Under the pieces are notes generated by a model, which did not search any database, was not told where the DNA came from, and was given only the letters and a program-made list of their open reading frames with translations. This document shows, piece after piece, positions 1-64,000 of a DNA stretch of 64,000 bases (the stretch's first letter is position 1; every line of letters starts with the position of its first letter). Both the position numbers and the translations under genes were made by a program. Source of the DNA: Candidatus Saccharimonadota bacterium (GTDB lineage Bacteria > Patescibacteriota > Saccharimonadia > Saccharimonadales > Saccharimonadaceae). Where the stretch lies: the NCBI GenBank assembly GCA_017545525.1, contig JAFWMT010000002.1:62001-126000 (forward strand), written 5' to 3'.

Positions 1-317
1 TTCGTCGTAGTAGTCGTTGTACTCTTTTCGGTCGATAAAGTCCCGAGGTTAGAAGAATTACTTTCAGTCTTTTTCTCTTCCGTACTCTTCTCTGAACTTT
101 TCTCTGTACTATTTTTCTCAGTTTCTACTTTCGTTGAATCGTCTACGCTCACTTCGCTGATAGTTGTATTAGTTGTCGAAATGTTGTTGCGAGCAGATTT
201 TTTCGTCGCTACCACAATAATTGCAATGATTAAAATCAAAATAATCACGACTAAAACCGTCGCTATCGCGATAATCTTTCGGCGTTCTTTCTTTTCAGTT
301 TCTCCCTGATAATACAT
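1..317 (-). CDS. Membrane-anchored Ser/Thr/Glu-rich protein, partial (3' end outside window)
   Basis: The reading frame runs off the left edge; about 105 codons are visible. After a short basic N-terminus there is one strongly hydrophobic segment at about residues 14-38, followed by a low-complexity Ser/Thr/Glu/Lys-rich stretch. That suggests a signal anchor with an extended extracellular linker; any C-terminal domain is not visible. The start at 317 is supported by an AAGGAG Shine-Dalgarno about 8 nt upstream and by a promoter (-35 TTGATT 364-369, -10 TATAAT 341-346, 17-nt spacer) overlapping the end of rsmD. I do not recognise the family. Confidence 0.7.
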   Translation of the reverse strand, partial: MYYQGETEKKERRKIIAIATVLVVIILILIIAIIVVATKKSARNNISTTNTTISEVSVDDSTKVETEKNSTEKSSEKSTEEKKTESNSSNLGTLSTEKSTTTTTT

Positions 318-340
318 AATCAAAAACTCCTTATACTTCC

Positions 341-369
341 ATTATATCACACTTTTGCTAAAAAATCAA
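341..369 (-). promoter_or_regulatory. Promoter of the left-edge membrane protein gene
   Basis: On the minus strand: -35 TTGATT (364-369), 17-nt spacer, extended -10 TGA-TATAAT (341-346). The -35 overlaps the last bases of rsmD. The block from the -35 to the -10 is nearly identical to the obgE promoter (about 27 of 30 positions). Confidence 0.7.
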
Positions 370-890
370 GCTAAAAACCGGTAAATCGAGATATTAGCCT
401 GAGCATATTTCCTGGTATCCGTCAATTTTAAGTCTGGAATAACAGGGGCAGAACCCGGATGGGATAGCACTAATATCCCACCATCTTTTAAATATTTAGT
501 CAAGCTCAAAACTCCATCAATCTCAAAACTATCATATGGTGGATCCGCAATTATCACTCCGAACTCTTTATCTGTTGTAAATTTTTTTGCATCTGTGGTT
601 ACGATTTTAGCTTCCAACCCCATTTTCTCTAGATTTCTTTTTATTACCTGGCTAATTTTAGGATTTTTCTCGACAAAAACTACCTCTTTAGCTCCTCTAG
701 ACAAAGCCTCAATCCCGAGCGCTCCGCTGCCTGAAAAGGCGTCTAAAACCGCTGCTCCAGGTAAAAAGTTTTGTATCATATTAAAAAGTGCTAGCTTTTC
801 TCTTGCCCCCATTGGGTGGACTAGTTTAGAACGTGGCGACTCAATTATTCGCCCCCGATAAATTCCAGATGTGATACGAATGTTTTCCAT
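366..890 (-). CDS. rsmD: 16S rRNA (guanine966-N2)-methyltransferase RsmD
   Basis: SAM-dependent methyltransferase of 174 aa, normal for the family, that modifies G966 of 16S rRNA during 30S assembly. The N-terminal ITSGIYRGR motif is typical of RsmD. The SAM-binding glycine-rich loop DAFSGSG is at residues 50-56 and the catalytic DPPY motif at 116-119. The start codon overlaps the recG stop by one base (TAATG), so the gene is translationally coupled to recG and transcribed from the recG promoter. Confidence 0.93.
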   Translation of the reverse strand: MENIRITSGIYRGRIIESPRSKLVHPMGAREKLALFNMIQNFLPGAAVLDAFSGSGALGIEALSRGAKEVVFVEKNPKISQVIKRNLEKMGLEAKIVTTDAKKFTTDKEFGVIIADPPYDSFEIDGVLSLTKYLKDGGILVLSHPGSAPVIPDLKLTDTRKYAQANISIYRFLA

Positions 891-2905
891 TAGTTTAATG
901 TCGTTATTTGTTGATATTTTGTAATCCCTTCCATCAACTCTCTATATTTTAACATATTTTCGGGTTCTTTCAAAAACCTCTCTACATCTTTTTGTGCTCG
1001 GTGAATCAACTCCGTATCAGATAAACTCGCAATCCTTAAGTCTAATGCCCCATGCTGCAATACTCCGTAAATTTCGCCCGGACCTCTTAATTTTAAATCT
1101 ACTTCCGCCAGATAAAAACCGTCCGAGGACTTTTCTAACTCTCTTAACCGTCTCGAAGGCGAAATTTCGCCAGCAGTCAAGAGATAACATTCTGACGCTA
1201 CCGTTCCACGCCCCACTCGTCCTCTTAATTGATGGATTTGGGCGAGACCATAACTCTCCGCATTTTCAATCGCAATTAGAGTCGCATTCGGTACATCTAC
1301 CCCGACCTCAACTACGGTAGTTGAGACTAAAATCTGAGTTTCGCCCCTAGAAAATCGCTCCATAATTTCATCTTTTTCCGCCGGTTTCATTCGTCCGTGC
1401 AAAAACTCAATTTTCGCCTTCGGGAAGTCGTTTTTGAGCTTCATCCATCTCGATTTTACAGAGGTAGTTTCGGTTCTCGGATCATCATCAATTGCCTTAC
1501 AAATCCAATAAATCTGGTTTTTCGCCCCTAAAGTCGCTTGAATTTTTGGGTACAATTTCTCTCTTATCTCAATTTCTTTCAAAATCGTAGTTGTTATCGG
1601 CTGTCTACCCCGCGGTAGCTCGTTCAAAATCGAAACATCCAAATCTCCAAAAACTGTTAATTGCAAAGAACGCGGAATCGGCGTTGCTGTCATCGCTAAA
1701 AGATGCGGAGCTAATCCAGGTGGCGATTTTAAAACCAATTTTTGTCTCTGTTCCACCCCAAAACGATGTTGTTCATCAATCACCACTAGCGCTAAATCTT
1801 TAAATTCGGTATCATCAGTCAAAAGCGCGTGCGTACCAATCACCATATCTATTTCGCCATTTCGAATTTTCGTCTTTAACTCCGCTTTTTTCTTTGTCGC
1901 CCCAGTCAGAAGCGCAACTTTTATCCCGAAGGACGCTAATAACTTCGAAATTCCTTCATAATGTTGGGAAGCGAGAATCGCTGTTGGTGCCAGTAATGTT
2001 ACCTGATGACCTGCCAAAATCGCGCCATAGCTAGCGAGCGCCGCAACCATAGTCTTTCCTGAGCCAACATCTCCCTGTAAAAGCCGATTCATTGGCACAT
2101 CTCGCTCCATATTCTGGAAAATTTCCCAGGCCGCCCTTTTCTGCGCTCCTGTTAATGTAAAAGGTAATTTCTCTAAAAATTCTTTCACTTTCTCGAGATT
2201 AAACGGGATCGGCACTGCCTTTAATTTTTCATTTTCTCGTCGATTTAACTTCGACGCCAAGATTAGCTCAAACAGCTCCTCATAAGCGAGATATTTTCTA
2301 GCCTCCTTAATACTTTTTTCCGAATTAGGAAAATGGGCCAAAAAGAGCGCGCTTTTCCTTGTCCCGCTCTTAATCATCGGGAATAAATCTGGCACACTAT
2401 TAAAGATTGCTCGCGAATTATTCATAAAACGTCGAAAATCGTTTGATTTTAACGCACCATGGGCAACATAAATCGGATTTAGCCCACTCCTTAAATTCAC
2501 ATCAGTCGCTTCGGCGCATGAAGGCGAGACTAAGCTATATCGCCCATTTCTAAACTCAAAATTTCCCGAGAAGCAGTACTCTTTTTCAGGGGAAAGTTGT
2601 TTTTCACGGTATCTCTGGTTGAACCAAACTACCTTTACCGCTCCAGATTTGTCCCTTATTATTCCCTCTGTGACAGTCAGATTACGTTTTCTTGATGGGC
2701 GCGTCTTTACCTCCTCAATTTTACCCCGAATTACTACTTTTCCAGGTCGCATTTCGGCAATTGAGGTCGGCGCCTCATAATTCTCATAATCTCGAGGTAA
2801 ATTGTATAAAAAATCCTTCACGGTTTTAATCCCGTGTTTTCGTAAAATTTCCGCCGTTTTCGGCCCAATTCCCTTTAAAACCTCTACTCCGTCGTCTAGA
2901 TTCAT
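890..2905 (-). CDS. recG: ATP-dependent DNA helicase RecG
   Basis: Branch-migrating superfamily 2 helicase that remodels stalled forks and Holliday junctions. At 671 aa it is full length: an N-terminal wedge/OB region (residues 1-240), then the helicase core with Walker A GDVGSGKT at 278-285, the DEQH box at 377-380 and a C-terminal helicase domain containing the QLRGRVGRG motif. A TATAAT box (2912-2917) lies only 6 nt upstream of the ATG with no Shine-Dalgarno, so the mRNA is probably leaderless. First gene of a two-gene operon with rsmD. Confidence 0.95.
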   Translation of the reverse strand: MNLDDGVEVLKGIGPKTAEILRKHGIKTVKDFLYNLPRDYENYEAPTSIAEMRPGKVVIRGKIEEVKTRPSRKRNLTVTEGIIRDKSGAVKVVWFNQRYREKQLSPEKEYCFSGNFEFRNGRYSLVSPSCAEATDVNLRSGLNPIYVAHGALKSNDFRRFMNNSRAIFNSVPDLFPMIKSGTRKSALFLAHFPNSEKSIKEARKYLAYEELFELILASKLNRRENEKLKAVPIPFNLEKVKEFLEKLPFTLTGAQKRAAWEIFQNMERDVPMNRLLQGDVGSGKTMVAALASYGAILAGHQVTLLAPTAILASQHYEGISKLLASFGIKVALLTGATKKKAELKTKIRNGEIDMVIGTHALLTDDTEFKDLALVVIDEQHRFGVEQRQKLVLKSPPGLAPHLLAMTATPIPRSLQLTVFGDLDVSILNELPRGRQPITTTILKEIEIREKLYPKIQATLGAKNQIYWICKAIDDDPRTETTSVKSRWMKLKNDFPKAKIEFLHGRMKPAEKDEIMERFSRGETQILVSTTVVEVGVDVPNATLIAIENAESYGLAQIHQLRGRVGRGTVASECYLLTAGEISPSRRLRELEKSSDGFYLAEVDLKLRGPGEIYGVLQHGALDLRIASLSDTELIHRAQKDVERFLKEPENMLKYRELMEGITKYQQITTLN

Positions 2906-2944
2906 AGTTTCATTATACTATAATCGACTCATAAGAGGAAAATA

Positions 2945-2973
2945 TTGACAAAACACAAGCTATATGATATAAT
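2945..2973 (+). promoter_or_regulatory. Full-consensus sigma70-type promoter of a 52-aa membrane protein
   Basis: -35 TTGACA (2945-2950), exactly 17 nt of spacer, -10 TATAAT (2968-2973). Both hexamers match consensus perfectly, which is rare and implies strong transcription. The predicted leader of about 38 nt carries a GGGAGGA Shine-Dalgarno. Confidence 0.85.
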
Positions 2974-3017
2974 ACAAAGAGCACATTAAAAAAACAAGCT
3001 CAAGGGAGGAATAAATA

Positions 3018-3176
3018 ATGGCGGTATTATTTTTGATAATGGCTCTGATTCTTGTATCTGGGCTGTTCTACGTATTTTTCGTGAACGCAGAGGCAATCGT
3101 CCCGTTATTCGTTTTCGGTTTGATTTGCGTCGCGGTAGTATTAATTTATCTGGCTTGTAAAACATTTGGGCTTTAA
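3018..3176 (+). CDS. Small two-helix membrane protein (52 aa), unknown function
   Basis: A 52-residue frame with a GGGAGGA Shine-Dalgarno 8 nt before the ATG, a perfect consensus promoter upstream and a strong intrinsic terminator 15 nt after the stop, forming a complete monocistronic unit. The product is almost entirely hydrophobic, with two transmembrane segments (about residues 3-22 and 28-47) separated by a short FVNAEA turn, and ends in a short basic tail (CKTFGL). No family recognised. It could be a holin-like, toxin-like or accessory membrane peptide; the sequence does not decide. The regulatory context makes expression very likely. Confidence 0.75.
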   Translation: MAVLFLIMALILVSGLFYVFFVNAEAIVPLFVFGLICVAVVLIYLACKTFGL

Positions 3177-3190
3177 TTAGCCCCTTGCTC

Positions 3191-3212
3191 GGCGCCTCTT
3201 GGCGCCTTTTTT
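3191..3212 (+). terminator. Intrinsic terminator of the 52-aa membrane protein gene
   Basis: Perfect GGCGCC/GGCGCC stem (3191-3196 and 3201-3206) with a TCTT loop followed by six T residues. trmD ends at 3214 on the opposite strand. Confidence 0.85.
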
Positions 3213-3213
3213 C

Positions 3214-3867
3214 TTACTCTGATTTTGCCGAATGCTCTTCGCGCCACTTCGCAATTTCGCCGTGGTTGCCAGATAATAAAACGTCCGGCACGGTCATCCC
3301 CCGAAAATCATACGGCTTTGTATATTGAGGATATTCCAAGTTATTCCCCTCTGAAAACGATTCAATTTCTGCCGACGTCTCTCCTCCTAAAACTCCAGGC
3401 ACTAATCTCACGATAGAATCAATCATCGCTAGTGCTGGCAATTCTCCGCCAGTTAGAACATATTTCCCGAGCGAAATTTTATAATCTACTATTGAAAGAA
3501 TTCTCTCATCATAACCTTCATAATGCGGGCAGAGGATAATATAATGCGTATCAGAATTAGCGAAATTTCTCGCCATTTCCTGGTTCCAAATCTCGCCCAC
3601 AGGAGTAGGCAAAATTACTTTCGCTGTAGGATCCTTCGCTTTTACCGATTCAATCGCCGCAAAGACCGGCTCACACCGCAGCAGCATCCCATCTCCGCCC
3701 CCATACGGCGTATCGTCAACGGATTTATGCGGACCTAGCCCAAATTCCCTTAAATCAACAAAATCAAACTCTGCTAGCCCTTTCTCAGTCGCCTTCCACA
3801 TCATCGAAGACCGAAGATACGGTTCAATCGCCTCCCTAAATAGCGTAATTATCGTAAATTTTATCAT
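3214..3867 (-). CDS. trmD: tRNA (guanine37-N1)-methyltransferase TrmD
   Basis: SPOUT-class enzyme forming m1G37 in tRNA, needed to prevent +1 frameshifting. 217 aa, slightly short of the usual 230-250. Recognisable motifs are DDTPYGGGDGM (51-61), LCPHYEGYDERI (112-123) and the knot motif YVLTGGELP (136-144), which forms the SAM pocket. It follows the 148-aa unknown gene with a 1-nt gap and is probably co-transcribed from that gene's promoter. Confidence 0.95.
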   Translation of the reverse strand: MIKFTIITLFREAIEPYLRSSMMWKATEKGLAEFDFVDLREFGLGPHKSVDDTPYGGGDGMLLRCEPVFAAIESVKAKDPTAKVILPTPVGEIWNQEMARNFANSDTHYIILCPHYEGYDERILSIVDYKISLGKYVLTGGELPALAMIDSIVRLVPGVLGGETSAEIESFSEGNNLEYPQYTKPYDFRGMTVPDVLLSGNHGEIAKWREEHSAKSE

Positions 3868-3868
3868 T

Positions 3869-4315
3869 TTATCTGATCTTATTAGCGTCGTTTATGGCCC
3901 CCATTAGAGTTATACCATTCGGATAATCACGTGCTTGTGCTGTACCATTTCTTCTCACCACGCCCGATTCAAAGGTGCCATTATTGTCATCATCAAAAAA
4001 CGTCGCGGAAAGATTTTCGCCCAGTTTAACTCCGGCAAAACTCCCATCCTCTCTATAGTGTAAACTTACATCATGTACGCCTTTTGATTCATTCATTATA
4101 TCCATCCATTCTGCCTCGGTTTTTGGCCTATTTCTCTCCTGATCCTCTTTATTCAGCTTCGCAAAATAACCTAACGAAGCCATCGCTGCGAGAGCTGCAA
4201 CACCAAGCTTCAGCGCAGTTAGTACTTTCTTGCCACGTTTTTCGAAAGAACTCCTACTAACTTCATAATTTGTGTTATCCCGAGAATTAAAATCTTCAAT
4301 ATCGATTCTGCTCAT
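3869..4315 (-). CDS. Hypothetical single-pass membrane protein upstream of trmD
   Basis: 148 aa with a polar N-terminus, one hydrophobic segment around residues 33-50 and a soluble C-terminal part with several acidic turns (FFDDDNNGTFESG). Family not recognised. A GAGGAG Shine-Dalgarno (4321-4326) and an extended -10 TGG-TAAAAT (4335-4340) place a short leader and fix the start at 4315. Probably the first gene of a trmD transcript. Confidence 0.7.
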   Translation of the reverse strand: MSRIDIEDFNSRDNTNYEVSRSSFEKRGKKVLTALKLGVAALAAMASLGYFAKLNKEDQERNRPKTEAEWMDIMNESKGVHDVSLHYREDGSFAGVKLGENLSATFFDDDNNGTFESGVVRRNGTAQARDYPNGITLMGAINDANKIR

Positions 4316-4362
4316 GTTTGCTCCTCTACCATTTATTTTACCATATTTCTTTTGGTTTTATC

Positions 4363-4543
4363 AAAAAAAAGGATTTTTCACCACGTGCTTTAGGACTAGA
4401 GAAACGGTCTTGCGACCGTTTCTCGCGCTGATGCGCGCCCACCCTTGGGGCACATTGGTTTGTTTTAATCCGCTGTTTGTTTTTAATGTAAGTCTCCACA
4501 CTCCACTAATCATCAGTGGAACCCCTGTGAAGCGTACCAGCTT
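4363..4543 (-). ncRNA. Stand-alone structured small RNA, about 180 nt (class unassigned)
   Basis: This 300-nt gap between genes holds an independent transcription unit on the minus strand. The promoter is -35 TTGACT (4573-4578), 17-nt spacer, -10 TATTAT (4550-4555); eight U residues end the unit at 4363-4370. The predicted RNA contains a CCAC/GUGG hairpin, a stem UACAUU/AAUGUG closing an A-rich loop, a GCCC/GGGC hairpin, a GCGC/GCGC hairpin and an 11-bp perfect hairpin with a GCAA tetraloop (GAGAAACGGUC arm). The 5' GGGUUCCAC can pair with 3' GUGG and AAUCC. No hallmark of tmRNA, RNase P or SRP RNA was seen. A 6S-like RNA is possible from length and closing stem but unproven. Confidence 0.6.
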
Positions 4544-4549
4544 ATGTTT

Positions 4550-4578
4550 ATAATAAAGCATAATCGTAAAAAAGTCAA
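4550..4578 (-). promoter_or_regulatory. Promoter of the small RNA
   Basis: -35 TTGACT (4573-4578) and -10 TATTAT (4550-4555), 17-nt spacer. The -35 is nearly back to back with the -35 of the divergent obgE promoter. Confidence 0.75.
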
Positions 4579-4581
4579 GAC

Positions 4582-6057
<1,476 letters not shown>

Positions 6058-6059
<2 letters not shown>

Positions 6060-6084
6060 AGTGTTGTAAAAATTACAACACTTT
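6058..6084. terminator. Bidirectional hairpin between obgE and the LysM-CHAP gene
   Basis: Perfect 12-nt inverted repeat AAAGTGTTGTAA/TTACAACACTTT with an AAA loop, placed between two convergent genes. AT-rich and without a long U run, so a weak intrinsic terminator or a 3'-end stabilising hairpin. Confidence 0.5.
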
Positions 6085-6103
6085 ACTCTTAGAACATCTT
6101 ATT

Positions 6104-7171
6104 TTAGTGGATATAATTGAAGTTTCCTACTTTATTTGCCGGAATTGTTGCTCGAATTACTCGGTAAGGCACATAACTATAGTTCATCTCTGTTACGGTA
6201 ATCGAACCATCGCCATTCACCGCTTCAACATAACCAACATGCCCATACCAACCCGACGAAGTCTGGAAAATCGCTCCAGCAGCCGGGTTACGGTCGACTA
6301 AGTACCCATGTGCCGCTGCATTTCTTGCCCAAGCGTTCGCATTCCCAAGCAATAACGCCCCGAGATCTGGCCTCATATGCGATGCCCAGTCGACGCATTG
6401 TCCTCGTCCAATACGATAATAACCAACTACCTGGATATTTTGACGTTCCGAAGTATCGCCTAGGTAAGTATAGGTATAAGTATAGGTTTGTCTCTTTGGC
6501 GCAACATATTCCGGACGCTCTTTTTCCGGCAGTGAACCGCCCTTAATGAAAATTTTTGCCCCTTCAGTTAACCCAGATACCTCAAGATCATTCATCGCAA
6601 TAATTTCTTCTGAATTTGAGCCATATTTCTGCACAATCGATTCAATTGTATCTCCAGATTTCACCGTATAAACAATTCCACTCGAACTTGGGATATTAAG
6701 AACTGTTCCAGCTGATATATCAGTTGTTTTTAACCCATTTGACCATCTAATCTGATCTGTTGTAATCCCGTACTGTTCAGCAATCGATTCCATTGTTTCG
6801 CCTTCGGCAACGGTATACTCAATTACACCTCTAGAAATTACAATATCAGTTAGATTCGGTTTTTCTAGTTTTCCTGCTGAAGTTTGGCCTGAATCATACA
6901 TCGTCGTCGTCACGACATAGTTCGATGCGACATCTGATGCTGAGGCGAACCCTAAAGCATCTGATAAATCCGCTACTACATATAATTCCGACAACTGATC
7001 AACTGAAACCTTATAATCTTCTTCCGCAAATGAGGATAAACTCAAGCTAGCCTCTCTGTTTTGTTTATCAATCGAACCAACAAAAACCAAAGCTAAAACG
7101 AAAATTCCAGCCAAGAAATATGGTAAAACCCCCTTGAATCGTTCTAAATTACGTTTCTTCTTCTTTGTCAT
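6104..7171 (-). CDS. Membrane-anchored LysM-LysM-CHAP peptidoglycan hydrolase
   Basis: 355 aa. Basic N-terminus, membrane anchor at about residues 14-34, two LysM peptidoglycan-binding repeats (about 119-161 and 168-209), a Tyr/Thr-rich linker, and a C-terminal CHAP amidase/endopeptidase domain (about 253-350). CHAP residues visible are Cys259 in GRGQCVDWAS, His311 in YGHVGYVE and Asn330 in TEMNY. It should cleave peptide bonds of peptidoglycan outside the membrane, either its own wall during division or the host's wall. Its start overlaps the stop of the RuvX-MltG gene by ATGA, so the two wall enzymes are coupled. Confidence 0.88.
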   Translation of the reverse strand: MTKKKKRNLERFKGVLPYFLAGIFVLALVFVGSIDKQNREASLSLSSFAEEDYKVSVDQLSELYVVADLSDALGFASASDVASNYVVTTTMYDSGQTSAGKLEKPNLTDIVISRGVIEYTVAEGETMESIAEQYGITTDQIRWSNGLKTTDISAGTVLNIPSSSGIVYTVKSGDTIESIVQKYGSNSEEIIAMNDLEVSGLTEGAKIFIKGGSLPEKERPEYVAPKRQTYTYTYTYLGDTSERQNIQVVGYYRIGRGQCVDWASHMRPDLGALLLGNANAWARNAAAHGYLVDRNPAAGAIFQTSSGWYGHVGYVEAVNGDGSITVTEMNYSYVPYRVIRATIPANKVGNFNYIH

Positions 7172-8604
7172 AATGATACATTACAGAGGTTTTGGCAATG
7201 ACTGTAAATATTCTGATTATGCTCTGCCTCTGTATAACTATAATACATCAAACCATCGTCTCCTGTCAAGAAGTAAAGATAAGCTGTATCTGTTGGCTCC
7301 GCCACTGCCAGTAGGGCTGACAAGGCAGGATTAGAGATGGGGCCGCATGGCAATCCCGCATAAACTCGTGTATTATAGCAGGAATCAACCTTCAGAGCCG
7401 CCTGATTATCTTGGTACGTCTCTCTATTAGGATCAACCACATCGAGCGCGTAAGATACCGTTACGTCGCTCCCAAGCGGTATTCCGTAAGCCAGTCGTGA
7501 CAAAAATACTTGCGCTACAGTCGCCTGCTCAGAGGGAGATGCCTCTTTTTGCACCACTGAAGCCAAGGTAATCCCCTCATATAAAGACAATCCCTGTTCC
7601 TTGTACTTTTCCTCGAGGTTATTTTCGGTAATTACTTCCCCCATACCAGTTAAAAAGGTCTCCAAAATCTCTTTAACGCTGGCACTTTTATAAAATTCAT
7701 GTGTTTCACCATACAGATAGCCTTCTAACGAAGCCCCTTCTGGACGTTCCTGTAAGAATGGAAAATCATAATTTGCCTTAAATGCTTCCTCGATTTCTTC
7801 CGCTGAATAGCCTTCTTTTATCAGATTTTGCTTGATATCAAAAATCGTTTCTCCAGGGCGAATTGTAAAATTGAATACTTCCGCGACCATCTGTGCCTCC
7901 TGTTCGGCTACCCAAGCTAAATATTCTTGATGGCGTTTTTCTCTAATAAATAGTGCTACCCCTGTCGCGATTAACCCTAAAATCACTAAAATAGCAATTA
8001 CTGTAATCCACCCTGTCGCTTTTTTCATCTTATGTTTTGCCTTTTTCGTCTGTAATTTCATTTTATCTGCCTCTTTTTTAGTAATATTTGTCATTGCCTC
8101 GCCTGCCTCTATTACTGCGGCCCTTATATCCGTCACCATCTCGGGTATGTGCGAGTTATTTTGTTCTTCCACCTCTACATTTTCTTGCGCTACCGGCGTT
8201 AAATTTGCTAAATTTTCCACAAAATCTTGTAAGATAATTGTTGCCGCCTCTGCGTCGATTTCGCCCTTCTCATATTTCTTTTTCCTCTGTTTTAATCTCT
8301 CTTCCGCTACTACTGAAGTAAAGCTCTCATCTTGAAACCGTATTCTCGCGCCCGGTATTTTCTCTGTTAAGGTTTTGGCAAAATTTCTTACATAAAGTGA
8401 TTGCGCCGTTTCATTTCCTTCGTTACTTCGCGGAAGACCTAAAACAAAGATATTGGTTCCGTTAATTTTCGCCACATGTTCGATTTCCTGCCATTCTAAG
8501 CCGTCTACATCAATATACCCGACTGGTACAGCGATTCGGGTGTCCGAGTCCACTCGTGCGATACCAATGCGTTTCTCGCCTACATCTAGCCCCAATATCT
8601 TCAT
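7168..8604 (-). CDS. RuvX/YqgF - MltG fusion: RNase H-fold nuclease plus endolytic murein transglycosylase
   Basis: 478 aa with two normally separate proteins in one frame. Residues 1-137 form a YqgF/RuvX RNase H fold (LDVGEKRIGIA at 5-15, LGLPRS, late Asp in IDAEAA), the family linked to pre-16S processing and Holliday-junction resolution. A linker of about 60 aa leads to a membrane helix at 199-220. Residues 240-478 are MltG, which cuts nascent glycan strands: LEGYLYGET (293-301), ASVVQKEAS with Glu354, GLPCGPISNPALSAL. The N-half would be cytoplasmic and the MltG half outside. A GTGGAG Shine-Dalgarno precedes the start. No stop or frameshift separates the halves. Confidence 0.88.
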   Translation of the reverse strand: MKILGLDVGEKRIGIARVDSDTRIAVPVGYIDVDGLEWQEIEHVAKINGTNIFVLGLPRSNEGNETAQSLYVRNFAKTLTEKIPGARIRFQDESFTSVVAEERLKQRKKKYEKGEIDAEAATIILQDFVENLANLTPVAQENVEVEEQNNSHIPEMVTDIRAAVIEAGEAMTNITKKEADKMKLQTKKAKHKMKKATGWITVIAILVILGLIATGVALFIREKRHQEYLAWVAEQEAQMVAEVFNFTIRPGETIFDIKQNLIKEGYSAEEIEEAFKANYDFPFLQERPEGASLEGYLYGETHEFYKSASVKEILETFLTGMGEVITENNLEEKYKEQGLSLYEGITLASVVQKEASPSEQATVAQVFLSRLAYGIPLGSDVTVSYALDVVDPNRETYQDNQAALKVDSCYNTRVYAGLPCGPISNPALSALLAVAEPTDTAYLYFLTGDDGLMYYSYTEAEHNQNIYSHCQNLCNVSL

Positions 8605-8628
8605 TTTTTACTCCACATTTGCTTAAAG

Positions 8629-10401
8629 CTACTCAGTTTTTTCGCCTTCTTCCTTTTTTTCGTCCTCTTCCTTCGTTTCTTCGTTATTATCTTCTAAAAC
8701 TTTCTGTTCTACGCTATTTCCGTTTTGATCTTTGATTTCTAAGTTCACTGTGATTTTATTCGTATCATCTGGGATTACTGCCACCCACGGGAATGACGGA
8801 TCCATATGTACGTCAATTACTCCATCAATGTCTTTTAGCATATGCTGAGCATCTCCGAGCCCTTTGCCTTTCACTAAATCAACAACGCTCGATACGGTTA
8901 ATTTCGGACCAGCTAAGTATGAAGTTTTCAATTTTCCAGTATATCCCCCATCAGTCTCCATAAAATTCTCGATAAAGGGATCTTTCATCTCATAAATTTT
9001 TTGATTTTCACCTAGTTTAGCTTTTTCGGTGATAAATTCTTCAACTTTAGTCTTATCGATGACATAAATTGATGCAGTCGTCGTTGCCTCTAAAACTGGC
9101 TTTTCACCTTCTTTCACTTCTTCGCCTACTGCCGGCGTTGATACTGCATCCCCAGTAACCTGTTTGAAGCTAGAATCAATCTTCATCACATCGTCACTAA
9201 GTTCTTCAAACAGCTTTTTCTTATTTTCCTCTTCATTACTAGTTGTTAGCTCACCTTTTGCTTTATCGACATCAGCCTGCGAAACAACCGTAATCATAGA
9301 ATCCGTTCCCCCACTCATTGCCGAGTCAGAATACACGGCTACATTCGCTACTGTATTCCAACCATTATTTGAAGCTGAAATATTGTATTTCGTTCCTGGC
9401 TCCGCTGCCGTAACTTTCACTCTTCTCGAGACTAGACAGCCAGACATAATGCTTACTTGCCCAAAATTCTCGCAATCTTTGATGTCTTTGCCATCCCAGC
9501 TAAGCGTTGCATCATCACTAGAAACATAAGATAAACCAGAAATCGTGAAGATTGAGCCTGCCTTAATTGGCGTTATGCCGCCTTCTTTTTGAATATAGGT
9601 ATAAACAATGACTTCGCCACTGGCTTTTTCACCTACATTTTTCTGCCCCGTTGCTTCGAATTCTACTTTAGCGGTTGATTCAATTTTCTTCTCTTCCAAA
9701 TAGAATTTACCTTCACTTGCATCTTCTTCAGTCATCTTCGTTTTAAAACTAACATTTTCCGAAAAATTATTGGATGTCGCAGTAATCTCAACGGTTATAG
9801 CTACCGATGGAGCAATAAATAATGCCCAAATCAAGACAATAATCAAAACCAATATGCCAATTCCTGAAAAAATCGCTAACTTTTTATGTTCTTTAAACCA
9901 ACTAACAAATTTATTACCAGACTTTTTAGCCTTCTTTTCCGATTTTCCGGCCTTCTTTTTTTCTTCCTTCTTTTCTTCTTTTTCCTCGTCTTCTTCGTCT
10001 TCCTCATCATCGTCTTTTTCTTCTTCTGATGGCTCTGATTCCTCGACGTCTTCTTCCGCTTCAACCGTTCCGTCAGACTCTTCAACTAAATCTTCTTTTT
10101 CAGTCTCTTCAATCTCTGGCTCTTCGGTTGGGACCGACGGCGCCGACTGCAAATTTTTAGTTACAGGCAATTTCGCCGCGCCCGCCAACTTCAATATCGA
10201 TGGGTCAGTTGTAACTAATACAACTTTCTTTTCCGAATTTGTTCCAGCTTTTGCGATTAGTTTTATATTCACTACGCTTCGAAAAACTCCAGCTTTTTTC
10301 GGCGGGACTAGCGCAACAATTTTTTCTTTCGATTTTTCAATTTTGCCGATGATATCGGTAATATCATCCTCCGGTTCGATATAAATGACGTCTTTATTCA
10401 T
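8629..10401 (-). CDS. Large acidic single-pass membrane protein of a CPR-typical family
   Basis: 590 aa. A cytoplasmic N-terminal domain (about 1-90) with the ALVPPKKAGVFRS motif, a long Glu/Asp/Lys low-complexity linker (about 100-165), one membrane helix (about 178-198), then a large extracellular region rich in beta-type sequence, ending in another acidic tail. From memory, related CPR proteins are sometimes annotated baseplate J/gp47-like; I cannot confirm this. An extended -10 TGA-TAAAAT (10408-10413) sits 6 nt from the ATG, so the mRNA is probably leaderless. Divergent from the histidine kinase gene. Function unknown; exported assembly or a cell-surface role is plausible. Confidence 0.75.
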   Translation of the reverse strand: MNKDVIYIEPEDDITDIIGKIEKSKEKIVALVPPKKAGVFRSVVNIKLIAKAGTNSEKKVVLVTTDPSILKLAGAAKLPVTKNLQSAPSVPTEEPEIEETEKEDLVEESDGTVEAEEDVEESEPSEEEKDDDEEDEEDEEKEEKKEEKKKAGKSEKKAKKSGNKFVSWFKEHKKLAIFSGIGILVLIIVLIWALFIAPSVAITVEITATSNNFSENVSFKTKMTEEDASEGKFYLEEKKIESTAKVEFEATGQKNVGEKASGEVIVYTYIQKEGGITPIKAGSIFTISGLSYVSSDDATLSWDGKDIKDCENFGQVSIMSGCLVSRRVKVTAAEPGTKYNISASNNGWNTVANVAVYSDSAMSGGTDSMITVVSQADVDKAKGELTTSNEEENKKKLFEELSDDVMKIDSSFKQVTGDAVSTPAVGEEVKEGEKPVLEATTTASIYVIDKTKVEEFITEKAKLGENQKIYEMKDPFIENFMETDGGYTGKLKTSYLAGPKLTVSSVVDLVKGKGLGDAQHMLKDIDGVIDVHMDPSFPWVAVIPDDTNKITVNLEIKDQNGNSVEQKVLEDNNEETKEEDEKKEEGEKTE

Positions 10402-10407
10402 GAAACA

Positions 10408-10441
10408 ATTTTATCACATTTTTTAAAGCTTGTGTTAAAAT
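10408..10441. promoter_or_regulatory. Divergent leaderless promoters, acidic membrane protein / histidine kinase
   Basis: Minus-strand -10 TAAAAT at 10408-10413 (6 nt from the start at 10401) and plus-strand TGT-TAAAAT with -10 at 10436-10441 (8 nt from the start at 10450). Neither gene has a Shine-Dalgarno. Confidence 0.7.
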
Positions 10442-10449
10442 AAATATAA

Positions 10450-11946
10450 ATGAGCTTATTTAATCGCAATAACTCTAAAAGTAAAGCCAACGAAAAATCT
10501 GGCTTGGCCGAGATGGCTTTAAATTCCATCCATGATGGAGTTATTATGACTGACAAAAACGGTACGGTTCAATTCATTAATCCCGCTGCCGTGACTATGA
10601 CTGAATGCGGTGGTGCGAATAACGCCATGGGCTTAGATTATGGTTTAGTTGTTAGATTAGAAACTAAAGAAGGCCGTGAACTTTCTGAAAAAGAAAATCC
10701 CCTAATCCAAGCCATGCAAACTAACCAACCATTGGAGCCTTACGCTTGTTGTTTGATTCAGGGCCAGTCCGATAAACGCGTCCCAATCGCAATTTCTGTG
10801 CTTCCGGTCGAAGGCGTTGCTGGTCAACGTATCATTACTTTCCGTAACATTACTAAAGAGCTCGAAGAGGAAGGTGAACAAACCGAGTTCATTTCTACTG
10901 CTTCGCATGAAATGCGTACTCCCGTCGCAACAATTGATGGCTATATCTCACTTTGTCTAAACCCCCAGACCGCTACTCTTGATGAACGTGCTCGCGGATA
11001 TTTGACTGCTGCCCAAGCTGCCTCGAAGCATCTTGGCAAATTATTCCAAGATTTACTTGATGTGACTAAGCTCGATGACGGTAAAATTCGCCCGCATTTC
11101 GAGCCGGTCGAAATGGTTGAACTTGTTAAATCCATTTCTAACGATTATGTGATGCGTGCTAAAGACGCTAAACTGAATTTCACTTTCGGTTCCGATCAAC
11201 CAATTTCGCTTGGCGAGAATCGCCGTATGGAACAAGTCGTCTACAGCTTCGTTGACGTCAATTTTTTGCGCGAAATTCTCGACAATTTAATCGAAAATGC
11301 GATAAAATATACTCCAGAAGGTGGTTCGATTTATGTCAACGTGCGTGGTGATGGTGATCGAGTATTAATCAATGTCACTGACACTGGTGTCGGTATTGCG
11401 GCGGACGACCTTGTACATATTTTTCAAAAATTTTATCGTGCTGACAATTCAGACACGCGTACAATTGGCGGTAACGGCCTTGGTCTTTATCTCGTCAAAC
11501 AACGCGCTGAAGCTATGGGCGGACGAGTTTGGGCCGAATCAGCTTTCGGTGAGGGCTCGACTTTTTATGTTTCCCTTCCGCGTCTTACCAGTGACGAATA
11601 TGAAAAGCGGATGATTATTGTCCGTAATCTCCAAATGACTGAACAAATGGCTAAAACTCCTGTTAATCCAGCTGCACCCGCGTTTACTTCTCCTTCTCCA
11701 AGCTCGGCTTTTGCAGTCGCCTCTGCTCCTAATGCGCAAGCTTCGCCTACTCCAGCTCCTAGCCCAGCTCCAGTTCCATCCCCAGTTCCGGCGCCCTCAG
11801 GCCCTGTTCAGAATCCCGCCCCGCCTGCTCCGCCCGCACCTAACCCTGCCGTTCCGCAGGCTAATCCCGTCGCTCCAGCGACGCCACCAACACCACAACC
11901 TGTTCAAAACCAAATTGATATTAACCTAAATGGAGGAAGAAAATGA
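10450..11946 (+). CDS. Soluble PAS-type sensor histidine kinase with Pro/Ala-rich tail
   Basis: 498 aa without a membrane segment, so a cytoplasmic sensor. PAS-like domain at about 20-140, HisKA with phospho-acceptor His153 in STASHEMRTP, HATPase with N-box EILDNLIENAIKY at about 274-286, then DTGVGI and GGNGLGL. After about residue 395 the chain becomes a Pro/Ala/Ser tail of roughly 90 aa. The stop overlaps the response regulator start by ATGA, making a clear two-component pair. Leaderless-type promoter. The signal is unknown. Confidence 0.9.
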   Translation: MSLFNRNNSKSKANEKSGLAEMALNSIHDGVIMTDKNGTVQFINPAAVTMTECGGANNAMGLDYGLVVRLETKEGRELSEKENPLIQAMQTNQPLEPYACCLIQGQSDKRVPIAISVLPVEGVAGQRIITFRNITKELEEEGEQTEFISTASHEMRTPVATIDGYISLCLNPQTATLDERARGYLTAAQAASKHLGKLFQDLLDVTKLDDGKIRPHFEPVEMVELVKSISNDYVMRAKDAKLNFTFGSDQPISLGENRRMEQVVYSFVDVNFLREILDNLIENAIKYTPEGGSIYVNVRGDGDRVLINVTDTGVGIAADDLVHIFQKFYRADNSDTRTIGGNGLGLYLVKQRAEAMGGRVWAESAFGEGSTFYVSLPRLTSDEYEKRMIIVRNLQMTEQMAKTPVNPAAPAFTSPSPSSAFAVASAPNAQASPTPAPSPAPVPSPVPAPSGPVQNPAPPAPPAPNPAVPQANPVAPATPPTPQPVQNQIDINLNGGRK

Positions 11947-12533
11947 GTAAAATAATGGTAGTCGAAGACGATGCTTCTCTTCGCGAAATCTACAGTATCC
12001 GTATTACCGCCGAAGGCTACGAAGTAGTTTCAGCGGGCGACGGCGAGGAAGCCCTTGCGGTTGCCGTACGCGAAAAACCGGATTTAATTTTGTCTGATGT
12101 GATGATGCCGAAAATTTCCGGTTTTGATATGCTAGATATTTTGCGTTCAACTCCAGAAACTGCCAGTATCAAAGTTGTCATGATGACCGCTCTTTCCGCC
12201 GAAGATCAACGTCAACGTGGTGAACGTCTTGGCGCTGACCGCTATTTAGTTAAGTCTCAAGTTGGTATTGAAGATGTAATTAATACTATTCACGAAGTTT
12301 TAGGCGACAAAGAAGTTTCTGCGCCTGCCCCAGCAGCTCCCGAAGCGCCCGGCGCACCCGCTCCTGAAGCTCCAGCAGCGCCTACTGCACCAGCTCCAGC
12401 ACCTGAAGCCCCTGCTCCCGAAGCACCTGCTCCAGCAGCTCCCGAAGCGCCCGTTGCACCCGCTCCTGAAGCTCCAGCTCCTAATCCTCAGGTAAATTAT
12501 GAGCAACCAGCCCCAGAAAATCCGGCTCAATAA
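11943..12533 (+). CDS. Response regulator receiver with Pro/Ala repeat tail, no output domain
   Basis: 196 aa. Receiver domain at 1-120 with acidic pair Asp9/Asp10, phospho-acceptor Asp52 in LILSDVMMPK and Lys in YLVKSQ. Instead of a DNA-binding output domain there is a repetitive Ala/Pro/Glu tail (about 125-196, APEAP units) encoded partly by a 47-nt direct repeat. The partner kinase ends in a similar tail. Output would have to be by protein contact. Its last 35 nt overlap the start of the pseudouridine synthase gene. Confidence 0.9.
   Translation: MSKIMVVEDDASLREIYSIRITAEGYEVVSAGDGEEALAVAVREKPDLILSDVMMPKISGFDMLDILRSTPETASIKVVMMTALSAEDQRQRGERLGADRYLVKSQVGIEDVINTIHEVLGDKEVSAPAPAAPEAPGAPAPEAPAAPTAPAPAPEAPAPEAPAPAAPEAPVAPAPEAPAPNPQVNYEQPAPENPAQ
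12330..12376 (+). repeat. 47-nt direct repeat, copy 1 (response regulator tail)
   Basis: Begins CCAGCAGCTCCCGAAGCG. The same 47 nt recur at 12432-12478 with two differences, extending the Ala/Pro tail by internal duplication. Confidence 0.8.
12432..12478 (+). repeat. 47-nt direct repeat, copy 2 (response regulator tail)
   Basis: Second copy of the repeat at 12330-12376; differs only at the GC/TT dinucleotide in its middle. Confidence 0.8.
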
Positions 12534-13284
12534 ATTTCTTGCCGAACGTCTTGGTTTTTCTCGTCGCGAAGCCGATGAACTAATCAGCGCTGGTAAAGTT
12601 ACCGTGGATGGAAAAACCGCGATTTTAGGGGATAGAATTGACAAAAATAACAAAGTGTGCTATAATAAGAAAATAATTCCGTTTGCGACGGAATTTTCTT
12701 ATCTTGCATTTCATAAACCAGTTGGCTACGTTTGTTCTCGGCGCGCTCAGGGTTCTACCCCGACACTTTATGAACTTTTACCAGCAAAATATCAAAAATT
12801 GAAAACTGTTGGCCGCCTTGATAAAGATTCTTCCGGGCTAATTCTATTAACTAACGATGGTGATTTTGCTTTTGCAATGACCCACCCGAAATTCCGCAAA
12901 CAAAAAGTTTATGAAGTCGAGCTTAATAAACCTCTTGAACCGTTGCACCAACAAATGATTTCCGAATATGGCGTTATGCTTGATGACGGCCCTTCGCAAT
13001 TTAAGGTAATCAAAGATGATTTTGCAAAACCGTCTTCTTCGGGACGCTCCTCGCGCCCGTCTTCACGGGGCTCGTCGCTGCGTCCTCGTAGCAACTGCGG
13101 ATGCCCCTCAGAAGAGGTTTTGCAAAATCAATACATAGTTACTTTATCCGAAGGACGTAATCGACAAATCCGTCGTACTTTTTCCGCATTGGGCTATCAA
13201 GTGGCGAAACTCCATCGTACTCAATTTGGAAAATACGCTTTAAACAACCTTAAACCAGGCGAATACGAAGAGTTTAAAATCTAA
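12499..13284 (+). CDS. RsuA/RluB-family rRNA pseudouridine synthase with S4 domain and in-frame insertion
   Basis: 261 aa. N-terminal S4 RNA-binding domain (IRLNKFLAERLGFSRREADE, about 8-60) and a pseudouridine synthase domain with catalytic Asp108 in GRLDKDSSG. It should isomerise a uridine in 16S or 23S rRNA; RluB versus RsuA cannot be told from the motifs. Residues about 174-210 are a Ser/Arg-rich insert (SSSGRSSRPSSRG) encoded by a palindromic GC-rich element, interrupting the stretch before the conserved EGRNRQIRR motif. The start is inside the end of the response regulator gene, so translation is likely coupled. Confidence 0.88.
   Translation: MSNQPQKIRLNKFLAERLGFSRREADELISAGKVTVDGKTAILGDRIDKNNKVCYNKKIIPFATEFSYLAFHKPVGYVCSRRAQGSTPTLYELLPAKYQKLKTVGRLDKDSSGLILLTNDGDFAFAMTHPKFRKQKVYEVELNKPLEPLHQQMISEYGVMLDDGPSQFKVIKDDFAKPSSSGRSSRPSSRGSSLRPRSNCGCPSEEVLQNQYIVTLSEGRNRQIRRTFSALGYQVAKLHRTQFGKYALNNLKPGEYEEFKI
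13018..13129 (+). repeat. Intragenic palindromic element in the pseudouridine synthase gene (class B, inverted)
   Basis: Arms of about 26 nt (13018-13043 and 13104-13129) share GATTTTGCAAAACC followed by a CTTCT-type block. The core carries CCCGUCUUCACGGGG, the reverse complement of the class B hairpin CCCCGUGAAGACGGG, so the element lies opposite in orientation to those in obgE. The frame stays open. Confidence 0.85.
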
Positions 13285-13303
13285 TTTATGTTATAATTAA
13301 ACC

Positions 13304-14527
13304 ATGAGCACAATTTTAGGCTTAGATATTGGTACAGAATTTGTTAAAGCGGTTCTCGCAAAACCGGACAAGAAGGGTAACCTCGAAATTCTGGGTATCG
13401 GCAAAGCTAAACAAGTAGAAGGTAACATGCACGCTGGTGCAGTTGCGGATATTCCTGCCGTAGTCAACGTTTGCGAAGAGGCGCTTGTCCAAGTTGAAGA
13501 AGAAGCTGGCGAACGAGCCGATTTGACTGTTGTAGGAATTGCTGGCGAGCTCATTAAAGGTAATACTACTACCGTAAATTATACTCGTAAAAATCCCGAT
13601 AAGCCTATTACCGAAGCCGAAATGCAAGAAATTATTAAAAAAGTCCAGCAAAAATCTGGTGAAGTAGCGAAGAAAACTGTAGCATTAGAAACCGGTAACG
13701 ACAATGTCGAAGTTCGCCTCATAAATTCCGCCATCGTTTCTTTGACTATCGATGGCTACAAAATTTCTAATCCCGTTGGCTTTAAAGGCTCAGATATTGT
13801 CATCCAATTCTATACCGCTTTCGCGCCCCTTATTCATGTTTCCGCCATTGAAAAAGTTTGTGCTGAATTAAACCTCGATCTACTAACCGTCGCCGTCGAG
13901 CCTTTTGCTGTTTGTCGCGCCTGCCTAGGCGATGATCTCGAATCTAACTTTTCTGGCATCGTCATGGATATTGGCGGTGGCACGACCGATATCGCCGTGG
14001 TCGAAGACGGCGGCGTTGAAGGCACAAAAATGTTCAGCATCGGCGGACGCAGCTTTACTCATCAAATTGCCGAATCTCTCGGCGTCGATTTCGACACCGC
14101 TGAAAACTATAAACTCGATTTCGACACTGGTAAACTAGACGACCGGGTTAAATCGAAAGTCGAAACCGCTCTTTCTCGTAATTTGAGCGTTTGGTTTACT
14201 GGCGTTGAAGTGGCGCTCGAAGATTTCGAAAATGTCGGCAGCCTTCCGCGTAACATCCTACTTTGTGGCGGCGGTGCTAGTTTATCGCTTTTGCAAGAAG
14301 AATTAGCCGTTTCCGAATGGTATAAAAACCTCGCTTTTTCCCGCCGACCCGTCATTCATTTAATCGATGTCAATGACCTACCGAATTTGGTTATTAAAGA
14401 TGATTCTAAACTTGACCATTCTTTTGCGACGGCACTTGGTCTATTAAGAGTAGGTGTTGACACCCTCGCGGGTGCACCCGAAGAAAACAAATTAAGAGCG
14501 AAAATCGCTAAACTTTTACAGAAATAA
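13304..14527 (+). CDS. FtsA/PilM-like actin-fold ATPase
   Basis: 407 aa with the actin/HSP70 ATPase layout: phosphate-1 motif ILGLDIGTEFVKA at the N-terminus, an inserted SHS2-like region (about residues 85-175), phosphate-2 motif DIGGGTTDIAV (about 223-233) and adenosine motif LCGGGASL near 320. This fits FtsA, which tethers FtsZ to the membrane, or a PilM-type pilus protein. No amphipathic C-terminal tail is obvious and no ftsZ or pil gene lies nearby, so the assignment stays at family level. TGT-TATAAT (13292-13297) lies 6 nt before the ATG, so the mRNA is probably leaderless. Confidence 0.8.
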   Translation: MSTILGLDIGTEFVKAVLAKPDKKGNLEILGIGKAKQVEGNMHAGAVADIPAVVNVCEEALVQVEEEAGERADLTVVGIAGELIKGNTTTVNYTRKNPDKPITEAEMQEIIKKVQQKSGEVAKKTVALETGNDNVEVRLINSAIVSLTIDGYKISNPVGFKGSDIVIQFYTAFAPLIHVSAIEKVCAELNLDLLTVAVEPFAVCRACLGDDLESNFSGIVMDIGGGTTDIAVVEDGGVEGTKMFSIGGRSFTHQIAESLGVDFDTAENYKLDFDTGKLDDRVKSKVETALSRNLSVWFTGVEVALEDFENVGSLPRNILLCGGGASLSLLQEELAVSEWYKNLAFSRRPVIHLIDVNDLPNLVIKDDSKLDHSFATALGLLRVGVDTLAGAPEENKLRAKIAKLLQK

Positions 14528-14528
14528 T

Positions 14529-16409
14529 TTATTCGATTACAGCTTTAATTCTTCTAACGCCCGCCGAAGATGATTCTTCTTTTTTAATCTTAAAATGTCC
14601 AATCTCGCCTGTATGTTTAACATGTGGCCCGCCACAAACTTCGCGCGACACTGGGTTTTCGAAATCGCCAATCGTGTAAACTTTCAACTTTTCTGGATAT
14701 TTATCCCAGAATTCCCCATGCGCCTTTAAAGTATTGCGAGCATATTCTTTATCATATTCATCATAAACTACCGGCAAATCTGCCTTGATCCATTCATTTA
14801 CCTGCTCTTCTACTTTCTTTTTTTCTTCATCCGTCATCTTATGATCTAAATTGAAATCAAATCTCACTCTATCAGCTGTAATGTTCGAGCCCTTTTGCAC
14901 GATGTCCGGGGCAATCAATTTTTGCAATGCCGCTAACAATAAATGCGTTGCGGTGTGATATTTTACAGTTTGTTCACCATGATCTTCCAACCCGCCCTTA
15001 AACATTCCTTTCGAAGCCGTTTGCGAACGCTCACGCTGTTCTTTCAAGGCCTCTTCAAACTCCTTAACATAGTCAGGCGTTAATTCAACCCCTTCGCGAT
15101 AACATTCTTCTACTGATAATTCCATCGGGAAGCCATAGGTATCTTGCAATTTAAAAATATCTCTACCATCTAAAATTTTGTGATTTTTAGTTAACTTCTT
15201 TAGCTCATTTATCCCTTTATTCAAAGTTTTTCTAAACGCATTTTCCTCGCGCAACATCACTTCAAGTGCAACTTCGCGATGCGTTAGAATCGAATCTGGC
15301 AATTCGGCGTAATTTGTTGCCACAATCGGCACAATTTCTGAAAGGAAATTCGTTGAAATTCCAAGATCCAATGCCCTCAAAATCGCTCGTCGGAGTAATC
15401 TCCTCATTGCGTAACCTTGCGTTTTATTCGATGGCGTTAACCCCTGTGAAGCCAGCAAATACGCTCCACGGATATGATCCGTAATTACTCTCATCTCATC
15501 TGTGTTATTTTCATAAGATTTTCCAGAGATTTCTTCCAGTTTATCGACAATCGGTTTCATTAACGAAATTTTGAACACATCAAACGAATCAATCGCCGCC
15601 GCTGCAATTCTCTCTAGGCCTGCCCCAAAATCTACATTCTTCTTTTCCAGTTCTGAGAACGTGCCGTCTTCATTGCGTCGATATTGCATAAAGACTTGGT
15701 TCCCAATTTCCATAAATCTCGCTCCGTCCGAAGCTGGATGCGCTAAGCCGTACTTTTCAACATCTTGTTTATCTTCACCAAAATCATAAAACACTTCCGA
15801 ATCTGGCCCACACGGGTCACCAATCGGCGTCGATTCGCATCCTCCTCCTCGACTCCACCAGTTTTCATGGTCATCATAGAAGAAAATTCTTTCACCTTCC
15901 TTAATTCCGCGCTTATCCCCTTCTTTCGCTGAACCAATTTTTGCAATCTTTGCTTCAATCCCCACTTCTTTAAATACTTTTTGCCAAATTTCCGCTGCCT
16001 CTGTGTCGCGCGGAATGCCATATTTTTCGTTACCAATAAAACAAGTTACATAAATTCGTTTCGGGTCTAATCCAACTCTTTCTGTCAAAAATTCAAAAAA
16101 TCCTCGAATTTGTTCTTCTTTAAAATAGTCTCCTAATGACCAGTTTCCAAGCATCTCAAATACTGTCGTATGCCTAGGATCGCCTATATCCTCGATATCC
16201 TGTAGTCTCATCGACGGCTGCGAATCGCAGAGCCTCGTCCCTAAAGGATGTTTTTCTCCGAGTAGATACGGTAAAAGCGGCTGCATTCCCGAGCCTGTAA
16301 ACAGAGTTGTCGGGTCGCCTTCCAACACTAACGGCGCTGGCTGAATCATTTTATGCCCACGCTCTACTTGAAAATCTAAAAACTCTTTTCTAATTTCATT
16401 TGCATCCAT
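14529..16409 (-). CDS. alaS: Alanine--tRNA ligase, short form without C-terminal domain
   Basis: Charges tRNA-Ala and edits mischarged Ser/Gly. Catalytic core with LFTGSGMQPLLPYLLG near residue 37, tRNA-recognition region, then the editing domain with the zinc/active-site signatures HTATH (about 483-487) and CGGPH (about 600). It ends at 626 aa directly after SSSAGVRRIKAVIE, whereas typical bacterial AlaRS is about 870 aa and continues into the coiled-coil and DHHA1/C-Ala domain. The stop is followed by an intact convergent gene, so this is not an obvious frameshift product. TATAAT 6 nt upstream of the ATG suggests a leaderless mRNA. Confidence 0.93.
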   Translation of the reverse strand: MDANEIRKEFLDFQVERGHKMIQPAPLVLEGDPTTLFTGSGMQPLLPYLLGEKHPLGTRLCDSQPSMRLQDIEDIGDPRHTTVFEMLGNWSLGDYFKEEQIRGFFEFLTERVGLDPKRIYVTCFIGNEKYGIPRDTEAAEIWQKVFKEVGIEAKIAKIGSAKEGDKRGIKEGERIFFYDDHENWWSRGGGCESTPIGDPCGPDSEVFYDFGEDKQDVEKYGLAHPASDGARFMEIGNQVFMQYRRNEDGTFSELEKKNVDFGAGLERIAAAAIDSFDVFKISLMKPIVDKLEEISGKSYENNTDEMRVITDHIRGAYLLASQGLTPSNKTQGYAMRRLLRRAILRALDLGISTNFLSEIVPIVATNYAELPDSILTHREVALEVMLREENAFRKTLNKGINELKKLTKNHKILDGRDIFKLQDTYGFPMELSVEECYREGVELTPDYVKEFEEALKEQRERSQTASKGMFKGGLEDHGEQTVKYHTATHLLLAALQKLIAPDIVQKGSNITADRVRFDFNLDHKMTDEEKKKVEEQVNEWIKADLPVVYDEYDKEYARNTLKAHGEFWDKYPEKLKVYTIGDFENPVSREVCGGPHVKHTGEIGHFKIKKEESSSAGVRRIKAVIE

Positions 16410-16439
16410 AGAACTATTATATCATATATTAGAGAGGGG

Positions 16440-16468
16440 TTGACATCGAGTTTCATGTATGATACTAT
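16440..16468 (+). promoter_or_regulatory. Promoter of the 65-aa Lys-rich membrane peptide gene
   Basis: -35 TTGACA (16440-16445), 17-nt spacer, -10 TACTAT (16463-16468), followed by a leader of about 27 nt with AAGGA before the ATG. Confidence 0.75.
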
Positions 16469-16501
16469 AAACATAAGAATTAATAAAAAAGGAAAAATTA
16501 T

Positions 16502-16699
16502 ATGGCACAAGCAAAAAAGAAAACTGCGACTAGAACCGCTAAAAAAACTAAATGCTGCAAAAAAACAGCTGCTAAAAGAAGTGGTATTCGTTATGAAAAA
16601 TATCAGAGAGGGCAGAAATCAAACATGTTCTTTGTGATTTCGATGAGCTTCCTCGCTGCGAGCCTGCTCTTCGCTAATCTTATTCTAATGACCGCCTAA
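16502..16699 (+). CDS. Lys/Ala/Thr-rich small protein with C-terminal membrane helix (65 aa)
   Basis: The first 38 residues are strongly basic (KKKTATRTAKKTKCCKK) and resemble a histone-like tail; the last 25 form one hydrophobic helix (FFVISMSFLAASLLFANLIL). The unit has a good promoter, an AAGGA Shine-Dalgarno and a terminator immediately after the stop, so it is almost certainly expressed. Family not recognised. A tail-anchored basic peptide could bind nucleic acid or acidic lipid at the membrane, but that is only an inference from charge and topology. Confidence 0.7.
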   Translation: MAQAKKKTATRTAKKTKCCKKTAAKRSGIRYEKYQRGQKSNMFFVISMSFLAASLLFANLILMTA

Positions 16700-16713
16700 A
16701 TCTAGTTTTTCCT

Positions 16714-16743
16714 AAAAAAGTCAAGCCAAGCCTTGACTTTTTT
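16714..16743. terminator. Bidirectional intrinsic terminator
   Basis: Twelve-bp stem AAAAAAGTCAAG/CTTGACTTTTTT with a CCAAGC loop. A-run on one side and T-run on the other, so it can end both the small plus-strand gene and the convergent mnmA. Confidence 0.85.
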
Positions 16744-18017
16744 TATTCCGCTATAATTCCGCCGCCGAGGCAAACCTCGCCATCGTAAAACACCGCCGAC
16801 TGTCCACTCGCCGGCCGTTTGATTTTATTCTCAAAATATAGAGTATCCCCTTTAAGTGTCGCCGGAATCAATGGTGCACGATGCCGTAGGCGAACCAACA
16901 TTAAAGAGCTTTCATTTCGTTCGGGGCCGCGTCCGGCCGGCCCGTCGACCCTTCGGGTCGTCCGCGTCCCAAGGGGCGGTCCGCCACGGGCGGCCGGCGC
17001 TATGACTCGCGCTGCCGCGCTCCGTAATGCCCCGAATCGAAAAGAAAGCTCTTTTAATTTAAGTTTGTCTACCCACAAATTTTCATCATTCAAATTTTTC
17101 GATACGTAAACAATATTGTTTTTTATATCCTTTTTCACAACATAATACGGCAAGCCATCATTTACTGCGCCCTTTTCACCATTTAAATATAACCCGTGCC
17201 TCTGGCCAATCGTATAGAATATTGCCCCTTCATGCACCCCGAGCACTTTCTCGCTCTCGACTTCGCGTATTTCGCCAGGTTTCATTTCAATATATTCTTT
17301 CAAAAAGTCCTTCATCCCCACTTCGCCGACAAAACACACCCCCATAGACTCTTTTTTATAAGCATTATGCAACCCTTTTTCCTTTGCTAATTTCTTTACT
17401 TCTGGTTTTAACATCTCGCCAATCGGAAAAATCGTATGGGCCAAAGCCTCATCCGAAATTCGATAAAGAAAATACGTCTGATCTTTATTTTCGTCAACTG
17501 CTCTAAGCAACAATATATTGGCAGATAAGTCTCGACTTGGGGGATTACGGAGCGCGGCAGCGCGAGTCATAGCGCCGGCCGCCCATGGCGATGGGCCGGC
17601 CGGACGCGACCCCAAGCGAGACTTATCTGACAATCCTATTCTCGCATAATGCCCTGTCGCAATAAAATCAGCTCCCTCTTCCATCGCTTTTTCGTAAAAC
17701 AACTTAAACTTAATTTCTTGATTACACATAATATCCGGATTCGGCGTATTACCAGCTTTAAACTCGGATAACATATACTCTACAACTTTCTCTCGATATT
17801 CTTTTTCGAAATCAAATACCTTAAAATCAATCCCGAGTTTTACCGCCACTCTTTTTGCATCCGCAAGATCTTCCGCCCACGGACATTTCATACCAGGTAA
17901 ATCTCGAGACCAATTTTTCATATATACGCCAACCACCTTAAAACCTTGTTCCTTCAAAAGTAAAGCCGAAACACTCGAATCAACTCCTCCGCTCATCCCG
18001 ACATACACTGTTTTCAT
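16743..18017 (-). CDS. mnmA: tRNA 2-thiouridylase MnmA carrying two in-frame palindromic insertions
   Basis: Adds sulfur to U34 of Lys/Glu/Gln tRNAs. PP-loop ATPase motif SGGVDSS (9-15), catalytic Cys98 in NPDIMCNQEIKF and Cys228 in SMGVCFVGE, and VDENKDQTYFL at 174-184. At 424 aa it is about 60 residues longer than usual; the excess is two inserts, residues about 128-167 (just after ATGHYARI) and about 321-372 (in the C-terminal beta-barrel before the end motif). Both are translated GC-rich elements rich in Arg/Pro/Ala. The catalytic set is intact, so the enzyme is probably active. Leaderless-type start. Sulfur would come from a cysteine desulfurase such as 21329-22600. Confidence 0.93.
   Translation of the reverse strand: MKTVYVGMSGGVDSSVSALLLKEQGFKVVGVYMKNWSRDLPGMKCPWAEDLADAKRVAVKLGIDFKVFDFEKEYREKVVEYMLSEFKAGNTPNPDIMCNQEIKFKLFYEKAMEEGADFIATGHYARIGLSDKSRLGSRPAGPSPWAAGAMTRAAALRNPPSRDLSANILLLRAVDENKDQTYFLYRISDEALAHTIFPIGEMLKPEVKKLAKEKGLHNAYKKESMGVCFVGEVGMKDFLKEYIEMKPGEIREVESEKVLGVHEGAIFYTIGQRHGLYLNGEKGAVNDGLPYYVVKKDIKNNIVYVSKNLNDENLWVDKLKLKELSFRFGALRSAAARVIAPAARGGPPLGTRTTRRVDGPAGRGPERNESSLMLVRLRHRAPLIPATLKGDTLYFENKIKRPASGQSAVFYDGEVCLGGGIIAE
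16901..17057 (-). repeat. Intragenic palindromic element, mnmA distal copy (class A, long variable arm)
   Basis: 157 nt. Arms 16901-16925 and 17030-17057 share AAAGAGCTTTC and TTCGGGG. Read on the plus strand the core has the class A 3' block GCUAUGACUCGCGC-UGCC-GCGCUCCGUAAU, and a variable region expanded with extra hairpins (CGACCC-UUCG-GGGUCG and others). It sits in the opposite orientation to the other mnmA copy relative to the gene. Confidence 0.85.
17517..17634 (-). repeat. Intragenic palindromic element, mnmA proximal copy (class A)
   Basis: 118 nt. Arms share CAGATAAGTCTCG and CTTGGGG. The core is identical to the tatD element over GGGGATTACGGAGCGCGGC and onwards, but its GGCCG stem is lengthened by CCCAU-GGCG-AUGGG. 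Read in the same frame as in tatD, giving GSRPAG...MTRAAALRNPP in both proteins. Confidence 0.88.
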
Positions 18018-18087
18018 GAAAAATATTATAACATAAATACCTTAAAAAATAAAACGCTATTTTTTACCAGCTTGAAACAGTTAGTGC

Positions 18088-18155
18088 TATAATAAAAAAT
18101 AAGCGTATTACGCCCAAATTTTGCGTATACGCGGTCAAACATAAACGGAGTCACA
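18088..18155 (+). promoter_or_regulatory. Promoter and structured leader of surface protein gene 1
   Basis: Extended -10 TGC-TATAAT (18088-18093) without a clear -35. The leader that follows contains GCGTATTACGC and GCGTATACGC blocks similar to those upstream of the paralogous gene (GCGCATTGCGC, GCACTGCGC). GGAG at 18147-18150 precedes a GTG start. Confidence 0.55.
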
Positions 18156-19748
18156 GTGGGAGGACTGGAAAAAACAGTCACAAAATTAGTGCTGGTTTTC
18201 ATGACTCTACTAGGCGGACAATTAATTTTTGGAACGCCAGTTTTTGGTGTCACAGCGCCATCCATCTCAATCAGCCTTGGCTCTTCATTAGCCTTATCTC
18301 TAGATCCAGGCGTTCTTGGTACCACTTCCCAAACTATCAGTATTACTACAAATAATTACACTGGCTATACAGCAACCTTAACAAACTCTACTAATGCTAC
18401 AGATTTAGTCAATTCTAGCAATAATTCGCTAGTTATTCCTACTATTACCTTGCCACAAGGCTCATCTACTATTACCACCAGTCAATTCTCTAGTGGTTAT
18501 GGTCTTAGTACGGACGGCACTAATTACCGCCCAGCTCCAACCTCTTCTGCTAGTCTTTCACTTGGTAGTAGAAATACTGCCGGTACTACTTCACATACTC
18601 TTTATCTTGCTGTTCTACCAGATATTGGCACAGCTTCGGGTACTTACACTAAAGCTTATGTAGTTTCAGCTGTAGTTAATAATCCAGAATATTCTATCAC
18701 CTTTAACGCTAACGCTGGTACTGATACTGTTTCTGATATGCCAACTAATATTTCTACTACAACATCTAGCACCGGTACTATTACCCTACCAAATACCGTA
18801 CCTACTCGTTCTAACTATACCTTCCTTGGTTGGGATACTAATAGCTCTGCTACAACCCCAACTTATCCAAAGAATAATACCAACACCATAGACCTAGAAC
18901 CTACTCAGGCTAATGGGATTGTGCTTTATGCGATATGGCAAAGTAGCGGCGGTGGCTCCGGTACTTGGACCGATCCGATTGAAGATACTACCACAAATAC
19001 ATATGATCCCAATAATGTTCCAGCAAATTCCACCATCGTTTACGAAGGTATTACCGGGCATCCGCAAGTTTCTACCGACGAAGATGGCAACATTACTAGA
19101 TTTGAATATACGGATACCAGTTCAAGTAATCCGCTTGCACTAAACTCTGAATTTGACACTGGCGTATTAGCCTTTGATGGCGGGGGCTTCACTATTTCTC
19201 TAACTGGTAGTTTCCCGTGGACAGCTAATACCATTGCGCCAGTCATTTCACTTTCTGGGTTGATTAATGGTTCGGCGAGTGGCCTGAATGTCAATATTTC
19301 GAAAAATAATCAATTCTACACGAAGACTGATGGATCTCAAGTTGGTACCACGACGACCATCGACAGAATAAGGTGTTTCCAATATTCAGGTGGTACTCTC
19401 AGCAATACTTATAATTTATTATATAGCAATGATCCAACGGCAAACATTTCTGCAACGAACCAAAAAACACTGGGCTGGGCTCAAGCAGACGCGCCATTCG
19501 TAGGAACTATTATCGTTACAGGGACACCAAATGGCAGTAACATGGAAATAGATGTCAAGGCGTATAAATACAATACGAGTAACGACACCGATACGTTAAT
19601 TGGCATATTACAATCTCGCTATAAATATTCGATTTCGGGACTTCAATCGAGCGGTATTACCGTTGAACTAGGCTATTATCAAAGAAATACTAGTACGAGC
19701 TATAGCTACGCATTTTCAATTTATAAATTTAGCGTTATAAAAAATTAA
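18156..19748 (+). CDS. Secreted surface protein with one InlB-type B-repeat (paralog 1)
   Basis: 530 aa with a GTG start behind a GGAG Shine-Dalgarno. Signal sequence through about residue 32 ending GTPVFGVTA, then an N-terminal beta domain (about 33-185), one InlB B-repeat/Listeria-Bacteroides repeat (about 187-270, with PTRSNYTFLGWD and LYAIW), a low-complexity linker and a C-terminal lectin-like beta domain (FDTGVLAFDGGGFTISL). No LPXTG, no C-terminal membrane helix. Extremely Thr/Ser/Asn-rich. Probably exported and surface-displayed, perhaps in host contact. The paralog follows directly. Confidence 0.8.
   Translation: MGGLEKTVTKLVLVFMTLLGGQLIFGTPVFGVTAPSISISLGSSLALSLDPGVLGTTSQTISITTNNYTGYTATLTNSTNATDLVNSSNNSLVIPTITLPQGSSTITTSQFSSGYGLSTDGTNYRPAPTSSASLSLGSRNTAGTTSHTLYLAVLPDIGTASGTYTKAYVVSAVVNNPEYSITFNANAGTDTVSDMPTNISTTTSSTGTITLPNTVPTRSNYTFLGWDTNSSATTPTYPKNNTNTIDLEPTQANGIVLYAIWQSSGGGSGTWTDPIEDTTTNTYDPNNVPANSTIVYEGITGHPQVSTDEDGNITRFEYTDTSSSNPLALNSEFDTGVLAFDGGGFTISLTGSFPWTANTIAPVISLSGLINGSASGLNVNISKNNQFYTKTDGSQVGTTTTIDRIRCFQYSGGTLSNTYNLLYSNDPTANISATNQKTLGWAQADAPFVGTIIVTGTPNGSNMEIDVKAYKYNTSNDTDTLIGILQSRYKYSISGLQSSGITVELGYYQRNTSTSYSYAFSIYKFSVIKN
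18198..18255 (+). repeat. 58-nt signal-peptide repeat, copy 1
   Basis: Encodes MTLLGGQLIFGTPVFGVT. Matches 19915-19972 at 57 of 58 positions while the flanking coding sequence is clearly diverged. Confidence 0.85.
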
Positions 19749-19872
19749 AAAAGATAGTTTTTGCACAACTTTTTTACAATATAAAACCCTATTTTTAATA
19801 CGTTCATGGTAAAATAATAATGAGCGCATTGCGCCCTCGCACTGCGCTTTAAGAGAAAAATTGGGAGTTATA

Positions 19873-21348
19873 GTGAAAATAAAACGAATTTTTTTCGTTA
19901 AATTAACATTTTCATTCATGACTCTACTAGGCGGACAATTAATTTTTGGAACGCCAGTTTTTGGCGTCACAGATGCATCTATATCAATCAATATTAGTTC
20001 TTCTTTGTCACTTAGTTTAATGCCTGGGGTCTTCGGTTCAACCTCGCAAAGTGTCAGCGTTACGAGGGATAACTATACCGGCTATACTGTAGCCCTAACT
20101 AATTCGACCAATTCAACCGATTTAGTTAATGTGAGCGACAACACAAAAATGATCCCAACTATTACGCTTCCGCAAGGTTCTAATTCTATCACCCAGAATC
20201 AGTTTACTAATGGTTATGGCTTCAGTACAAACGGGACGAATTATGTCCCCGCTCCAACTTCTTCTTCCGATATTACTCTCGGGAATAGAAATAATGCCGG
20301 AACGAGCACTCACGATCTATATTTTGGCGCTTTGCCAGACATTAATATCGATAATGGTACCTATACTAAAGATTTTGTAATTGCAGTTGTAGCTAATGAC
20401 CCACAATATTCAATAACCTATAATGCTAATGCTGGTAGTGACACGGTTAGCAATATGCCAAGTAATCAAAGCGTCACTATTTCTAGCACCGGCACAGTTA
20501 CTTTATCCAATAATAATCCAACTCGTTCGGGTTACACTTTCCTTGGTTGGGATGAAGATGGCACCGTCACCTCTAATCCTACTTACTCACCAGGAGATAT
20601 TATTACCTTAGAGCCCACGCAAGCTAATGCAATTACGTTGTATGCAATTTGGGAGCCAATCAGTAGAATAATCCACGACACTACCACCACGGTTTATAGT
20701 CCATCCGCTGTACCTGCAGGCTATACGGTCTACTTTGATAATCCAAATATTGAAGGAAATCCAATTGTGGAGGCCGATGATGACGGGAACATCATCTCAT
20801 TTGAGTATACCAACATTAGCACCAACGGTATTACCTTTAGTTCAGGTCATTCTCTTAACACTGGCATTAAAGCATTTGACGGCACCGGCTTCACTATTCA
20901 TCTCGTAGTCAAAATGAGTCCAAAAAACAATGGTGGCAAAATGCTCGTTTCAGCATTTCAACAAAACAGCGGTAGCTCAAACTATGCCGGATTTACATTC
21001 TATTGTTATAGTCAACAGTATTTCTATCTTAACGCTTCTACTTCGTCTTCGATTACCGGGACCAGTTTCGGTACACATATCAATAGTAGTGGTTGGCGAG
21101 TTCAGAATCAGGAGAATACTTTTACATTAGACCTTACATATACGCCGGCACCAAACAAAAGCGTTTCCGCCACCTTTACGCCAGTCCGTTCTGGTTCTAG
21201 TAGTTTTAGCAGTAATGACACTAATATGATGGCCTATATTCCAGATAGCCTAGCAAATGCGACCATTATCTTGAGTGGCACCGGCATAGATAGTTCAAAA
21301 GACTTATCAAGCGCTGTCATTTACGAATTTAGCGTGACAAAGCCTTAA
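19873..21348 (+). CDS. Secreted surface protein with one InlB-type B-repeat (paralog 2)
   Basis: 491 aa. I place the start at the GTG at 19873, aligned with paralog 1 and preceded by GGGAG; a TTG at 19861 would overlap that Shine-Dalgarno. Same layout as its neighbour: signal sequence ending GTPVFGVTD, N-terminal beta domain, one B-repeat (PTRSGYTFLGWD, LYAIW), linker, C-terminal domain (LNTGIKAFDGTGFTIHL). The N-terminal domains are close, the C-terminal halves much less so, as expected if the distal domain sets ligand or antigen specificity. Its end overlaps the convergent desulfurase gene by 20 nt. Confidence 0.8.
   Translation: MKIKRIFFVKLTFSFMTLLGGQLIFGTPVFGVTDASISINISSSLSLSLMPGVFGSTSQSVSVTRDNYTGYTVALTNSTNSTDLVNVSDNTKMIPTITLPQGSNSITQNQFTNGYGFSTNGTNYVPAPTSSSDITLGNRNNAGTSTHDLYFGALPDINIDNGTYTKDFVIAVVANDPQYSITYNANAGSDTVSNMPSNQSVTISSTGTVTLSNNNPTRSGYTFLGWDEDGTVTSNPTYSPGDIITLEPTQANAITLYAIWEPISRIIHDTTTTVYSPSAVPAGYTVYFDNPNIEGNPIVEADDDGNIISFEYTNISTNGITFSSGHSLNTGIKAFDGTGFTIHLVVKMSPKNNGGKMLVSAFQQNSGSSNYAGFTFYCYSQQYFYLNASTSSSITGTSFGTHINSSGWRVQNQENTFTLDLTYTPAPNKSVSATFTPVRSGSSSFSSNDTNMMAYIPDSLANATIILSGTGIDSSKDLSSAVIYEFSVTKP
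19915..19972 (+). repeat. 58-nt signal-peptide repeat, copy 2
   Basis: Second copy of the block at 18198-18255; single T/C difference. Confidence 0.85.
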
Positions 21349-22600
21349 TTCTTTGATATTCGTTTTTTACTATTTCGTTGATTATTTTTACAGCTTCATG
21401 AATTTGATCCTCGTCGTTCGTTTCGCCGAGCGTAATTCGTAAAGATCCCGCAATTTGCTCATCAGATAAGCCAATGGCTTCTAAGACATGTGATCTGACG
21501 CCTTTCGACGCTGCACAAGCCGCCCCCGTTGCTACGTAAACCCCTTTTTCTTCAAGAAGGAACACCAATCGTTCCGCATCTATACCATTATAGCATAAAA
21601 CCATAAAATTATCAAGAACATGCTTATGGTTAATTAGTTCATACCCCTGTAATTCCGTTAATAAAATCTTACGCCAATTTACATATTTTTTTCGATTTCC
21701 GTTCAGATGTTTTTTGGCTAGTTCCATCGCTTTAGCGAACCCGATTACGCCTGGCACATTTTCAGTACCAGAACGTAGCCCATTTTCTTGCCCACCACCT
21801 AAAGTTAAGGGCTTTAGTTTTACATCATGCGAAACATATAACGCTCCCACCCCTTTCGGACCATAGATTTTCCCAGCATTTAGAGTCAATAAATCTACCC
21901 CAAGTCTCGCCACATTAATATCTAATAAATTCAACGCCTGCGAAGCATCCGAATGTAATAATAACTGTTTTTTAATTCCCCGCTTCATCCGTTCAATTTT
22001 AATCTCTCGAATTATGCTTGCTACTTCTGCTAACGGCTGCACTGTCCCAAGTTCATTGTTTGCTAGTGAAACCGAAATCAATTCTGTCTCATCTGTTATT
22101 TTCTTTTTCAAATCATCTAGATCAATTATCCCGTTTGGTAGTACCTTGATGGCTTCGCCCCCATACCGCTCCGCCACATGTCTAACCGAATCATGCTCAG
22201 TTATTAGATATAGGATTCTATGGCACGAAGGATGCTCTCGTTCGAGGAGCATAATCGCCGACGGGGCGATTCCGGAGCGACCGAGCCCCGTAACGACGGG
22301 AGCGAGGGAGCGTTCCGAGAACGATGAGCATCTTCGTGCTTCATCGGAAAACTTATTTGATAAAGATGTAAACGCTAAATTATTCGCTTCAGTCGCTCCG
22401 GCAGTAATAATGAGATCAGAGCCTTTAACACCAATTGCATGCGCAATCGTATTTTTCGCCGCTTCATAATCTGAAGAAACTTCTTTCGCCGGCAAATACG
22501 CCGCCGAAGGATTAAAAAAACGCTCCGTAAAATACGGTTTCATTGCCTCTAAAACCCGCTTATCTACTGGCGTTGCTGCAGCATGGTCAAGATAAATCAT
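21329..22600 (-). CDS. Cysteine desulfurase (IscS/NifS family) with in-frame palindromic insertion
   Basis: PLP enzyme releasing sulfur from cysteine for thiolation or Fe-S assembly. I start it at 22600 (MIYLDHAAATPVD), the family's usual N-terminus: the upstream ATG overlaps a TATAAT box (22607-22612) exactly 6 nt before this start. Motifs are TAGATEANNLAF, the ITEHDS His, the Lys loop region (LNAGKIYGPKGVGALY) and catalytic Cys in ATGAACAASKG. Residues about 88-126 are a translated GC-rich palindrome placed just before the PSCHRILYLITEHDS strand. It may supply sulfur to MnmA; no IscU or SufB gene is in view. Confidence 0.9.
   Translation of the reverse strand: MIYLDHAAATPVDKRVLEAMKPYFTERFFNPSAAYLPAKEVSSDYEAAKNTIAHAIGVKGSDLIITAGATEANNLAFTSLSNKFSDEARRCSSFSERSLAPVVTGLGRSGIAPSAIMLLEREHPSCHRILYLITEHDSVRHVAERYGGEAIKVLPNGIIDLDDLKKKITDETELISVSLANNELGTVQPLAEVASIIREIKIERMKRGIKKQLLLHSDASQALNLLDINVARLGVDLLTLNAGKIYGPKGVGALYVSHDVKLKPLTLGGGQENGLRSGTENVPGVIGFAKAMELAKKHLNGNRKKYVNWRKILLTELQGYELINHKHVLDNFMVLCYNGIDAERLVFLLEEKGVYVATGAACAASKGVRSHVLEAIGLSDEQIAGSLRITLGETNDEDQIHEAVKIINEIVKNEYQRIKALSR
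22223..22339 (-). repeat. Intragenic palindromic element in the cysteine desulfurase gene (class B)
   Basis: 117 nt. Arms (about 22223-22244 and 22317-22339) share GCACGAAG, ATGCTC and TCGTTC. The core contains CCCCG-UAACGA-CGGG and CCGGAGCGACCGAG, matching class B. Translated as an insert containing [17 protein letters not shown]. Confidence 0.85.
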
Positions 22601-22650
22601 GCCCATATTATAATACATTTTCGGGTAAAAGAAAAATGCCTACGCTTTAA

Positions 22651-23157
22651 TTATTTACTCTCAAACTCACCGACGAATCTGTAGCTATTTTCTCCGCTTG
22701 TTAGCGTCAAAACTCCATTATTTTGGTCTAATTCATATTCATATTCATCATTTAGAGTATAAAGCCAATCCGTTTCTATCAAAATCTTCCCGTCCTCAAT
22801 CGCCCAAATGAAATCATAGTCATTCAAGTGATTATTCGTCGTCAGAGTACCTTTACCAATTTCTGTAAATTTCCAATATACGCTTGGTATACAATTTGTC
22901 GTATCTTCCTCACCACTAGCGATACAATTAGTCCCTTCGTCTAAAACCCATTCTTTCGCCGAAACGAGATACTCCCCATCTTCAACACCCGCGCCTTCGT
23001 TCAACTTCAAAATCAAAAATACCAACCCAACAACTAATACGATTAATCCAACCACAAACACTAGGATCGAAAGAACTTTTTTCCCCCGCCAATCCCCGCC
23101 TTTAGAAACACGTTTTTTAGTTTTTTTCTCACCAAGATTTTGATTCGTTTCTTCCAT
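22651..23157 (-). CDS. Hypothetical membrane-anchored protein with lipocalin-like outer domain
   Basis: 168 aa. Basic N-terminus, one membrane helix (about 28-50), then about 110 residues of beta-type sequence with several Trp (VYWKFTEIGKGTL, DYDFIWAIEDGK). Spacing resembles small lipocalin-like or calycin domains, but I do not recognise a family. Two Cys around residues 87 and 98 may form a disulfide outside the membrane. It lies downstream of the 125-aa unknown gene with a 9-nt gap and is probably in its operon. Confidence 0.65.
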   Translation of the reverse strand: MEETNQNLGEKKTKKRVSKGGDWRGKKVLSILVFVVGLIVLVVGLVFLILKLNEGAGVEDGEYLVSAKEWVLDEGTNCIASGEEDTTNCIPSVYWKFTEIGKGTLTTNNHLNDYDFIWAIEDGKILIETDWLYTLNDEYEYELDQNNGVLTLTSGENSYRFVGEFESK

Positions 23158-23166
23158 AACTCTATT

Positions 23167-23544
23167 TTAGCAATAGAGTTTTGTTTTGACAAGATTTAGG
23201 TAAGAGTGCGCTGCCTTTCTAAAGTTTTCCAATTCTTCGCCCTCAATTTTATGATAATCGCTCTTATTTACACGTTTATAAACTCCGGTCGGACGCACTT
23301 CGTACCGAATCGTCATTTCCTGCATTTTACCTAGGTTATCAAGAAAGTTTTCGTGCCAAATCCAAACATTTTTCTTCGACTCAAAAAACTCTCGCTGATG
23401 TCCCGCCGGAATTGGCCCAAATAGCGTTCGCCCCAGCGCACTCTCGGCATTTACTAAATCGTCATAACTCAACTTATTAGTATAAGTTTCTCTCGGTTCA
23501 AACAAATTTGCCAAGTTATCTTTTAGCAGTTTCTTAAGCGACAT
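23167..23544 (-). CDS. Hypothetical soluble protein (125 aa)
   Basis: Contains GPIPAGHQREFFESKKNVWIWHENF and a following MTIRYEV...GVYKRVN segment, a compact alpha/beta pattern with no signal peptide. GAGGAG Shine-Dalgarno before the ATG lies inside the preceding small gene, whose last 22 nt overlap this start, so the pair is translationally coupled. I do not recognise the family. Confidence 0.7.
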   Translation of the reverse strand: MSLKKLLKDNLANLFEPRETYTNKLSYDDLVNAESALGRTLFGPIPAGHQREFFESKKNVWIWHENFLDNLGKMQEMTIRYEVRPTGVYKRVNKSDYHKIEGEELENFRKAAHSYLNLVKTKLYC

Positions 23545-23681
23545 TTTTCAATCTCCTCAGCAATTGCATTTAGTTCTTCATAGATTGTGCGACTATCTTT
23601 TGTGGCCTCATCAAAATCATACGCCTTCTGCCGTTCAAAAGACGGTACCCGGAAAGTACTCTTTAGGTCACTAGTATCCAT
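23523..23681 (-). CDS. Small leaderless protein (52 aa) coupled to the 125-aa gene
   Basis: Frame MDTSDLKSTFRVPSFE... to ...EEIEKCRLRNC, predicted helical and acidic. A full promoter, TTGACT (23711-23716), 17 nt, TGA-TATAAT (23688-23693), places the transcription start at the ATG itself, so no leader exists. Its end overlaps the next gene by 22 nt, and the GAGGAG within it serves as that gene's ribosome-binding site. Leader-peptide-like coupling or a small partner protein is possible. Confidence 0.65.
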   Translation of the reverse strand: MDTSDLKSTFRVPSFERQKAYDFDEATKDSRTIYEELNAIAEEIEKCRLRNC

Positions 23682-23687
23682 ACTCTA

Positions 23688-23716
23688 ATTATATCACGAA
23701 ATGCCTAAAAAGTCAA
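23688..23716 (-). promoter_or_regulatory. Leaderless promoter inside the end of tatD
   Basis: -35 TTGACT overlaps the tatD 3' end; 17-nt spacer; extended -10 TGA-TATAAT ends 6 nt before the ATG at 23681. Confidence 0.75.
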
Positions 23717-24502
23717 CCTAAACAGGTTATTGGCGTTTTTAGTTGTAATTTTCGCCACCTCTGTTTCCGATATTTCTAACTGAGAAGAAAGCCATCTCGC
23801 AATATCGGCTATGAAAGCCGGTTCGTTAGTCGCGCCGCGATGCGGGATTGGTGCCAAAAATGGAGCATCAGTTTCGAGCAAAATTCGTTCAATTGGCGGC
23901 ATCGGCAGAGTCGTATAAGTCGCCAGTCCATTTACTCCAATATAATATTCAGTCTCATTTAAAACCCGTTTTAACACCTTTTTGCTATCCGTAAAAGAAT
24001 GCACTACTCCACGCACCTTCGGAAAATTATTTACTACCGCAAAGAAATCCGGGAACGCCTCTCGAACATGAAATGATACCGGCAAATCATTATCTTGCGC
24101 CAGCTGCAACATTTCTTCAAATAGCTTAATCTGCGCCTCTCGATTATACCCATCATAATGGTAGTCTAACCCTACTTCGCCAATAGCAATCGGAGAAGTA
24201 TCGATGTCCCAATTCGGGGGATTACGGAGCGCGGCAGCGCGAGTCATAGCGCCGGCCGGACGCGACCCCGAATGGGATATTGATACTTCTTCAGTTGCAT
24301 TTTCGGGATGTATACCATAAGTCCAATAAACATTTTCGTGTTTTTTAGCAAAATCACGTGCAGCCAAAGAATCTTTCGGATCAGTCCCGATACAGATAAT
24401 CTTTTCTATTCCTGCTCCATGCGCACGCTTAAGCATTTCTTCCGCCTGCTTGGCCGTAAAGAATTCTCGGTCGTGTAAATGACAATGCGTATCAATTAAC
24501 AT
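23705..24502 (-). CDS. tatD: TatD-family metal-dependent DNase with in-frame palindromic insertion
   Basis: Amidohydrolase-fold nuclease, 265 aa. Metal ligands are visible as His6/His8 in IDTHCHLHD, Glu in IGEVGLDYHY, the His in VSFHVRE, the His in GVVHSFT and the Asp in LLETDAPF. Residues about 71-103 are an insert (GSRPAGAMTRAAALRNPP) placed just before the IGEVGLD strand and encoded by a palindromic element also present in mnmA. Without it the length matches the family (about 250). -10 TATAAT 6 nt before the ATG; no Shine-Dalgarno. Confidence 0.92.
   Translation of the reverse strand: MLIDTHCHLHDREFFTAKQAEEMLKRAHGAGIEKIICIGTDPKDSLAARDFAKKHENVYWTYGIHPENATEEVSISHSGSRPAGAMTRAAALRNPPNWDIDTSPIAIGEVGLDYHYDGYNREAQIKLFEEMLQLAQDNDLPVSFHVREAFPDFFAVVNNFPKVRGVVHSFTDSKKVLKRVLNETEYYIGVNGLATYTTLPMPPIERILLETDAPFLAPIPHRGATNEPAFIADIARWLSSQLEISETEVAKITTKNANNLFRLTF
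24194..24290 (-). repeat. Intragenic palindromic element in tatD (class A, minimal)
   Basis: 97 nt. Arms share GAAGTATC, TCCCA and TTCGGGG with a few mismatches. The core is the shortest class A version: the GGCCG stem is reduced to GCCGGCCGG. Same orientation and reading frame relative to the gene as the proximal mnmA copy. Confidence 0.88.
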
Positions 24503-24520
24503 AGTAAAATTATATCATAG

Positions 24521-27505
24521 TTATTCGTCATCATATGGTACCATATCCTCGATTACCCTGTTAGAGACTAGATAATCTTTAAACATTTGAAGGGTGATGC
24601 CGTATCTTTGGAGATAAGCCGCTTCGCCGAGACGCAAATCATTAAACATTCGAAGTGGGATACCGATATCAGCGAAGTCTTCGTAGGTGTAAAGGTTATC
24701 CGGGTTGGATATAAATTCTGCGCGTGCAGCCGGCCACTGGACGTTGCCTTCAAAGCCGTAGAAGTTAGATGTGATTACGTAGCCGTTGGTCGTGAGGAAA
24801 TCGTCAGAGATGATGTTATAGTAGGTACTTGAAGTAATATAGTAGATATTTACTTGTTGTTCAACTCTCTCGATATTAGTAACTGTCACCGGAGTTAGTT
24901 GATCGTCTACGACTTTATAAACTCTGGTGCCAATTCCGAATTTACTAAAGTCATCTACTGATACGAATTCGTTCGCATCAACATCAAAGATACCATGCCA
25001 GCTTACTGTGCCTAGTGTCGAACCATCACTAAAGGTAGTTAGTTGATAGCTCGGCGATACGCTAGATTTCTCAATTCTAGCTGGGTGGACATAGCCGACT
25101 GTGCCAGTTTCGTGATTCCAAACTACCAACATATCGCTATAGGTAATATCTTCAATCGGTTTAGTAGTGCGTCTACCGTTTTCATCCAACACTGCAATCA
25201 TGGTACCTTCGATCAAACAGCCAGTAGAAGGGCAAGTCGCGGTAATTTGAATATTACCAGTTACGCCGCTGATTTCTACTACGCCATTGCTATAGGTAAA
25301 GTTAGTCGTTTGTTGTCCATTTACTCTTACCGTCACATCATTCTTACTAGACGGGGTAGTATAATCACTACTACTCGGCGTAATTGTACCTCGATAAGTT
25401 CCGCCCGCCCTTACGGTATTACCAGAATTATTTACTAAACTACCATTTGTGATGTTTCCGGTTATCGTATAGGCCCAACTAAGCGACACATTACCAGTGC
25501 CTGAGGCTGGCCCTGGATCTGTGTTTGCGCCATTAATTTGATTTTGTGTAGCGGTATTTCCTTCATCATCAAAACCAACTACGACAAAATTGTAAGTTCC
25601 ATCAGGAGTATTATTAAGGGTATACGAATTATCTAGCCCGCTAATTCCGGTTGCCACGCTAGTACATGTACTTTGACATCTATAAATGCTGTAACTGGCT
25701 ACACCAACATTATCAACACCAGTCCAGCTTATCACTACTCTTCCGTCAACTGCATTATCTCTAGTAATCGAAACTCCGCTAATAGTTGGGGCTTGGCTAT
25801 CGACATATGACGGATCCCTATCTACCTTAATATTTACTTCGCCCACATTAGTATAAGTACTGTCGTATGAGATGGTAATACCAGCAGTAGTAGTCTCTGA
25901 AGCGAATGCGGCACCACTAGCTTTCTTCATGTAAAAGGTATAAGTTCCAGTCGTCTCGGCGGCAATAGTTTGGGCTCCTAGCGGCTGACCACTACTATTT
26001 ACGATTTCAAAATCGGAACTCAGTGTATTGATAGTGAAAGTTTTTGTTTCTTCGAAAGTACTCTCTACACTAATTTGGAATGAAGTTAGCGTATTGTTTC
26101 CAGACAAATCCCCGCTATTACTTCCAGAAATGGCACCAACTAGACTCGGGTCTCTCTGGGTGACCGGGTCAACTTCGATACCGCCCTCCGCGCTGTGCTC
26201 GCCCGAGACATAGTCAGTTTCGAGAATAATATTAAACGATACTGATGAATTTGCCGGAATAGTGTCGCCTACGGCAATGCCACTTAGAGTATAAGTAATA
26301 TCACGCACTTCAGTCGGGGAAATTCTTAAAGTTAAGTTAGAAGATGGTGCGGTGAAGGTGTAATCGTCGTCAGTAGAGTTTGTTACAGTTAGACGATAAG
26401 TTGCCTGCAGTGTATCGGTATTATCTAAGCCACCCAAGAAGGTAAGATCGAAATTAATCTCGCCAGTGGTGGAGTCTATGGATGGGTTTGGTGTGCCGCT
26501 AACATTAATACCTGAAACATAGCTAATTCCGGTGATTTTAACGTCACCAGTTTCGATATACTCATACCCATCGTTAATCGTATAGGTAATTCCAAGCGAG
26601 CTGATGTTTACTACTACGTCAGTTGGCTCTGGAAAATGCGCAGCCGTAGTACAAGTAACCACGAGTACACCCGTGCTAACGCTGCTGCTTGGAGAAGTAC
26701 AAGTATTTCCGCCAATAGTGACACTAACACCCGAAGGTACATAATCTATCATTAACGATGTCGTAATAGTAACAGTTTCTCCACCAGCTTTTACTCCAGA
26801 CGTTGGCGTAATTGTCGCTTCTCCGCCCACCACATCCGAAGCTTCAGATGTTACATGATACGAAATATTCGTTCGGTAAGTTCCAGGGTTGGTCAACACA
26901 TCTGTTCCTAGGCGCATTCCATAGTAGATATTGAAACTATCGTTACCAGAAACCGTTCCAGTTACATTTCTAATTAAAGTACTATTTGGGCTTACTTTTA
27001 CCCCGGCATAATTGCCATTCACCGCTGGCGAATCGGCCGAATAAGCGTTACTAAAGTTGTTGGTAGGAAGATACGATGTTCCACTCGGAATGCCAAAACC
27101 CCACGTGTCACTACTCAACGTGTTTGCCGTGCTAGGCGTAGTGTTAATTGGCGCAATTGAAGGGCTGGATGAGGAACCTCCGACTAGCAACAAGCTTCCG
27201 GCCGACGCTTCCGACGTAGGCACATCGACATAGACCCGATATCCGGATGGCGAATTTGTACTTACCGTCATTGTTCGCATAGCGCCAACATATTTATCAC
27301 TATCCCAAGTTAATGGCGTATATTCAATGCTCTGATTTTGGTTTTGCAAACTAACATTCAACGTATAATTACTAGGGTTAATTGTTGCAAAAACAGAGCC
27401 ATCTAGTCTTAACAATGCTAACAAAAACACAGCCATTGTTAGCCATAATACTTTCACCAAAATGACTTTAGGGTTTTTTACATCTCTCCAATAAACTCTC
27501 TTCAC
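24521..27505 (-). CDS. Large secreted surface protein with C-terminal Hint-like autoprocessing domain
   Basis: 994 aa, GTG start. N-terminal signal/anchor (about 13-34), then an N-terminal beta domain related in style to those of the twin surface proteins (SGYRVYVDV), several Ig/fibronectin-like beta domains including one with VVISWTGVDNVGVASYSIYRC (about 590-660), and a final region starting at Cys763. That region (CLIEGTMIAV, then PIEDITYSDMLVVWN, then SWHGIF with His837) has the order of a Hint domain: N-terminal nucleophile Cys, PxxDI block, conserved His. Hint domains cleave or splice their own chain. About 80 residues follow it. Probably exported and self-processed, as in polymorphic toxins or lipid-modified hedgehog-like proteins. 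Confidence 0.75.
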   Translation of the reverse strand: MKRVYWRDVKNPKVILVKVLWLTMAVFLLALLRLDGSVFATINPSNYTLNVSLQNQNQSIEYTPLTWDSDKYVGAMRTMTVSTNSPSGYRVYVDVPTSEASAGSLLLVGGSSSSPSIAPINTTPSTANTLSSDTWGFGIPSGTSYLPTNNFSNAYSADSPAVNGNYAGVKVSPNSTLIRNVTGTVSGNDSFNIYYGMRLGTDVLTNPGTYRTNISYHVTSEASDVVGGEATITPTSGVKAGGETVTITTSLMIDYVPSGVSVTIGGNTCTSPSSSVSTGVLVVTCTTAAHFPEPTDVVVNISSLGITYTINDGYEYIETGDVKITGISYVSGINVSGTPNPSIDSTTGEINFDLTFLGGLDNTDTLQATYRLTVTNSTDDDYTFTAPSSNLTLRISPTEVRDITYTLSGIAVGDTIPANSSVSFNIILETDYVSGEHSAEGGIEVDPVTQRDPSLVGAISGSNSGDLSGNNTLTSFQISVESTFEETKTFTINTLSSDFEIVNSSGQPLGAQTIAAETTGTYTFYMKKASGAAFASETTTAGITISYDSTYTNVGEVNIKVDRDPSYVDSQAPTISGVSITRDNAVDGRVVISWTGVDNVGVASYSIYRCQSTCTSVATGISGLDNSYTLNNTPDGTYNFVVVGFDDEGNTATQNQINGANTDPGPASGTGNVSLSWAYTITGNITNGSLVNNSGNTVRAGGTYRGTITPSSSDYTTPSSKNDVTVRVNGQQTTNFTYSNGVVEISGVTGNIQITATCPSTGCLIEGTMIAVLDENGRRTTKPIEDITYSDMLVVWNHETGTVGYVHPARIEKSSVSPSYQLTTFSDGSTLGTVSWHGIFDVDANEFVSVDDFSKFGIGTRVYKVVDDQLTPVTVTNIERVEQQVNIYYITSSTYYNIISDDFLTTNGYVITSNFYGFEGNVQWPAARAEFISNPDNLYTYEDFADIGIPLRMFNDLRLGEAAYLQRYGITLQMFKDYLVSNRVIEDMVPYDDE

Positions 27506-27599
27506 CCTATTATAAGTATAACAATTATGATAAACATTAGCAATGTTTTTTATTAAAAATAACAGATGAAAAATAGAAAAAATAACTTGTGGAAAACTA

Positions 27600-29414
27600 C
27601 TAATTTCGGTTTTCTCTTTTTCGCTTAATTGGGTCTAATTGACGCTTACGTAAACGCAATGATTTTGGAGTTACTTCAAGCAATTCATCATCAAGTAGAA
27701 AATCTAGACATTGTTCCAGTGACAATTGCGTATAAGGAGTTAACTGAATTGCGCCATCTGAAGCATGTGTCCGCATATTAGTTAGTTGTTTTTCGCGACA
27801 TACATTAATATCTAAATCATCTTTTTTGTTTGATAATCCGACAATCATACCTTGATAAACCGGCACTCCAGGCGGAATATATAGAATTCCGCGAGCCTGA
27901 GCCGCATCTAACGCATAAGCCGTCGAAACGCCAGTTTCAAACGAAACTAAAGCTCCATTTCGTTCCGGTTTAAATTTCCCTTCAACTGGGCGATAACCCG
28001 AAGGAATACTAGACATAATTGCCGTCCCCTTTGTTGCGGTCAATAAATTATTTCTTAAACCAATTAACGCCGCCGTCGATATTTCGTAAACAAATCGCGT
28101 TGTTCCGCTCGACGTCAATTCTTGGGAAGTTAATTCCGCTTTGCGTGTCCCAAGTTCCTGCGACACTGCCCCAACAAACTCCGATGACACTTCAATAGTC
28201 AAATCTTCAATCGGTTCGCATTTCACTCCATCAATTTCTCGATAAACTACCTCTGGCCGTCCGGCTTCAAGTTCATACCCTTCACGTCTCATTGTTTCAA
28301 TCAAAACCGATAAGTGTAATTCGCCTCGCCCTGAAACTTTATATCCTAGTCCATCCGGCTCAATCTTCAAGGCGATATTAGTTTCAAGCTCTTTTTCAAG
28401 CCTCTCGGCAATTTGCCGTGAAGTCGTAAATTCGCCTTCACGCCCCTTTAACGGCGAAGTATTCGGCCCAATATAGATTGACAAAGTCGGCGCTTCTAGC
28501 TCAATCGTCGGCAATGCTTTTGGATTTTCGCCAGTCGCAATCGTATCGCCGATGTTAGCCTCCGCAACTCCCGTGATTGCCACGATGTCTCCCGCTGTTG
28601 CTTCAGGTACCTCTTCTTTACCTAACCCTTTATAAACGAACAAATTATCAATTTTCCCATTGGTGGTTTTGTTTTCATTTAATATTTTTACGCTCTGGCC
28701 TTTTTTCAGTTTTCCGCAAAAGATTTTTCCGATACAATATTTGCCAAGATAATTATCGCCCGCTAATGCCGCGACTAGAAGTTGTGCTGATTCAGCATCA
28801 GTATCAACGTCCGGAGCCGGGATGTCGTTAATAATTGCCTCGAAAATTGCATGTAAATCATCATCTAGTTCAGTGGTTTTTCCTGCTTTCCCTTCTCTGG
28901 CAATTGCATAATAAACCGGATAGAATAGTTGTGACTCATCCGTTGCTAATTCCAAAAACAAACTTTCAACTTCAGAAAGTACTTCTGGAATACGTGCCGC
29001 CGGCTTGTCAATTTTATTGATTATCACGACCGGCTTTAAATTTAGTTCCAAAGCTTTCTTCAACACGAATTTTGTTTGTGGCATTGGCCCTTCTTGTGCA
29101 TCGACAATTAAAAGAACTCCATCTGCCATATTCAAGGTTCGTTCTACTTCTCCCGAAAAATCCGCATGTCCTGGCGTATCGATAATATTAATTTTGTAGC
29201 CATCGTAATATACACAAGTCTGCTTCGCTGTAATGGTAATTCCACGTTCATGTTCCTGGTCCATCGAATCCATGATTAAAGTTTGTTGCATCTCAGCTTG
29301 ATTGTCACGAAAAGTATGCGACTGCTTCAAAAGACCATCTACTAAAGTGGTCTTTCCGTGGTCAACATGCGCGATAATCGCAACATTGCGAATTTTATTT
29401 TTATCAAAAGTCAT
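27600..29414 (-). CDS. typA: Translational GTPase TypA/BipA
   Basis: 604 aa, full length. G1 [10 protein letters not shown] (15-24), G2 RGITITAK, G3 DTPGHADF, G4 NKID, followed by beta-barrel domain II, EF-G-like domains and the BipA-specific C-terminal domain ([19 protein letters not shown]). Binds the ribosome and assists 50S assembly and stress adaptation. TATAAT (29422-29427) 7 nt upstream of the ATG, so probably leaderless. Monocistronic. Confidence 0.95.
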
Positions 29415-29510
29415 AGATTAAATTATATCATAAAACAGTCAAAAACACAATCATAAAGGTTGTATCATTAATCTTATTTCCTTACCATGTTTCGTGTTAT
29501 AATAATACTT

Positions 29511-30056
29511 ATGAGTAAGCAAAAAGATTGGGATGAATATTTTATGAAAATTGCCGAGACGGTGGCGTTGAAATCGAAAGATCCGTCTAGTAAAATGGGT
29601 TGCGTTATTGTCGACCAAAATAAGCGTGTCGTTTCGCTTGGCTACAATGGCTTAATCCAAGGCTCTGATGAGTCAAAAATGACCCTGAGCGAACGCCCAA
29701 TGAAATATTATTTTTCCATTCACTCGGAAATGAATGCAGTAATCTTCGCTCACCAAGATTTAACTGGCTGCACTATTTATAATAAAACTGCAACTTGCGA
29801 AAACTGCCTAAAATATTGTCTCCAAGCCGGCATTAAACGTTTTGTCTACCGTGAGCTACGCGTTCATTCTCATTCAACCGATCCGGAAAAATCTATGACC
29901 AATTTTGAAACCGATGAAGCCGTCGTGCGCCTACTCGCTTCTATGCCGGATGTTGAAACTTTAAATCTTACCAACGGCAAGACCTATATTGAAGATATTT
30001 TAGATTCTTATCCTAAAAATTCCCCAGAACACCAAAAACTCGCTAAGTGGGTCTAA
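29511..30056 (+). CDS. dCMP/deoxycytidylate deaminase-type zinc enzyme
   Basis: 181 aa starting at MSKQKDWDEY. The ATG 24 nt upstream lies before the -10 box TATAAT (29498-29503), which ends 7 nt from 29511, so the downstream start is chosen. Zinc motif His71-Ser-Glu73 and Cys96/Cys99 (TCENC in place of the usual PCxxC) fit the cytidine/deoxycytidylate deaminase superfamily; the DPSSKMG segment is typical of dCMP deaminases. It would convert dCMP to dUMP for thymidylate supply, in line with ung, tdk and tmk next door. Confidence 0.85.
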   Translation: MSKQKDWDEYFMKIAETVALKSKDPSSKMGCVIVDQNKRVVSLGYNGLIQGSDESKMTLSERPMKYYFSIHSEMNAVIFAHQDLTGCTIYNKTATCENCLKYCLQAGIKRFVYRELRVHSHSTDPEKSMTNFETDEAVVRLLASMPDVETLNLTNGKTYIEDILDSYPKNSPEHQKLAKWV

Positions 30057-30704
30057 TTACCAAACAATCGGTTCTAAATTATTTTGTTTCAAAAACTCGT
30101 TGCATTTCGAAAATGGTTTACTGCCAAAAAATCCATTATATGCCGATAGCGGCGACGGGTGGGCCGATTCCAGAACTAAATGACGAGAAGTGTCTATTAA
30201 TACTTTTTTATTTCGCGCGTCACGTCCCCATAGAATAAATACTAAATGCGGTCTTTCGCGATTTAAATATTTAATAGTCTCCGTCGTGAATATTTCCCAT
30301 CCTTTACCAGCGTGCGACTTTGGCTTATGTGCTTCAACCGTTAAAACTGTATTTAGGAGTAATACACCTTGTTTTTGCCAATTGCTTAAACTCCCACGCG
30401 GGTTTGCATGTTTGCCGATATCATTATCAATCTCTTTATATATGTTAATTAATGATGGCGGGATTGGCTCCGAATTAGGTACCGAAAAAGCTAACCCTTC
30501 TGCCGCACCAGGCGTATGGTAAGGATCCTGCCCCAAAATTACAACTTTCACTTCATTCAAATCTGTTGTGAAGGCTCGAAAAACTAATTCTTTACGCGGG
30601 AAAATCGTCTTAGTTTCATATTCTTGATGTAAAAAATCTGCCAATTCCTTAAAATAGGGCTTATTAAATTCACTCTGTAAAAACTCCCTCCAACTCTCGT
30701 GCAT
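30057..30704 (-). CDS. ung: Uracil-DNA glycosylase, family 1
   Basis: Removes uracil from DNA. 215 aa with the water-activating loop GQDPYH (58-63), LLNTVLT, and the minor-groove motif HPSPLSAYNGFFG. Convergent with and 1 nt from the deaminase stop. Its start and the tdk start are 18 nt apart within one palindromic promoter region; both mRNAs should be leaderless. Confidence 0.95.
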   Translation of the reverse strand: MHESWREFLQSEFNKPYFKELADFLHQEYETKTIFPRKELVFRAFTTDLNEVKVVILGQDPYHTPGAAEGLAFSVPNSEPIPPSLINIYKEIDNDIGKHANPRGSLSNWQKQGVLLLNTVLTVEAHKPKSHAGKGWEIFTTETIKYLNRERPHLVFILWGRDARNKKVLIDTSRHLVLESAHPSPLSAYNGFFGSKPFSKCNEFLKQNNLEPIVW

Positions 30705-30708
30705 ATGT

Positions 30709-30718
30709 TATAATTATA
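30709..30718. promoter_or_regulatory. Overlapping divergent -10 boxes, ung / tdk
   Basis: Plus-strand TATAAT (30709-30714) and minus-strand TATAAT (30713-30718) overlap by two bases in the centre of a near-perfect palindrome (30702-30725). Each is preceded by an extended TGn motif and ends 8 nt from its own ATG. No consensus -35 on either side. Confidence 0.75.
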
Positions 30719-30722
30719 GCAT

Positions 30723-31349
30723 ATGGCAAAACTATATTTCAGATATGGAGCAATGGGCTGCGGTAAAACTATGCAACTTCTTCAAGTCGCGTTCAACTAT
30801 GAAGAACGTGGGCATAAGGTCTGCGTAATTAAACCAAAAACTGATACTAAGAATGATACAAAATTATTGACACGAATCGGGCCTGAACGTGAGACCGATT
30901 TTTGTTTTTCTAAAAAAACGAACTTGTTTAAAAAGATTTCTGAAAATTATTCCGACGTCCATTGCATCTTAGTTGATGAATCACAGTTTTTAACTCCAAA
31001 ACAAGCCGACGAACTCATGTTAATAACAATTAAACTAGATATTCCAGTTATTGCTTACGGTCTTCGCTTAAATTTTCGACGTGAAGATGGTGGGTTTGAA
31101 GGCGCAACTAGGCTTTTGCAAATTGCCCATGACATAGAAGAAATCAAAACTATTTGTGAATGTGGCAAAAAAGCGACTCATAATGCTAGATTCCTAAATG
31201 ATAGGTTAGTCGCTGATGGCCCAGACATTTTAATTGATGATGGAAAATCCAAAATAACATATCGCGCTATTTGCCCAGCTTGCTATGAAAAATATTTACA
31301 CGAAAATGTTATATATTTAAGGAATAAAAAAAATGTACATAGTAATTGA
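30723..31349 (+). CDS. tdk: Thymidine kinase (type II)
   Basis: 208 aa. Walker A GAMGCGKT near residues 9-16, DE-box VDESQFL, lasso region with zinc Cys residues (CECGKK and CPACYEKY), YGLRLNFR. Phosphorylates salvaged thymidine to dTMP, fitting an organism living on host nucleosides. Its last 17 nt overlap the start of tmk, giving an adjacent two-step route thymidine to dTMP to dTDP. Confidence 0.93.
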   Translation: MAKLYFRYGAMGCGKTMQLLQVAFNYEERGHKVCVIKPKTDTKNDTKLLTRIGPERETDFCFSKKTNLFKKISENYSDVHCILVDESQFLTPKQADELMLITIKLDIPVIAYGLRLNFRREDGGFEGATRLLQIAHDIEEIKTICECGKKATHNARFLNDRLVADGPDILIDDGKSKITYRAICPACYEKYLHENVIYLRNKKNVHSN

Positions 31350-31935
31350 AGGTCAAGACGGTACCGGTAAATCAACCCAAGCAGAGTTATTAAAAAAGTA
31401 TTTTGAATCAAATGGTAAAAAAGTTGTCATGTTGGAAGAACCGGATGGCGACTTGCCCCAGGCCCACGATTTGCACGACATGATTTTAACGCGAGGATAT
31501 GACTTAGAACCGTTAACAAATGTTTTATTATTTACTGCCGCTCGTGTTGAGCTTTGGAAGAAAATTGCCGAACCAGCTCTAAAGGACGGCGGAGTGGTAA
31601 TTTCTGCACGCAACTACTGGTCTACTCTCGCCTACCAGGGTTATGGTGAAGGTGTCTCGCGCAGTAAAATTATTAGGATTACTAAAGATTTATTACCAGA
31701 AAAATATTGTAATCCTGATTATGGGTTTATTCTCACGGTCACAGACGAGGTGCGCTTATCACGCCAAGGAACCCGCGGCAAAGCTAAAGAAACTTTCGAA
31801 AAGAAAGCTAATGATTTCCAACAACGAGTTAACTCCGCCTATCCAAAAATCGCTAAAAAATTCAATCTAATTACTATAGATGCTTCCGGCACAATTGAAG
31901 AAATATTTGATAAGATTCAAAAAACTTTAAATTAA
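31333..31935 (+). CDS. tmk: Thymidylate kinase
   Basis: 200 aa. P-loop GQDGTGKS (7-14), the ARNYWSTLAYQGYG motif corresponding to the DRY region with Arg replaced in context, and a lid with RQGTRGKAKE. Converts dTMP to dTDP. Translationally coupled to tdk; its stop overlaps the convergent ABC transporter gene by 4 nt. Confidence 0.9.
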   Translation: MYIVIEGQDGTGKSTQAELLKKYFESNGKKVVMLEEPDGDLPQAHDLHDMILTRGYDLEPLTNVLLFTAARVELWKKIAEPALKDGGVVISARNYWSTLAYQGYGEGVSRSKIIRITKDLLPEKYCNPDYGFILTVTDEVRLSRQGTRGKAKETFEKKANDFQQRVNSAYPKIAKKFNLITIDASGTIEEIFDKIQKTLN

Positions 31936-33707
31936 TTTTCTGCAAATTGTGAGTTGTAGAGTTCGGCATAAAAGCCATTTATTTTTAGCAGCTCTTCGTG
32001 GTTCCCTTGCTCAACGATATTTCCATCTCTCATAACTAGTATCAAATCAGAATTCCGAATAGTCGATAAACGATGCGCAATTACGAATGAAGTACGACCA
32101 TGCGTCAACTTTTCAAACGAATCTTGGATTAATTGTTCTGTACGTGTATCAACATTTGAAGTTGCTTCGTCTAAAATCATCATCGGCGGATTTTCAACCA
32201 TTGCTCGTGCAATCGTGATTAATTGTTTTTCTCCTGCTGAAACATTATCCGAATCTTCCGAAATCATTGAATGATAAGCTTTTGGAAGCGCTTCGATGAT
32301 ATGATTCACGTTCGAAGCCTTAGTCGCTTTTTTAATTTCTTCTAAGGTCGCTTCCTGTCGTCCATATTTTAAGTTTTCCTCTACCGTTCCCGAAAATAGC
32401 CAAGTATCTTGCAAGACCATTCCGAACAGTTTTCTTACATCGGCTCGCTTCATTTCGTTAATCGGCACTCCGTCTATCGTAATATATCCAGAATCAGGCT
32501 CATAAAAACGCATCAGAAGATTAATTAAAGTCGTTTTCCCCGCTCCCGTTGGCCCCACAATCGCCACTTTCATGCCCGGCGTTACCTTAATTGAAAAATC
32601 TCGAATTACTGGGCGGTCTTTTAAGTAACTGAAATTAACGTGATGGAATTCGACCTCACCTTTTGCATTGTCAATTGTTCGTGCTGGGCTAAAATCTGGA
32701 CTTTCTTCCGGCTCATTTAAGAATTCAAATATTCTTTCCGCTGCAGCAAGTAAGGATTGTAAGGTAGAAGTCGTTGAGGCAATTTCTGTAATTGGTCGGT
32801 TGAAGCGCGATACATATTGGATAAAAGCTTGGATATCGCCAATATTAATTCTACCTTCAATCACGAATACTCCGCCCAGTACACAAATTGCCACATAGCC
32901 TAAATTCGTAAAAATATGCGTCACCGGGAATGACAATGACGAAAAAATCTGGGCTTTTCGTGTTACTGTCGCCAATTTTTCATTTGTTTTTGCAAAATCC
33001 GCCAGAGCCGCATTTTCATAAGAATTAGATTTTATTATAATTTCGCCCGAATAATCTTCTTCAATCTTACTATTTAATACACCTAACGTATTTTGTTGTT
33101 CACGGAAATATTTCTGGGCAAATTTCATAATTTTCGCCACCACCAATACTGAAATCGGCACTACAATAAACGAAATTAACGACAAAGGCACCGAAATCGT
33201 TAACATAATAATCATCACCCCGACCAAAGTCGTCACTGACATCGAAATATCTGCAATTTCTTGTGACATTGAAGTCGTGAGAATATCGACGTCGTTTGCC
33301 ATTCGTGACAAAGTGTCACCGTATTTGTGTTTATCAAAATATGAAATTGGCAATCGGAAAATTTTATCCAATATTTGTTCGCGCAGTTTTCTCGTATATC
33401 GTGCCGAAACGACTGCGAGAATGTAGGCCTGACCATAACCGAGCAAAGCCGATAGACAGAACAATACAATCACCATAATCGCCTTTCCGCCTAAAGCTCC
33501 CCAATCTAAATCTGGGTACGAATTTACTGCAATCGTAGTCATATCACCAAGAATTTTCGGAATGAATAATCCCAAAACTGCTGAAGTGATTGTAATTAAA
33601 ATTGAAATTATAATTGGTAAACGATAAGATTTAATTGATTTCAAAAACAATTTAAACGTTGCGCTCATATTTTTTGGTTTGTCAGCAAATTTGCCAGGTT
33701 TAGGCAT
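31932..33707 (-). CDS. ABC exporter subunit, canonical ATPase half
   Basis: 591 aa. Six-helix transmembrane domain (about 25-310) and a nucleotide-binding domain with Walker A GPTGAGKT (about 383), a degenerate signature VSAGEKQL and Walker B MMILDEATS with the catalytic Glu. It overlaps the upstream partner by 8 nt. Together they form a heterodimeric lipid/drug/peptide exporter of the MdlAB/BmrCD type, where one of two ATP sites is degenerate. Substrate unknown. Confidence 0.9.
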   Translation of the reverse strand: MPKPGKFADKPKNMSATFKLFLKSIKSYRLPIIISILITITSAVLGLFIPKILGDMTTIAVNSYPDLDWGALGGKAIMVIVLFCLSALLGYGQAYILAVVSARYTRKLREQILDKIFRLPISYFDKHKYGDTLSRMANDVDILTTSMSQEIADISMSVTTLVGVMIIMLTISVPLSLISFIVVPISVLVVAKIMKFAQKYFREQQNTLGVLNSKIEEDYSGEIIIKSNSYENAALADFAKTNEKLATVTRKAQIFSSLSFPVTHIFTNLGYVAICVLGGVFVIEGRINIGDIQAFIQYVSRFNRPITEIASTTSTLQSLLAAAERIFEFLNEPEESPDFSPARTIDNAKGEVEFHHVNFSYLKDRPVIRDFSIKVTPGMKVAIVGPTGAGKTTLINLLMRFYEPDSGYITIDGVPINEMKRADVRKLFGMVLQDTWLFSGTVEENLKYGRQEATLEEIKKATKASNVNHIIEALPKAYHSMISEDSDNVSAGEKQLITIARAMVENPPMMILDEATSNVDTRTEQLIQDSFEKLTHGRTSFVIAHRLSTIRNSDLILVMRDGNIVEQGNHEELLKINGFYAELYNSQFAEN

Positions 33708-35511
33708 GACGCACCTCCCCGTTCATTATTCCAACTTCTTCTTTAGTTTCTTTCGTCTTGCTTTTCTTCGCCAGCTTTAATTCGCTCGTATATTCTTTAT
33801 CTGACAATTGTGATTTTACGATTTCTCGATAGATCTCACATGTATTTAGAAGCTCCAAATGTTTCCCTTTTCCAACTACTTTGCCATTATTTAAAACTAC
33901 AATTTGGTCTGCATCCTTAATCGTCGAAACTCTTTGAGCAACAATCAAAACAATCGCCGACTCAGTAATTTCTTTTAACGCCGTCCTCAATTTTAAATCA
34001 GTTTTCATATCTAATGCCGAAAAGGCATCATCAAAAATGAAAATATCCGGATTTTTACAAATTGCCCGTGCAATTGATAATCTTTGCTTTTGGCCGCCCG
34101 AAAAATTCGTCCCGCCTTGTGCTACCGGCGCATTATATTTTTCGGGTAATTTTTCAATGAAGTTTTCAGCTTGTGCAATTCTTGCCGCTTTATGTACTTG
34201 TTCATCACTCGCCGCAGGTGCTCCGAATTTTATATTTGACTTAATCGTGCCAGAAAAGAGCATTCCTCTTTGCGGGACAAATCCAATCTTTTTCATTAAA
34301 TCATCTTTTTCATAATTTTTAATTGAAATTCCATTAATTAAAATTTCTCCGTTAGTCGCCTCATAAAATCTCGGCACTAAATTGATCAAAGTTGATTTTC
34401 CTGAGCCGGTCGAACCAATAAAGGCTGTCGTTTTTCCCGCTTCCGCCTTAAACGAAATATCATCTAATACTTTTTCTTCCGCGTCTGGGTAAGAAAAATC
34501 TACATTTTTAAATTCAACCGTCGGCATTTTTTCTGCCACCCCTTCAGTTTTATTTTTCCAATGAATTTTCGATTTCTGCATCAAGACCTCATTAATACGA
34601 TGGGCCGAAACATTTGCTCTAGGCAACATCACGAATAACATTGACATCATCAAGAATGACATCATCACATGCCCGACGTATTGCGCAAACGCTGTCATAT
34701 TACCAAGATAAGCAAAATCTTTTGAAAGCAAAGAAATCCCAATCCATGAACATAGCAGCGTTGTTCCATTAAATATAATGTTGATTAATGGATTTTGTAA
34801 TTCTAATATTCTATCAATAAAAATCAAAAGTTTAGTTAAACGATCGTTTGTTCTACGGAATTTTTTTCGCTCCAAAGCCTCATTGTTAAATGCTCTCACA
34901 ACGCGGAGTCCAGTTAAATTTTCTCGCGTAATTAAAGTTACTTTGTCGATTAATTCTTGGAAAATCTTAAATTTCGGAATCACCAACGACATAATCAAGG
35001 TGACTGAGCCTAAAATGGCCGCTGCCCCAACCAAAATAATCCAGGACATATCCGGCGCAGTTTGAACCGCCATGATAATTGAAATGATGCAAAATAGTGG
35101 AGCTCGAAGCATCATCGAAAGAATCATGATTACCGCCGATTGAACCTGATTTACATCATTTGTAGTACGGGTCAATAATGATGCCGTGCTAAAATCTTTT
35201 AAGTCTAAAACATTAAAGTTGATAATTTTCGTAAATACTTCCGCCCTAATATCTCTCGCGTAATTTGAGCCAATTCGTGCCGAAAAATAACTCGAAACAA
35301 ATGAAGCTACTGCCGAAATGATTGCCAGAATAATCATCCGAATTCCAATCGTCCATACATAATCCGTATTTCCAGCAACAATCCCGTTGTTAATGATGTC
35401 CGCCATTAAAGCCGGCAATCTCAAAGTTGTGTAAACTTGCATTGCCGTTGCAAAAATTAAAATCAAAACCTGCCATATATATGGTTTTAGGAATCGAAAT
35501 AGCTTAAACAT
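33700..35511 (-). CDS. ABC exporter subunit, partner half
   Basis: 603 aa. Transmembrane domain followed by an ATPase domain with Walker A GSTGSGKS, canonical signature FSGGQKQR and Walker B IFIFDDAFSALD in which the catalytic Glu is Asp. This complements the other subunit: one composite site has good signature and good Glu, the other neither. The last 30 residues are basic/acidic and extend beyond the fold. First gene of the exporter pair, downstream of the 362-aa flippase-like gene (1-nt gap). Confidence 0.9.
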   Translation of the reverse strand: MFKLFRFLKPYIWQVLILIFATAMQVYTTLRLPALMADIINNGIVAGNTDYVWTIGIRMIILAIISAVASFVSSYFSARIGSNYARDIRAEVFTKIINFNVLDLKDFSTASLLTRTTNDVNQVQSAVIMILSMMLRAPLFCIISIIMAVQTAPDMSWIILVGAAAILGSVTLIMSLVIPKFKIFQELIDKVTLITRENLTGLRVVRAFNNEALERKKFRRTNDRLTKLLIFIDRILELQNPLINIIFNGTTLLCSWIGISLLSKDFAYLGNMTAFAQYVGHVMMSFLMMSMLFVMLPRANVSAHRINEVLMQKSKIHWKNKTEGVAEKMPTVEFKNVDFSYPDAEEKVLDDISFKAEAGKTTAFIGSTGSGKSTLINLVPRFYEATNGEILINGISIKNYEKDDLMKKIGFVPQRGMLFSGTIKSNIKFGAPAASDEQVHKAARIAQAENFIEKLPEKYNAPVAQGGTNFSGGQKQRLSIARAICKNPDIFIFDDAFSALDMKTDLKLRTALKEITESAIVLIVAQRVSTIKDADQIVVLNNGKVVGKGKHLELLNTCEIYREIVKSQLSDKEYTSELKLAKKSKTKETKEEVGIMNGEVRHA

Positions 35512-35512
35512 A

Positions 35513-36601
35513 TCATTCTATTCTACCATGTTTCTTTTCTAAATGCATGACGAAATAGATAATTGGTCCCATTAGTATGTATATATAATATGAAAAGAAC
35601 CGCCAGATTAACATTGCCCAGAACACATAACCTGAAGACAAAGTCGAAAAGACGATAAAGAAAGTTCCTTCCGCTGCGCCTGAATTACCAGGCGTTGGTA
35701 TAAAGTAAACGGCGCTCATTACGGCGATGGTTGTTCCAAGTGAAGCCCAAAACCCTACGTTCCCTCCGAACGCCGTCAAGACGAAAAACGGAATCATCGC
35801 TACCAATAGATTGAACACCAATGATAATAAAATTACTTTTACAAATAACCCGGGTGTTTTTAAAATCATCTTTACCGATTTTGCATATTCTTTTATTTCA
35901 TCTTCAACCTTCGCCAATTTCTCTTCACGATTTTTTAAGATTTTAAATTTCACTAAAATTTTAACAAACAATTTCGTGACTTTCGTAGTAAATTTCGGGA
36001 AGAAGCTTGCTCCTATTACCATGACTGGCCAAAATGCATAAAACAGCAATCCAATCCATGCCGTAACAATCAACACCGGATGATCCCCGGCCACTCCACC
36101 AAACAAAAAACAGATTAATGCAATCATGATAAACGCAATTTGCAGAGAAATCATCCCAAAAATTGGTACAGCTGTTGAAGCTCCTTTCGACAGCCCACTA
36201 TTTTTCCTCATATAATAAATTTGAAATGGTTGTCCCCCGACTGCTGCTGGCGTTACATTGTCATAATATCTTCCGAGCAAAACTGTCCGTCTAGCTAATT
36301 TCCAATCATCTATTTTTTTGCCATTTTCTTTGCTTGGCATCTCCCGAATCATTAGTACGTATTTAAAAATTTCTGCCGTAATTGCGACGATAAAGCACAA
36401 AGCCGCCGGGATTAGTAGCCACCAATCAATTCGAATTTCCGAAAACTCTGTTGCATTTTTTGAATTACCAAATTCCGAAATGGCGGTTGCAGCAATCACT
36501 GCTACGTTAATTAGGACAAACAAAACTACCAGAAAGATTTTTTGCCGTCTCTTCTTCAAGCCCAAACTACTGTCTTTAGTCTTTGACTCAACTTCAGACA
36601 T
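35513..36601 (-). CDS. YbhN/UPF0104-family multi-pass membrane protein (lysylphosphatidylglycerol synthase TM-like)
   Basis: 362 aa with about eight hydrophobic segments and the family motif NVTPAAVGGQPFQIYYM, plus a late PTPGNSGAAEG motif. This family resembles the flippase half of MprF and glycolipid-related AglD proteins; it lacks the synthase domain. Likely a lipid or lipid-linked substrate flippase, unproven. One nucleotide from both neighbours in a run with the AI-2E-type gene and the ABC exporter. Confidence 0.8.
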   Translation of the reverse strand: MSEVESKTKDSSLGLKKRRQKIFLVVLFVLINVAVIAATAISEFGNSKNATEFSEIRIDWWLLIPAALCFIVAITAEIFKYVLMIREMPSKENGKKIDDWKLARRTVLLGRYYDNVTPAAVGGQPFQIYYMRKNSGLSKGASTAVPIFGMISLQIAFIMIALICFLFGGVAGDHPVLIVTAWIGLLFYAFWPVMVIGASFFPKFTTKVTKLFVKILVKFKILKNREEKLAKVEDEIKEYAKSVKMILKTPGLFVKVILLSLVFNLLVAMIPFFVLTAFGGNVGFWASLGTTIAVMSAVYFIPTPGNSGAAEGTFFIVFSTLSSGYVFWAMLIWRFFSYYIYILMGPIIYFVMHLEKKHGRIE

Positions 36602-36602
36602 T

Positions 36603-37706
36603 CTATCCCCTAGTAGCTTTAATGTTCGGATATTCTTCGACTAAAACTCTAATACAACCAGCAATTGGAATCGCAATAATTGCGCCAAGTAGTCCGAACA
36701 TGTACATCCCAATCGTAATTGCGCATAAAATTACTACCGGTTTCAAATTTAAGGCATCACCCTGAATTTTTGGTGCAATTAAATTATTTTCAATCTGTGC
36801 GTAGATGATATAGATAATTGCAAAAATTAAACCAGCAACTGGGTTCGAAAATGCCAATAAAACAGTCACCAAAGTTCCACCGATAAATTGGCCAAACATC
36901 GGAATGAGATAGAACAACATTGTGATCATGCCCATTGGCATTGCAAGACTAGTCGAAATATTCAAGAATAACGATATACAGAACACAATCAAAGCAGAAG
37001 CCAAACCATCAATCATTGCTACGATTACCTGTCTCGAAACATAAGTTGACACCACGCCTGCCATTTTCGATACTACTTTTCTCGCTACTCCCACTGATTC
37101 ATTGTCTTCACCAGAGCCAAGATCTTCCCAAAGCGAATTCATCATTTCCGGTCCTTCAAGCAAGAATAACAATGTCAAAACTAACGTCAATACTACTTTC
37201 ATTATGATATCGGCGATACCGCTCACGCTCGAAACTAAATTATCGCCAAACACCCCAAGCAAATTATTAGATAATCCAGTTAAGGCGTTTGTGATTTCAT
37301 TTTGTAGATTTTCAATCCCAATCGTTTTACCGAAATTGTTAATTCCATCCCAACCTCCTAAAGCGGTCTCAAAAGTTTCTGGCACATGTTGAACGAACTT
37401 TGCGGTTTCATTCACTACGACTGGCCCAACAATTGCTACAATCCCGCCGATTACTAATACGACAATCAAATAAGCAAATACAGCTGACAAACTCTGGTGT
37501 TTTTTATCCTTTCCGAAATGTTTTGTAAAGAAATCATTGACTTTTCTCACTAGCGGTTTTAACGCTAAGGCGAGGAAGATTGAAGCCCCAATTATTATTA
37601 AACCAGTTAACGCTTTATAAAGTATAAAAATCGTGATACCAATTCCAAGCGGCACTAACCAAAATTTAATAAAAGTCTTTAAATCTGTTTCGATTTTTTT
37701 AGACAT
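36603..37706 (-). CDS. AI-2E family transporter (PerM/YdiK-like)
   Basis: 367 aa with about eight membrane segments, starting with a two-helix block (about 15-47) and the conserved AIPIAGCIRV near the C-terminus. The family covers permeases for varied substrates including Na+/H+ antiport; no substrate can be deduced. AAGGAGG precedes the ATG and TGT-TACAAT (37726-37731) forms its promoter, back to back with that of queH. Confidence 0.85.
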   Translation of the reverse strand: MSKKIETDLKTFIKFWLVPLGIGITIFILYKALTGLIIIGASIFLALALKPLVRKVNDFFTKHFGKDKKHQSLSAVFAYLIVVLVIGGIVAIVGPVVVNETAKFVQHVPETFETALGGWDGINNFGKTIGIENLQNEITNALTGLSNNLLGVFGDNLVSSVSGIADIIMKVVLTLVLTLLFLLEGPEMMNSLWEDLGSGEDNESVGVARKVVSKMAGVVSTYVSRQVIVAMIDGLASALIVFCISLFLNISTSLAMPMGMITMLFYLIPMFGQFIGGTLVTVLLAFSNPVAGLIFAIIYIIYAQIENNLIAPKIQGDALNLKPVVILCAITIGMYMFGLLGAIIAIPIAGCIRVLVEEYPNIKATRG

Positions 37707-37725
37707 AAGCCTCCTTAATAGCTTT

Positions 37726-37747
37726 ATTGTAACATAAATGTTATAAT
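37726..37747. promoter_or_regulatory. Divergent promoters, AI-2E-type gene / queH
   Basis: Minus-strand TGT-TACAAT (-10 at 37726-37731) and plus-strand TGT-TATAAT (-10 at 37742-37747, 7 nt before the queH ATG). Confidence 0.7.
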
Positions 37748-37754
37748 GTTGTAA

Positions 37755-38312
37755 ATGAAATTATTGATGCATACATGTTGCGCTCCATGTAGTGTTTATT
37801 GTATAGACAGTTTACGTAAAGAAGGGATTGAACCGACTTGTTTTTGGTATAATCCAAACATTCATCCATACATTGAATACAAAACTCGTCGCGATTGTTT
37901 AAAAGATTATACTAAAAAGGTAAACGTAGAGTTAATTATTCATGAAGAATACGGACTTGACGAATTTTGTAAAAATGTTGTAGATGATATTCCAAATCGT
38001 TGTACGAATTATTGTTATAAAAAACGTTTAACCGAAACCGTAAGGTATGCCGCAAAAAATGGCTACGACGCTTTTACGACTACACTTTTAGTTTCTCCTT
38101 ACCAAAAACACGAAGAGTTAATAAAGGTTTGCGAAGAACTTTCCGCTCTTTCTGGCGTAAAATTTCTTTACCGAGATTTTCGAGTTGGTTTTCGTGAGGG
38201 TCAAACTAAAGCCCGCGAACTTGGACTTTATTTGCAAAAATATTGTGGCTGTATTTTTTCCGAAGAAGAACGTTACGAAAAACAAATTTTACGCGACTTG
38301 CAAAATACATAA
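37755..38312 (+). CDS. queH: Epoxyqueuosine reductase QueH
   Basis: 185 aa, QueH (former DUF208) rather than the cobalamin-dependent QueG. N-terminal MHTCCAPCSVYC (Cys8/Cys9) and late YCGC supply Fe-S and metal ligands; TTTLLVSPYQ and FRVGFREG are family-typical. Last step of queuosine formation, epoxyqueuosine to queuosine in tRNA. Directly upstream of queA and tgt. Leaderless-type start. Confidence 0.9.
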   Translation: MKLLMHTCCAPCSVYCIDSLRKEGIEPTCFWYNPNIHPYIEYKTRRDCLKDYTKKVNVELIIHEEYGLDEFCKNVVDDIPNRCTNYCYKKRLTETVRYAAKNGYDAFTTTLLVSPYQKHEELIKVCEELSALSGVKFLYRDFRVGFREGQTKARELGLYLQKYCGCIFSEEERYEKQILRDLQNT

Positions 38313-38360
38313 GCCTCGCAAAGTTGTTAATTAAACAAAATATGTTATAATATATAAAAT

Positions 38361-40447
<2,087 letters not shown>

Positions 40448-40485
40448 TAGTATTTTTTTATGCTATAATGAAAAAAAGGAGGAAA

Positions 40486-41631
40486 ATGAATTCAGAAAAA
40501 ATAGGTTCCAAAGAACAGGAACAAAGTGGATCAGAAAATGCTTGGGAAAAAATGGAATTCCCGGAATTTAAAGGTTCCAAGTCGGTCCAATCAGAAGAAT
40601 CAGAAAGAGGATCGGATGTCCAATCACCATTAGAAGACCCTGATGAAATTCGTAAAAAAGTACTAGAATCGTATGAGATTAAAAAAGTAGATTCAAATGA
40701 GATAATTAGCCAAATGGTTGAAGGCACGAAGGATATCCTAGGTAAAGTGCCAGATAATACGGACGAATTAGATGCTTGGATTGACAGGGTTGATAATCTT
40801 CCATCAGAATACGCGGATGAATTGTCGAAAACATTAACTGAAAAATCCGACGAACAACACGTCGATAATTTAGAGTATGCACAGCAGATGGCCAAAAAGA
40901 CTAATTTTGGTAGAGATGCATTTGTTGCATTATCTAAAAAACATGGCGGAGATATGTCAAGCGAAACGCGTAAGAAGGCTTACGGGCTAGTAGAAGAGTA
41001 TTACAAGGAACAAGGACATGCTATTGGTGTTGATTCGCTCTTAGAAAGTTCCAGGCGTAATATTATAGCTACAGAAAATAACCAAGATTTTGAGCCAGGC
41101 GACAAAGCTGCATCTATATCTGCTGAAAAAGATGGTATGAAGATGTTGGAAGATCTAGCGGTTGAACATATGCCGGACTTATCAGCGCATGATAAAGAAG
41201 AATCAAAAAAAGGTCTCCAGAACTCAATTGCTGTCATGAAAACAATTATACGAATGGAAGAGGGTTTACGTGGGAATCGCAATGCTAGGGAAGTTGCTAA
41301 AACGAAAGAAAAAATAAAAGAACTGGCCCAAGCAAACGGTCTCAAAATAAAACCGCCATATAGCAGTGAAGCAGAATCAATTCAAAAGCAAATGGAAGAC
41401 TACCTTTTTTATGATGGCGAGGAATATCTTGAGCAAGTTAAAAGACAAAAATTTCTGTTCGAACAAGCTCGCCGCGAGAAAGCTAAAGTCACTGGTTTCT
41501 TCAATGGCCGCAAACTAAAGCAACCAGAAAATTATTTACCAGAATCATTTGATGAAATCCTAAAACACCCGCTCGCCTACCCTGAGGATAAGCTTCGAGA
41601 TTTATCTATGCAATTTGTCCGCATGCAATAG
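40486..41631 (+). CDS. Hypothetical charged helical protein (381 aa)
   Basis: Predicted soluble, rich in Glu/Lys and almost entirely helical, no signal peptide or membrane segment. I start it at 40486 (MNSEKIG), 4 nt after GGAGG; the ATG at 40468 is part of the -10 box TATAAT (40464-40469). The N-terminal 50 residues are low-complexity Ser/Glu, followed by repeated helical stretches (about 60-380). Family not recognised. CPR genomes have many such lineage-specific proteins. Confidence 0.65.
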   Translation: MNSEKIGSKEQEQSGSENAWEKMEFPEFKGSKSVQSEESERGSDVQSPLEDPDEIRKKVLESYEIKKVDSNEIISQMVEGTKDILGKVPDNTDELDAWIDRVDNLPSEYADELSKTLTEKSDEQHVDNLEYAQQMAKKTNFGRDAFVALSKKHGGDMSSETRKKAYGLVEEYYKEQGHAIGVDSLLESSRRNIIATENNQDFEPGDKAASISAEKDGMKMLEDLAVEHMPDLSAHDKEESKKGLQNSIAVMKTIIRMEEGLRGNRNAREVAKTKEKIKELAQANGLKIKPPYSSEAESIQKQMEDYLFYDGEEYLEQVKRQKFLFEQARREKAKVTGFFNGRKLKQPENYLPESFDEILKHPLAYPEDKLRDLSMQFVRMQ

Positions 41632-41633
41632 TA

Positions 41634-42989
41634 TTATATATATTGCCAAACCGGCCCATTAGGCGTATCGTTAATAGTTACGCCTTTTTGGATTAATTCA
41701 TCACGAATTTTATCCGCTGTTTCAAAATCTTTTTCCGCTCTTGCTTTTTCGCGCGCTAACATTTTTTCATTCACTTCATCATTTAGATTTGGTGCATCAG
41801 CAACCAACTTAAGTCCAAATAATTCATCTATCTTTTTCCAATCGTCTAATTTTAGTCTCGTGTTATCAATCATCGCAAAGGCTTCGGCGGAATTTAGATT
41901 ATTGTTCACCGCTTCCATCATTTCACTAAAATCAAAATCTTTAATCGTCTCGCTCGATGCTTCAATTCCCTGGTAGCATTCTGCAATTCGATTCCTCCAG
42001 CCTAATCGCCGCGTCTTCGCCGCCTCCAATGATTCAAAAGTGAAATTACGTGTCCCCTGGTAATGTCCAGACAAAACCCACATTTTATAATCTATCGCTG
42101 AGAAACCTCGCTTTGATAAGTCAGCTAAAGTGTAAACATTTCCAAGCGATTTAGAAACTTTCTCGCCATCAATCATAATAAAATTACAATGCATCCAGTA
42201 TCGCGATAAATCATGCCCATACGCCGCATAAGTTTCTGCAATTTCGTTGGTATGATGAATTGGAATATGGTCGATTCCGCCCGTATGAATATCAATCGGC
42301 TCGCCAAGTTCTTTATGAATAATTGTCGAACATTCTAAATGCCACCCCGGATAGCCAGGTCGTCCTAGGTAATCCCATCTCATCGCATGTTTCTCGCCTT
42401 CATGGATGAATTTCCAAACTGCAAAATCAGAAACGTTTCGTTTTTCGTTGGAAAAACCAACTCTCGCTCCGGCTTGAAGACCACCAAGGTCTAATCTCGC
42501 AAAATCAGCGTAATGTTCGAACTTAGCCGTATCGAAATATATCCCATCGCTAGTTTCATAGGTAAAGCCATTGTTAGTCATCAAGTTCACTGCTTTTTCA
42601 TCTTCTTCAATATAATCTGTCGCTCGCGCCCAAACTTCCGGCTCAGTTAATTCCAAAGCCTTATAGTCTTCTTTGAATTTTTTAATATAAGTTTCTGCTA
42701 CTTCCCAAACTGTTCGTCCCTCACGTTCTGCACCTTTTTCTAATTTATCTTCGCCTTCATCTGCATCCGAAACTAAATGCCCTACGTCAGTCAAATTTAA
42801 AACTCTCTTCACCTTGTAATGATTTAATTTTAGAGTACGTACTAATAAATCCCAATAAATATAAGCCGTCAGATTCCCAATATGTGCATAATTATATACA
42901 GTTGGCCCGCAAGTATAAATTTTCACCACCTCGCCAAGAGGTTTAAAATTTTCAATTTTTCTAGTTGCGGTATTGTATATTTTAAGCAT
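41634..42989 (-). CDS. cysS: Cysteine--tRNA ligase
   Basis: 451 aa, normal length. CGPTVYNYAHIGN holds a zinc Cys and the HIGH-type motif; TGGIDHIPIHHTNEIA, and KVSKSLGN as KMSKS. The start overlaps the hydrolase gene by 8 nt, forming an operon nrnA-like, hydrolase, cysS. Confidence 0.95.
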   Translation of the reverse strand: MLKIYNTATRKIENFKPLGEVVKIYTCGPTVYNYAHIGNLTAYIYWDLLVRTLKLNHYKVKRVLNLTDVGHLVSDADEGEDKLEKGAEREGRTVWEVAETYIKKFKEDYKALELTEPEVWARATDYIEEDEKAVNLMTNNGFTYETSDGIYFDTAKFEHYADFARLDLGGLQAGARVGFSNEKRNVSDFAVWKFIHEGEKHAMRWDYLGRPGYPGWHLECSTIIHKELGEPIDIHTGGIDHIPIHHTNEIAETYAAYGHDLSRYWMHCNFIMIDGEKVSKSLGNVYTLADLSKRGFSAIDYKMWVLSGHYQGTRNFTFESLEAAKTRRLGWRNRIAECYQGIEASSETIKDFDFSEMMEAVNNNLNSAEAFAMIDNTRLKLDDWKKIDELFGLKLVADAPNLNDEVNEKMLAREKARAEKDFETADKIRDELIQKGVTINDTPNGPVWQYI

Positions 42990-43716
42990 TTAATACTCCT
43001 TCCAATATTCCTACTAGTTTATTATATTTATCTCGAGAAACTCCATGCCTCCCTTCTGTTTTAATTGCAGTCAAATATTTTTCGTTGTCTTTTACTACTT
43101 TAGGAATATTATATATTGCAATAAACCGGTCCATTGCGCCATATATTAAAACAGCCGGAGTTTTTAGTTCGGCCAAAACACGATAATTCTTTTTATCTAA
43201 TACTATTTTTTCCATGGAATTATTAAATGCTTTTTCCTCTAAAATTTTTCGATTTTTTAAGCTTACCGCGTCTTTAAATAATTTAATTCCAGTCGCAAAT
43301 GCTGGGTTATCAAGGTCCGCTTCCGTATAAACCGGTGGTGAAATTAAAATTAATTCTTTGACTGTTTTTTTGTAAGTATCTGCATATCTTGTTACGATTA
43401 AAGTTCCCAAAGAATGCCCAACCAAAACCAATGGAATGTTTAGTTTTAGCTTTTCGATTGAATTGTGCAAAGCTTCGAGTTGATCTTTATAATCATAATT
43501 TAGTTTATCATTTTTTAAAGACTTGCCAGAACCTAGTAAATCAAACGTAATAAACCTGACATTTTTCAAAGATCTTGTCCCTTCGAGATAGTTCAGCGCA
43601 TTTTTAAATGTATTCGAATCAGAAGCAATCCCATGGATAAAAACTACCGCGAGCTCCGGCTCCTCGCTTGCCGAAAAATCATGCGTCTTTTTTAAAGTCA
43701 ACTTTCGGCTAAACAT
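42982..43716 (-). CDS. Alpha/beta hydrolase
   Basis: 244 aa. Nucleophile elbow VGHSLGT (Ser about residue 101), oxyanion motif VVFIHGIASD near residue 27, Asp in YGAMDRF and His in GRHGVSRDK complete the triad. No signal peptide. Substrate unknown; may be an esterase or lipase. Overlaps both neighbours (8 nt each) in a three-gene operon. Confidence 0.85.
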   Translation of the reverse strand: MFSRKLTLKKTHDFSASEEPELAVVFIHGIASDSNTFKNALNYLEGTRSLKNVRFITFDLLGSGKSLKNDKLNYDYKDQLEALHNSIEKLKLNIPLVLVGHSLGTLIVTRYADTYKKTVKELILISPPVYTEADLDNPAFATGIKLFKDAVSLKNRKILEEKAFNNSMEKIVLDKKNYRVLAELKTPAVLIYGAMDRFIAIYNIPKVVKDNEKYLTAIKTEGRHGVSRDKYNKLVGILEGVLNA

Positions 43717-44689
43717 TCTCTAGTAACTCCGGCACTATTTTAACTAAATCTCTTACCACCTCTTCGTAAGTTGTATCATAAGTTTTAAACCCGGCTGCGT
43801 ATGGATGGCCTCCTCCGCCGAAATAACCCGCCACTTTTTCCGCTATTTGTGCTGTTGAATCGCTTCTAATTTTCCCCGTTACTTTTCCGTCCGGATAAGT
43901 TTTTACTGCAACCGCTACTTTTACTCCCTCAACTAACTTCATTTCTTCTAAAATCAGCACATTGGGATTATATTCATCCGAATATTCCCGAATATCATCC
44001 CACGGGATATGCACAATGGCTAATTCGCCATCTAAATAGTATTCAATTCTTTTAATTAAATCTGCTTTATAGTCTAGAATTCTCGGCGATTTTTTCATAA
44101 ATTCTCTTCGCCGGTCTTCTAAAACCGAGACATCTGCTCCAAGCCGGGTTAGTTCTCCAGCGATATCGAACGTTTCTGCTGTCATCGACACGCTAGTTAG
44201 ACCCAAGGTGTCTGATAAAATACCTTGAAAAATTGCTTCCGCCGCTTCTTTACTAATTTCTAACTTGTTTTCTTTTACAATTCGATAGATTAATTCTGCG
44301 CAAGCCGGTCTAACTTCAATAATACTCTCATGGGGAAAGTTTAAATCATCTTCCGTTTCATGGTGATCAATCACTAGCACAGGCGCGGAATATAAACGAT
44401 TTCGAATCGCTGTATCATCCAATAACTTCGATAGCAAAACCTCCGCCGCTGTATCGACAATAATATATCCATCCGCCTTGAAATCAAATTCATTTGTTAC
44501 TCTTGACCAATCTGAAAAATAATGTAAATATTTCGGAATATCAATCGGGCAATATAGGGAAATCTCTTTTTCGGGCAACAAATAATCGAGAGCAATCGCC
44601 GAACCAAGCGAGTCGCCGTCCGGGTTTTCCGCTTGAATCACACAGATTTTGCTTTTATTCTCCAAAAAATTACTAAATTTATTATACAT
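43709..44689 (-). CDS. DHH/DHHA1 phosphoesterase (NrnA-like)
   Basis: 326 aa. DHH domain with NPDGDSLGSA, VDTAA and VIDHHETED; DHHA1 domain with GGGGHPYAAGF. This family degrades nanoRNA, pAp or c-di-AMP; the short architecture without CBS or GGDEF fits NrnA. First gene of the operon with the hydrolase and cysS. TGT-TATAAT (44696-44701) 6 nt before the ATG. Confidence 0.88.
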   Translation of the reverse strand: MYNKFSNFLENKSKICVIQAENPDGDSLGSAIALDYLLPEKEISLYCPIDIPKYLHYFSDWSRVTNEFDFKADGYIIVDTAAEVLLSKLLDDTAIRNRLYSAPVLVIDHHETEDDLNFPHESIIEVRPACAELIYRIVKENKLEISKEAAEAIFQGILSDTLGLTSVSMTAETFDIAGELTRLGADVSVLEDRRREFMKKSPRILDYKADLIKRIEYYLDGELAIVHIPWDDIREYSDEYNPNVLILEEMKLVEGVKVAVAVKTYPDGKVTGKIRSDSTAQIAEKVAGYFGGGGHPYAAGFKTYDTTYEEVVRDLVKIVPELLENV

Positions 44690-44695
44690 ATATCA

Positions 44696-44713
44696 ATTAT
44701 AACATGTTAAAAT
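44696..44713. promoter_or_regulatory. Back-to-back divergent promoters, NrnA-like gene / PGP phosphatase
   Basis: Minus-strand TATAAT (44696-44701) and plus-strand TAAAAT (44708-44713) share the palindrome ACATGT (44702-44707), which is the extended TGT motif for both. Each box ends exactly 6 nt from its start codon. Confidence 0.75.
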
Positions 44714-44719
44714 AGGTAT

Positions 44720-45151
44720 ATGAGTATTTTTCGTGCGGATAGAAAATTTGAACGTTTTGAAGACGTAACGCCAGAACTTTTAAAAAAAGAAAGCGTTAAA
44801 TTACTTTTATGCGACCTTGATAACACTCTAAGACTCCATTCCGAAAAAGAACCAGCCGATGAATTACAGGATTGGATTCAAGATTGTCATGGCGCTGGAG
44901 TAAAAGTTGTAGTGATTAGTAATAATGGCCGTAAAAAGATGATGCAAAAGTTTTGCGAGCCGATTGATGTTCCATGCGTTTGGTGGGCAAAAAAGCCTAT
45001 GAGTAAAAAACTCACCGAAGCTATGGACGAATATAAAATTCCTCCTGAGCATACTGTTATGCTCGGTGATAAATGGTCTACCGACGTACTTGCCGCTAAA
45101 TTTGCGAAAGTGCGTGCTTGGAAAGTTGAACATAGAAGGGATATTGTATGA
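44720..45151 (+). CDS. HAD phosphatase, YqeG/GEP4 type (phosphatidylglycerophosphatase)
   Basis: 143 aa. Nucleophile motif LLCDLDNTL (DxDxT), VVISNNG, and LGDKWSTDVLAA as motif IV. The family dephosphorylates phosphatidylglycerophosphate, and the gene overlaps pgsA by 4 nt (ATGA), which makes that role likely. Leaderless-type start at 44720. Confidence 0.85.
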   Translation: MSIFRADRKFERFEDVTPELLKKESVKLLLCDLDNTLRLHSEKEPADELQDWIQDCHGAGVKVVVISNNGRKKMMQKFCEPIDVPCVWWAKKPMSKKLTEAMDEYKIPPEHTVMLGDKWSTDVLAAKFAKVRAWKVEHRRDIV

Positions 45152-45708
45152 GCCAATCTCGCAAAAACATTTTAACTGGTCCAACTATTTTAACTATCCT
45201 CCGCATGATTTTGTCGGTAGTTTTTATGGTTTTTGTTCTTTTACCAGACATGTGGGCAAAAATAGTGGCATTAGTTATTTTTATTATTGCTTCCATTACT
45301 GATAAAATCGACGGCAATTGGGCTCGTAAAAAGAAAATGGTAACCGACCTCGGCGCTTTTCTCGATCCTCTTGCCGATAAAATGCTAATTAATCTCGCTT
45401 TCTTAACTTTAACCTATTTGAATATTGTTCCGATTTGGGTTTTCGCCCTCATTCTTGTACGCGATTTCGCAGTAGATGGTATGCGCATGATGGTTGCACG
45501 TAGCGGCGTAACTATCTCGGCTTCGTTTTACGGTAAATTAAAAACCACCGTCCAAATGACCGCTCTGATAATTCTACTTCTCAACATGATCGTCAACTTA
45601 GAAATCTTTGCCATTTTAGGCAACATTGCTTTATATCTAAGTCTAGCCTTAACACTTTTCTCCGGCCTAGATTATCTAATTAAAGGCTGGAAATTATTAA
45701 CAAAATAG
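45148..45708 (+). CDS. pgsA: CDP-diacylglycerol--glycerol-3-phosphate phosphatidyltransferase PgsA
   Basis: 186 aa, about five membrane helices. CDP-alcohol motif DKIDGNWARKKK...DLGAFLDPLADK carries the metal-binding Asp set. Makes phosphatidylglycerophosphate, which the upstream phosphatase would convert to PG. Converges on and overlaps cdsA by 29 nt. Confidence 0.9.
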   Translation: MSQSRKNILTGPTILTILRMILSVVFMVFVLLPDMWAKIVALVIFIIASITDKIDGNWARKKKMVTDLGAFLDPLADKMLINLAFLTLTYLNIVPIWVFALILVRDFAVDGMRMMVARSGVTISASFYGKLKTTVQMTALIILLLNMIVNLEIFAILGNIALYLSLALTLFSGLDYLIKGWKLLTK

Positions 45709-46363
45709 TACAAGCAAACGCGGTTGAATCAATTCTGTCTAGAAAGCCACCATGTCCTTCCGACCCGCCAACCAACATTTCTAATTTATTGAAAATCGGG
45801 TTTTTAATGACAATTTCATTTGAATCTTTAACATCGAATTTCCGCTTCAAGAAACTTTCAAACAAATCGCCCATTAATGCTAATGGGCCACATAATAAAT
45901 ATATCCAATCTGTCTCAAAACTTCCGTTTATCGCCATTTTTAGCGTTACTAAACCAATCGCCATCGTTAAACCTAGAATTGTTCCCTCCCAAGTTTTATT
46001 TTTCGAAATATGCGGGAACGGGCGAGATTTTTTAAAGACTTTGCCTCCGAATAGCTTACCGAATAAATATGCAAAAATGTCGTACCCAGGTACACCTAAA
46101 ATAATATACCAAAAATAATCAACGTCTGTATGTGCGACGAAAATCGTTCCCCAAGCTAGAAATACTACCTCTAAAATTGTAAGAAATAAATTCAGCCCGC
46201 CCGACTTTCTTTTAAAGAAACTGAATAATTCAATCAACGCTATTAGAGAACAAAAACCATAGATTAATTTAAATGGTACACTATTAAAAGTGTAGAGTCC
46301 GATTAGAGCAATTATAAACATCGATACGCCGACCGTTACTCTAACCTTAAAATTTCTATCCAT
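45680..46363 (-). CDS. cdsA: Phosphatidate cytidylyltransferase CdsA
   Basis: 227 aa with about six membrane segments. Signature GGSEGHGGFLDRIDS near the C-terminus and SKNKTWEG in the middle. Forms CDP-diacylglycerol for PgsA. I start it at 46363 (MDRNFKV): the upstream ATG at 46381 lies before the TGC-TATAAT box (46370-46375), which ends 6 nt from 46363. Confidence 0.9.
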   Translation of the reverse strand: MDRNFKVRVTVGVSMFIIALIGLYTFNSVPFKLIYGFCSLIALIELFSFFKRKSGGLNLFLTILEVVFLAWGTIFVAHTDVDYFWYIILGVPGYDIFAYLFGKLFGGKVFKKSRPFPHISKNKTWEGTILGLTMAIGLVTLKMAINGSFETDWIYLLCGPLALMGDLFESFLKRKFDVKDSNEIVIKNPIFNKLEMLVGGSEGHGGFLDRIDSTAFACTILLIISSL

Positions 46364-46369
46364 GTATAA

Positions 46370-46393
46370 ATTATAGCACAAATATGTTAAAAT
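46370..46393. promoter_or_regulatory. Divergent leaderless promoters, cdsA / acyl-CoA ligase
   Basis: Minus-strand TGC-TATAAT (46370-46375) and plus-strand TGT-TAAAAT (46388-46393), each 6 nt from its start codon. Confidence 0.75.
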
Positions 46394-46399
46394 AATTAC

Positions 46400-48133
46400 A
46401 TGCCTTTAGAATATATATATAACAAGTTAAAAAATACTTTACGTAAGATTGATATGAAGCTTGAAAAAGCTAAATACGGCTATATAGATAGATTGCCAAA
46501 AGATATTAACTATTTTGATGGTGGTATGTATGACGTTGTTTATGAATCTTCATGTAAGTGGCCTCATAATACCGCTTTGCAGTATTTCGATACCGAAATA
46601 ACCTATAAAGAATTGGTCAAAAAAATCAATAAAGTCGCCGCCGCCTTAAAAGCGATTGGTGCTGAAAAAGGTGATCGTATTACGGTCTGTATGCCGAATA
46701 CGCCCGAGGCGATTTACATGTTTTATGCGATTAATGAAATTGGCGCAATCGCAAATATGATTCACCCACTTTCTAGTGAGAAAGAAATCGAAGACTATCT
46801 TAATCAAGCCGACTCTAAAATTATGCTTTGTATCGATATTTCTTACCTTAAAGTAGAAGCTATTATTGAAAATACAAATGTTGAACAGGTCGTTGTAGTT
46901 TCTCCAACTCGCTCAATGGATTTAATAGTTCGCGTAATTTATAAATTGACCAAAGGTCGAAAGAATCATATTAAAAAGTCCCAGCATGTTTTAACTTGGG
47001 ATAAATTCTTAAATAAGGCTAATAAATTTATTGGTAACCCGCACGCACGTGTTAACCCTAATGACGAAGCGGTGATTATGTATTCTGGCGGGACAACTGG
47101 TAAACCAAAAGGCATTATTCTCTCAAATTTAAATTTTAATGCCCAAGCGCTCGGTGCAAAATATTTAGTTCCAGAATTATTTAAATCAAATTATTCGTTC
47201 ATGGCCTTCTTGCCGAATTTCCACGCGTTCGGACTAGGTTGTTGTGTCCATATGCCACTTTATTTCGGCGCTCGATCTTTTCTTATCCCGCAATTTAACC
47301 CTAAAAAATTTAAAAGTTATATCACAAAATATAAAGTAAACATTTTAGTTGGCGTGCCGACAGTTTTCGAATATCTTACAAAGATTAAATTTAAAAAAGA
47401 TGCCTTAAAAAATGTTAAATATGTAGTTTCTGGCGGTGACATGATTAGTATGAGTAGCAAGGAAAAGATCAATGATTTTCTCCGTGCTCATGGTTCGAAA
47501 GCTAAAATCGAAAATGGTTATGGTTTAACTGAAGCTTCAGGTGGATTTATCTTCTCTCCGCCTAATGTAGCCGAAGATCCGGACGCAATCGGCTTCCCGC
47601 TTCCAGATAATGAAGTAATTATTATGGATCTTAAAACCAAAAAAGAAGCTCCGCTTGGTCAGGATGGCGAAATAATACTACGTGGGCTTGCCGTCATGCA
47701 AGGTTACCTAAATAAACCAAAAGAAACCGAAGAAGCCTTCATCAATGTAGATGGAAAAAAATATTTGCGTACTGGCGACATTGGTTATATTGATGAAAAA
47801 GGATTAGTTCACTTCCGTTCTCGTCTAAAACGTATGATTATTTCTAACGGCTATAATATTTATCCTGCAAACATTGAAGATGTAACTTTGAAATGTAATA
47901 AAATTACCGCTTGCGCAGCGGTTGGACGCGAAGATAAATTACGTGGTGAAAAGGTGGTTGTTTTTGTCGTTCCGAAAGAAGATATCCATGAACGGGTTAT
48001 TCGTAAAGAATTGAACAATATTTACAAGAAGCATCTTGCTAAATATGAAATTCCGCGTGAAATTCGCTTCATTGAAGAGTTGCCGAAAACAAAGCTTGCA
48101 AAAGTTGACTTTAAAGCATTAGAAAACTTATAA
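46400..48133 (+). CDS. AMP-forming long-chain acyl-CoA/acyl ligase
   Basis: 577 aa, ANL superfamily. P-loop YSGGTTGKPKG, NGYGLTEASG, RTGDIGYIDEKG and the C-terminal catalytic Lys in PKTKLAKVDF. It would activate fatty acids. Placed between cdsA/pgsA and otherwise in a window lacking fatty-acid synthesis genes, it suggests use of host-derived fatty acids for phospholipids. Leaderless-type promoter. Confidence 0.88.
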   Translation: MPLEYIYNKLKNTLRKIDMKLEKAKYGYIDRLPKDINYFDGGMYDVVYESSCKWPHNTALQYFDTEITYKELVKKINKVAAALKAIGAEKGDRITVCMPNTPEAIYMFYAINEIGAIANMIHPLSSEKEIEDYLNQADSKIMLCIDISYLKVEAIIENTNVEQVVVVSPTRSMDLIVRVIYKLTKGRKNHIKKSQHVLTWDKFLNKANKFIGNPHARVNPNDEAVIMYSGGTTGKPKGIILSNLNFNAQALGAKYLVPELFKSNYSFMAFLPNFHAFGLGCCVHMPLYFGARSFLIPQFNPKKFKSYITKYKVNILVGVPTVFEYLTKIKFKKDALKNVKYVVSGGDMISMSSKEKINDFLRAHGSKAKIENGYGLTEASGGFIFSPPNVAEDPDAIGFPLPDNEVIIMDLKTKKEAPLGQDGEIILRGLAVMQGYLNKPKETEEAFINVDGKKYLRTGDIGYIDEKGLVHFRSRLKRMIISNGYNIYPANIEDVTLKCNKITACAAVGREDKLRGEKVVVFVVPKEDIHERVIRKELNNIYKKHLAKYEIPREIRFIEELPKTKLAKVDFKALENL

Positions 48134-48733
48134 TTTAGTCCTATTCTCTAAAGCCGCACTTAAAGTAATTTGGTCCGCGTAGCTTAGGTCTACGCCAAGC
48201 GGCAGCCCACGTGCCAAACGAGTTAATTTCAAATTAGGATTTTGTTCATGCAAAATTTTTTCCAAATAAAGCGCCGTCGATTCTCCTTCCACCGATGGGT
48301 TTGTGGCAATAATTACTTCTTTTACGTTATCGTTATTTACTCGCTTAATTAATTCTCCGATATGCAATTGCTCCGGCGTGACGCCATCAATCGGCGAAAT
48401 TGCCCCGCCTAAAACATGATAAGTCCCTTTATAATTCTTAGTTTGTTCAATTGCATAGATATCTAACGGCTCTTCTACTACTAGAACCGTAGTTTTATCT
48501 CGTCCATCGTCTGTATAAAATGGTGACATCTTTTCATCTGCATCGATTAATGCAAAGGTCACCGGACAGCTTTTTACTCCCGAATGTAATTTCTCTAGAG
48601 TTTCCGCAATGTTCTCCGACAATCTCGGATTAGACTTAAAAAGATAATATGCATACCTTTCCGCCGTACGCGGACCTACTCCCGGCAAATGTCCGAGCGC
48701 CTCAATTACATTAGTCAGTGCCTGTGGTAGCAT
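48128..48733 (-). CDS. recR: Recombination mediator RecR lacking the zinc-finger cysteines
   Basis: 201 aa. N-terminal helix-hairpin-helix (LGHLPGVGPRTAERYAYYL), Toprim domain with VVEEPLDIYAIEQT, C-terminal LARGLPLGVDLSYAD. Usual RecR has a four-Cys zinc finger between these; here only one Cys remains (SCPVTF), followed by ALIDADEKMSPFYTDDGRD. It loads RecA with RecO/RecF. Lies 16 nt after the YbaB gene, the classic ybaB-recR order. Confidence 0.92.
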   Translation of the reverse strand: MLPQALTNVIEALGHLPGVGPRTAERYAYYLFKSNPRLSENIAETLEKLHSGVKSCPVTFALIDADEKMSPFYTDDGRDKTTVLVVEEPLDIYAIEQTKNYKGTYHVLGGAISPIDGVTPEQLHIGELIKRVNNDNVKEVIIATNPSVEGESTALYLEKILHEQNPNLKLTRLARGLPLGVDLSYADQITLSAALENRTKL

Positions 48734-48749
48734 AATTAAAATAGCCTAA

Positions 48750-49055
48750 TTACATTCCACCGAGTCCAAGGCTCGACAAACCGCCCATCAGAGGTTTCAT
48801 TTTGTCCGTTGCAATTTCTTGAGCCTTAGCAAAACCATCACGCATACAGTTTTCAATCCAGCGTTCAAGTTCATGAATATCATCTAAATCGACTTTTTCC
48901 GGATCGATTTTAACTTTTTTCACTTTTAATTCACCATTAATTTGAACTATGACCGCCCCGTCTCCTGCCTCGACTTCAACGATTTCATTTTTCAGTTCTT
49001 TTTGCGCTTTACGCAATTGATTTAATAATTTCACTTGGTCCATTTTTTGACCCAT
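48750..49055 (-). CDS. YbaB/EbfC nucleoid-associated protein
   Basis: 101 aa. Family pattern: N-terminal coiled coil (LLNQLRKAQKELKNE), GDGAVIVQINGELKVKKVKIDPE, and C-terminal MGGLSSLGLGGM. Binds DNA as a dimer. GGAAGGAG before the ATG. Adjacent to recR as in most bacteria. Confidence 0.92.
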   Translation of the reverse strand: MGQKMDQVKLLNQLRKAQKELKNEIVEVEAGDGAVIVQINGELKVKKVKIDPEKVDLDDIHELERWIENCMRDGFAKAQEIATDKMKPLMGGLSSLGLGGM

Positions 49056-49057
49056 GA

Positions 49058-50503
49058 TTATTCTCCTTCCACATTATCAGAGTAAGTATATAAATATATT
49101 ATATCAGAATTATCTCGCATTGGCGAGGTGATTATCTGGCTCAACTTGTATTTTTCTAGTTCTTCTGAACTTCCCAAAATCGCTACTCTTTCTTCTTTAT
49201 TTAGTTGATCAACTACTTTAAGGTCGGTTGATTCTTCTAAAATTTTATAAAAATTATAATGGCCATCTTTTACCAGCAATGTTTCATCATTTAAATTCTT
49301 TTTAATTACTTCTAGATTATAACTAAACTCGTTTGCCACATTTGGATTGTATCTATATCCATAAATATATTGCAGCAAGCTAGGAATAATAATAATTGCA
49401 AATAAAATTGTCAGAGGAATTAAAGCCGAAATTCGTGCATACGGATTTTCCGGGAAAAGTCCATACCATTTTTCCAGTAAATATTTAATCCCGTGCGCAA
49501 TTAAAATTGAAAACGGTAAAATCGAAAAGATAATTGCATTAGGATTAAAACCAGTGATAACTAAACAAAAAACTAAAAGCAAAGTCGCAATTGAATTTCT
49601 TGATGCGAAAAATCCTTTCGTGGTCGAAAACAATCCAATTAAAGCTAAGATGAAAGTTGGCAAGCTAATTAAAGGCGCTAAGAACACGCTTTCCAAACTA
49701 TTATGCCACGAAAATAGCGGTGCCAACCCAGTCGTAATATTGCCAAAGAAATTGTCTAATTGGAAATCTTTAGCAAATAGAAGCTCCATAATTGTTCCAG
49801 GATGATTATAAATACTAATTCCTAATACTACGAACCCAGCAATCACAACTAGAGAAATTAAACATAGCGGTAATTTTGGCAATTCTTTTACGATGAAACG
49901 CAAATGCGGTTGGGATAGAACGAATAATATGCAGAAAATGGCGAAGTATGCCATGTACGGTGTAAAAATCGATAGTAATAGAACGATTGCGAAAACAAAA
50001 CTATATAAAGGTTTCGGTCGTTTTTCACCTTGGATTTTTGAACCAATCCAAAGTAGAAATGTCGGCCAAAATACCAACATAATTAATGGTGTCCCTGAAC
50101 CAGCCAAAAAGAGGAATGGCGTCGATAAAACAATTAAACATGAAGCTAGCAAAGAAACGTTACTTTTAAACCAACGGTTTAGAAGCAGAATCAGAAGAAA
50201 GCCTAAAAGCAATCCGATTAAAATACTAGGTAGTTTTATTACATATGCCGATAAACCGAAAATCATAATCGAAAATTTTTGCAAAACTCGGTAAGGTAAA
50301 TCAACTAAATCTCCGTTTAAAATCCCGTTCTTTCCTAGATAATAAGAACTGGTCGCTGATTCCATCTCCGCTTCCGATAGACCATGTTGTGCAATTAGAG
50401 GCAAAATAAATAACAGCGTAGTAAACGCTAGGCCTAAAACAATATAACCAATCACAAACCGGTATCTATACAAAAAAAGTTTAGAAATTATAATTTTCTT
50501 CAC
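49058..50503 (-). CDS. Multi-pass membrane protein, GT-C/ArnT-like
   Basis: 481 aa, roughly ten membrane segments with an early luminal loop (GLSEAEMESATSSYYLG) carrying acidic residues as in GT-C glycosyltransferases, and a C-terminal soluble tail. Glycosyltransfer from a lipid-linked sugar to an exported acceptor is plausible but not proven by a full motif. It starts at GTG, 6 nt after TATAAT (50510-50515): an ATG just before it would hit a stop at once. Confidence 0.7.
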   Translation of the reverse strand: MKKIIISKLFLYRYRFVIGYIVLGLAFTTLLFILPLIAQHGLSEAEMESATSSYYLGKNGILNGDLVDLPYRVLQKFSIMIFGLSAYVIKLPSILIGLLLGFLLILLLNRWFKSNVSLLASCLIVLSTPFLFLAGSGTPLIMLVFWPTFLLWIGSKIQGEKRPKPLYSFVFAIVLLLSIFTPYMAYFAIFCILFVLSQPHLRFIVKELPKLPLCLISLVVIAGFVVLGISIYNHPGTIMELLFAKDFQLDNFFGNITTGLAPLFSWHNSLESVFLAPLISLPTFILALIGLFSTTKGFFASRNSIATLLLVFCLVITGFNPNAIIFSILPFSILIAHGIKYLLEKWYGLFPENPYARISALIPLTILFAIIIIPSLLQYIYGYRYNPNVANEFSYNLEVIKKNLNDETLLVKDGHYNFYKILEESTDLKVVDQLNKEERVAILGSSEELEKYKLSQIITSPMRDNSDIIYLYTYSDNVEGE

Positions 50504-50521
50504 ATAAGTATTATAACAAAA

Positions 50522-51880
50522 TTAGTGTTCTTTGTCGAGCGACATAAAACGTAGTAGCTCCGGATGGAAGTAGAGTTCAATCGTTCCAATTGCACCATGG
50601 CGGTGTTTTCTAATCAGAAGTTCAGTAATATGAGTCTCTTCTTCCTCCGGTTTCTTGTAATAATCCGTTCTGTGTAGGAACATTACCAAATCGGCGTCTT
50701 GCTCAATCGAACCTGATTCGCGCAAATCCGACAAAACCGGCCTCGGGTCGTCTCTTCCTGTTACACCACGCGACAACTGCGCCAACGCTACCACCGGGAT
50801 TTCTAATTCACGCGCTAAAATTTTCAAACCACGCGAGATTTCCGTTACTTCCTGTACACGATTCCCCGCATATCTATCCGAGCCCGAAATCAGTTGTAGG
50901 TAGTCTACAATCACGATACCAATATCATGATCATGCATCGCACGCCGAGCTTTGTTACGAAGTTCCATAATCGTCATCGAGCTCGTATCATCTATATACA
51001 CAGGAAGCTCATCCATTTCGCCCAATGCTTCACCAATTCTTTGGAATTCTTCGTCAGAAAGATTACCAGTCCGCATTCTCCAGTTATCAACTCCTGACAC
51101 ATCCGAAATCATCCGGTCGACGATTTCATTTGCCGCCATCTCCATCGAGAAAAATAAAACACCCTTATTGTTTATGCTTGCAATATTATAAGCCAAATTT
51201 TGCGCAAAAGTTGTTTTACCCATCGCTGGACGTGCCCCGACAATGATTAAGTCACCCTTTTGAAAACCAGCCGTCTTTTTGTCCAAATCTCGAAAGCCAG
51301 TTTTTAGACCTCGGAGCGCTCCTTTATTTTTGTGTAATTCTTCAATCCTATCGAACGCATCCGCCAACAAATCGTTCATTGCAACATAATCACTTTTTAT
51401 AATTTTATCGGAAACTTCAAACAAATCTTTTTCCGCCCCACCAATTAAATCGTTCACTTCCGCATCGTCTTCGTAAGCCTTATTCGCAATATCTGTACCC
51501 GCTTTAATTAAGCGCCTTCTTACCGAAGCCTTTTCAATAATTTCCGCATAAGCTTTCGCATGCGAAGCTGCTGGCACGAAGTTCGATAGTTCCGTTAAAT
51601 AAGCTCCCCCACCGACTTCTTTTAATTTCTTTTTCGCTCGTAGTTCCGAAGTTAAAGTTAGTAAGTCTACCGGTTTATGCTGATCATATAAATGTATCAT
51701 CGCCTCAAAAATAATTTCGTGGCGTTTTTCGTAAAAGTCCCGCGGTTTTAAAATCGTCAAAATCTCCGGCAACACACCATCCGCAATCATAATCGCTCCG
51801 AGCAAGGATTTCTCGGCTACGATGTCTTGAGGCGGAACTCTCCCGCCTTTTTCGTTAGAATGGGCTACCTCCTCCGTCAT
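50522..51880 (-). CDS. dnaB: Replicative DNA helicase DnaB
   Basis: 452 aa. N-terminal helical domain, RecA-type core with Walker A GARPAMGKTTF, VIVDYLQL and the family's LSRGVTGRDDPRPVLSDLRESG. Unwinds DNA at the fork. GGGAGGAG Shine-Dalgarno. The start lies inside the last 26 nt of dnaX, so helicase and clamp loader are expressed together. Confidence 0.95.
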   Translation of the reverse strand: MTEEVAHSNEKGGRVPPQDIVAEKSLLGAIMIADGVLPEILTILKPRDFYEKRHEIIFEAMIHLYDQHKPVDLLTLTSELRAKKKLKEVGGGAYLTELSNFVPAASHAKAYAEIIEKASVRRRLIKAGTDIANKAYEDDAEVNDLIGGAEKDLFEVSDKIIKSDYVAMNDLLADAFDRIEELHKNKGALRGLKTGFRDLDKKTAGFQKGDLIIVGARPAMGKTTFAQNLAYNIASINNKGVLFFSMEMAANEIVDRMISDVSGVDNWRMRTGNLSDEEFQRIGEALGEMDELPVYIDDTSSMTIMELRNKARRAMHDHDIGIVIVDYLQLISGSDRYAGNRVQEVTEISRGLKILARELEIPVVALAQLSRGVTGRDDPRPVLSDLRESGSIEQDADLVMFLHRTDYYKKPEEEETHITELLIRKHRHGAIGTIELYFHPELLRFMSLDKEH

Positions 51881-53264
51881 TTTTTACCTCTCCTCCCATT
51901 ATATCAGAAATTCGATCCAAAGTTTCATCTTTTTTCATTTGCCTAGGGGTCTCGCCAATTTCGTGTATTGTAATTTTTACCCCTCCACCCGCATCAATTA
52001 GAATCTTCTTATTATTATCCCGTGCTAAAATTGTTTTCACAATTTTTTTCTCCGGGTAAATCTCTAGTTCTTGATTATTAAACTCAAAACGACATTTTTT
52101 CAGTTGCAAATAAACCGCCTCATTCAACCCCTTCACCTTCTCCAAATATCCTCGCCAATCAAAGGCAGTAGTTTTTGAGGGCGTAAACACATCTTCTTTT
52201 GTGAGTATTTTTTGATTTGAATCTGAAAAATCTATATTCCTGACGTCCCCGAGAGGTTCGTCCGTAGGACGGTTCTCTCGGCGGACCAGCGTATGAGATT
52301 TTTCAGATTCAAGTCTACGAACAAAAGAAGATGTGTTTAGAGTCTTGTTAGATAAGGCTACGAGCAATTTCGCTTCCGCAAACGGCGCCTTAACATCGGT
52401 CAACTTACCTAGTAAAGACAAATACTCAGGCTTCGGCTCATTAATAATAGTCCTAATTAATTCTTCAGTTAAAGTCTCGGCTTTTACTCCCGAAGCTAAC
52501 AAATCTCTTAAAATCGTTGTAATTTTTACAACATTACCCGATGCATACTCTATCAAAAGTTCATTAATTTTTTCATCTTCCGGTAGTCCCATTGCCGAAA
52601 CTACCATATCTTTCGTAATCGTTTCTTGTGACAAGGTCGAAATTTGATCGAGTAAACTCAAAGAATCCCTAAATGACCCTTCACCTCGTTTTACGATAAT
52701 TTTTAACGCTTCATCATCAATTTTAATCTTTTCTTTTTCCGCTACCCCCTTCAAATACCTAAACATCGTTTCGGTATCAGCTAATTTAAAAGTATAAGTT
52801 TGTGCTCGCGAAGTAATCGTTACCGGAACTCTATAAGCATCAGTCGTCGCCATAATAAAAATTACATGTGCCGGCGGTTCCTCAAGCGTTTTTAAAAGTG
52901 CGTTAAACGCTTCTTTTGTTAACATATGTACTTCATCAATGATATATATTTTATACTTCCCACTCGTCGGCGCAATTGCGGCTTTTTCGCGTAGTTCCCT
53001 AATATTATCAATCCCCCGGTTCGAAGCCCCATCAATTTCAACAATATCAACATAATCGTCTTCGATTTCGTATTTAAACCCATTTACCTCATGCGCCAAA
53101 ATTCTCGCCACGCTCGTCTTCCCGCAGCCTCTCGGTCCAATAAAAAGATAGGCATGGCTAATCTTCCCCTGTTCAAGTGATTTGATTAACGGTTCCGTTA
53201 CTTGCGGCTGCCCAACTACATCCCGCAACGTTAGCGGCCTACATCTCCGGTATAAACTCTTCAT
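51855..53264 (-). CDS. dnaX: DNA polymerase III gamma/tau (DnaX) without zinc module and with palindromic insertion
   Basis: Clamp-loader ATPase, 469 aa. Walker A GPRGCGKTS (about 43-51), DEVHML box, sensor-1 region IMATTDAYRVPVTITSRAQT. The four-Cys zinc module normally between Walker A and the ASNRG motif is absent; the segment reads HEVNGFKYEIEDDYVD. After domain III, residues about 309-361 are a translated palindromic insert, followed by a tau-like C-terminal region. No poly-A slip site for a gamma form was noticed. -10 TATAAT (53273-53278) 8 nt before the ATG. Confidence 0.92.
   Translation of the reverse strand: MKSLYRRCRPLTLRDVVGQPQVTEPLIKSLEQGKISHAYLFIGPRGCGKTSVARILAHEVNGFKYEIEDDYVDIVEIDGASNRGIDNIRELREKAAIAPTSGKYKIYIIDEVHMLTKEAFNALLKTLEEPPAHVIFIMATTDAYRVPVTITSRAQTYTFKLADTETMFRYLKGVAEKEKIKIDDEALKIIVKRGEGSFRDSLSLLDQISTLSQETITKDMVVSAMGLPEDEKINELLIEYASGNVVKITTILRDLLASGVKAETLTEELIRTIINEPKPEYLSLLGKLTDVKAPFAEAKLLVALSNKTLNTSSFVRRLESEKSHTLVRRENRPTDEPLGDVRNIDFSDSNQKILTKEDVFTPSKTTAFDWRGYLEKVKGLNEAVYLQLKKCRFEFNNQELEIYPEKKIVKTILARDNNKKILIDAGGGVKITIHEIGETPRQMKKDETLDRISDIMGGEVKNDGGGSPF
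52184..52339 (-). repeat. Intragenic palindromic element in dnaX, longest coding arms
   Basis: 156 nt. Discontinuous arms reach about 50 nt on each side: TAAACACATCTTCTTTTG and TTTGAATCTGAAAAATC on the left have inverted partners on the right ending at 52339. The core hairpin is CCGAGAG...GUCC-GUA-GGAC...CUCUCGG and does not clearly match class A or B. The frame is open throughout. Confidence 0.85.
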
Positions 53265-53278
53265 TAATATCTATTATA

Positions 53279-53800
53279 TCACAATGCTGCCTCGACGGCT
53301 GCCCATGTAGCTTCGTCGTTTTTCGCCGGAATCGTCACTGAAACCTGCGAACCTTCGCGTAAGTGGAAATAAGTTACTGATGCATATAAAATCTGATATT
53401 CTTTTCCGGCCACTTCTACAAAATATTTATCATCATGATGAGTCAAAGTTCCGATTACCGTCTTACGTTCAACTGGACCAATTTGTTTATAAAGAAACTT
53501 TCCGTCTTCCGTAATTGTTAATTTCATAATATCGCCTTCAACCAACTTCGACTTCGAAGCATAGTTCGCTGGCACTGGATAATTTTTCCCATCCGGTCCA
53601 ATCATAATCTGCCCATCAAAAATCCCCTCAATAATTTTTCCCTCTGGTCCTGAAACAACTGTTTCTCTTGGTGCAGCAATGGTTTCACCATCGCCCAAAA
53701 TCGAAATTAGAAGCTCTTTTGCCGCCGATAAATTAGTTTCTGCGTCAGAAAGCAGCGTTCGTAATCTCTTTATTTGTTTTTCTGGTATTTCAGACATCAC
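53279..53800 (-). CDS. Hypothetical soluble protein, conserved-looking beta-rich domain
   Basis: 173 aa. N-terminal helical hairpin (about 1-35), then beta-rich sequence with GKIIEGIFDGQIMIGPDGKNYPVP and a second beta unit. No membrane segment. Recurrent in CPR to my recollection but with no function I can name. Lies directly upstream of dnaX on the same strand; the dnaX promoter falls across its 3' end. A TTGACT box near 53860 and TATAAT repeats near 53840 form its promoter region. Confidence 0.7.
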   Translation of the reverse strand: MMSEIPEKQIKRLRTLLSDAETNLSAAKELLISILGDGETIAAPRETVVSGPEGKIIEGIFDGQIMIGPDGKNYPVPANYASKSKLVEGDIMKLTITEDGKFLYKQIGPVERKTVIGTLTHHDDKYFVEVAGKEYQILYASVTYFHLREGSQVSVTIPAKNDEATWAAVEAAL

Positions 53801-53936
53801 CTCGCATTCCTGTCTAAATATAGTATTAATATTATATTATATCAATCCCCCCGTAAAGTCAACATTTTTTTGCTAAACTTTTCCACCACAAAAACACCGG
53901 TCGTCTACAAAATGTTGTAAAAAATACATAAAATTC

Positions 53937-54989
53937 TTATGATTTTTCCCACAAACCAGTATGTTTGCCACCATCATAAATCATAGTCGGAATCCCCTTA
54001 ACTCTAAGTTGATTTTCTACTATTTCGCGGTTCTGACTCATTTTATCCGTTATTTCTGGATAATTTATCATCTCACGAATTTCTTTAATTTCCTCGTCCT
54101 TCGCTCCGGCTTTTTTCAACCAGCTTTCAATCTTTTTCGCTGCTTCTTCTGCCGTATAATCCTCATTAAACTTAGTCTGGTACGAAATGCCTTCACTATT
54201 TTCACCAGTAAAGATGTGGTCAATAATTTCTAGTGACAGCCCAGAGCGTATTTGCTCGCTCGCAAACATATATCGTACGATAATTTCGGAGTTTTTAAAC
54301 TTATAATTCCCCTCTGCATCTTGAATTGCAAATGGCACTAATCTTACATTATAATCATCGAAAAACCCAGCCTTTTTTTGTTTAACATATGACGCCATAC
54401 AGACCGAACAACCAGGATCGAAAATATCTACCGCAGTCGGCAACCCTTCAACTTCGTTTGGATTGATTGTAATATAGTTAAAATCATAATCTTCAGCCTT
54501 ATAGGTGCGGAATTTATCCGGGAATGCCTCAAAAATCTCCCCCCATTCCGTAAACCATCTACCAGTCGCTTCAAATACATTGGTCGGTTCGCTTTCATCA
54601 ATTGAACAAATTTCCGCTCCAAGCGAACAAGCCGAAGGCTTCGTCACATTACACGAACCAAGCGCCCATAACGCCAACAATGACTTAATTGCTGTCAAAA
54701 TCGCCCAGACGACAACTACAACGATAATAATAGACAGTATTTCAATAATAATCGACAAAGGTTTTACCCATTTTGGATGTTTTAACATTACCCGGCTAAG
54801 TAGTGAGTTTTTTACATCTTCTTTAAAACCAGTCTCACATTTCTGCAATCTTACTTTTTTCCATAAACATCCCCACGCCTTTTTCAAAGCTTTAGTATAA
54901 GATTTCCAAATTTTTGGTTTAAAAATTGCTGCGACTGCTACAAAAACTCCTACAATCGCCAAAATGATAAAAGCAGCTATACACACCAT
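53937..54989 (-). CDS. Membrane-anchored thioredoxin-like protein
   Basis: 350 aa. Two membrane segments (about 2-24 and 82-108) followed by an outer domain with CSVC in FDPGCSVCMASYV (about residue 192) and a late cis-Pro motif KGIPTMIYDGG, the layout of DsbA/thioredoxin-fold oxidoreductases. Additional Cys (GSCNVTKPSACSLGAEIC) lie before the domain. Likely handles disulfides of exported proteins such as the surface proteins in this window; partner genes not seen. Confidence 0.75.
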   Translation of the reverse strand: MVCIAAFIILAIVGVFVAVAAIFKPKIWKSYTKALKKAWGCLWKKVRLQKCETGFKEDVKNSLLSRVMLKHPKWVKPLSIIIEILSIIIVVVVVWAILTAIKSLLALWALGSCNVTKPSACSLGAEICSIDESEPTNVFEATGRWFTEWGEIFEAFPDKFRTYKAEDYDFNYITINPNEVEGLPTAVDIFDPGCSVCMASYVKQKKAGFFDDYNVRLVPFAIQDAEGNYKFKNSEIIVRYMFASEQIRSGLSLEIIDHIFTGENSEGISYQTKFNEDYTAEEAAKKIESWLKKAGAKDEEIKEIREMINYPEITDKMSQNREIVENQLRVKGIPTMIYDGGKHTGLWEKS

Positions 54990-55011
54990 AATGTATCTAT
55001 TTTACCACAAT

Positions 55012-56172
55012 CTAAATGATTTTTCCCATCACCTTTTTTACTTTTTCAATATCCTCTGGTCTGTTGTGTAAACCTAAAGAAAAGCGTACTAAAGGCGGGT
55101 ATTTGCAAACATGATCTAGATAATAATGCGCGCAAAAATATCCTGTTCGCGCCATGATGTTTTCTCGCGAAAGAGCATTTCCTAACATATGCGAATCTAA
55201 TCCATCTACATAAAATGACATAGTCGCGTTTGGTTCACGATTAACTAAATGTACCTTACTAGACGAAGCTAAAAATTCATATAGTTCCGTATAATTATTC
55301 TCGAGCTTCTTCCATTCAGCCTTTGGCACTTTCATCAGCCACTTTAATGCCGCACCTAACCCAACAATTTCCCCCCAAGCCTGTAAGCCAGCCTCAAAAC
55401 GCGTATAGCGGTGTTCCTTACTTTCCGCCGATAATAAATACGAATCTTTTTCTACATCATCTACCATTCCGCCCCCAACAAATCCGTTTGTCATTTTTCC
55501 CATCAGCTCGTCTCGCCACACAATCACTCCTAGCGACGGTGCATATAATTTATGTGCCGAGAAACAAATCGCATCCGCTTCGATTCCTCGTACAATTTCA
55601 CTAGAATGTGCCATCGCTTGCGCCGCATCAATAATAATTATTCCGCCAGCCTTATGTATCGCCTTAACAACCTCTTTAATATTCAAAAGTTTTCGCCCAT
55701 CAAAGTTCGAAGCGCAGTTTATTACTACCACCGCGTCGGAGAAATCGTAGGCGCTTGCTTCGATTGACCCATCTTCGTTCCTCTTCATCACCTCACGCGG
55801 TAACCCTGTTCTTTCACTAAACGCCATAGTCGACAAAAACGGCGAATTATGCTCAATCTCGCTTGTCATTACCTTCTTAAACGCGTCCGCCTTTAGTTGC
55901 GAAAGAATTAGGTTAATCCCGTAAGTCGTATTTAATGTAAAAGAAACTGTATATTTCTTCGGTTTCATGTCTAGATATTTTAGAACTAATTCTCGCGCTT
56001 CTTCGACTTTTTCATCCGTTTCCACTCCCCACTTATATTTCACTCGTTCCCCGCAAGAATTATGCTCTGTATAATATTGATTAATCGCATCAATTACGCA
56101 TTTTGGCCGCAGCGATTGGCATGCCGAATCTAAATAAACTTCCCCCTCACCTAAATAATCAAACTCATTCAT
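55012..56172 (-). CDS. Aminotransferase class V / SufS-like cysteine desulfurase
   Basis: 386 aa. PLP fold with IIIDAAQAMAHS and the PLP Lys in CFSAHKLYAPSLGV, and RTGYFCAHYYL with a Cys at the position of the SufS/CsdA active-site loop. The second desulfurase-like protein in the window; no SufU/SufE or SufBCD neighbour. TGG-TATAAT (56179-56184) 6 nt before the ATG. That promoter touches the left arm of the palindromic element at 56182-56358. Confidence 0.85.
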   Translation of the reverse strand: MNEFDYLGEGEVYLDSACQSLRPKCVIDAINQYYTEHNSCGERVKYKWGVETDEKVEEARELVLKYLDMKPKKYTVSFTLNTTYGINLILSQLKADAFKKVMTSEIEHNSPFLSTMAFSERTGLPREVMKRNEDGSIEASAYDFSDAVVVINCASNFDGRKLLNIKEVVKAIHKAGGIIIIDAAQAMAHSSEIVRGIEADAICFSAHKLYAPSLGVIVWRDELMGKMTNGFVGGGMVDDVEKDSYLLSAESKEHRYTRFEAGLQAWGEIVGLGAALKWLMKVPKAEWKKLENNYTELYEFLASSSKVHLVNREPNATMSFYVDGLDSHMLGNALSRENIMARTGYFCAHYYLDHVCKYPPLVRFSLGLHNRPEDIEKVKKVMGKII

Positions 56173-56181
56173 ACTTAAATT

Positions 56182-56358
56182 ATACCATGGAAAACTAAAA
56201 TCTATTTTCCTCAGCGGATAAAATCCCGCCTAATAAAAAATATAATGTCAGCTAGATTTGCTCGCGACGACGTGACCTCGCTCGCAAATTGTGACATTAT
56301 ATTTTTTATTGGGGGTTTTATATGCTTCGGAAAAATAGATTTTAGTTTTCCTTGGCAT
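56182..56358. repeat. Long intergenic palindrome (about 177 bp) between rplL and the SufS-like gene
   Basis: Outer arms of about 30 nt share GGAAAACTAAAATCTATTTT, inner arms share AATAAAAAATATAATGTCA. The apical core is TTTGC-TCGCGACGACGTGACCTCGCTC-GCAAA. No gene inside. Could double as a terminator for rplL and as a regulator of the divergently oriented region; it has the same build as the intragenic elements. Confidence 0.8.
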
Positions 56359-56386
56359 ATACAATTAGCTAACCATTAATGATAAT

Positions 56387-56770
56387 TTAGGCGAGCTCAA
56401 CAGTCGCGCCAGCTTCCTCTAACGCTTTCTTCATCGCTTCTGCGTCAGCTTTTGCAACTTTCTCTTTTACAGTTGCAGGAGCACCATCAACGATAGCCTT
56501 AGCTTCGCCTAAGCCTAATCCAGTCGCTTCTTTAACCGCTTTAATAACAGCGATTTTCTGCGCACCAGCGTCTTTGAGGACAACATCATATTCAGACTTG
56601 CCTTCATCAGCTGCCGCTTCCGCACCAGCTGCTGGGCCAGCCGCTACTGCTACTGCAGCCGCTGCTGGTTCAATACCATACTCATCTTTAAGAGTGTTCT
56701 TTAATTCATTTACTTCGAGAACAGTTAATTTAACTAATTCCTCGGCTAATTTTTTAATATCTGTAGCCAT
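56387..56770 (-). CDS. rplL: 50S ribosomal protein L7/L12
   Basis: 127 aa starting at [11 protein letters not shown] behind AAAGGA; a longer start at 56785 would run through this Shine-Dalgarno. N-terminal dimerisation helices, Ala/Gly hinge ([18 protein letters not shown]), C-terminal domain with [20 protein letters not shown] and [15 protein letters not shown]. Recruits translation factors to the stalk. Co-transcribed with rplJ. Confidence 0.95.
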
Positions 56771-56800
56771 TTTAAATCCTTTCATTAAATAGTTTGGTTA

Positions 56801-57322
56801 CTAATTTGCATGGGCTTCTAGACCAGAAACAATTCCGGACAAGCCACCAGACAACGCCGAAACGCTGTCCGTAATTGGCGAGAGCAATTGTGCTACTACT
56901 TGAGCGATTAACTCGTTCTTGGTTGGCATTGCCGCAAGCGCCTTTACTTCTTCTTCAGAAAGCGACTTTCCAAGATCATTAAAGCCGCCCATGAGGTTAA
57001 GTGCGTCATGACTTTTCGCAAACTCCGCTAGAATTTTCGCTGGAGCTACTTCGTCGTCATCCGATACTGCGTATAAAAGTTGACCAGTTAAACCAGTCGT
57101 ATCAGTATCTTTATATACGGCGATTTGACCCATCGCTACTTTAACTAAACGATTTTTTACGACTTTAATTTTCACACCCGCTTCGCGTGCAGACTTTCTT
57201 AAATCTTGAAGTTCAGCTACAGTCAATCCCTGATATTTGGCGTAAACCGTAGTTTTTGCATTCGAAAGAAGCTCTGTTAAATCAGCAACCAATGTATTCT
57301 TTTTATCCTTTGAAATTGCCAT
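56801..57322 (-). CDS. rplJ: 50S ribosomal protein L10
   Basis: 173 aa. YAKYQGLTVAELQDLRKSAREAGV is the L10 signature; the C-terminal helix binds L7/L12 dimers. AAAGGA Shine-Dalgarno. Preceded by an L10-type autoregulatory leader. Confidence 0.95.
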   Translation of the reverse strand: MAISKDKKNTLVADLTELLSNAKTTVYAKYQGLTVAELQDLRKSAREAGVKIKVVKNRLVKVAMGQIAVYKDTDTTGLTGQLLYAVSDDDEVAPAKILAEFAKSHDALNLMGGFNDLGKSLSEEEVKALAAMPTKNELIAQVVAQLLSPITDSVSALSGGLSGIVSGLEAHAN

Positions 57323-57394
57323 AAAAAGTTCCTTTGGTTATATTAATATTTCGGTTAGCTAATTGTTAAATAGCGTCACCAAATTAATTTTAAG

Positions 57395-57450
57395 AAAATT
57401 TCCTCGGCGACATGATTAAGGATTACTCCCGTCGCTGTCTTTGGTAACTC
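57395..57450 (-). ncRNA. Ribosomal protein L10 leader
   Basis: The minus-strand transcript contains CCAAAGACAGCGACGGG (57426-57442) and, after a spacer, GUCGCCGAGGAAA near 57398-57411, the paired blocks that define the L10(L12)4 binding leader upstream of rplJ. Position, strand and order fit the known autoregulation of rplJL. Confidence 0.8.
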
Positions 57451-57455
57451 CCTTA

Positions 57456-57484
57456 ATTATATTACATCTTGCCCAAAAAAGCAA
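57456..57484 (-). promoter_or_regulatory. rplJL promoter
   Basis: -35 TTGCTT (57479-57484), 17-nt spacer, -10 TATAAT (57456-57461), immediately upstream of the L10 leader; the -35 lies at the end of the preceding membrane gene. Confidence 0.8.
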
Positions 57485-57489
57485 GTGTT

Positions 57490-58074
57490 TTAGGCAACAT
57501 GTTTAGTTGTCATAAATTGGAACACAGCGCCAATTACTGCAAACCCGCCAATCATCGGGAAATAGAAGATATCCTTAGGAATATCTGGAAAGACACTTAA
57601 CACTGCAATCGTCATCGCATAAGCCCCGGCTATCGCGGTTGCTATAATAATCGCCGGTTTCATTAATGCCGTCGCTGCCGCCCCAGCTACTACACCGAGG
57701 ATTGCACCAATCGCCAAAGTTGGAATATCCGTGCCAAAATATTGAATCGTAATTAACATGACTAAGAAGAAGCAAATCCCTGCCAGACAAATTTTTTCAA
57801 TCGAAAATCCAAGCAAACCAAGCAATATACCACCACCAACCGGAAGTAGCACTTGCCATAGCTCGTTCGCTGCAATTTGTGGCACAGCATTATTAATAAT
57901 TGGCATTAAAAGAATCATTATATTATATCCAATCAAGAACCAGATAATGAAAAATGCTACTTTTTTGATTCGATAACCAAGTAGCAGCACCGCGAGCCCA
58001 ATCGCGAACATAATTAATGATTCATAAAGTTCTAACCCCCCAATTCTATTTTCGAGTTCTTTTAACTTATCCAT
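57490..58074 (-). CDS. Multi-pass membrane protein (TMEM198/DUF4203-like)
   Basis: 194 aa with six to seven hydrophobic segments rich in Gly/Ile/Ala and little loop sequence. The glycine-patterned helices resemble small DUF4203-type membrane proteins, a tentative match. Start set at 58074 (MDKLKEL): TGT-TATAAT (58081-58086) ends 6 nt upstream, so the GTG at 58080 would not be on the transcript. Confidence 0.7.
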   Translation of the reverse strand: MDKLKELENRIGGLELYESLIMFAIGLAVLLLGYRIKKVAFFIIWFLIGYNIMILLMPIINNAVPQIAANELWQVLLPVGGGILLGLLGFSIEKICLAGICFFLVMLITIQYFGTDIPTLAIGAILGVVAGAAATALMKPAIIIATAIAGAYAMTIAVLSVFPDIPKDIFYFPMIGGFAVIGAVFQFMTTKHVA

Positions 58075-58091
58075 AGCCACATTATAACATA

Positions 58092-58120
58092 AAAAAACGA
58101 GCCTCTAGGGCTCGTTTTTT
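58092..58120. terminator. Terminator after rplA
   Basis: AAAAAACGAGCC-TCTA-GGGCTCGTTTTTT hairpin directly at the rplA stop, followed by T residues in the minus-strand sense. Confidence 0.85.
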
Positions 58121-59060
58121 AATTATAAATGTTTTCAATTTGAATCGAAGGGCCCATAGTAGTCGTGATAAACACAGACTTAACGTAGGAACCTTTAAGC
58201 GAAGCAGGTTTTTGTGCCTTTAAGGAATCGAAAAATGCATTCGCATTTTCAACTAGCTTATCTGCGCCAAACGAAACTTTACCAACGCCAATATGTACAA
58301 TTGCTTGCTTATCAACCCGATATTCGACTTTCCCAGCCTTAGATTCTTTCACCGCTTTCTCAACGTCCATCGTCACCGTTCCAGCTTTCGGATTCGGCAT
58401 TAAACCTTTTGGCCCGAGTAAACGCGCGAATTTACCAAGCTTTGGCATGTATTGTGGGGTCGAAATTAAGATATCGAAATCAATTACGCCCTTTTCGAGC
58501 TGATTTAAGAATTCTTCATCTTCAGCAATATCCGCTCCTGCGGCTTTCGCAACTTTGCAGACGTCAATCGGCGCAAACACCGCTACACGTACAGTTTTAC
58601 CGTTTCCGTGTGGCAAAACTAAAGTCGTACGAATATTCTGATCTGCTTGCCTCGGGTCAACTCCGAGTCTCGCATGCACCTCAACCGACGCATCGAATTT
58701 CGCTGGGCTAGTTTTTATAGCTAGCTCAATCGCCTCTTTTAAATTATAAACTTTCTCTTTTTCAATTAGTTTCGCTGCTTCTTGATATTTCTTGCCACGA
58801 CGTTCAATTCGCGGTCGCGTAACCGGCGCCACTCCCTTAGGTTTCACCGTCGCTTCTTCTGCCTTACGTTCAATTTTACGCGCTTGGCGTTCTTCTTCAG
58901 CTTTAACTTCTTCAATATGTTTTTTTGATTTTTTACCAGATTTTGCATAGACCTCTGGCTCTGTAGTCGTTTCTTCGGCTTCAGCCTCTACAACCTCTTC
59001 TTTTACTTCCGCGACTTTCGCTTCAGTTTCTTTTAAGTCTTTTGCCTTTTTCTCAGCCAT
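58119..59060 (-). CDS. rplA: 50S ribosomal protein L1 with charged N-terminal extension
   Basis: 313 aa starting at MAEKKAKDLKE behind AAAGGA; an ATG at 59120 is part of the -10 box and is excluded. Residues about 105-313 are the L1 fold (KFDASVEVHARLGVD, LLGPKGLMPNPKAGTV, SFITTTMGPSI-type end). The first 95 or so residues are an added Lys/Glu/Ala-rich segment. L1 forms the mobile stalk. Own promoter with a short leader containing a UGUGG/CCACA stem that may be its autoregulatory site. Confidence 0.93.
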   Translation of the reverse strand: MAEKKAKDLKETEAKVAEVKEEVVEAEAEETTTEPEVYAKSGKKSKKHIEEVKAEEERQARKIERKAEEATVKPKGVAPVTRPRIERRGKKYQEAAKLIEKEKVYNLKEAIELAIKTSPAKFDASVEVHARLGVDPRQADQNIRTTLVLPHGNGKTVRVAVFAPIDVCKVAKAAGADIAEDEEFLNQLEKGVIDFDILISTPQYMPKLGKFARLLGPKGLMPNPKAGTVTMDVEKAVKESKAGKVEYRVDKQAIVHIGVGKVSFGADKLVENANAFFDSLKAQKPASLKGSYVKSVFITTTMGPSIQIENIYN

Positions 59061-59118
59061 GTTGTTCCTTTCTGTGGTATTAGCGGAATTATCCTCCCAC
59101 AATTTAATTAACCTATAC

Positions 59119-59147
59119 ATTATACTAAATTTTCTCTAAAAAAGCAA
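59119..59147 (-). promoter_or_regulatory. rplA promoter
   Basis: -35 TTGCTT (59142-59147), 17-nt spacer, -10 TATAAT (59119-59124), directly downstream of the terminator of the inserted gene. Confidence 0.8.
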
Positions 59148-59151
59148 GAAA

Positions 59152-59180
59152 AACGGGGGGAGCACTAAGTCTCCCCCCTT
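59152..59180 (-). terminator. Terminator of the 196-aa unknown gene
   Basis: GGGGGGAG...CTCCCCCC stem (minus strand) followed by GTTTTTC, immediately abutting the rplA promoter. Confidence 0.75.
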
Positions 59181-59243
59181 CGCTAAAGGAGTATATATAA
59201 AATGATCACTCTCGAAAGAGCAACCGCTTTGCCCCTTTGATGC

Positions 59244-59834
59244 CTATTCGGCATCGCTTAAAGTTGCTAGAGATTCCTCTATTGCTTTGGACAGTTCTTC
59301 TTTTTCCGAATTATCCAAATCGACGTCAGAGAGAATCTCTCCCTTTAAATCTTCCAAGAGGATCCTTATATACCAAGTCACCTCTTGTTTCTTTTTAAGT
59401 CGTCTTGCTCTGGCCGAATAGCTAGAGATATATGACGACACTACTTGGTAGTGTTTTACTTCACCTTCATAGTAGCGAATCCGCTCCCAGATGGTTTTGT
59501 AATACACTCCCTCCTTTTTTTCTTTCTCGACCTCATAAATATGATTGGTCAAGTCTTCTTCGGAGAGGTTAGAGATTAAAACTCTTGCTTTCTCCGGGTC
59601 TCTAATTCTCATCAGCTTCAATTCGGCGAAACCTTCACACATAAAGAATGTGCCGATTTTTGAATCTCTGATACGGAGACCTAATTTACGCGCTCCATAC
59701 AGCCATATGTCGTATATCGCCAACATGTAACTGCATTCTTTCCAGAGCCCTAGGAGCACTCCCCCGTTCTCGCTCCTAATTGCGACGGATGACTGCGTCA
59801 TCGCCTTCTCAATTGCCACTTGTGGACTCACCAA
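59244..59834 (-). CDS. Unknown soluble protein inserted between rplK and rplA, atypical codon use
   Basis: 196 aa, helical, charged, no signal peptide, family not recognised. It starts at TTG (MVSPQVAIEKAM; a GTG follows at once) behind a very strong AAGGGGTGAT Shine-Dalgarno, unlike most genes here. Arg is often AGA/AGG, whereas neighbours favour CGT/CGC. It has its own promoter (TTGACT 59909-59914, TATAAT 59886-59891) and its own terminator. The rplK-rplA operon is normally contiguous, so this looks like an acquired cassette. Confidence 0.75.
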   Translation of the reverse strand: MVSPQVAIEKAMTQSSVAIRSENGGVLLGLWKECSYMLAIYDIWLYGARKLGLRIRDSKIGTFFMCEGFAELKLMRIRDPEKARVLISNLSEEDLTNHIYEVEKEKKEGVYYKTIWERIRYYEGEVKHYQVVSSYISSYSARARRLKKKQEVTWYIRILLEDLKGEILSDVDLDNSEKEELSKAIEESLATLSDAE

Positions 59835-59885
59835 GTTTAATCACCCCTTTTCTTTCTTCATGCTATGTCCAAAGTGTATCTTTCC

Positions 59886-59914
59886 ATTATATCACAGATA
59901 ATCAAAAAAGTCAA
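59886..59914 (-). promoter_or_regulatory. Promoter of the inserted gene
   Basis: -35 TTGACT (59909-59914), 17-nt spacer, extended -10 TGA-TATAAT (59886-59891). The -35 is the 3' arm of the rplK terminator. Confidence 0.8.
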
Positions 59915-59935
59915 GCTAGACTGCTTGACTTTTTA
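59904..59935 (-). terminator. rplK terminator
   Basis: AAAAAGTCAAGC-AGTCTA-GCTTGACTTTTTT on the minus strand. Its distal arm doubles as the -35 of the next promoter. Confidence 0.85.
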
Positions 59936-59948
59936 GATAGATAAGAGA

Positions 59949-60377
59949 TTATTCTACAACTTCTACACCCATCGAACGCGCTGTCCCAGCCACAATTTTA
60001 ATCGCCCCTTCGATATCAACTGCATTTAACTGATCCATCTTCTTTTCCGCGATTTCTTTTAATTGCGCCTTCGTAATCTTTCCGACCTTGTCTACATTCG
60101 GTTTGCCCGAACCTTTATCAATTTTAATCGCTTCGCGAATTAAATCATCTACTGGTTGGCCTAAAGATTTCCAATCAAATGTCCTATCTTCAAATACTCG
60201 AATATGTACAATTACATTCTTGCCCATTAAATCTTTGGTCGCTTCGTTAAATGGGTTGATGAAATCCATCATATTAAGACCCCATTGACCAAGCGTTGAA
60301 CCAACTGGAGGTCCAGCTGTTGCTCTTCCTGCCGGAATCCGAAGTTTAAGATTCCCAATTACCTTTTTTTCTGCCAT
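59949..60377 (-). CDS. rplK: 50S ribosomal protein L11
   Basis: 142 aa, typical. Begins KVIGNLKLRIPAGRATAGPPVGSTLGQWG, with GSGKPNVDKVGKITKAQL and GTARSMGVEVVE at the end. Binds the GTPase-centre RNA. GAAAGGG Shine-Dalgarno. Separated from nusG by its own promoter and a palindromic element. Confidence 0.95.
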   Translation of the reverse strand: MAEKKVIGNLKLRIPAGRATAGPPVGSTLGQWGLNMMDFINPFNEATKDLMGKNVIVHIRVFEDRTFDWKSLGQPVDDLIREAIKIDKGSGKPNVDKVGKITKAQLKEIAEKKMDQLNAVDIEGAIKIVAGTARSMGVEVVE

Positions 60378-60407
60378 AAAAATCCCTTTCTAGTGCGTAA
60401 CGATGTT

Positions 60408-60436
60408 ATTATATCAGTAAAGAGTAAAATAGTCAA
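60408..60436 (-). promoter_or_regulatory. rplK promoter
   Basis: -35 TTGACT (60431-60436), 17-nt spacer, -10 TATAAT (60408-60413). Confidence 0.8.
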
Positions 60437-60442
60437 TAAATA

Positions 60443-60545
60443 AGTATTAAAATTTTTGCAAGCGTGCCCTTCGGGCAGCAACTCCCAAGCCGCTCAGGCC
60501 AAGTCTTCAAGGCCCTTAGGACACATTTGCGAATATTTTGATACT
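60443..60545 (-). repeat. Intergenic palindromic element, cloverleaf-like, between nusG and rplK
   Basis: 103 nt. Arms of about 26 nt share AGTAT, AAAAT and TTGCAA/TTCGCAAA. On the minus strand the core holds three hairpins in a row, GGCC-UUGAAGACUU-GGCC, AGCGGC-UUGGGA-GUUGCU and GCCC-GAA-GGGC, enclosed by GUGUCC/GGGCACGC. No long U run and no tRNA features (no CCA, wrong stem lengths). Its core does not match class A or B. Confidence 0.75.
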
Positions 60546-60555
60546 AAACTCTTAA

Positions 60556-61104
60556 TTAGTTTAATTGTTTCACTTGTAAAGCATCAAGCTCAACTGGCGT
60601 TTCGCGCCCAAACATCGAAACCATGACTTTGAGCTTACCTTTTGCCGCATCAATCTCCGAAATCGCCCCGTCAAAGCCCTTAAACGGCCCATCCGTAATT
60701 GAAACTACTTCGCCAACCTCGTATTTAACCGAGAATTTCGGGTCTTCTACGCCCATGCGCTTCTTAATCTTCTTGATTTCTTTTTCCGAAACTGGCGTTG
60801 GATGAGTTCCGTTACCAATAAATCCAGTCACCCCAGGCGTATTACGAATAATATACCAAGTCTCATCCGAAAGTTTCATGTCTACTAAGACATACCCCTG
60901 CAGAATTTTTCGATCGACAATCTTTCTTTTGCCGTTTTTAATCTCAATTTGCTTTTCTTTCGGTACAATTGCTTCAAAAATTTTATTCGCCATTTCCACG
61001 GTATTAACCCGTTGGTTGATCGAATCCGCGACCTTATCTTCGTACCCTGAATAGGTCGAAATCGCGTACCAAGCTCTTGTATCATCATATCGGTTTACTG
61101 CCAT
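60556..61104 (-). CDS. nusG: Transcription antitermination factor NusG
   Basis: 182 aa. NGN domain with WYAISTYSGYEDKVADSI and PGVTGFIG, KOW domain with VSITDGPFKGFDGAISEID. Links RNA polymerase to Rho and ribosome. AAGGAG Shine-Dalgarno. 10 nt after secE. Confidence 0.95.
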   Translation of the reverse strand: MAVNRYDDTRAWYAISTYSGYEDKVADSINQRVNTVEMANKIFEAIVPKEKQIEIKNGKRKIVDRKILQGYVLVDMKLSDETWYIIRNTPGVTGFIGNGTHPTPVSEKEIKKIKKRMGVEDPKFSVKYEVGEVVSITDGPFKGFDGAISEIDAAKGKLKVMVSMFGRETPVELDALQVKQLN

Positions 61105-61114
61105 GATAGTCTCC

Positions 61115-61501
61115 TTATCCTAAAATTAAATTAAATAACCATGAAAAGAACATATCGAGTAATGAGATAATTACTACGAAAAGCGCCGTATAGACTAAGA
61201 CTGCTAGTACCATTTTCCAGGTCGCTTTGCGGTTTGGCCATCGTACTTGCCTTAATTCTCGCCACGAATCGCGAATATATCGCCATAAATAAACAAATGG
61301 TCGAATTAATATAAAAGGCTTCTTTTCTTTAGTTTTTTTATCGCTCGAAATTTCCTTTTCGGCTTTTTTTAGTTCTTTCTGCTTGATTTTATCCGTTTTT
61401 TTGTCTTTCACAACAACTTTTTTTCGAGTAATTGCCGGCACGTCTGTCTCTTCCTTTTTCGAAGGACCGTCGCTCGCCTTAATTCTTGTAATCTTAGCCA
61501 T
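61115..61501 (-). CDS. secE: Preprotein translocase subunit SecE with long charged N-terminus
   Basis: 128 aa. The conserved SecE core is at the C-terminal half (DSWRELRQVRWPNRKATWKMVLAVLVYTALFVV, membrane helix about 100-122). The first 65 or so residues are Lys-rich and unconserved in type. AAGGAG before the ATG. Operon with nusG. Confidence 0.93.
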   Translation of the reverse strand: MAKITRIKASDGPSKKEETDVPAITRKKVVVKDKKTDKIKQKELKKAEKEISSDKKTKEKKPFILIRPFVYLWRYIRDSWRELRQVRWPNRKATWKMVLAVLVYTALFVVIISLLDMFFSWLFNLILG

Positions 61502-61516
61502 CTTACTCCTTATTAT

Positions 61517-61540
61517 TAAAAAAAGTCTGATACCAGACTT
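61517..61540 (-). terminator. Terminator between glycogen phosphorylase and secE
   Basis: AAGTCTG-GTAT-CAGACTT stem followed by a T run on the minus strand. A TTGACA overlaps its upstream edge, again mixing terminator and promoter sequence. Confidence 0.75.
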
Positions 61541-61552
61541 GTCAACATTATA

Positions 61553-63301
61553 CTACTTCGGGAATAAATAGTCAAGATAATCTTTCATCATCCTCGCGCC
61601 CGAAACTACCGGTAAGAAAGTAGTTAGTTGTTGCTTAATGATGGCTTCAAGGTCAAAATTACTTTCATCAGCCAAAATCGCTTCCTCCATCCTTTGATAG
61701 AGCATATTTAATTCCTCTTCTTCATTCGCCCCTGAAACATTCAGATAGGAATTAATCGAACCGTCCGCGACGCCTCCATCGTGTGTAGAAATTAGAAAAC
61801 TCAAGTTCGCCACGTCTTTCATCCACGAAGTCCCGCAAGCCTCTAATCCTACAATCGGGACGTTAATCGCTGCATTTGCTCCGCAAGAAAGCCCATAAGC
61901 CAATTTTTCGTCATAATTCGGCAGATAATGTACATGTTCTCTTAAGTAGTCGTCTTTCTCGACGATTTCCAATATCTTATACAACTTTTTCGACATCGTC
62001 TCATCCCCAGCGTGCACTCTTCCCGCTATAATATAATATGCCCCGCGTTTTTCGAGAATATTTCTTAATCTCACCGGATCGCGAAAAACTAAATCTGGCC
62101 TTTTATAATCTACAAACCGACGTTTAAAGTCGAAAATAAAATCATCATCATTAAACTCTAAAATCTTTCCATTCTGATCCGGATAATTAGTTAAAATTTC
62201 GTTTAAAACTCGTCTTCCATTAACTTTAAAACCGCGAATACGGTTAGCCGTCAATAAGTCTAATTTTATTTCAAAGTTTGCAGTCGGCGCGTCATATTGA
62301 TCAATTATTTGTTCCCGGTGATAAAAATCCAATATTTCCGGCATCACCCACTTCCGCATATCGATTCCGTTCGTAATCGCTTTAAATTTTACTTTATTAC
62401 CCGCAACATCTTTATAATTTGCTACTCTTGCGTGTAATTTCGAAACCCCACTTCTAAGTTCCGCAATTTCAATCGTTACCGAAGACAATTTGATATGTCC
62501 ATTCGTAAATTTATCTTCTAGCCATTTTTTCACTGCTAATGACTTTAGATTCGGGAAAACAAAACGCTCAAACTGTTCATAGCTAAATTCCGCCTCCGCT
62601 GCCTGGACTAAAGTATGGTTAGTATATAAAGTATGTTTTCTCGTATAAACTACCGCCTCGTAAAAATCCATCCCATTTCTGACCAATTCATCCAATCTCG
62701 CCAACGCCGCGAAAAATGTTGCCACTTCGTTTAGTTGCATAATTGCCGGCTTTAATCCTAATAGCTTCAGGGCCGAATATCCGCCAAAACCTAAAGCCAC
62801 TTCCTGGTATAGCCGGTGATCCGAACCACTCATTCCCGAATATAGTTCACCAAAATTCGGTTCCGTAATCGCTACAATCCGCGTGTTCTTAAATCTTTTT
62901 TCAATTACTTCAAGCGCACACAAATTTCCGCAACATTTAATATTCACTCTATCAATTAATCTAAAGCCAAAATCATGATAATCGACTTTTTTATGCTCGT
63001 CTTCGACTTTCCCGTCTTTAATTAGCTGACGTGTTTCCGACGGATAGAAAGGCGTAATTAAGACAAACGGAATTTCCATTTCTTCCGCCACTCTACGCGT
63101 ATCAGCCGCCAGTACCCCTAGCCCTCCGCCTCCACGAATTCCATTTTCTTGGTCATATAGTTCAATCGTCCAATAAGTATAGGGCCGTTCGTCCGAAATC
63201 GCCTTGGTTAAATGTTTCCGCTCGGTCGCTTCATAAAAAATCTCTACATCTTCAATATTTTCTAGTGGATGATAAAAATACTGCCCATCTTCATCGTTCA
63301 T
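61553..63301 (-). CDS. glgP: Alpha-glucan (glycogen/maltodextrin) phosphorylase, short form
   Basis: 582 aa, the short bacterial/archaeal type. GGGGLGVLAAD near residue 57, KRRFVDYKRPDL, AGRVHAGDETM and the PLP Lys in EACGTSWMKDVAN. Releases glucose-1-phosphate from alpha-1,4-glucans, a cheap way to fuel glycolysis in a reduced genome. TGT-TATAAT (63309-63314) 7 nt before the ATG. Confidence 0.88.
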   Translation of the reverse strand: MNDEDGQYFYHPLENIEDVEIFYEATERKHLTKAISDERPYTYWTIELYDQENGIRGGGGLGVLAADTRRVAEEMEIPFVLITPFYPSETRQLIKDGKVEDEHKKVDYHDFGFRLIDRVNIKCCGNLCALEVIEKRFKNTRIVAITEPNFGELYSGMSGSDHRLYQEVALGFGGYSALKLLGLKPAIMQLNEVATFFAALARLDELVRNGMDFYEAVVYTRKHTLYTNHTLVQAAEAEFSYEQFERFVFPNLKSLAVKKWLEDKFTNGHIKLSSVTIEIAELRSGVSKLHARVANYKDVAGNKVKFKAITNGIDMRKWVMPEILDFYHREQIIDQYDAPTANFEIKLDLLTANRIRGFKVNGRRVLNEILTNYPDQNGKILEFNDDDFIFDFKRRFVDYKRPDLVFRDPVRLRNILEKRGAYYIIAGRVHAGDETMSKKLYKILEIVEKDDYLREHVHYLPNYDEKLAYGLSCGANAAINVPIVGLEACGTSWMKDVANLSFLISTHDGGVADGSINSYLNVSGANEEEELNMLYQRMEEAILADESNFDLEAIIKQQLTTFLPVVSGARMMKDYLDYLFPK

Positions 63302-63319
63302 GCTTATGATTATAACACA

Positions 63320-64000
63320 CTAATACCAAAAAGTCTTTGGTAATTTGTCCGCAATTCTTTGGTGAAATTCAAAGTCAAAACCCTCTAATCGTTTCGGATT
63401 TTTCGTTTTAAAATATTTTTTTCGGATGTAATCTGCCGTCATAATTTCGCCAGGAATCAAACGATATTTTTTATAAAAGTTTAAACCTCGTTTATAGTTT
63501 TTTGGTGGCAAAATCGCCATTGGTAAAAAGTCACATTTCATTTCTGGATCAGAATATAGTTTTACTGCCAGCATCGACATTGTCGGGATAATTTCTTCTT
63601 CCCCTCTATATACTTCTTCATTTTTAAAGACAGTTGCCTGTCTCGTTGCTGATGGCGCGACAAAAATCACCCCGCCTTCTTTCACTGTATCATGTGATAA
63701 TTTTGTATAAATATCGCGAAATTCGCGTTTCAAACGATTGCCTTGCTCATACTTAAAAGTCCCCTCTTTCAAATTCATCTTTTTCCAGGTCGAAGGCGTA
63801 ATAGTCGGAGTAAGAATAATGCCAAGTCGTTTAATTCGATCATAGTTAGTCGCAAGCGCTTCATACCATGGTAAGTTGACCGGAAAACACATCGGCTTCT
63901 CGCCCATAATATCAATTTTCATCATCAAAATTCGACCAATTTCTCCTAGTGACGGATGGTTAAAGCCAATCACTAGCCCATTATCGCGATCTTTTGGCAT
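63320..64000 (-). CDS. PlsC-like acyltransferase candidate, partial or edge-touching
   Basis: 226 aa visible; the ATG at the last bases of the window may or may not be the true start. FNHPSLGEIGR resembles the NHxxxxD acyltransferase box with Glu in place of Asp, and FVAPSATRQATVF sits where FPEGTRS would be. Acyl transfer to glycerol-3-phosphate or lysophosphatidate is thus possible and would fit the phospholipid genes at 44.7-48 kb, but the match is partial. Confidence 0.5.
   Translation of the reverse strand: MPKDRDNGLVIGFNHPSLGEIGRILMMKIDIMGEKPMCFPVNLPWYEALATNYDRIKRLGIILTPTITPSTWKKMNLKEGTFKYEQGNRLKREFRDIYTKLSHDTVKEGGVIFVAPSATRQATVFKNEEVYRGEEEIIPTMSMLAVKLYSDPEMKCDFLPMAILPPKNYKRGLNFYKKYRLIPGEIMTADYIRKKYFKTKNPKRLEGFDFEFHQRIADKLPKTFWY

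Follow-up and report, generated by a model that had tools for sequence, protein, structure and literature searches.

Palindromic DNA elements lie in frame within protein genes of a Nanosyncoccus-like Saccharibacterium, whose genome comprises 720,812 bases in 9 contigs. The elements share a core, and the core is enclosed by two arms that are complementary to each other and peculiar to the site. These are probably in-frame palindromic DNA elements resembling Rickettsia palindromic elements (RPEs) that are translated with their host genes, and in which template switching homogenises and extends the arms. The most likely source of the pairing is DNA copying errors by which one arm is repeatedly rewritten from its partner. 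As judged from sequence, the best reading is that the inserts occupy positions in loops of housekeeping proteins where they are tolerated, and are translated as part of those proteins.

Elements in the window

A search with MnmA placed its relatives among Candidatus Saccharibacteria of rumen and gut; one of them is Candidatus Nanosyncoccus alces. Gene names were assigned by sequence recognition and orthologue alignments, and 174 genomes formed the search set for the genus. The features below are those of the window, i.e. the whole stretch of 64,000 nucleotides that was analysed.

4907–5028, minus strand: first element of the obgE-like ORF (4620–6059), arms 4907–4931 and 5004–5028
5684–5803, minus strand: second element of the obgE-like ORF (4620–6059), family B core, arms 5684–5711 and 5776–5803
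13017–13130, plus strand: element of the rluB-like ORF (12499–13284), arms 13017–13038 and 13110–13130
16743–18017, minus strand: mnmA ORF, without a stop across either insert, compared with orthologues
16903–16927: mnmA copy 2, low-coordinate arm, which is the sense 3′ arm and lies within the insert; strict inverted repeat, score 19
16928–17028, plus strand: mnmA copy 2 core, family A, antisense to mnmA
17029–17054, unstranded: mnmA copy 2, high-coordinate arm, overlapping the host codons KELSFR
17517–17542, unstranded: mnmA copy 1, low-coordinate arm, ATTGGCAGATAAGTCTCGACTTGGGG; strict inverted repeat, score 19
17543–17609, minus strand: mnmA copy 1 core, family A three-way junction, normalised orientation sense to mnmA
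17610–17634, unstranded: mnmA copy 1, high-coordinate arm, CCCCAAGCGAGACTTATCTGACAAT
22220–22344, minus strand: element of the nifS-like ORF (21329–22618), family D core plus arms
23705–24502, minus strand: tatD ORF, open across the insert
24194–24219, unstranded: tatD element, low-coordinate arm, AGAAGTATCGATGTCCCAATTCGGGG; strict inverted repeat, score 16
24220–24265, minus strand: tatD element core, shortened family A
24266–24290, unstranded: tatD element, high-coordinate arm, CCCCGAATGGGATATTGATACTTCT
52184–52339, unstranded: long palindrome within ORF 51855–53264, the loop being a different one; same phenomenon, different core
56181–56359, unstranded: long palindrome between genes, again with a different loop, strict arms 56181–56250 and 56292–56359

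A common core between unrelated arms

Aligned copies show the core to be a GC-rich three-way junction whose closing stem is formed by the arms. Core hairpin 1 has CCCGTCGCCACGGG or CCCGTCGTTACGGG at its apex, and core hairpin 2 is flanked by CTCG and CTCCG. Both hairpins vary in sequence while their pairing is retained, and there are conserved unpaired positions. A covariance model (18 rows, one with altered outer arm bases), which served only for finding and counting cores, finds the home genome to have 19 copies, each of them within an open ORF. In a sample of the order, the core family is present in 42 of the 43 species sampled from the genus and in 6 genomes from two other genera of the same family; it is absent from all remaining genomes of the sample.

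In mnmA copy 2 the apex loop itself contains a nested secondary hairpin, at about 16948–16981. Several species also carry hairpins nested in this loop (L109, L123, L091, L096), and a nested insert in the apex loop at L183:9229–9432, in obgE of G174, is flanked by the 5-nt direct repeat GACGG.

The arms behave differently from the core. At the 17 measurable loci of the 19 in the home genome, the identity between the two arms of a locus has a mean of 0.93 and a minimum of 0.81, vs a mean of 0.41 and a maximum of 0.64 in 272 comparisons between loci. Locus-specific arms are also seen at mnmA copy 2, nifS, rluB, the two obgE elements and the genome-wide covariance-model matches. The earlier note had drawn attention to mnmA copy 1 and tatD as having an almost identical core with unrelated arms that are complementary within each locus. 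The description of the arms holds, and their complementarity is far above chance. The cores are indeed shared, a 53-nt stretch over the core start being 92% identical, but the tatD core is without the distal part of hairpin 1 and “almost identical” was slightly generous. A closer match is that between mnmA copy 1 and the copy in a uvrB-like gene, where 66 of 66 core bases are identical and the arms are unrelated; arms beside identical cores therefore did not simply diverge after copying. Family D arms in different genes show a resemblance, so that part of the arm sequence may move along with the element.

Strict hairpins scoring at least 15 number 132 in 1.40 Mb of the genus, vs one in a Markov shuffle. 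Unbiased stretches from three members of the genus have 17 strict in-ORF hairpins per Mb, and three other genera have 5; the 80 mnmA loci, being centred on hotspot genes, constitute a biased density sample. Long in-ORF hairpins are thus enriched in the genus and not unique to it. Another genus (G322), which is without the core, has very long imperfect palindromes at L335:8155–8405, L335:4456–4771, L336:17836–17975 and L337:15816–15985, two of them within ORFs.

Inserts in protein loops

Across many species, the same protein loops are either empty or occupied by a variety of cores and arms. These hotspots include two loops of MnmA and loops of TatD, NifS, AlaS and RluB, and also of TlyA and UvrB. 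All 301 gene-by-site intervals analysed (the two MnmA loops, TatD, NifS, AlaS and RluB) are in frame and open. The inserts must therefore be translated, and bypass, splicing or excision is unnecessary. In mnmA loop 2 of L136, L138 and L147, three species at 92–93% identity have three different elements; the neighbouring codons differ as well, which suggests allele replacement by recombination.

The extent of the arms differs between loops. In MnmA loop 1, neither arm reaches 6 nt into a conserved block in 16 of 17 stems, and most stems terminate within about 12 nt of both conserved blocks. In loop 2, the sense 5′ arm of several species enters conserved LKDLLLR-type codons by 15–18 nt, and the 3′ arm, within the insert, is an inverted copy of the arm in the host codons. 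In TatD and NifS it is mainly the 3′ side that overlaps conserved codons. Growth of the palindromes thus seems to continue up to the point at which protein function would suffer. There is no consistent host side: of 93 cases, 10 have the better conserved arm 5′ and 13 have it 3′. A fixed polarity, with the host arm always 5′ or always 3′ or linked to core orientation, was tested and rejected.

Pairing in the arms

The arms of 168 distinct in-ORF elements, oriented by reading frame, contain 3881 Watson–Crick, 35 G-U, 67 A-C and 68 other pairs; mispairs were counted with a third hairpin-scoring setting, as one of the others was too stringent for this purpose and one too permissive. G-U makes up 0.9% of arm pairs, and tRNA stems from these genomes have 7.4%, a comparison that covers G-U only, as the tRNA program never brackets A-C. 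In the sense strand A-C outnumbers G-U by 67 to 35 (p = 0.002, with elements treated as independent), which is a strand asymmetry.

These counts bear on whether the arms are kept paired by compensatory mutation under selection for an mRNA hairpin that acts in stability, RNase III cleavage, translation control or ribosome bypass. The long-term preservation of pairing is in keeping with such selection, as is the moderate excess of cores in sense orientation relative to the reading frame (66 sense, 39 antisense). However, a G-U count below that of A-C is the opposite of what selection on the transcript predicts, and none of the 23 double changes in nifS described below is a G-U pair. In addition, cores are found in both orientations and have been inverted in place, and every interval is open and in frame. 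Selection for an mRNA hairpin is considered very unlikely, and the proposal in the earlier note that a transcript hairpin is selected for excision, RNase III cutting or bypass is not supported by these data. As a speculation, the excess of A-C would fit correction that acts on hairpins of the single-stranded sense DNA. G-T would still pair in such sense-strand hairpins, which might permit a fold-back that corrects G-T.

Arm evolution and proposed template switching

Changes in the arms were followed over two evolutionary distances. In a trio of species at 92–93% identity, arm changes are one-sided (16 A-C, 12 G-T and 6 other) with one compensated. In seven more distant nifS orthologues, all 12 variable pairs have changed on both sides. 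The nifS arms, entered with one unpaired base per row omitted, were checked against the loci and give 23 double-change cells with no G-U and 10 unpaired cells, a result reached by none of 500 shuffles, and the rows share ancestry so that the counts are not independent events. As changes are one-sided in the short term and two-sided in the long term, mismatches arise singly and are removed later.

Cores have also flipped between arms that were kept. The identity of the inverted vs the forward core is 0.96 vs 0.65 in alaS, 0.91 vs 0.58 and 0.92 vs 0.61 in mnmA loop 2, and 0.96 vs 0.63 in nifS. Polymerase template switching in yeast coding DNA results in arm homogenisation and spacer inversion (PMC8604942). 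It has also been argued that stems are both generated and preserved by template switching (PMC8794818).

A coreless palindrome adds to this. In the conserved N-terminal region KI[EK]GA..AF[ND]F of TlyA (L278–L318), 12.2 of 14 positions pair, vs 8.9 expected from codon usage, and the palindrome covaries between species, the N/D change included. This suggests that homogenisation of arms here needs no core. There are further short-loop coding palindromes.

The proposed mechanism can be outlined as follows. The core would make the strand fold back during DNA replication, and polymerase template switching, i.e. quasipalindrome correction, might then repeatedly recopy one arm from its partner. The same process would lengthen the palindrome outwards until selection on the protein halts growth, and could sometimes invert the core. 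Among the species representatives, of which the closest useful set is 92–93% identical, no single template-switch event was observed directly.

The earlier note had supposed that one side of the palindrome was copied from the other. As an account of how arms are maintained this is upheld by paired covariation without G-U, by core inversion and by arms that stop at or copy host codons; as an account of insertion it is not, since most empty orthologues of obgE, tlyA and mnmA have neither arm.

Origin of the arms

Empty alleles had been put forward as a test, in which a single arm would mean that the other was created at insertion, and a full palindrome that elements target existing ones. Most empty alleles are short loops without a palindrome, and they usually have neither arm; a palindrome without a core was encountered once, as a perfect palindrome in the tlyA hotspot of G005. 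Half-elements that have kept one arm are present in tlyA of G034 and mnmA loop 1 of L080, and these look like deletion remnants. In the species trio at 92–93% identity, where many elements are shared, no recent insertion was found beside an otherwise identical empty allele. One of the three species is empty at obgE, and there the flanking codons differ too, which suggests allele replacement. The trio also has one non-coding candidate insertion (element 17), without a clean alignment.

Perhaps the second arm is made during insertion itself, the core joining a target end, snapping back and priming synthesis. An identical core with unrelated arms at two loci of one genome agrees with such a fold-back. 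So do mnmA loop 2, where one arm carries host codons in inverted copy, and tlyA, where a few host bases are shared with an empty allele. Against it are the empty alleles that mostly have neither arm and the inconsistent host side (10 vs 13 of 93), and later template switching yields the same patterns. Fold-back insertion is possible but rather doubtful. The same tentative standing is given to its extended form, whereby the three-way-junction core primes snap-back synthesis and each insertion makes a site-specific terminal repeat that is subsequently kept by template switching.

The palindromes might instead have been present before the cores, which would then enter them or be swapped between them. 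The G005 palindrome could be such a site, there are other short-loop coding palindromes, and similar cores are seen among copies within a single genome. But with most empty alleles lacking any palindrome, and with half-elements showing that the G005 case may itself be a remnant, this explanation is improbable.

A further question is whether arms are kept paired by selection as a DNA structure, for use by an enzyme that mobilises single-stranded DNA. Pairing that is Watson–Crick only agrees with this idea, and so does a core with conserved unpaired positions and covarying hairpins; part of the arm covariation could stem from selection on DNA structure. However, a Y1 transposase (PF01797) was found in 8 of the 174 genus genomes and not in the home genome, resident copies would require lasting selection, and arm length varies widely among elements. 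As a general explanation it is unlikely. Neither a Y1 transposase nor a reverse transcriptase (PF00078) was found in the home genome, and both were rejected as agents of dispersal there. Reverse transcriptases (PF00078) are present in 98 of the 174 genus genomes, mostly in ORFs near 380 amino acids; these are possibly diversity-generating retroelements.

Relation to known palindromic elements

Homogenisation and extension of arms by template switching, the reading preferred here, unites two phenomena known separately, namely palindromes dispersed through coding sequence and the repair of palindromes by template switching. RPEs are small dispersed palindromes found in frame in unrelated genes and encoding a shared peptide (Ogata et al., 2000, 2002, cited in PMC6649704 and PMC10969869), and RPE stems are reported to lose repeat identity over time (PMC6649704). 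The Saccharibacterial elements resemble RPEs in being dispersed and in frame in unrelated genes (301 of 301 intervals open, 19 of 19 home copies in ORFs), with host protein function apparently kept. They differ in that the core is conserved between loci and the palindrome is not (arm identity 0.41 on average), and in a stem that is locus-specific and stays paired while changing. In addition, they belong to another group of organisms, and the core is apparently unrelated, as far as can be judged from the Rfam search of the window at gathering scores, which gave an L10 leader only. As the palindrome is not conserved between loci, the elements are not filed as RPEs.

Mitochondria of Nematomorpha have near-perfect inverted repeats in translated genes that are dynamic between species and are probably maintained by conversion or template switching (PMC6649704). 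The translated inverted repeats and the arm maintenance are comparable; however, there is no shared mobile core in Nematomorpha and both arms encode conserved protein, whereas here a core family is dispersed and most arms lie within inserts. The byp elements of Magnusiomyces mitochondria are palindromes that interrupt coding genes, as are the present ones, and are reported to be untranslated (cited in PMC6649704). The inserts described here keep the frame open, and the unconstrained frame and stops of byp elements are not seen, there being no frameshift or stop in 301 intervals.

Template switching and quasipalindrome correction are known to produce arm homogenisation, spacer inversion and multi-base compensatory change (PMC8604942, PMC8794818, PMC7202029). 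Double changes without G-U intermediates and spacer inversion (in alaS, mnmA loop 2 and nifS) are both found here. Template switches are known as scattered events, whereas here they would affect a whole family of dispersed elements throughout a genus.

MITEs have fixed terminal inverted repeats, a target site duplication and a parent transposon. In the present elements the terminal repeats are not fixed, and a 5-nt direct repeat (GACGG) was seen only at the nested insert of L183; the search for a parent transposon covered Y1 transposase and reverse transcriptase. REP/RAYT and REPIN elements are small dispersed hairpins; REPs lie mainly outside genes, conserve their palindrome and are associated with a Y1 transposase. 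In contrast, each of the 19 home copies lies within an ORF, and neither an extragenic location nor an associated Y1 (RAYT) transposase was found for them in the home genome. A search of the literature outside subscription papers found no report of such elements in Saccharibacteria.

The 19 core copies in one 0.72-Mb genome, as part of a genus-wide system, provide natural replicates for measuring the frequency of fold-back self-copying. They also let one study how palindromes grow up to protein limits and how proteins accommodate insertions of 30–60 residues. It should be cautioned that stem covariation need not imply a selected RNA.

Other features of the window

An Rfam search of the window at gathering scores returned the ribosomal protein L10 leader only (RF00557, 57313–57462). 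The ORFs at 18156–19748 and 19861–21348 encode adjacent paralogous proteins of secreted type, with 71% identity across a 300-nt stretch and a repeated GYTFLGWD-like motif. At 24521–27505 is a large surface-type protein, the C-terminal part of which (CLIEGTMIAV...) resembles, by eye, a Hint (intein-like) domain.
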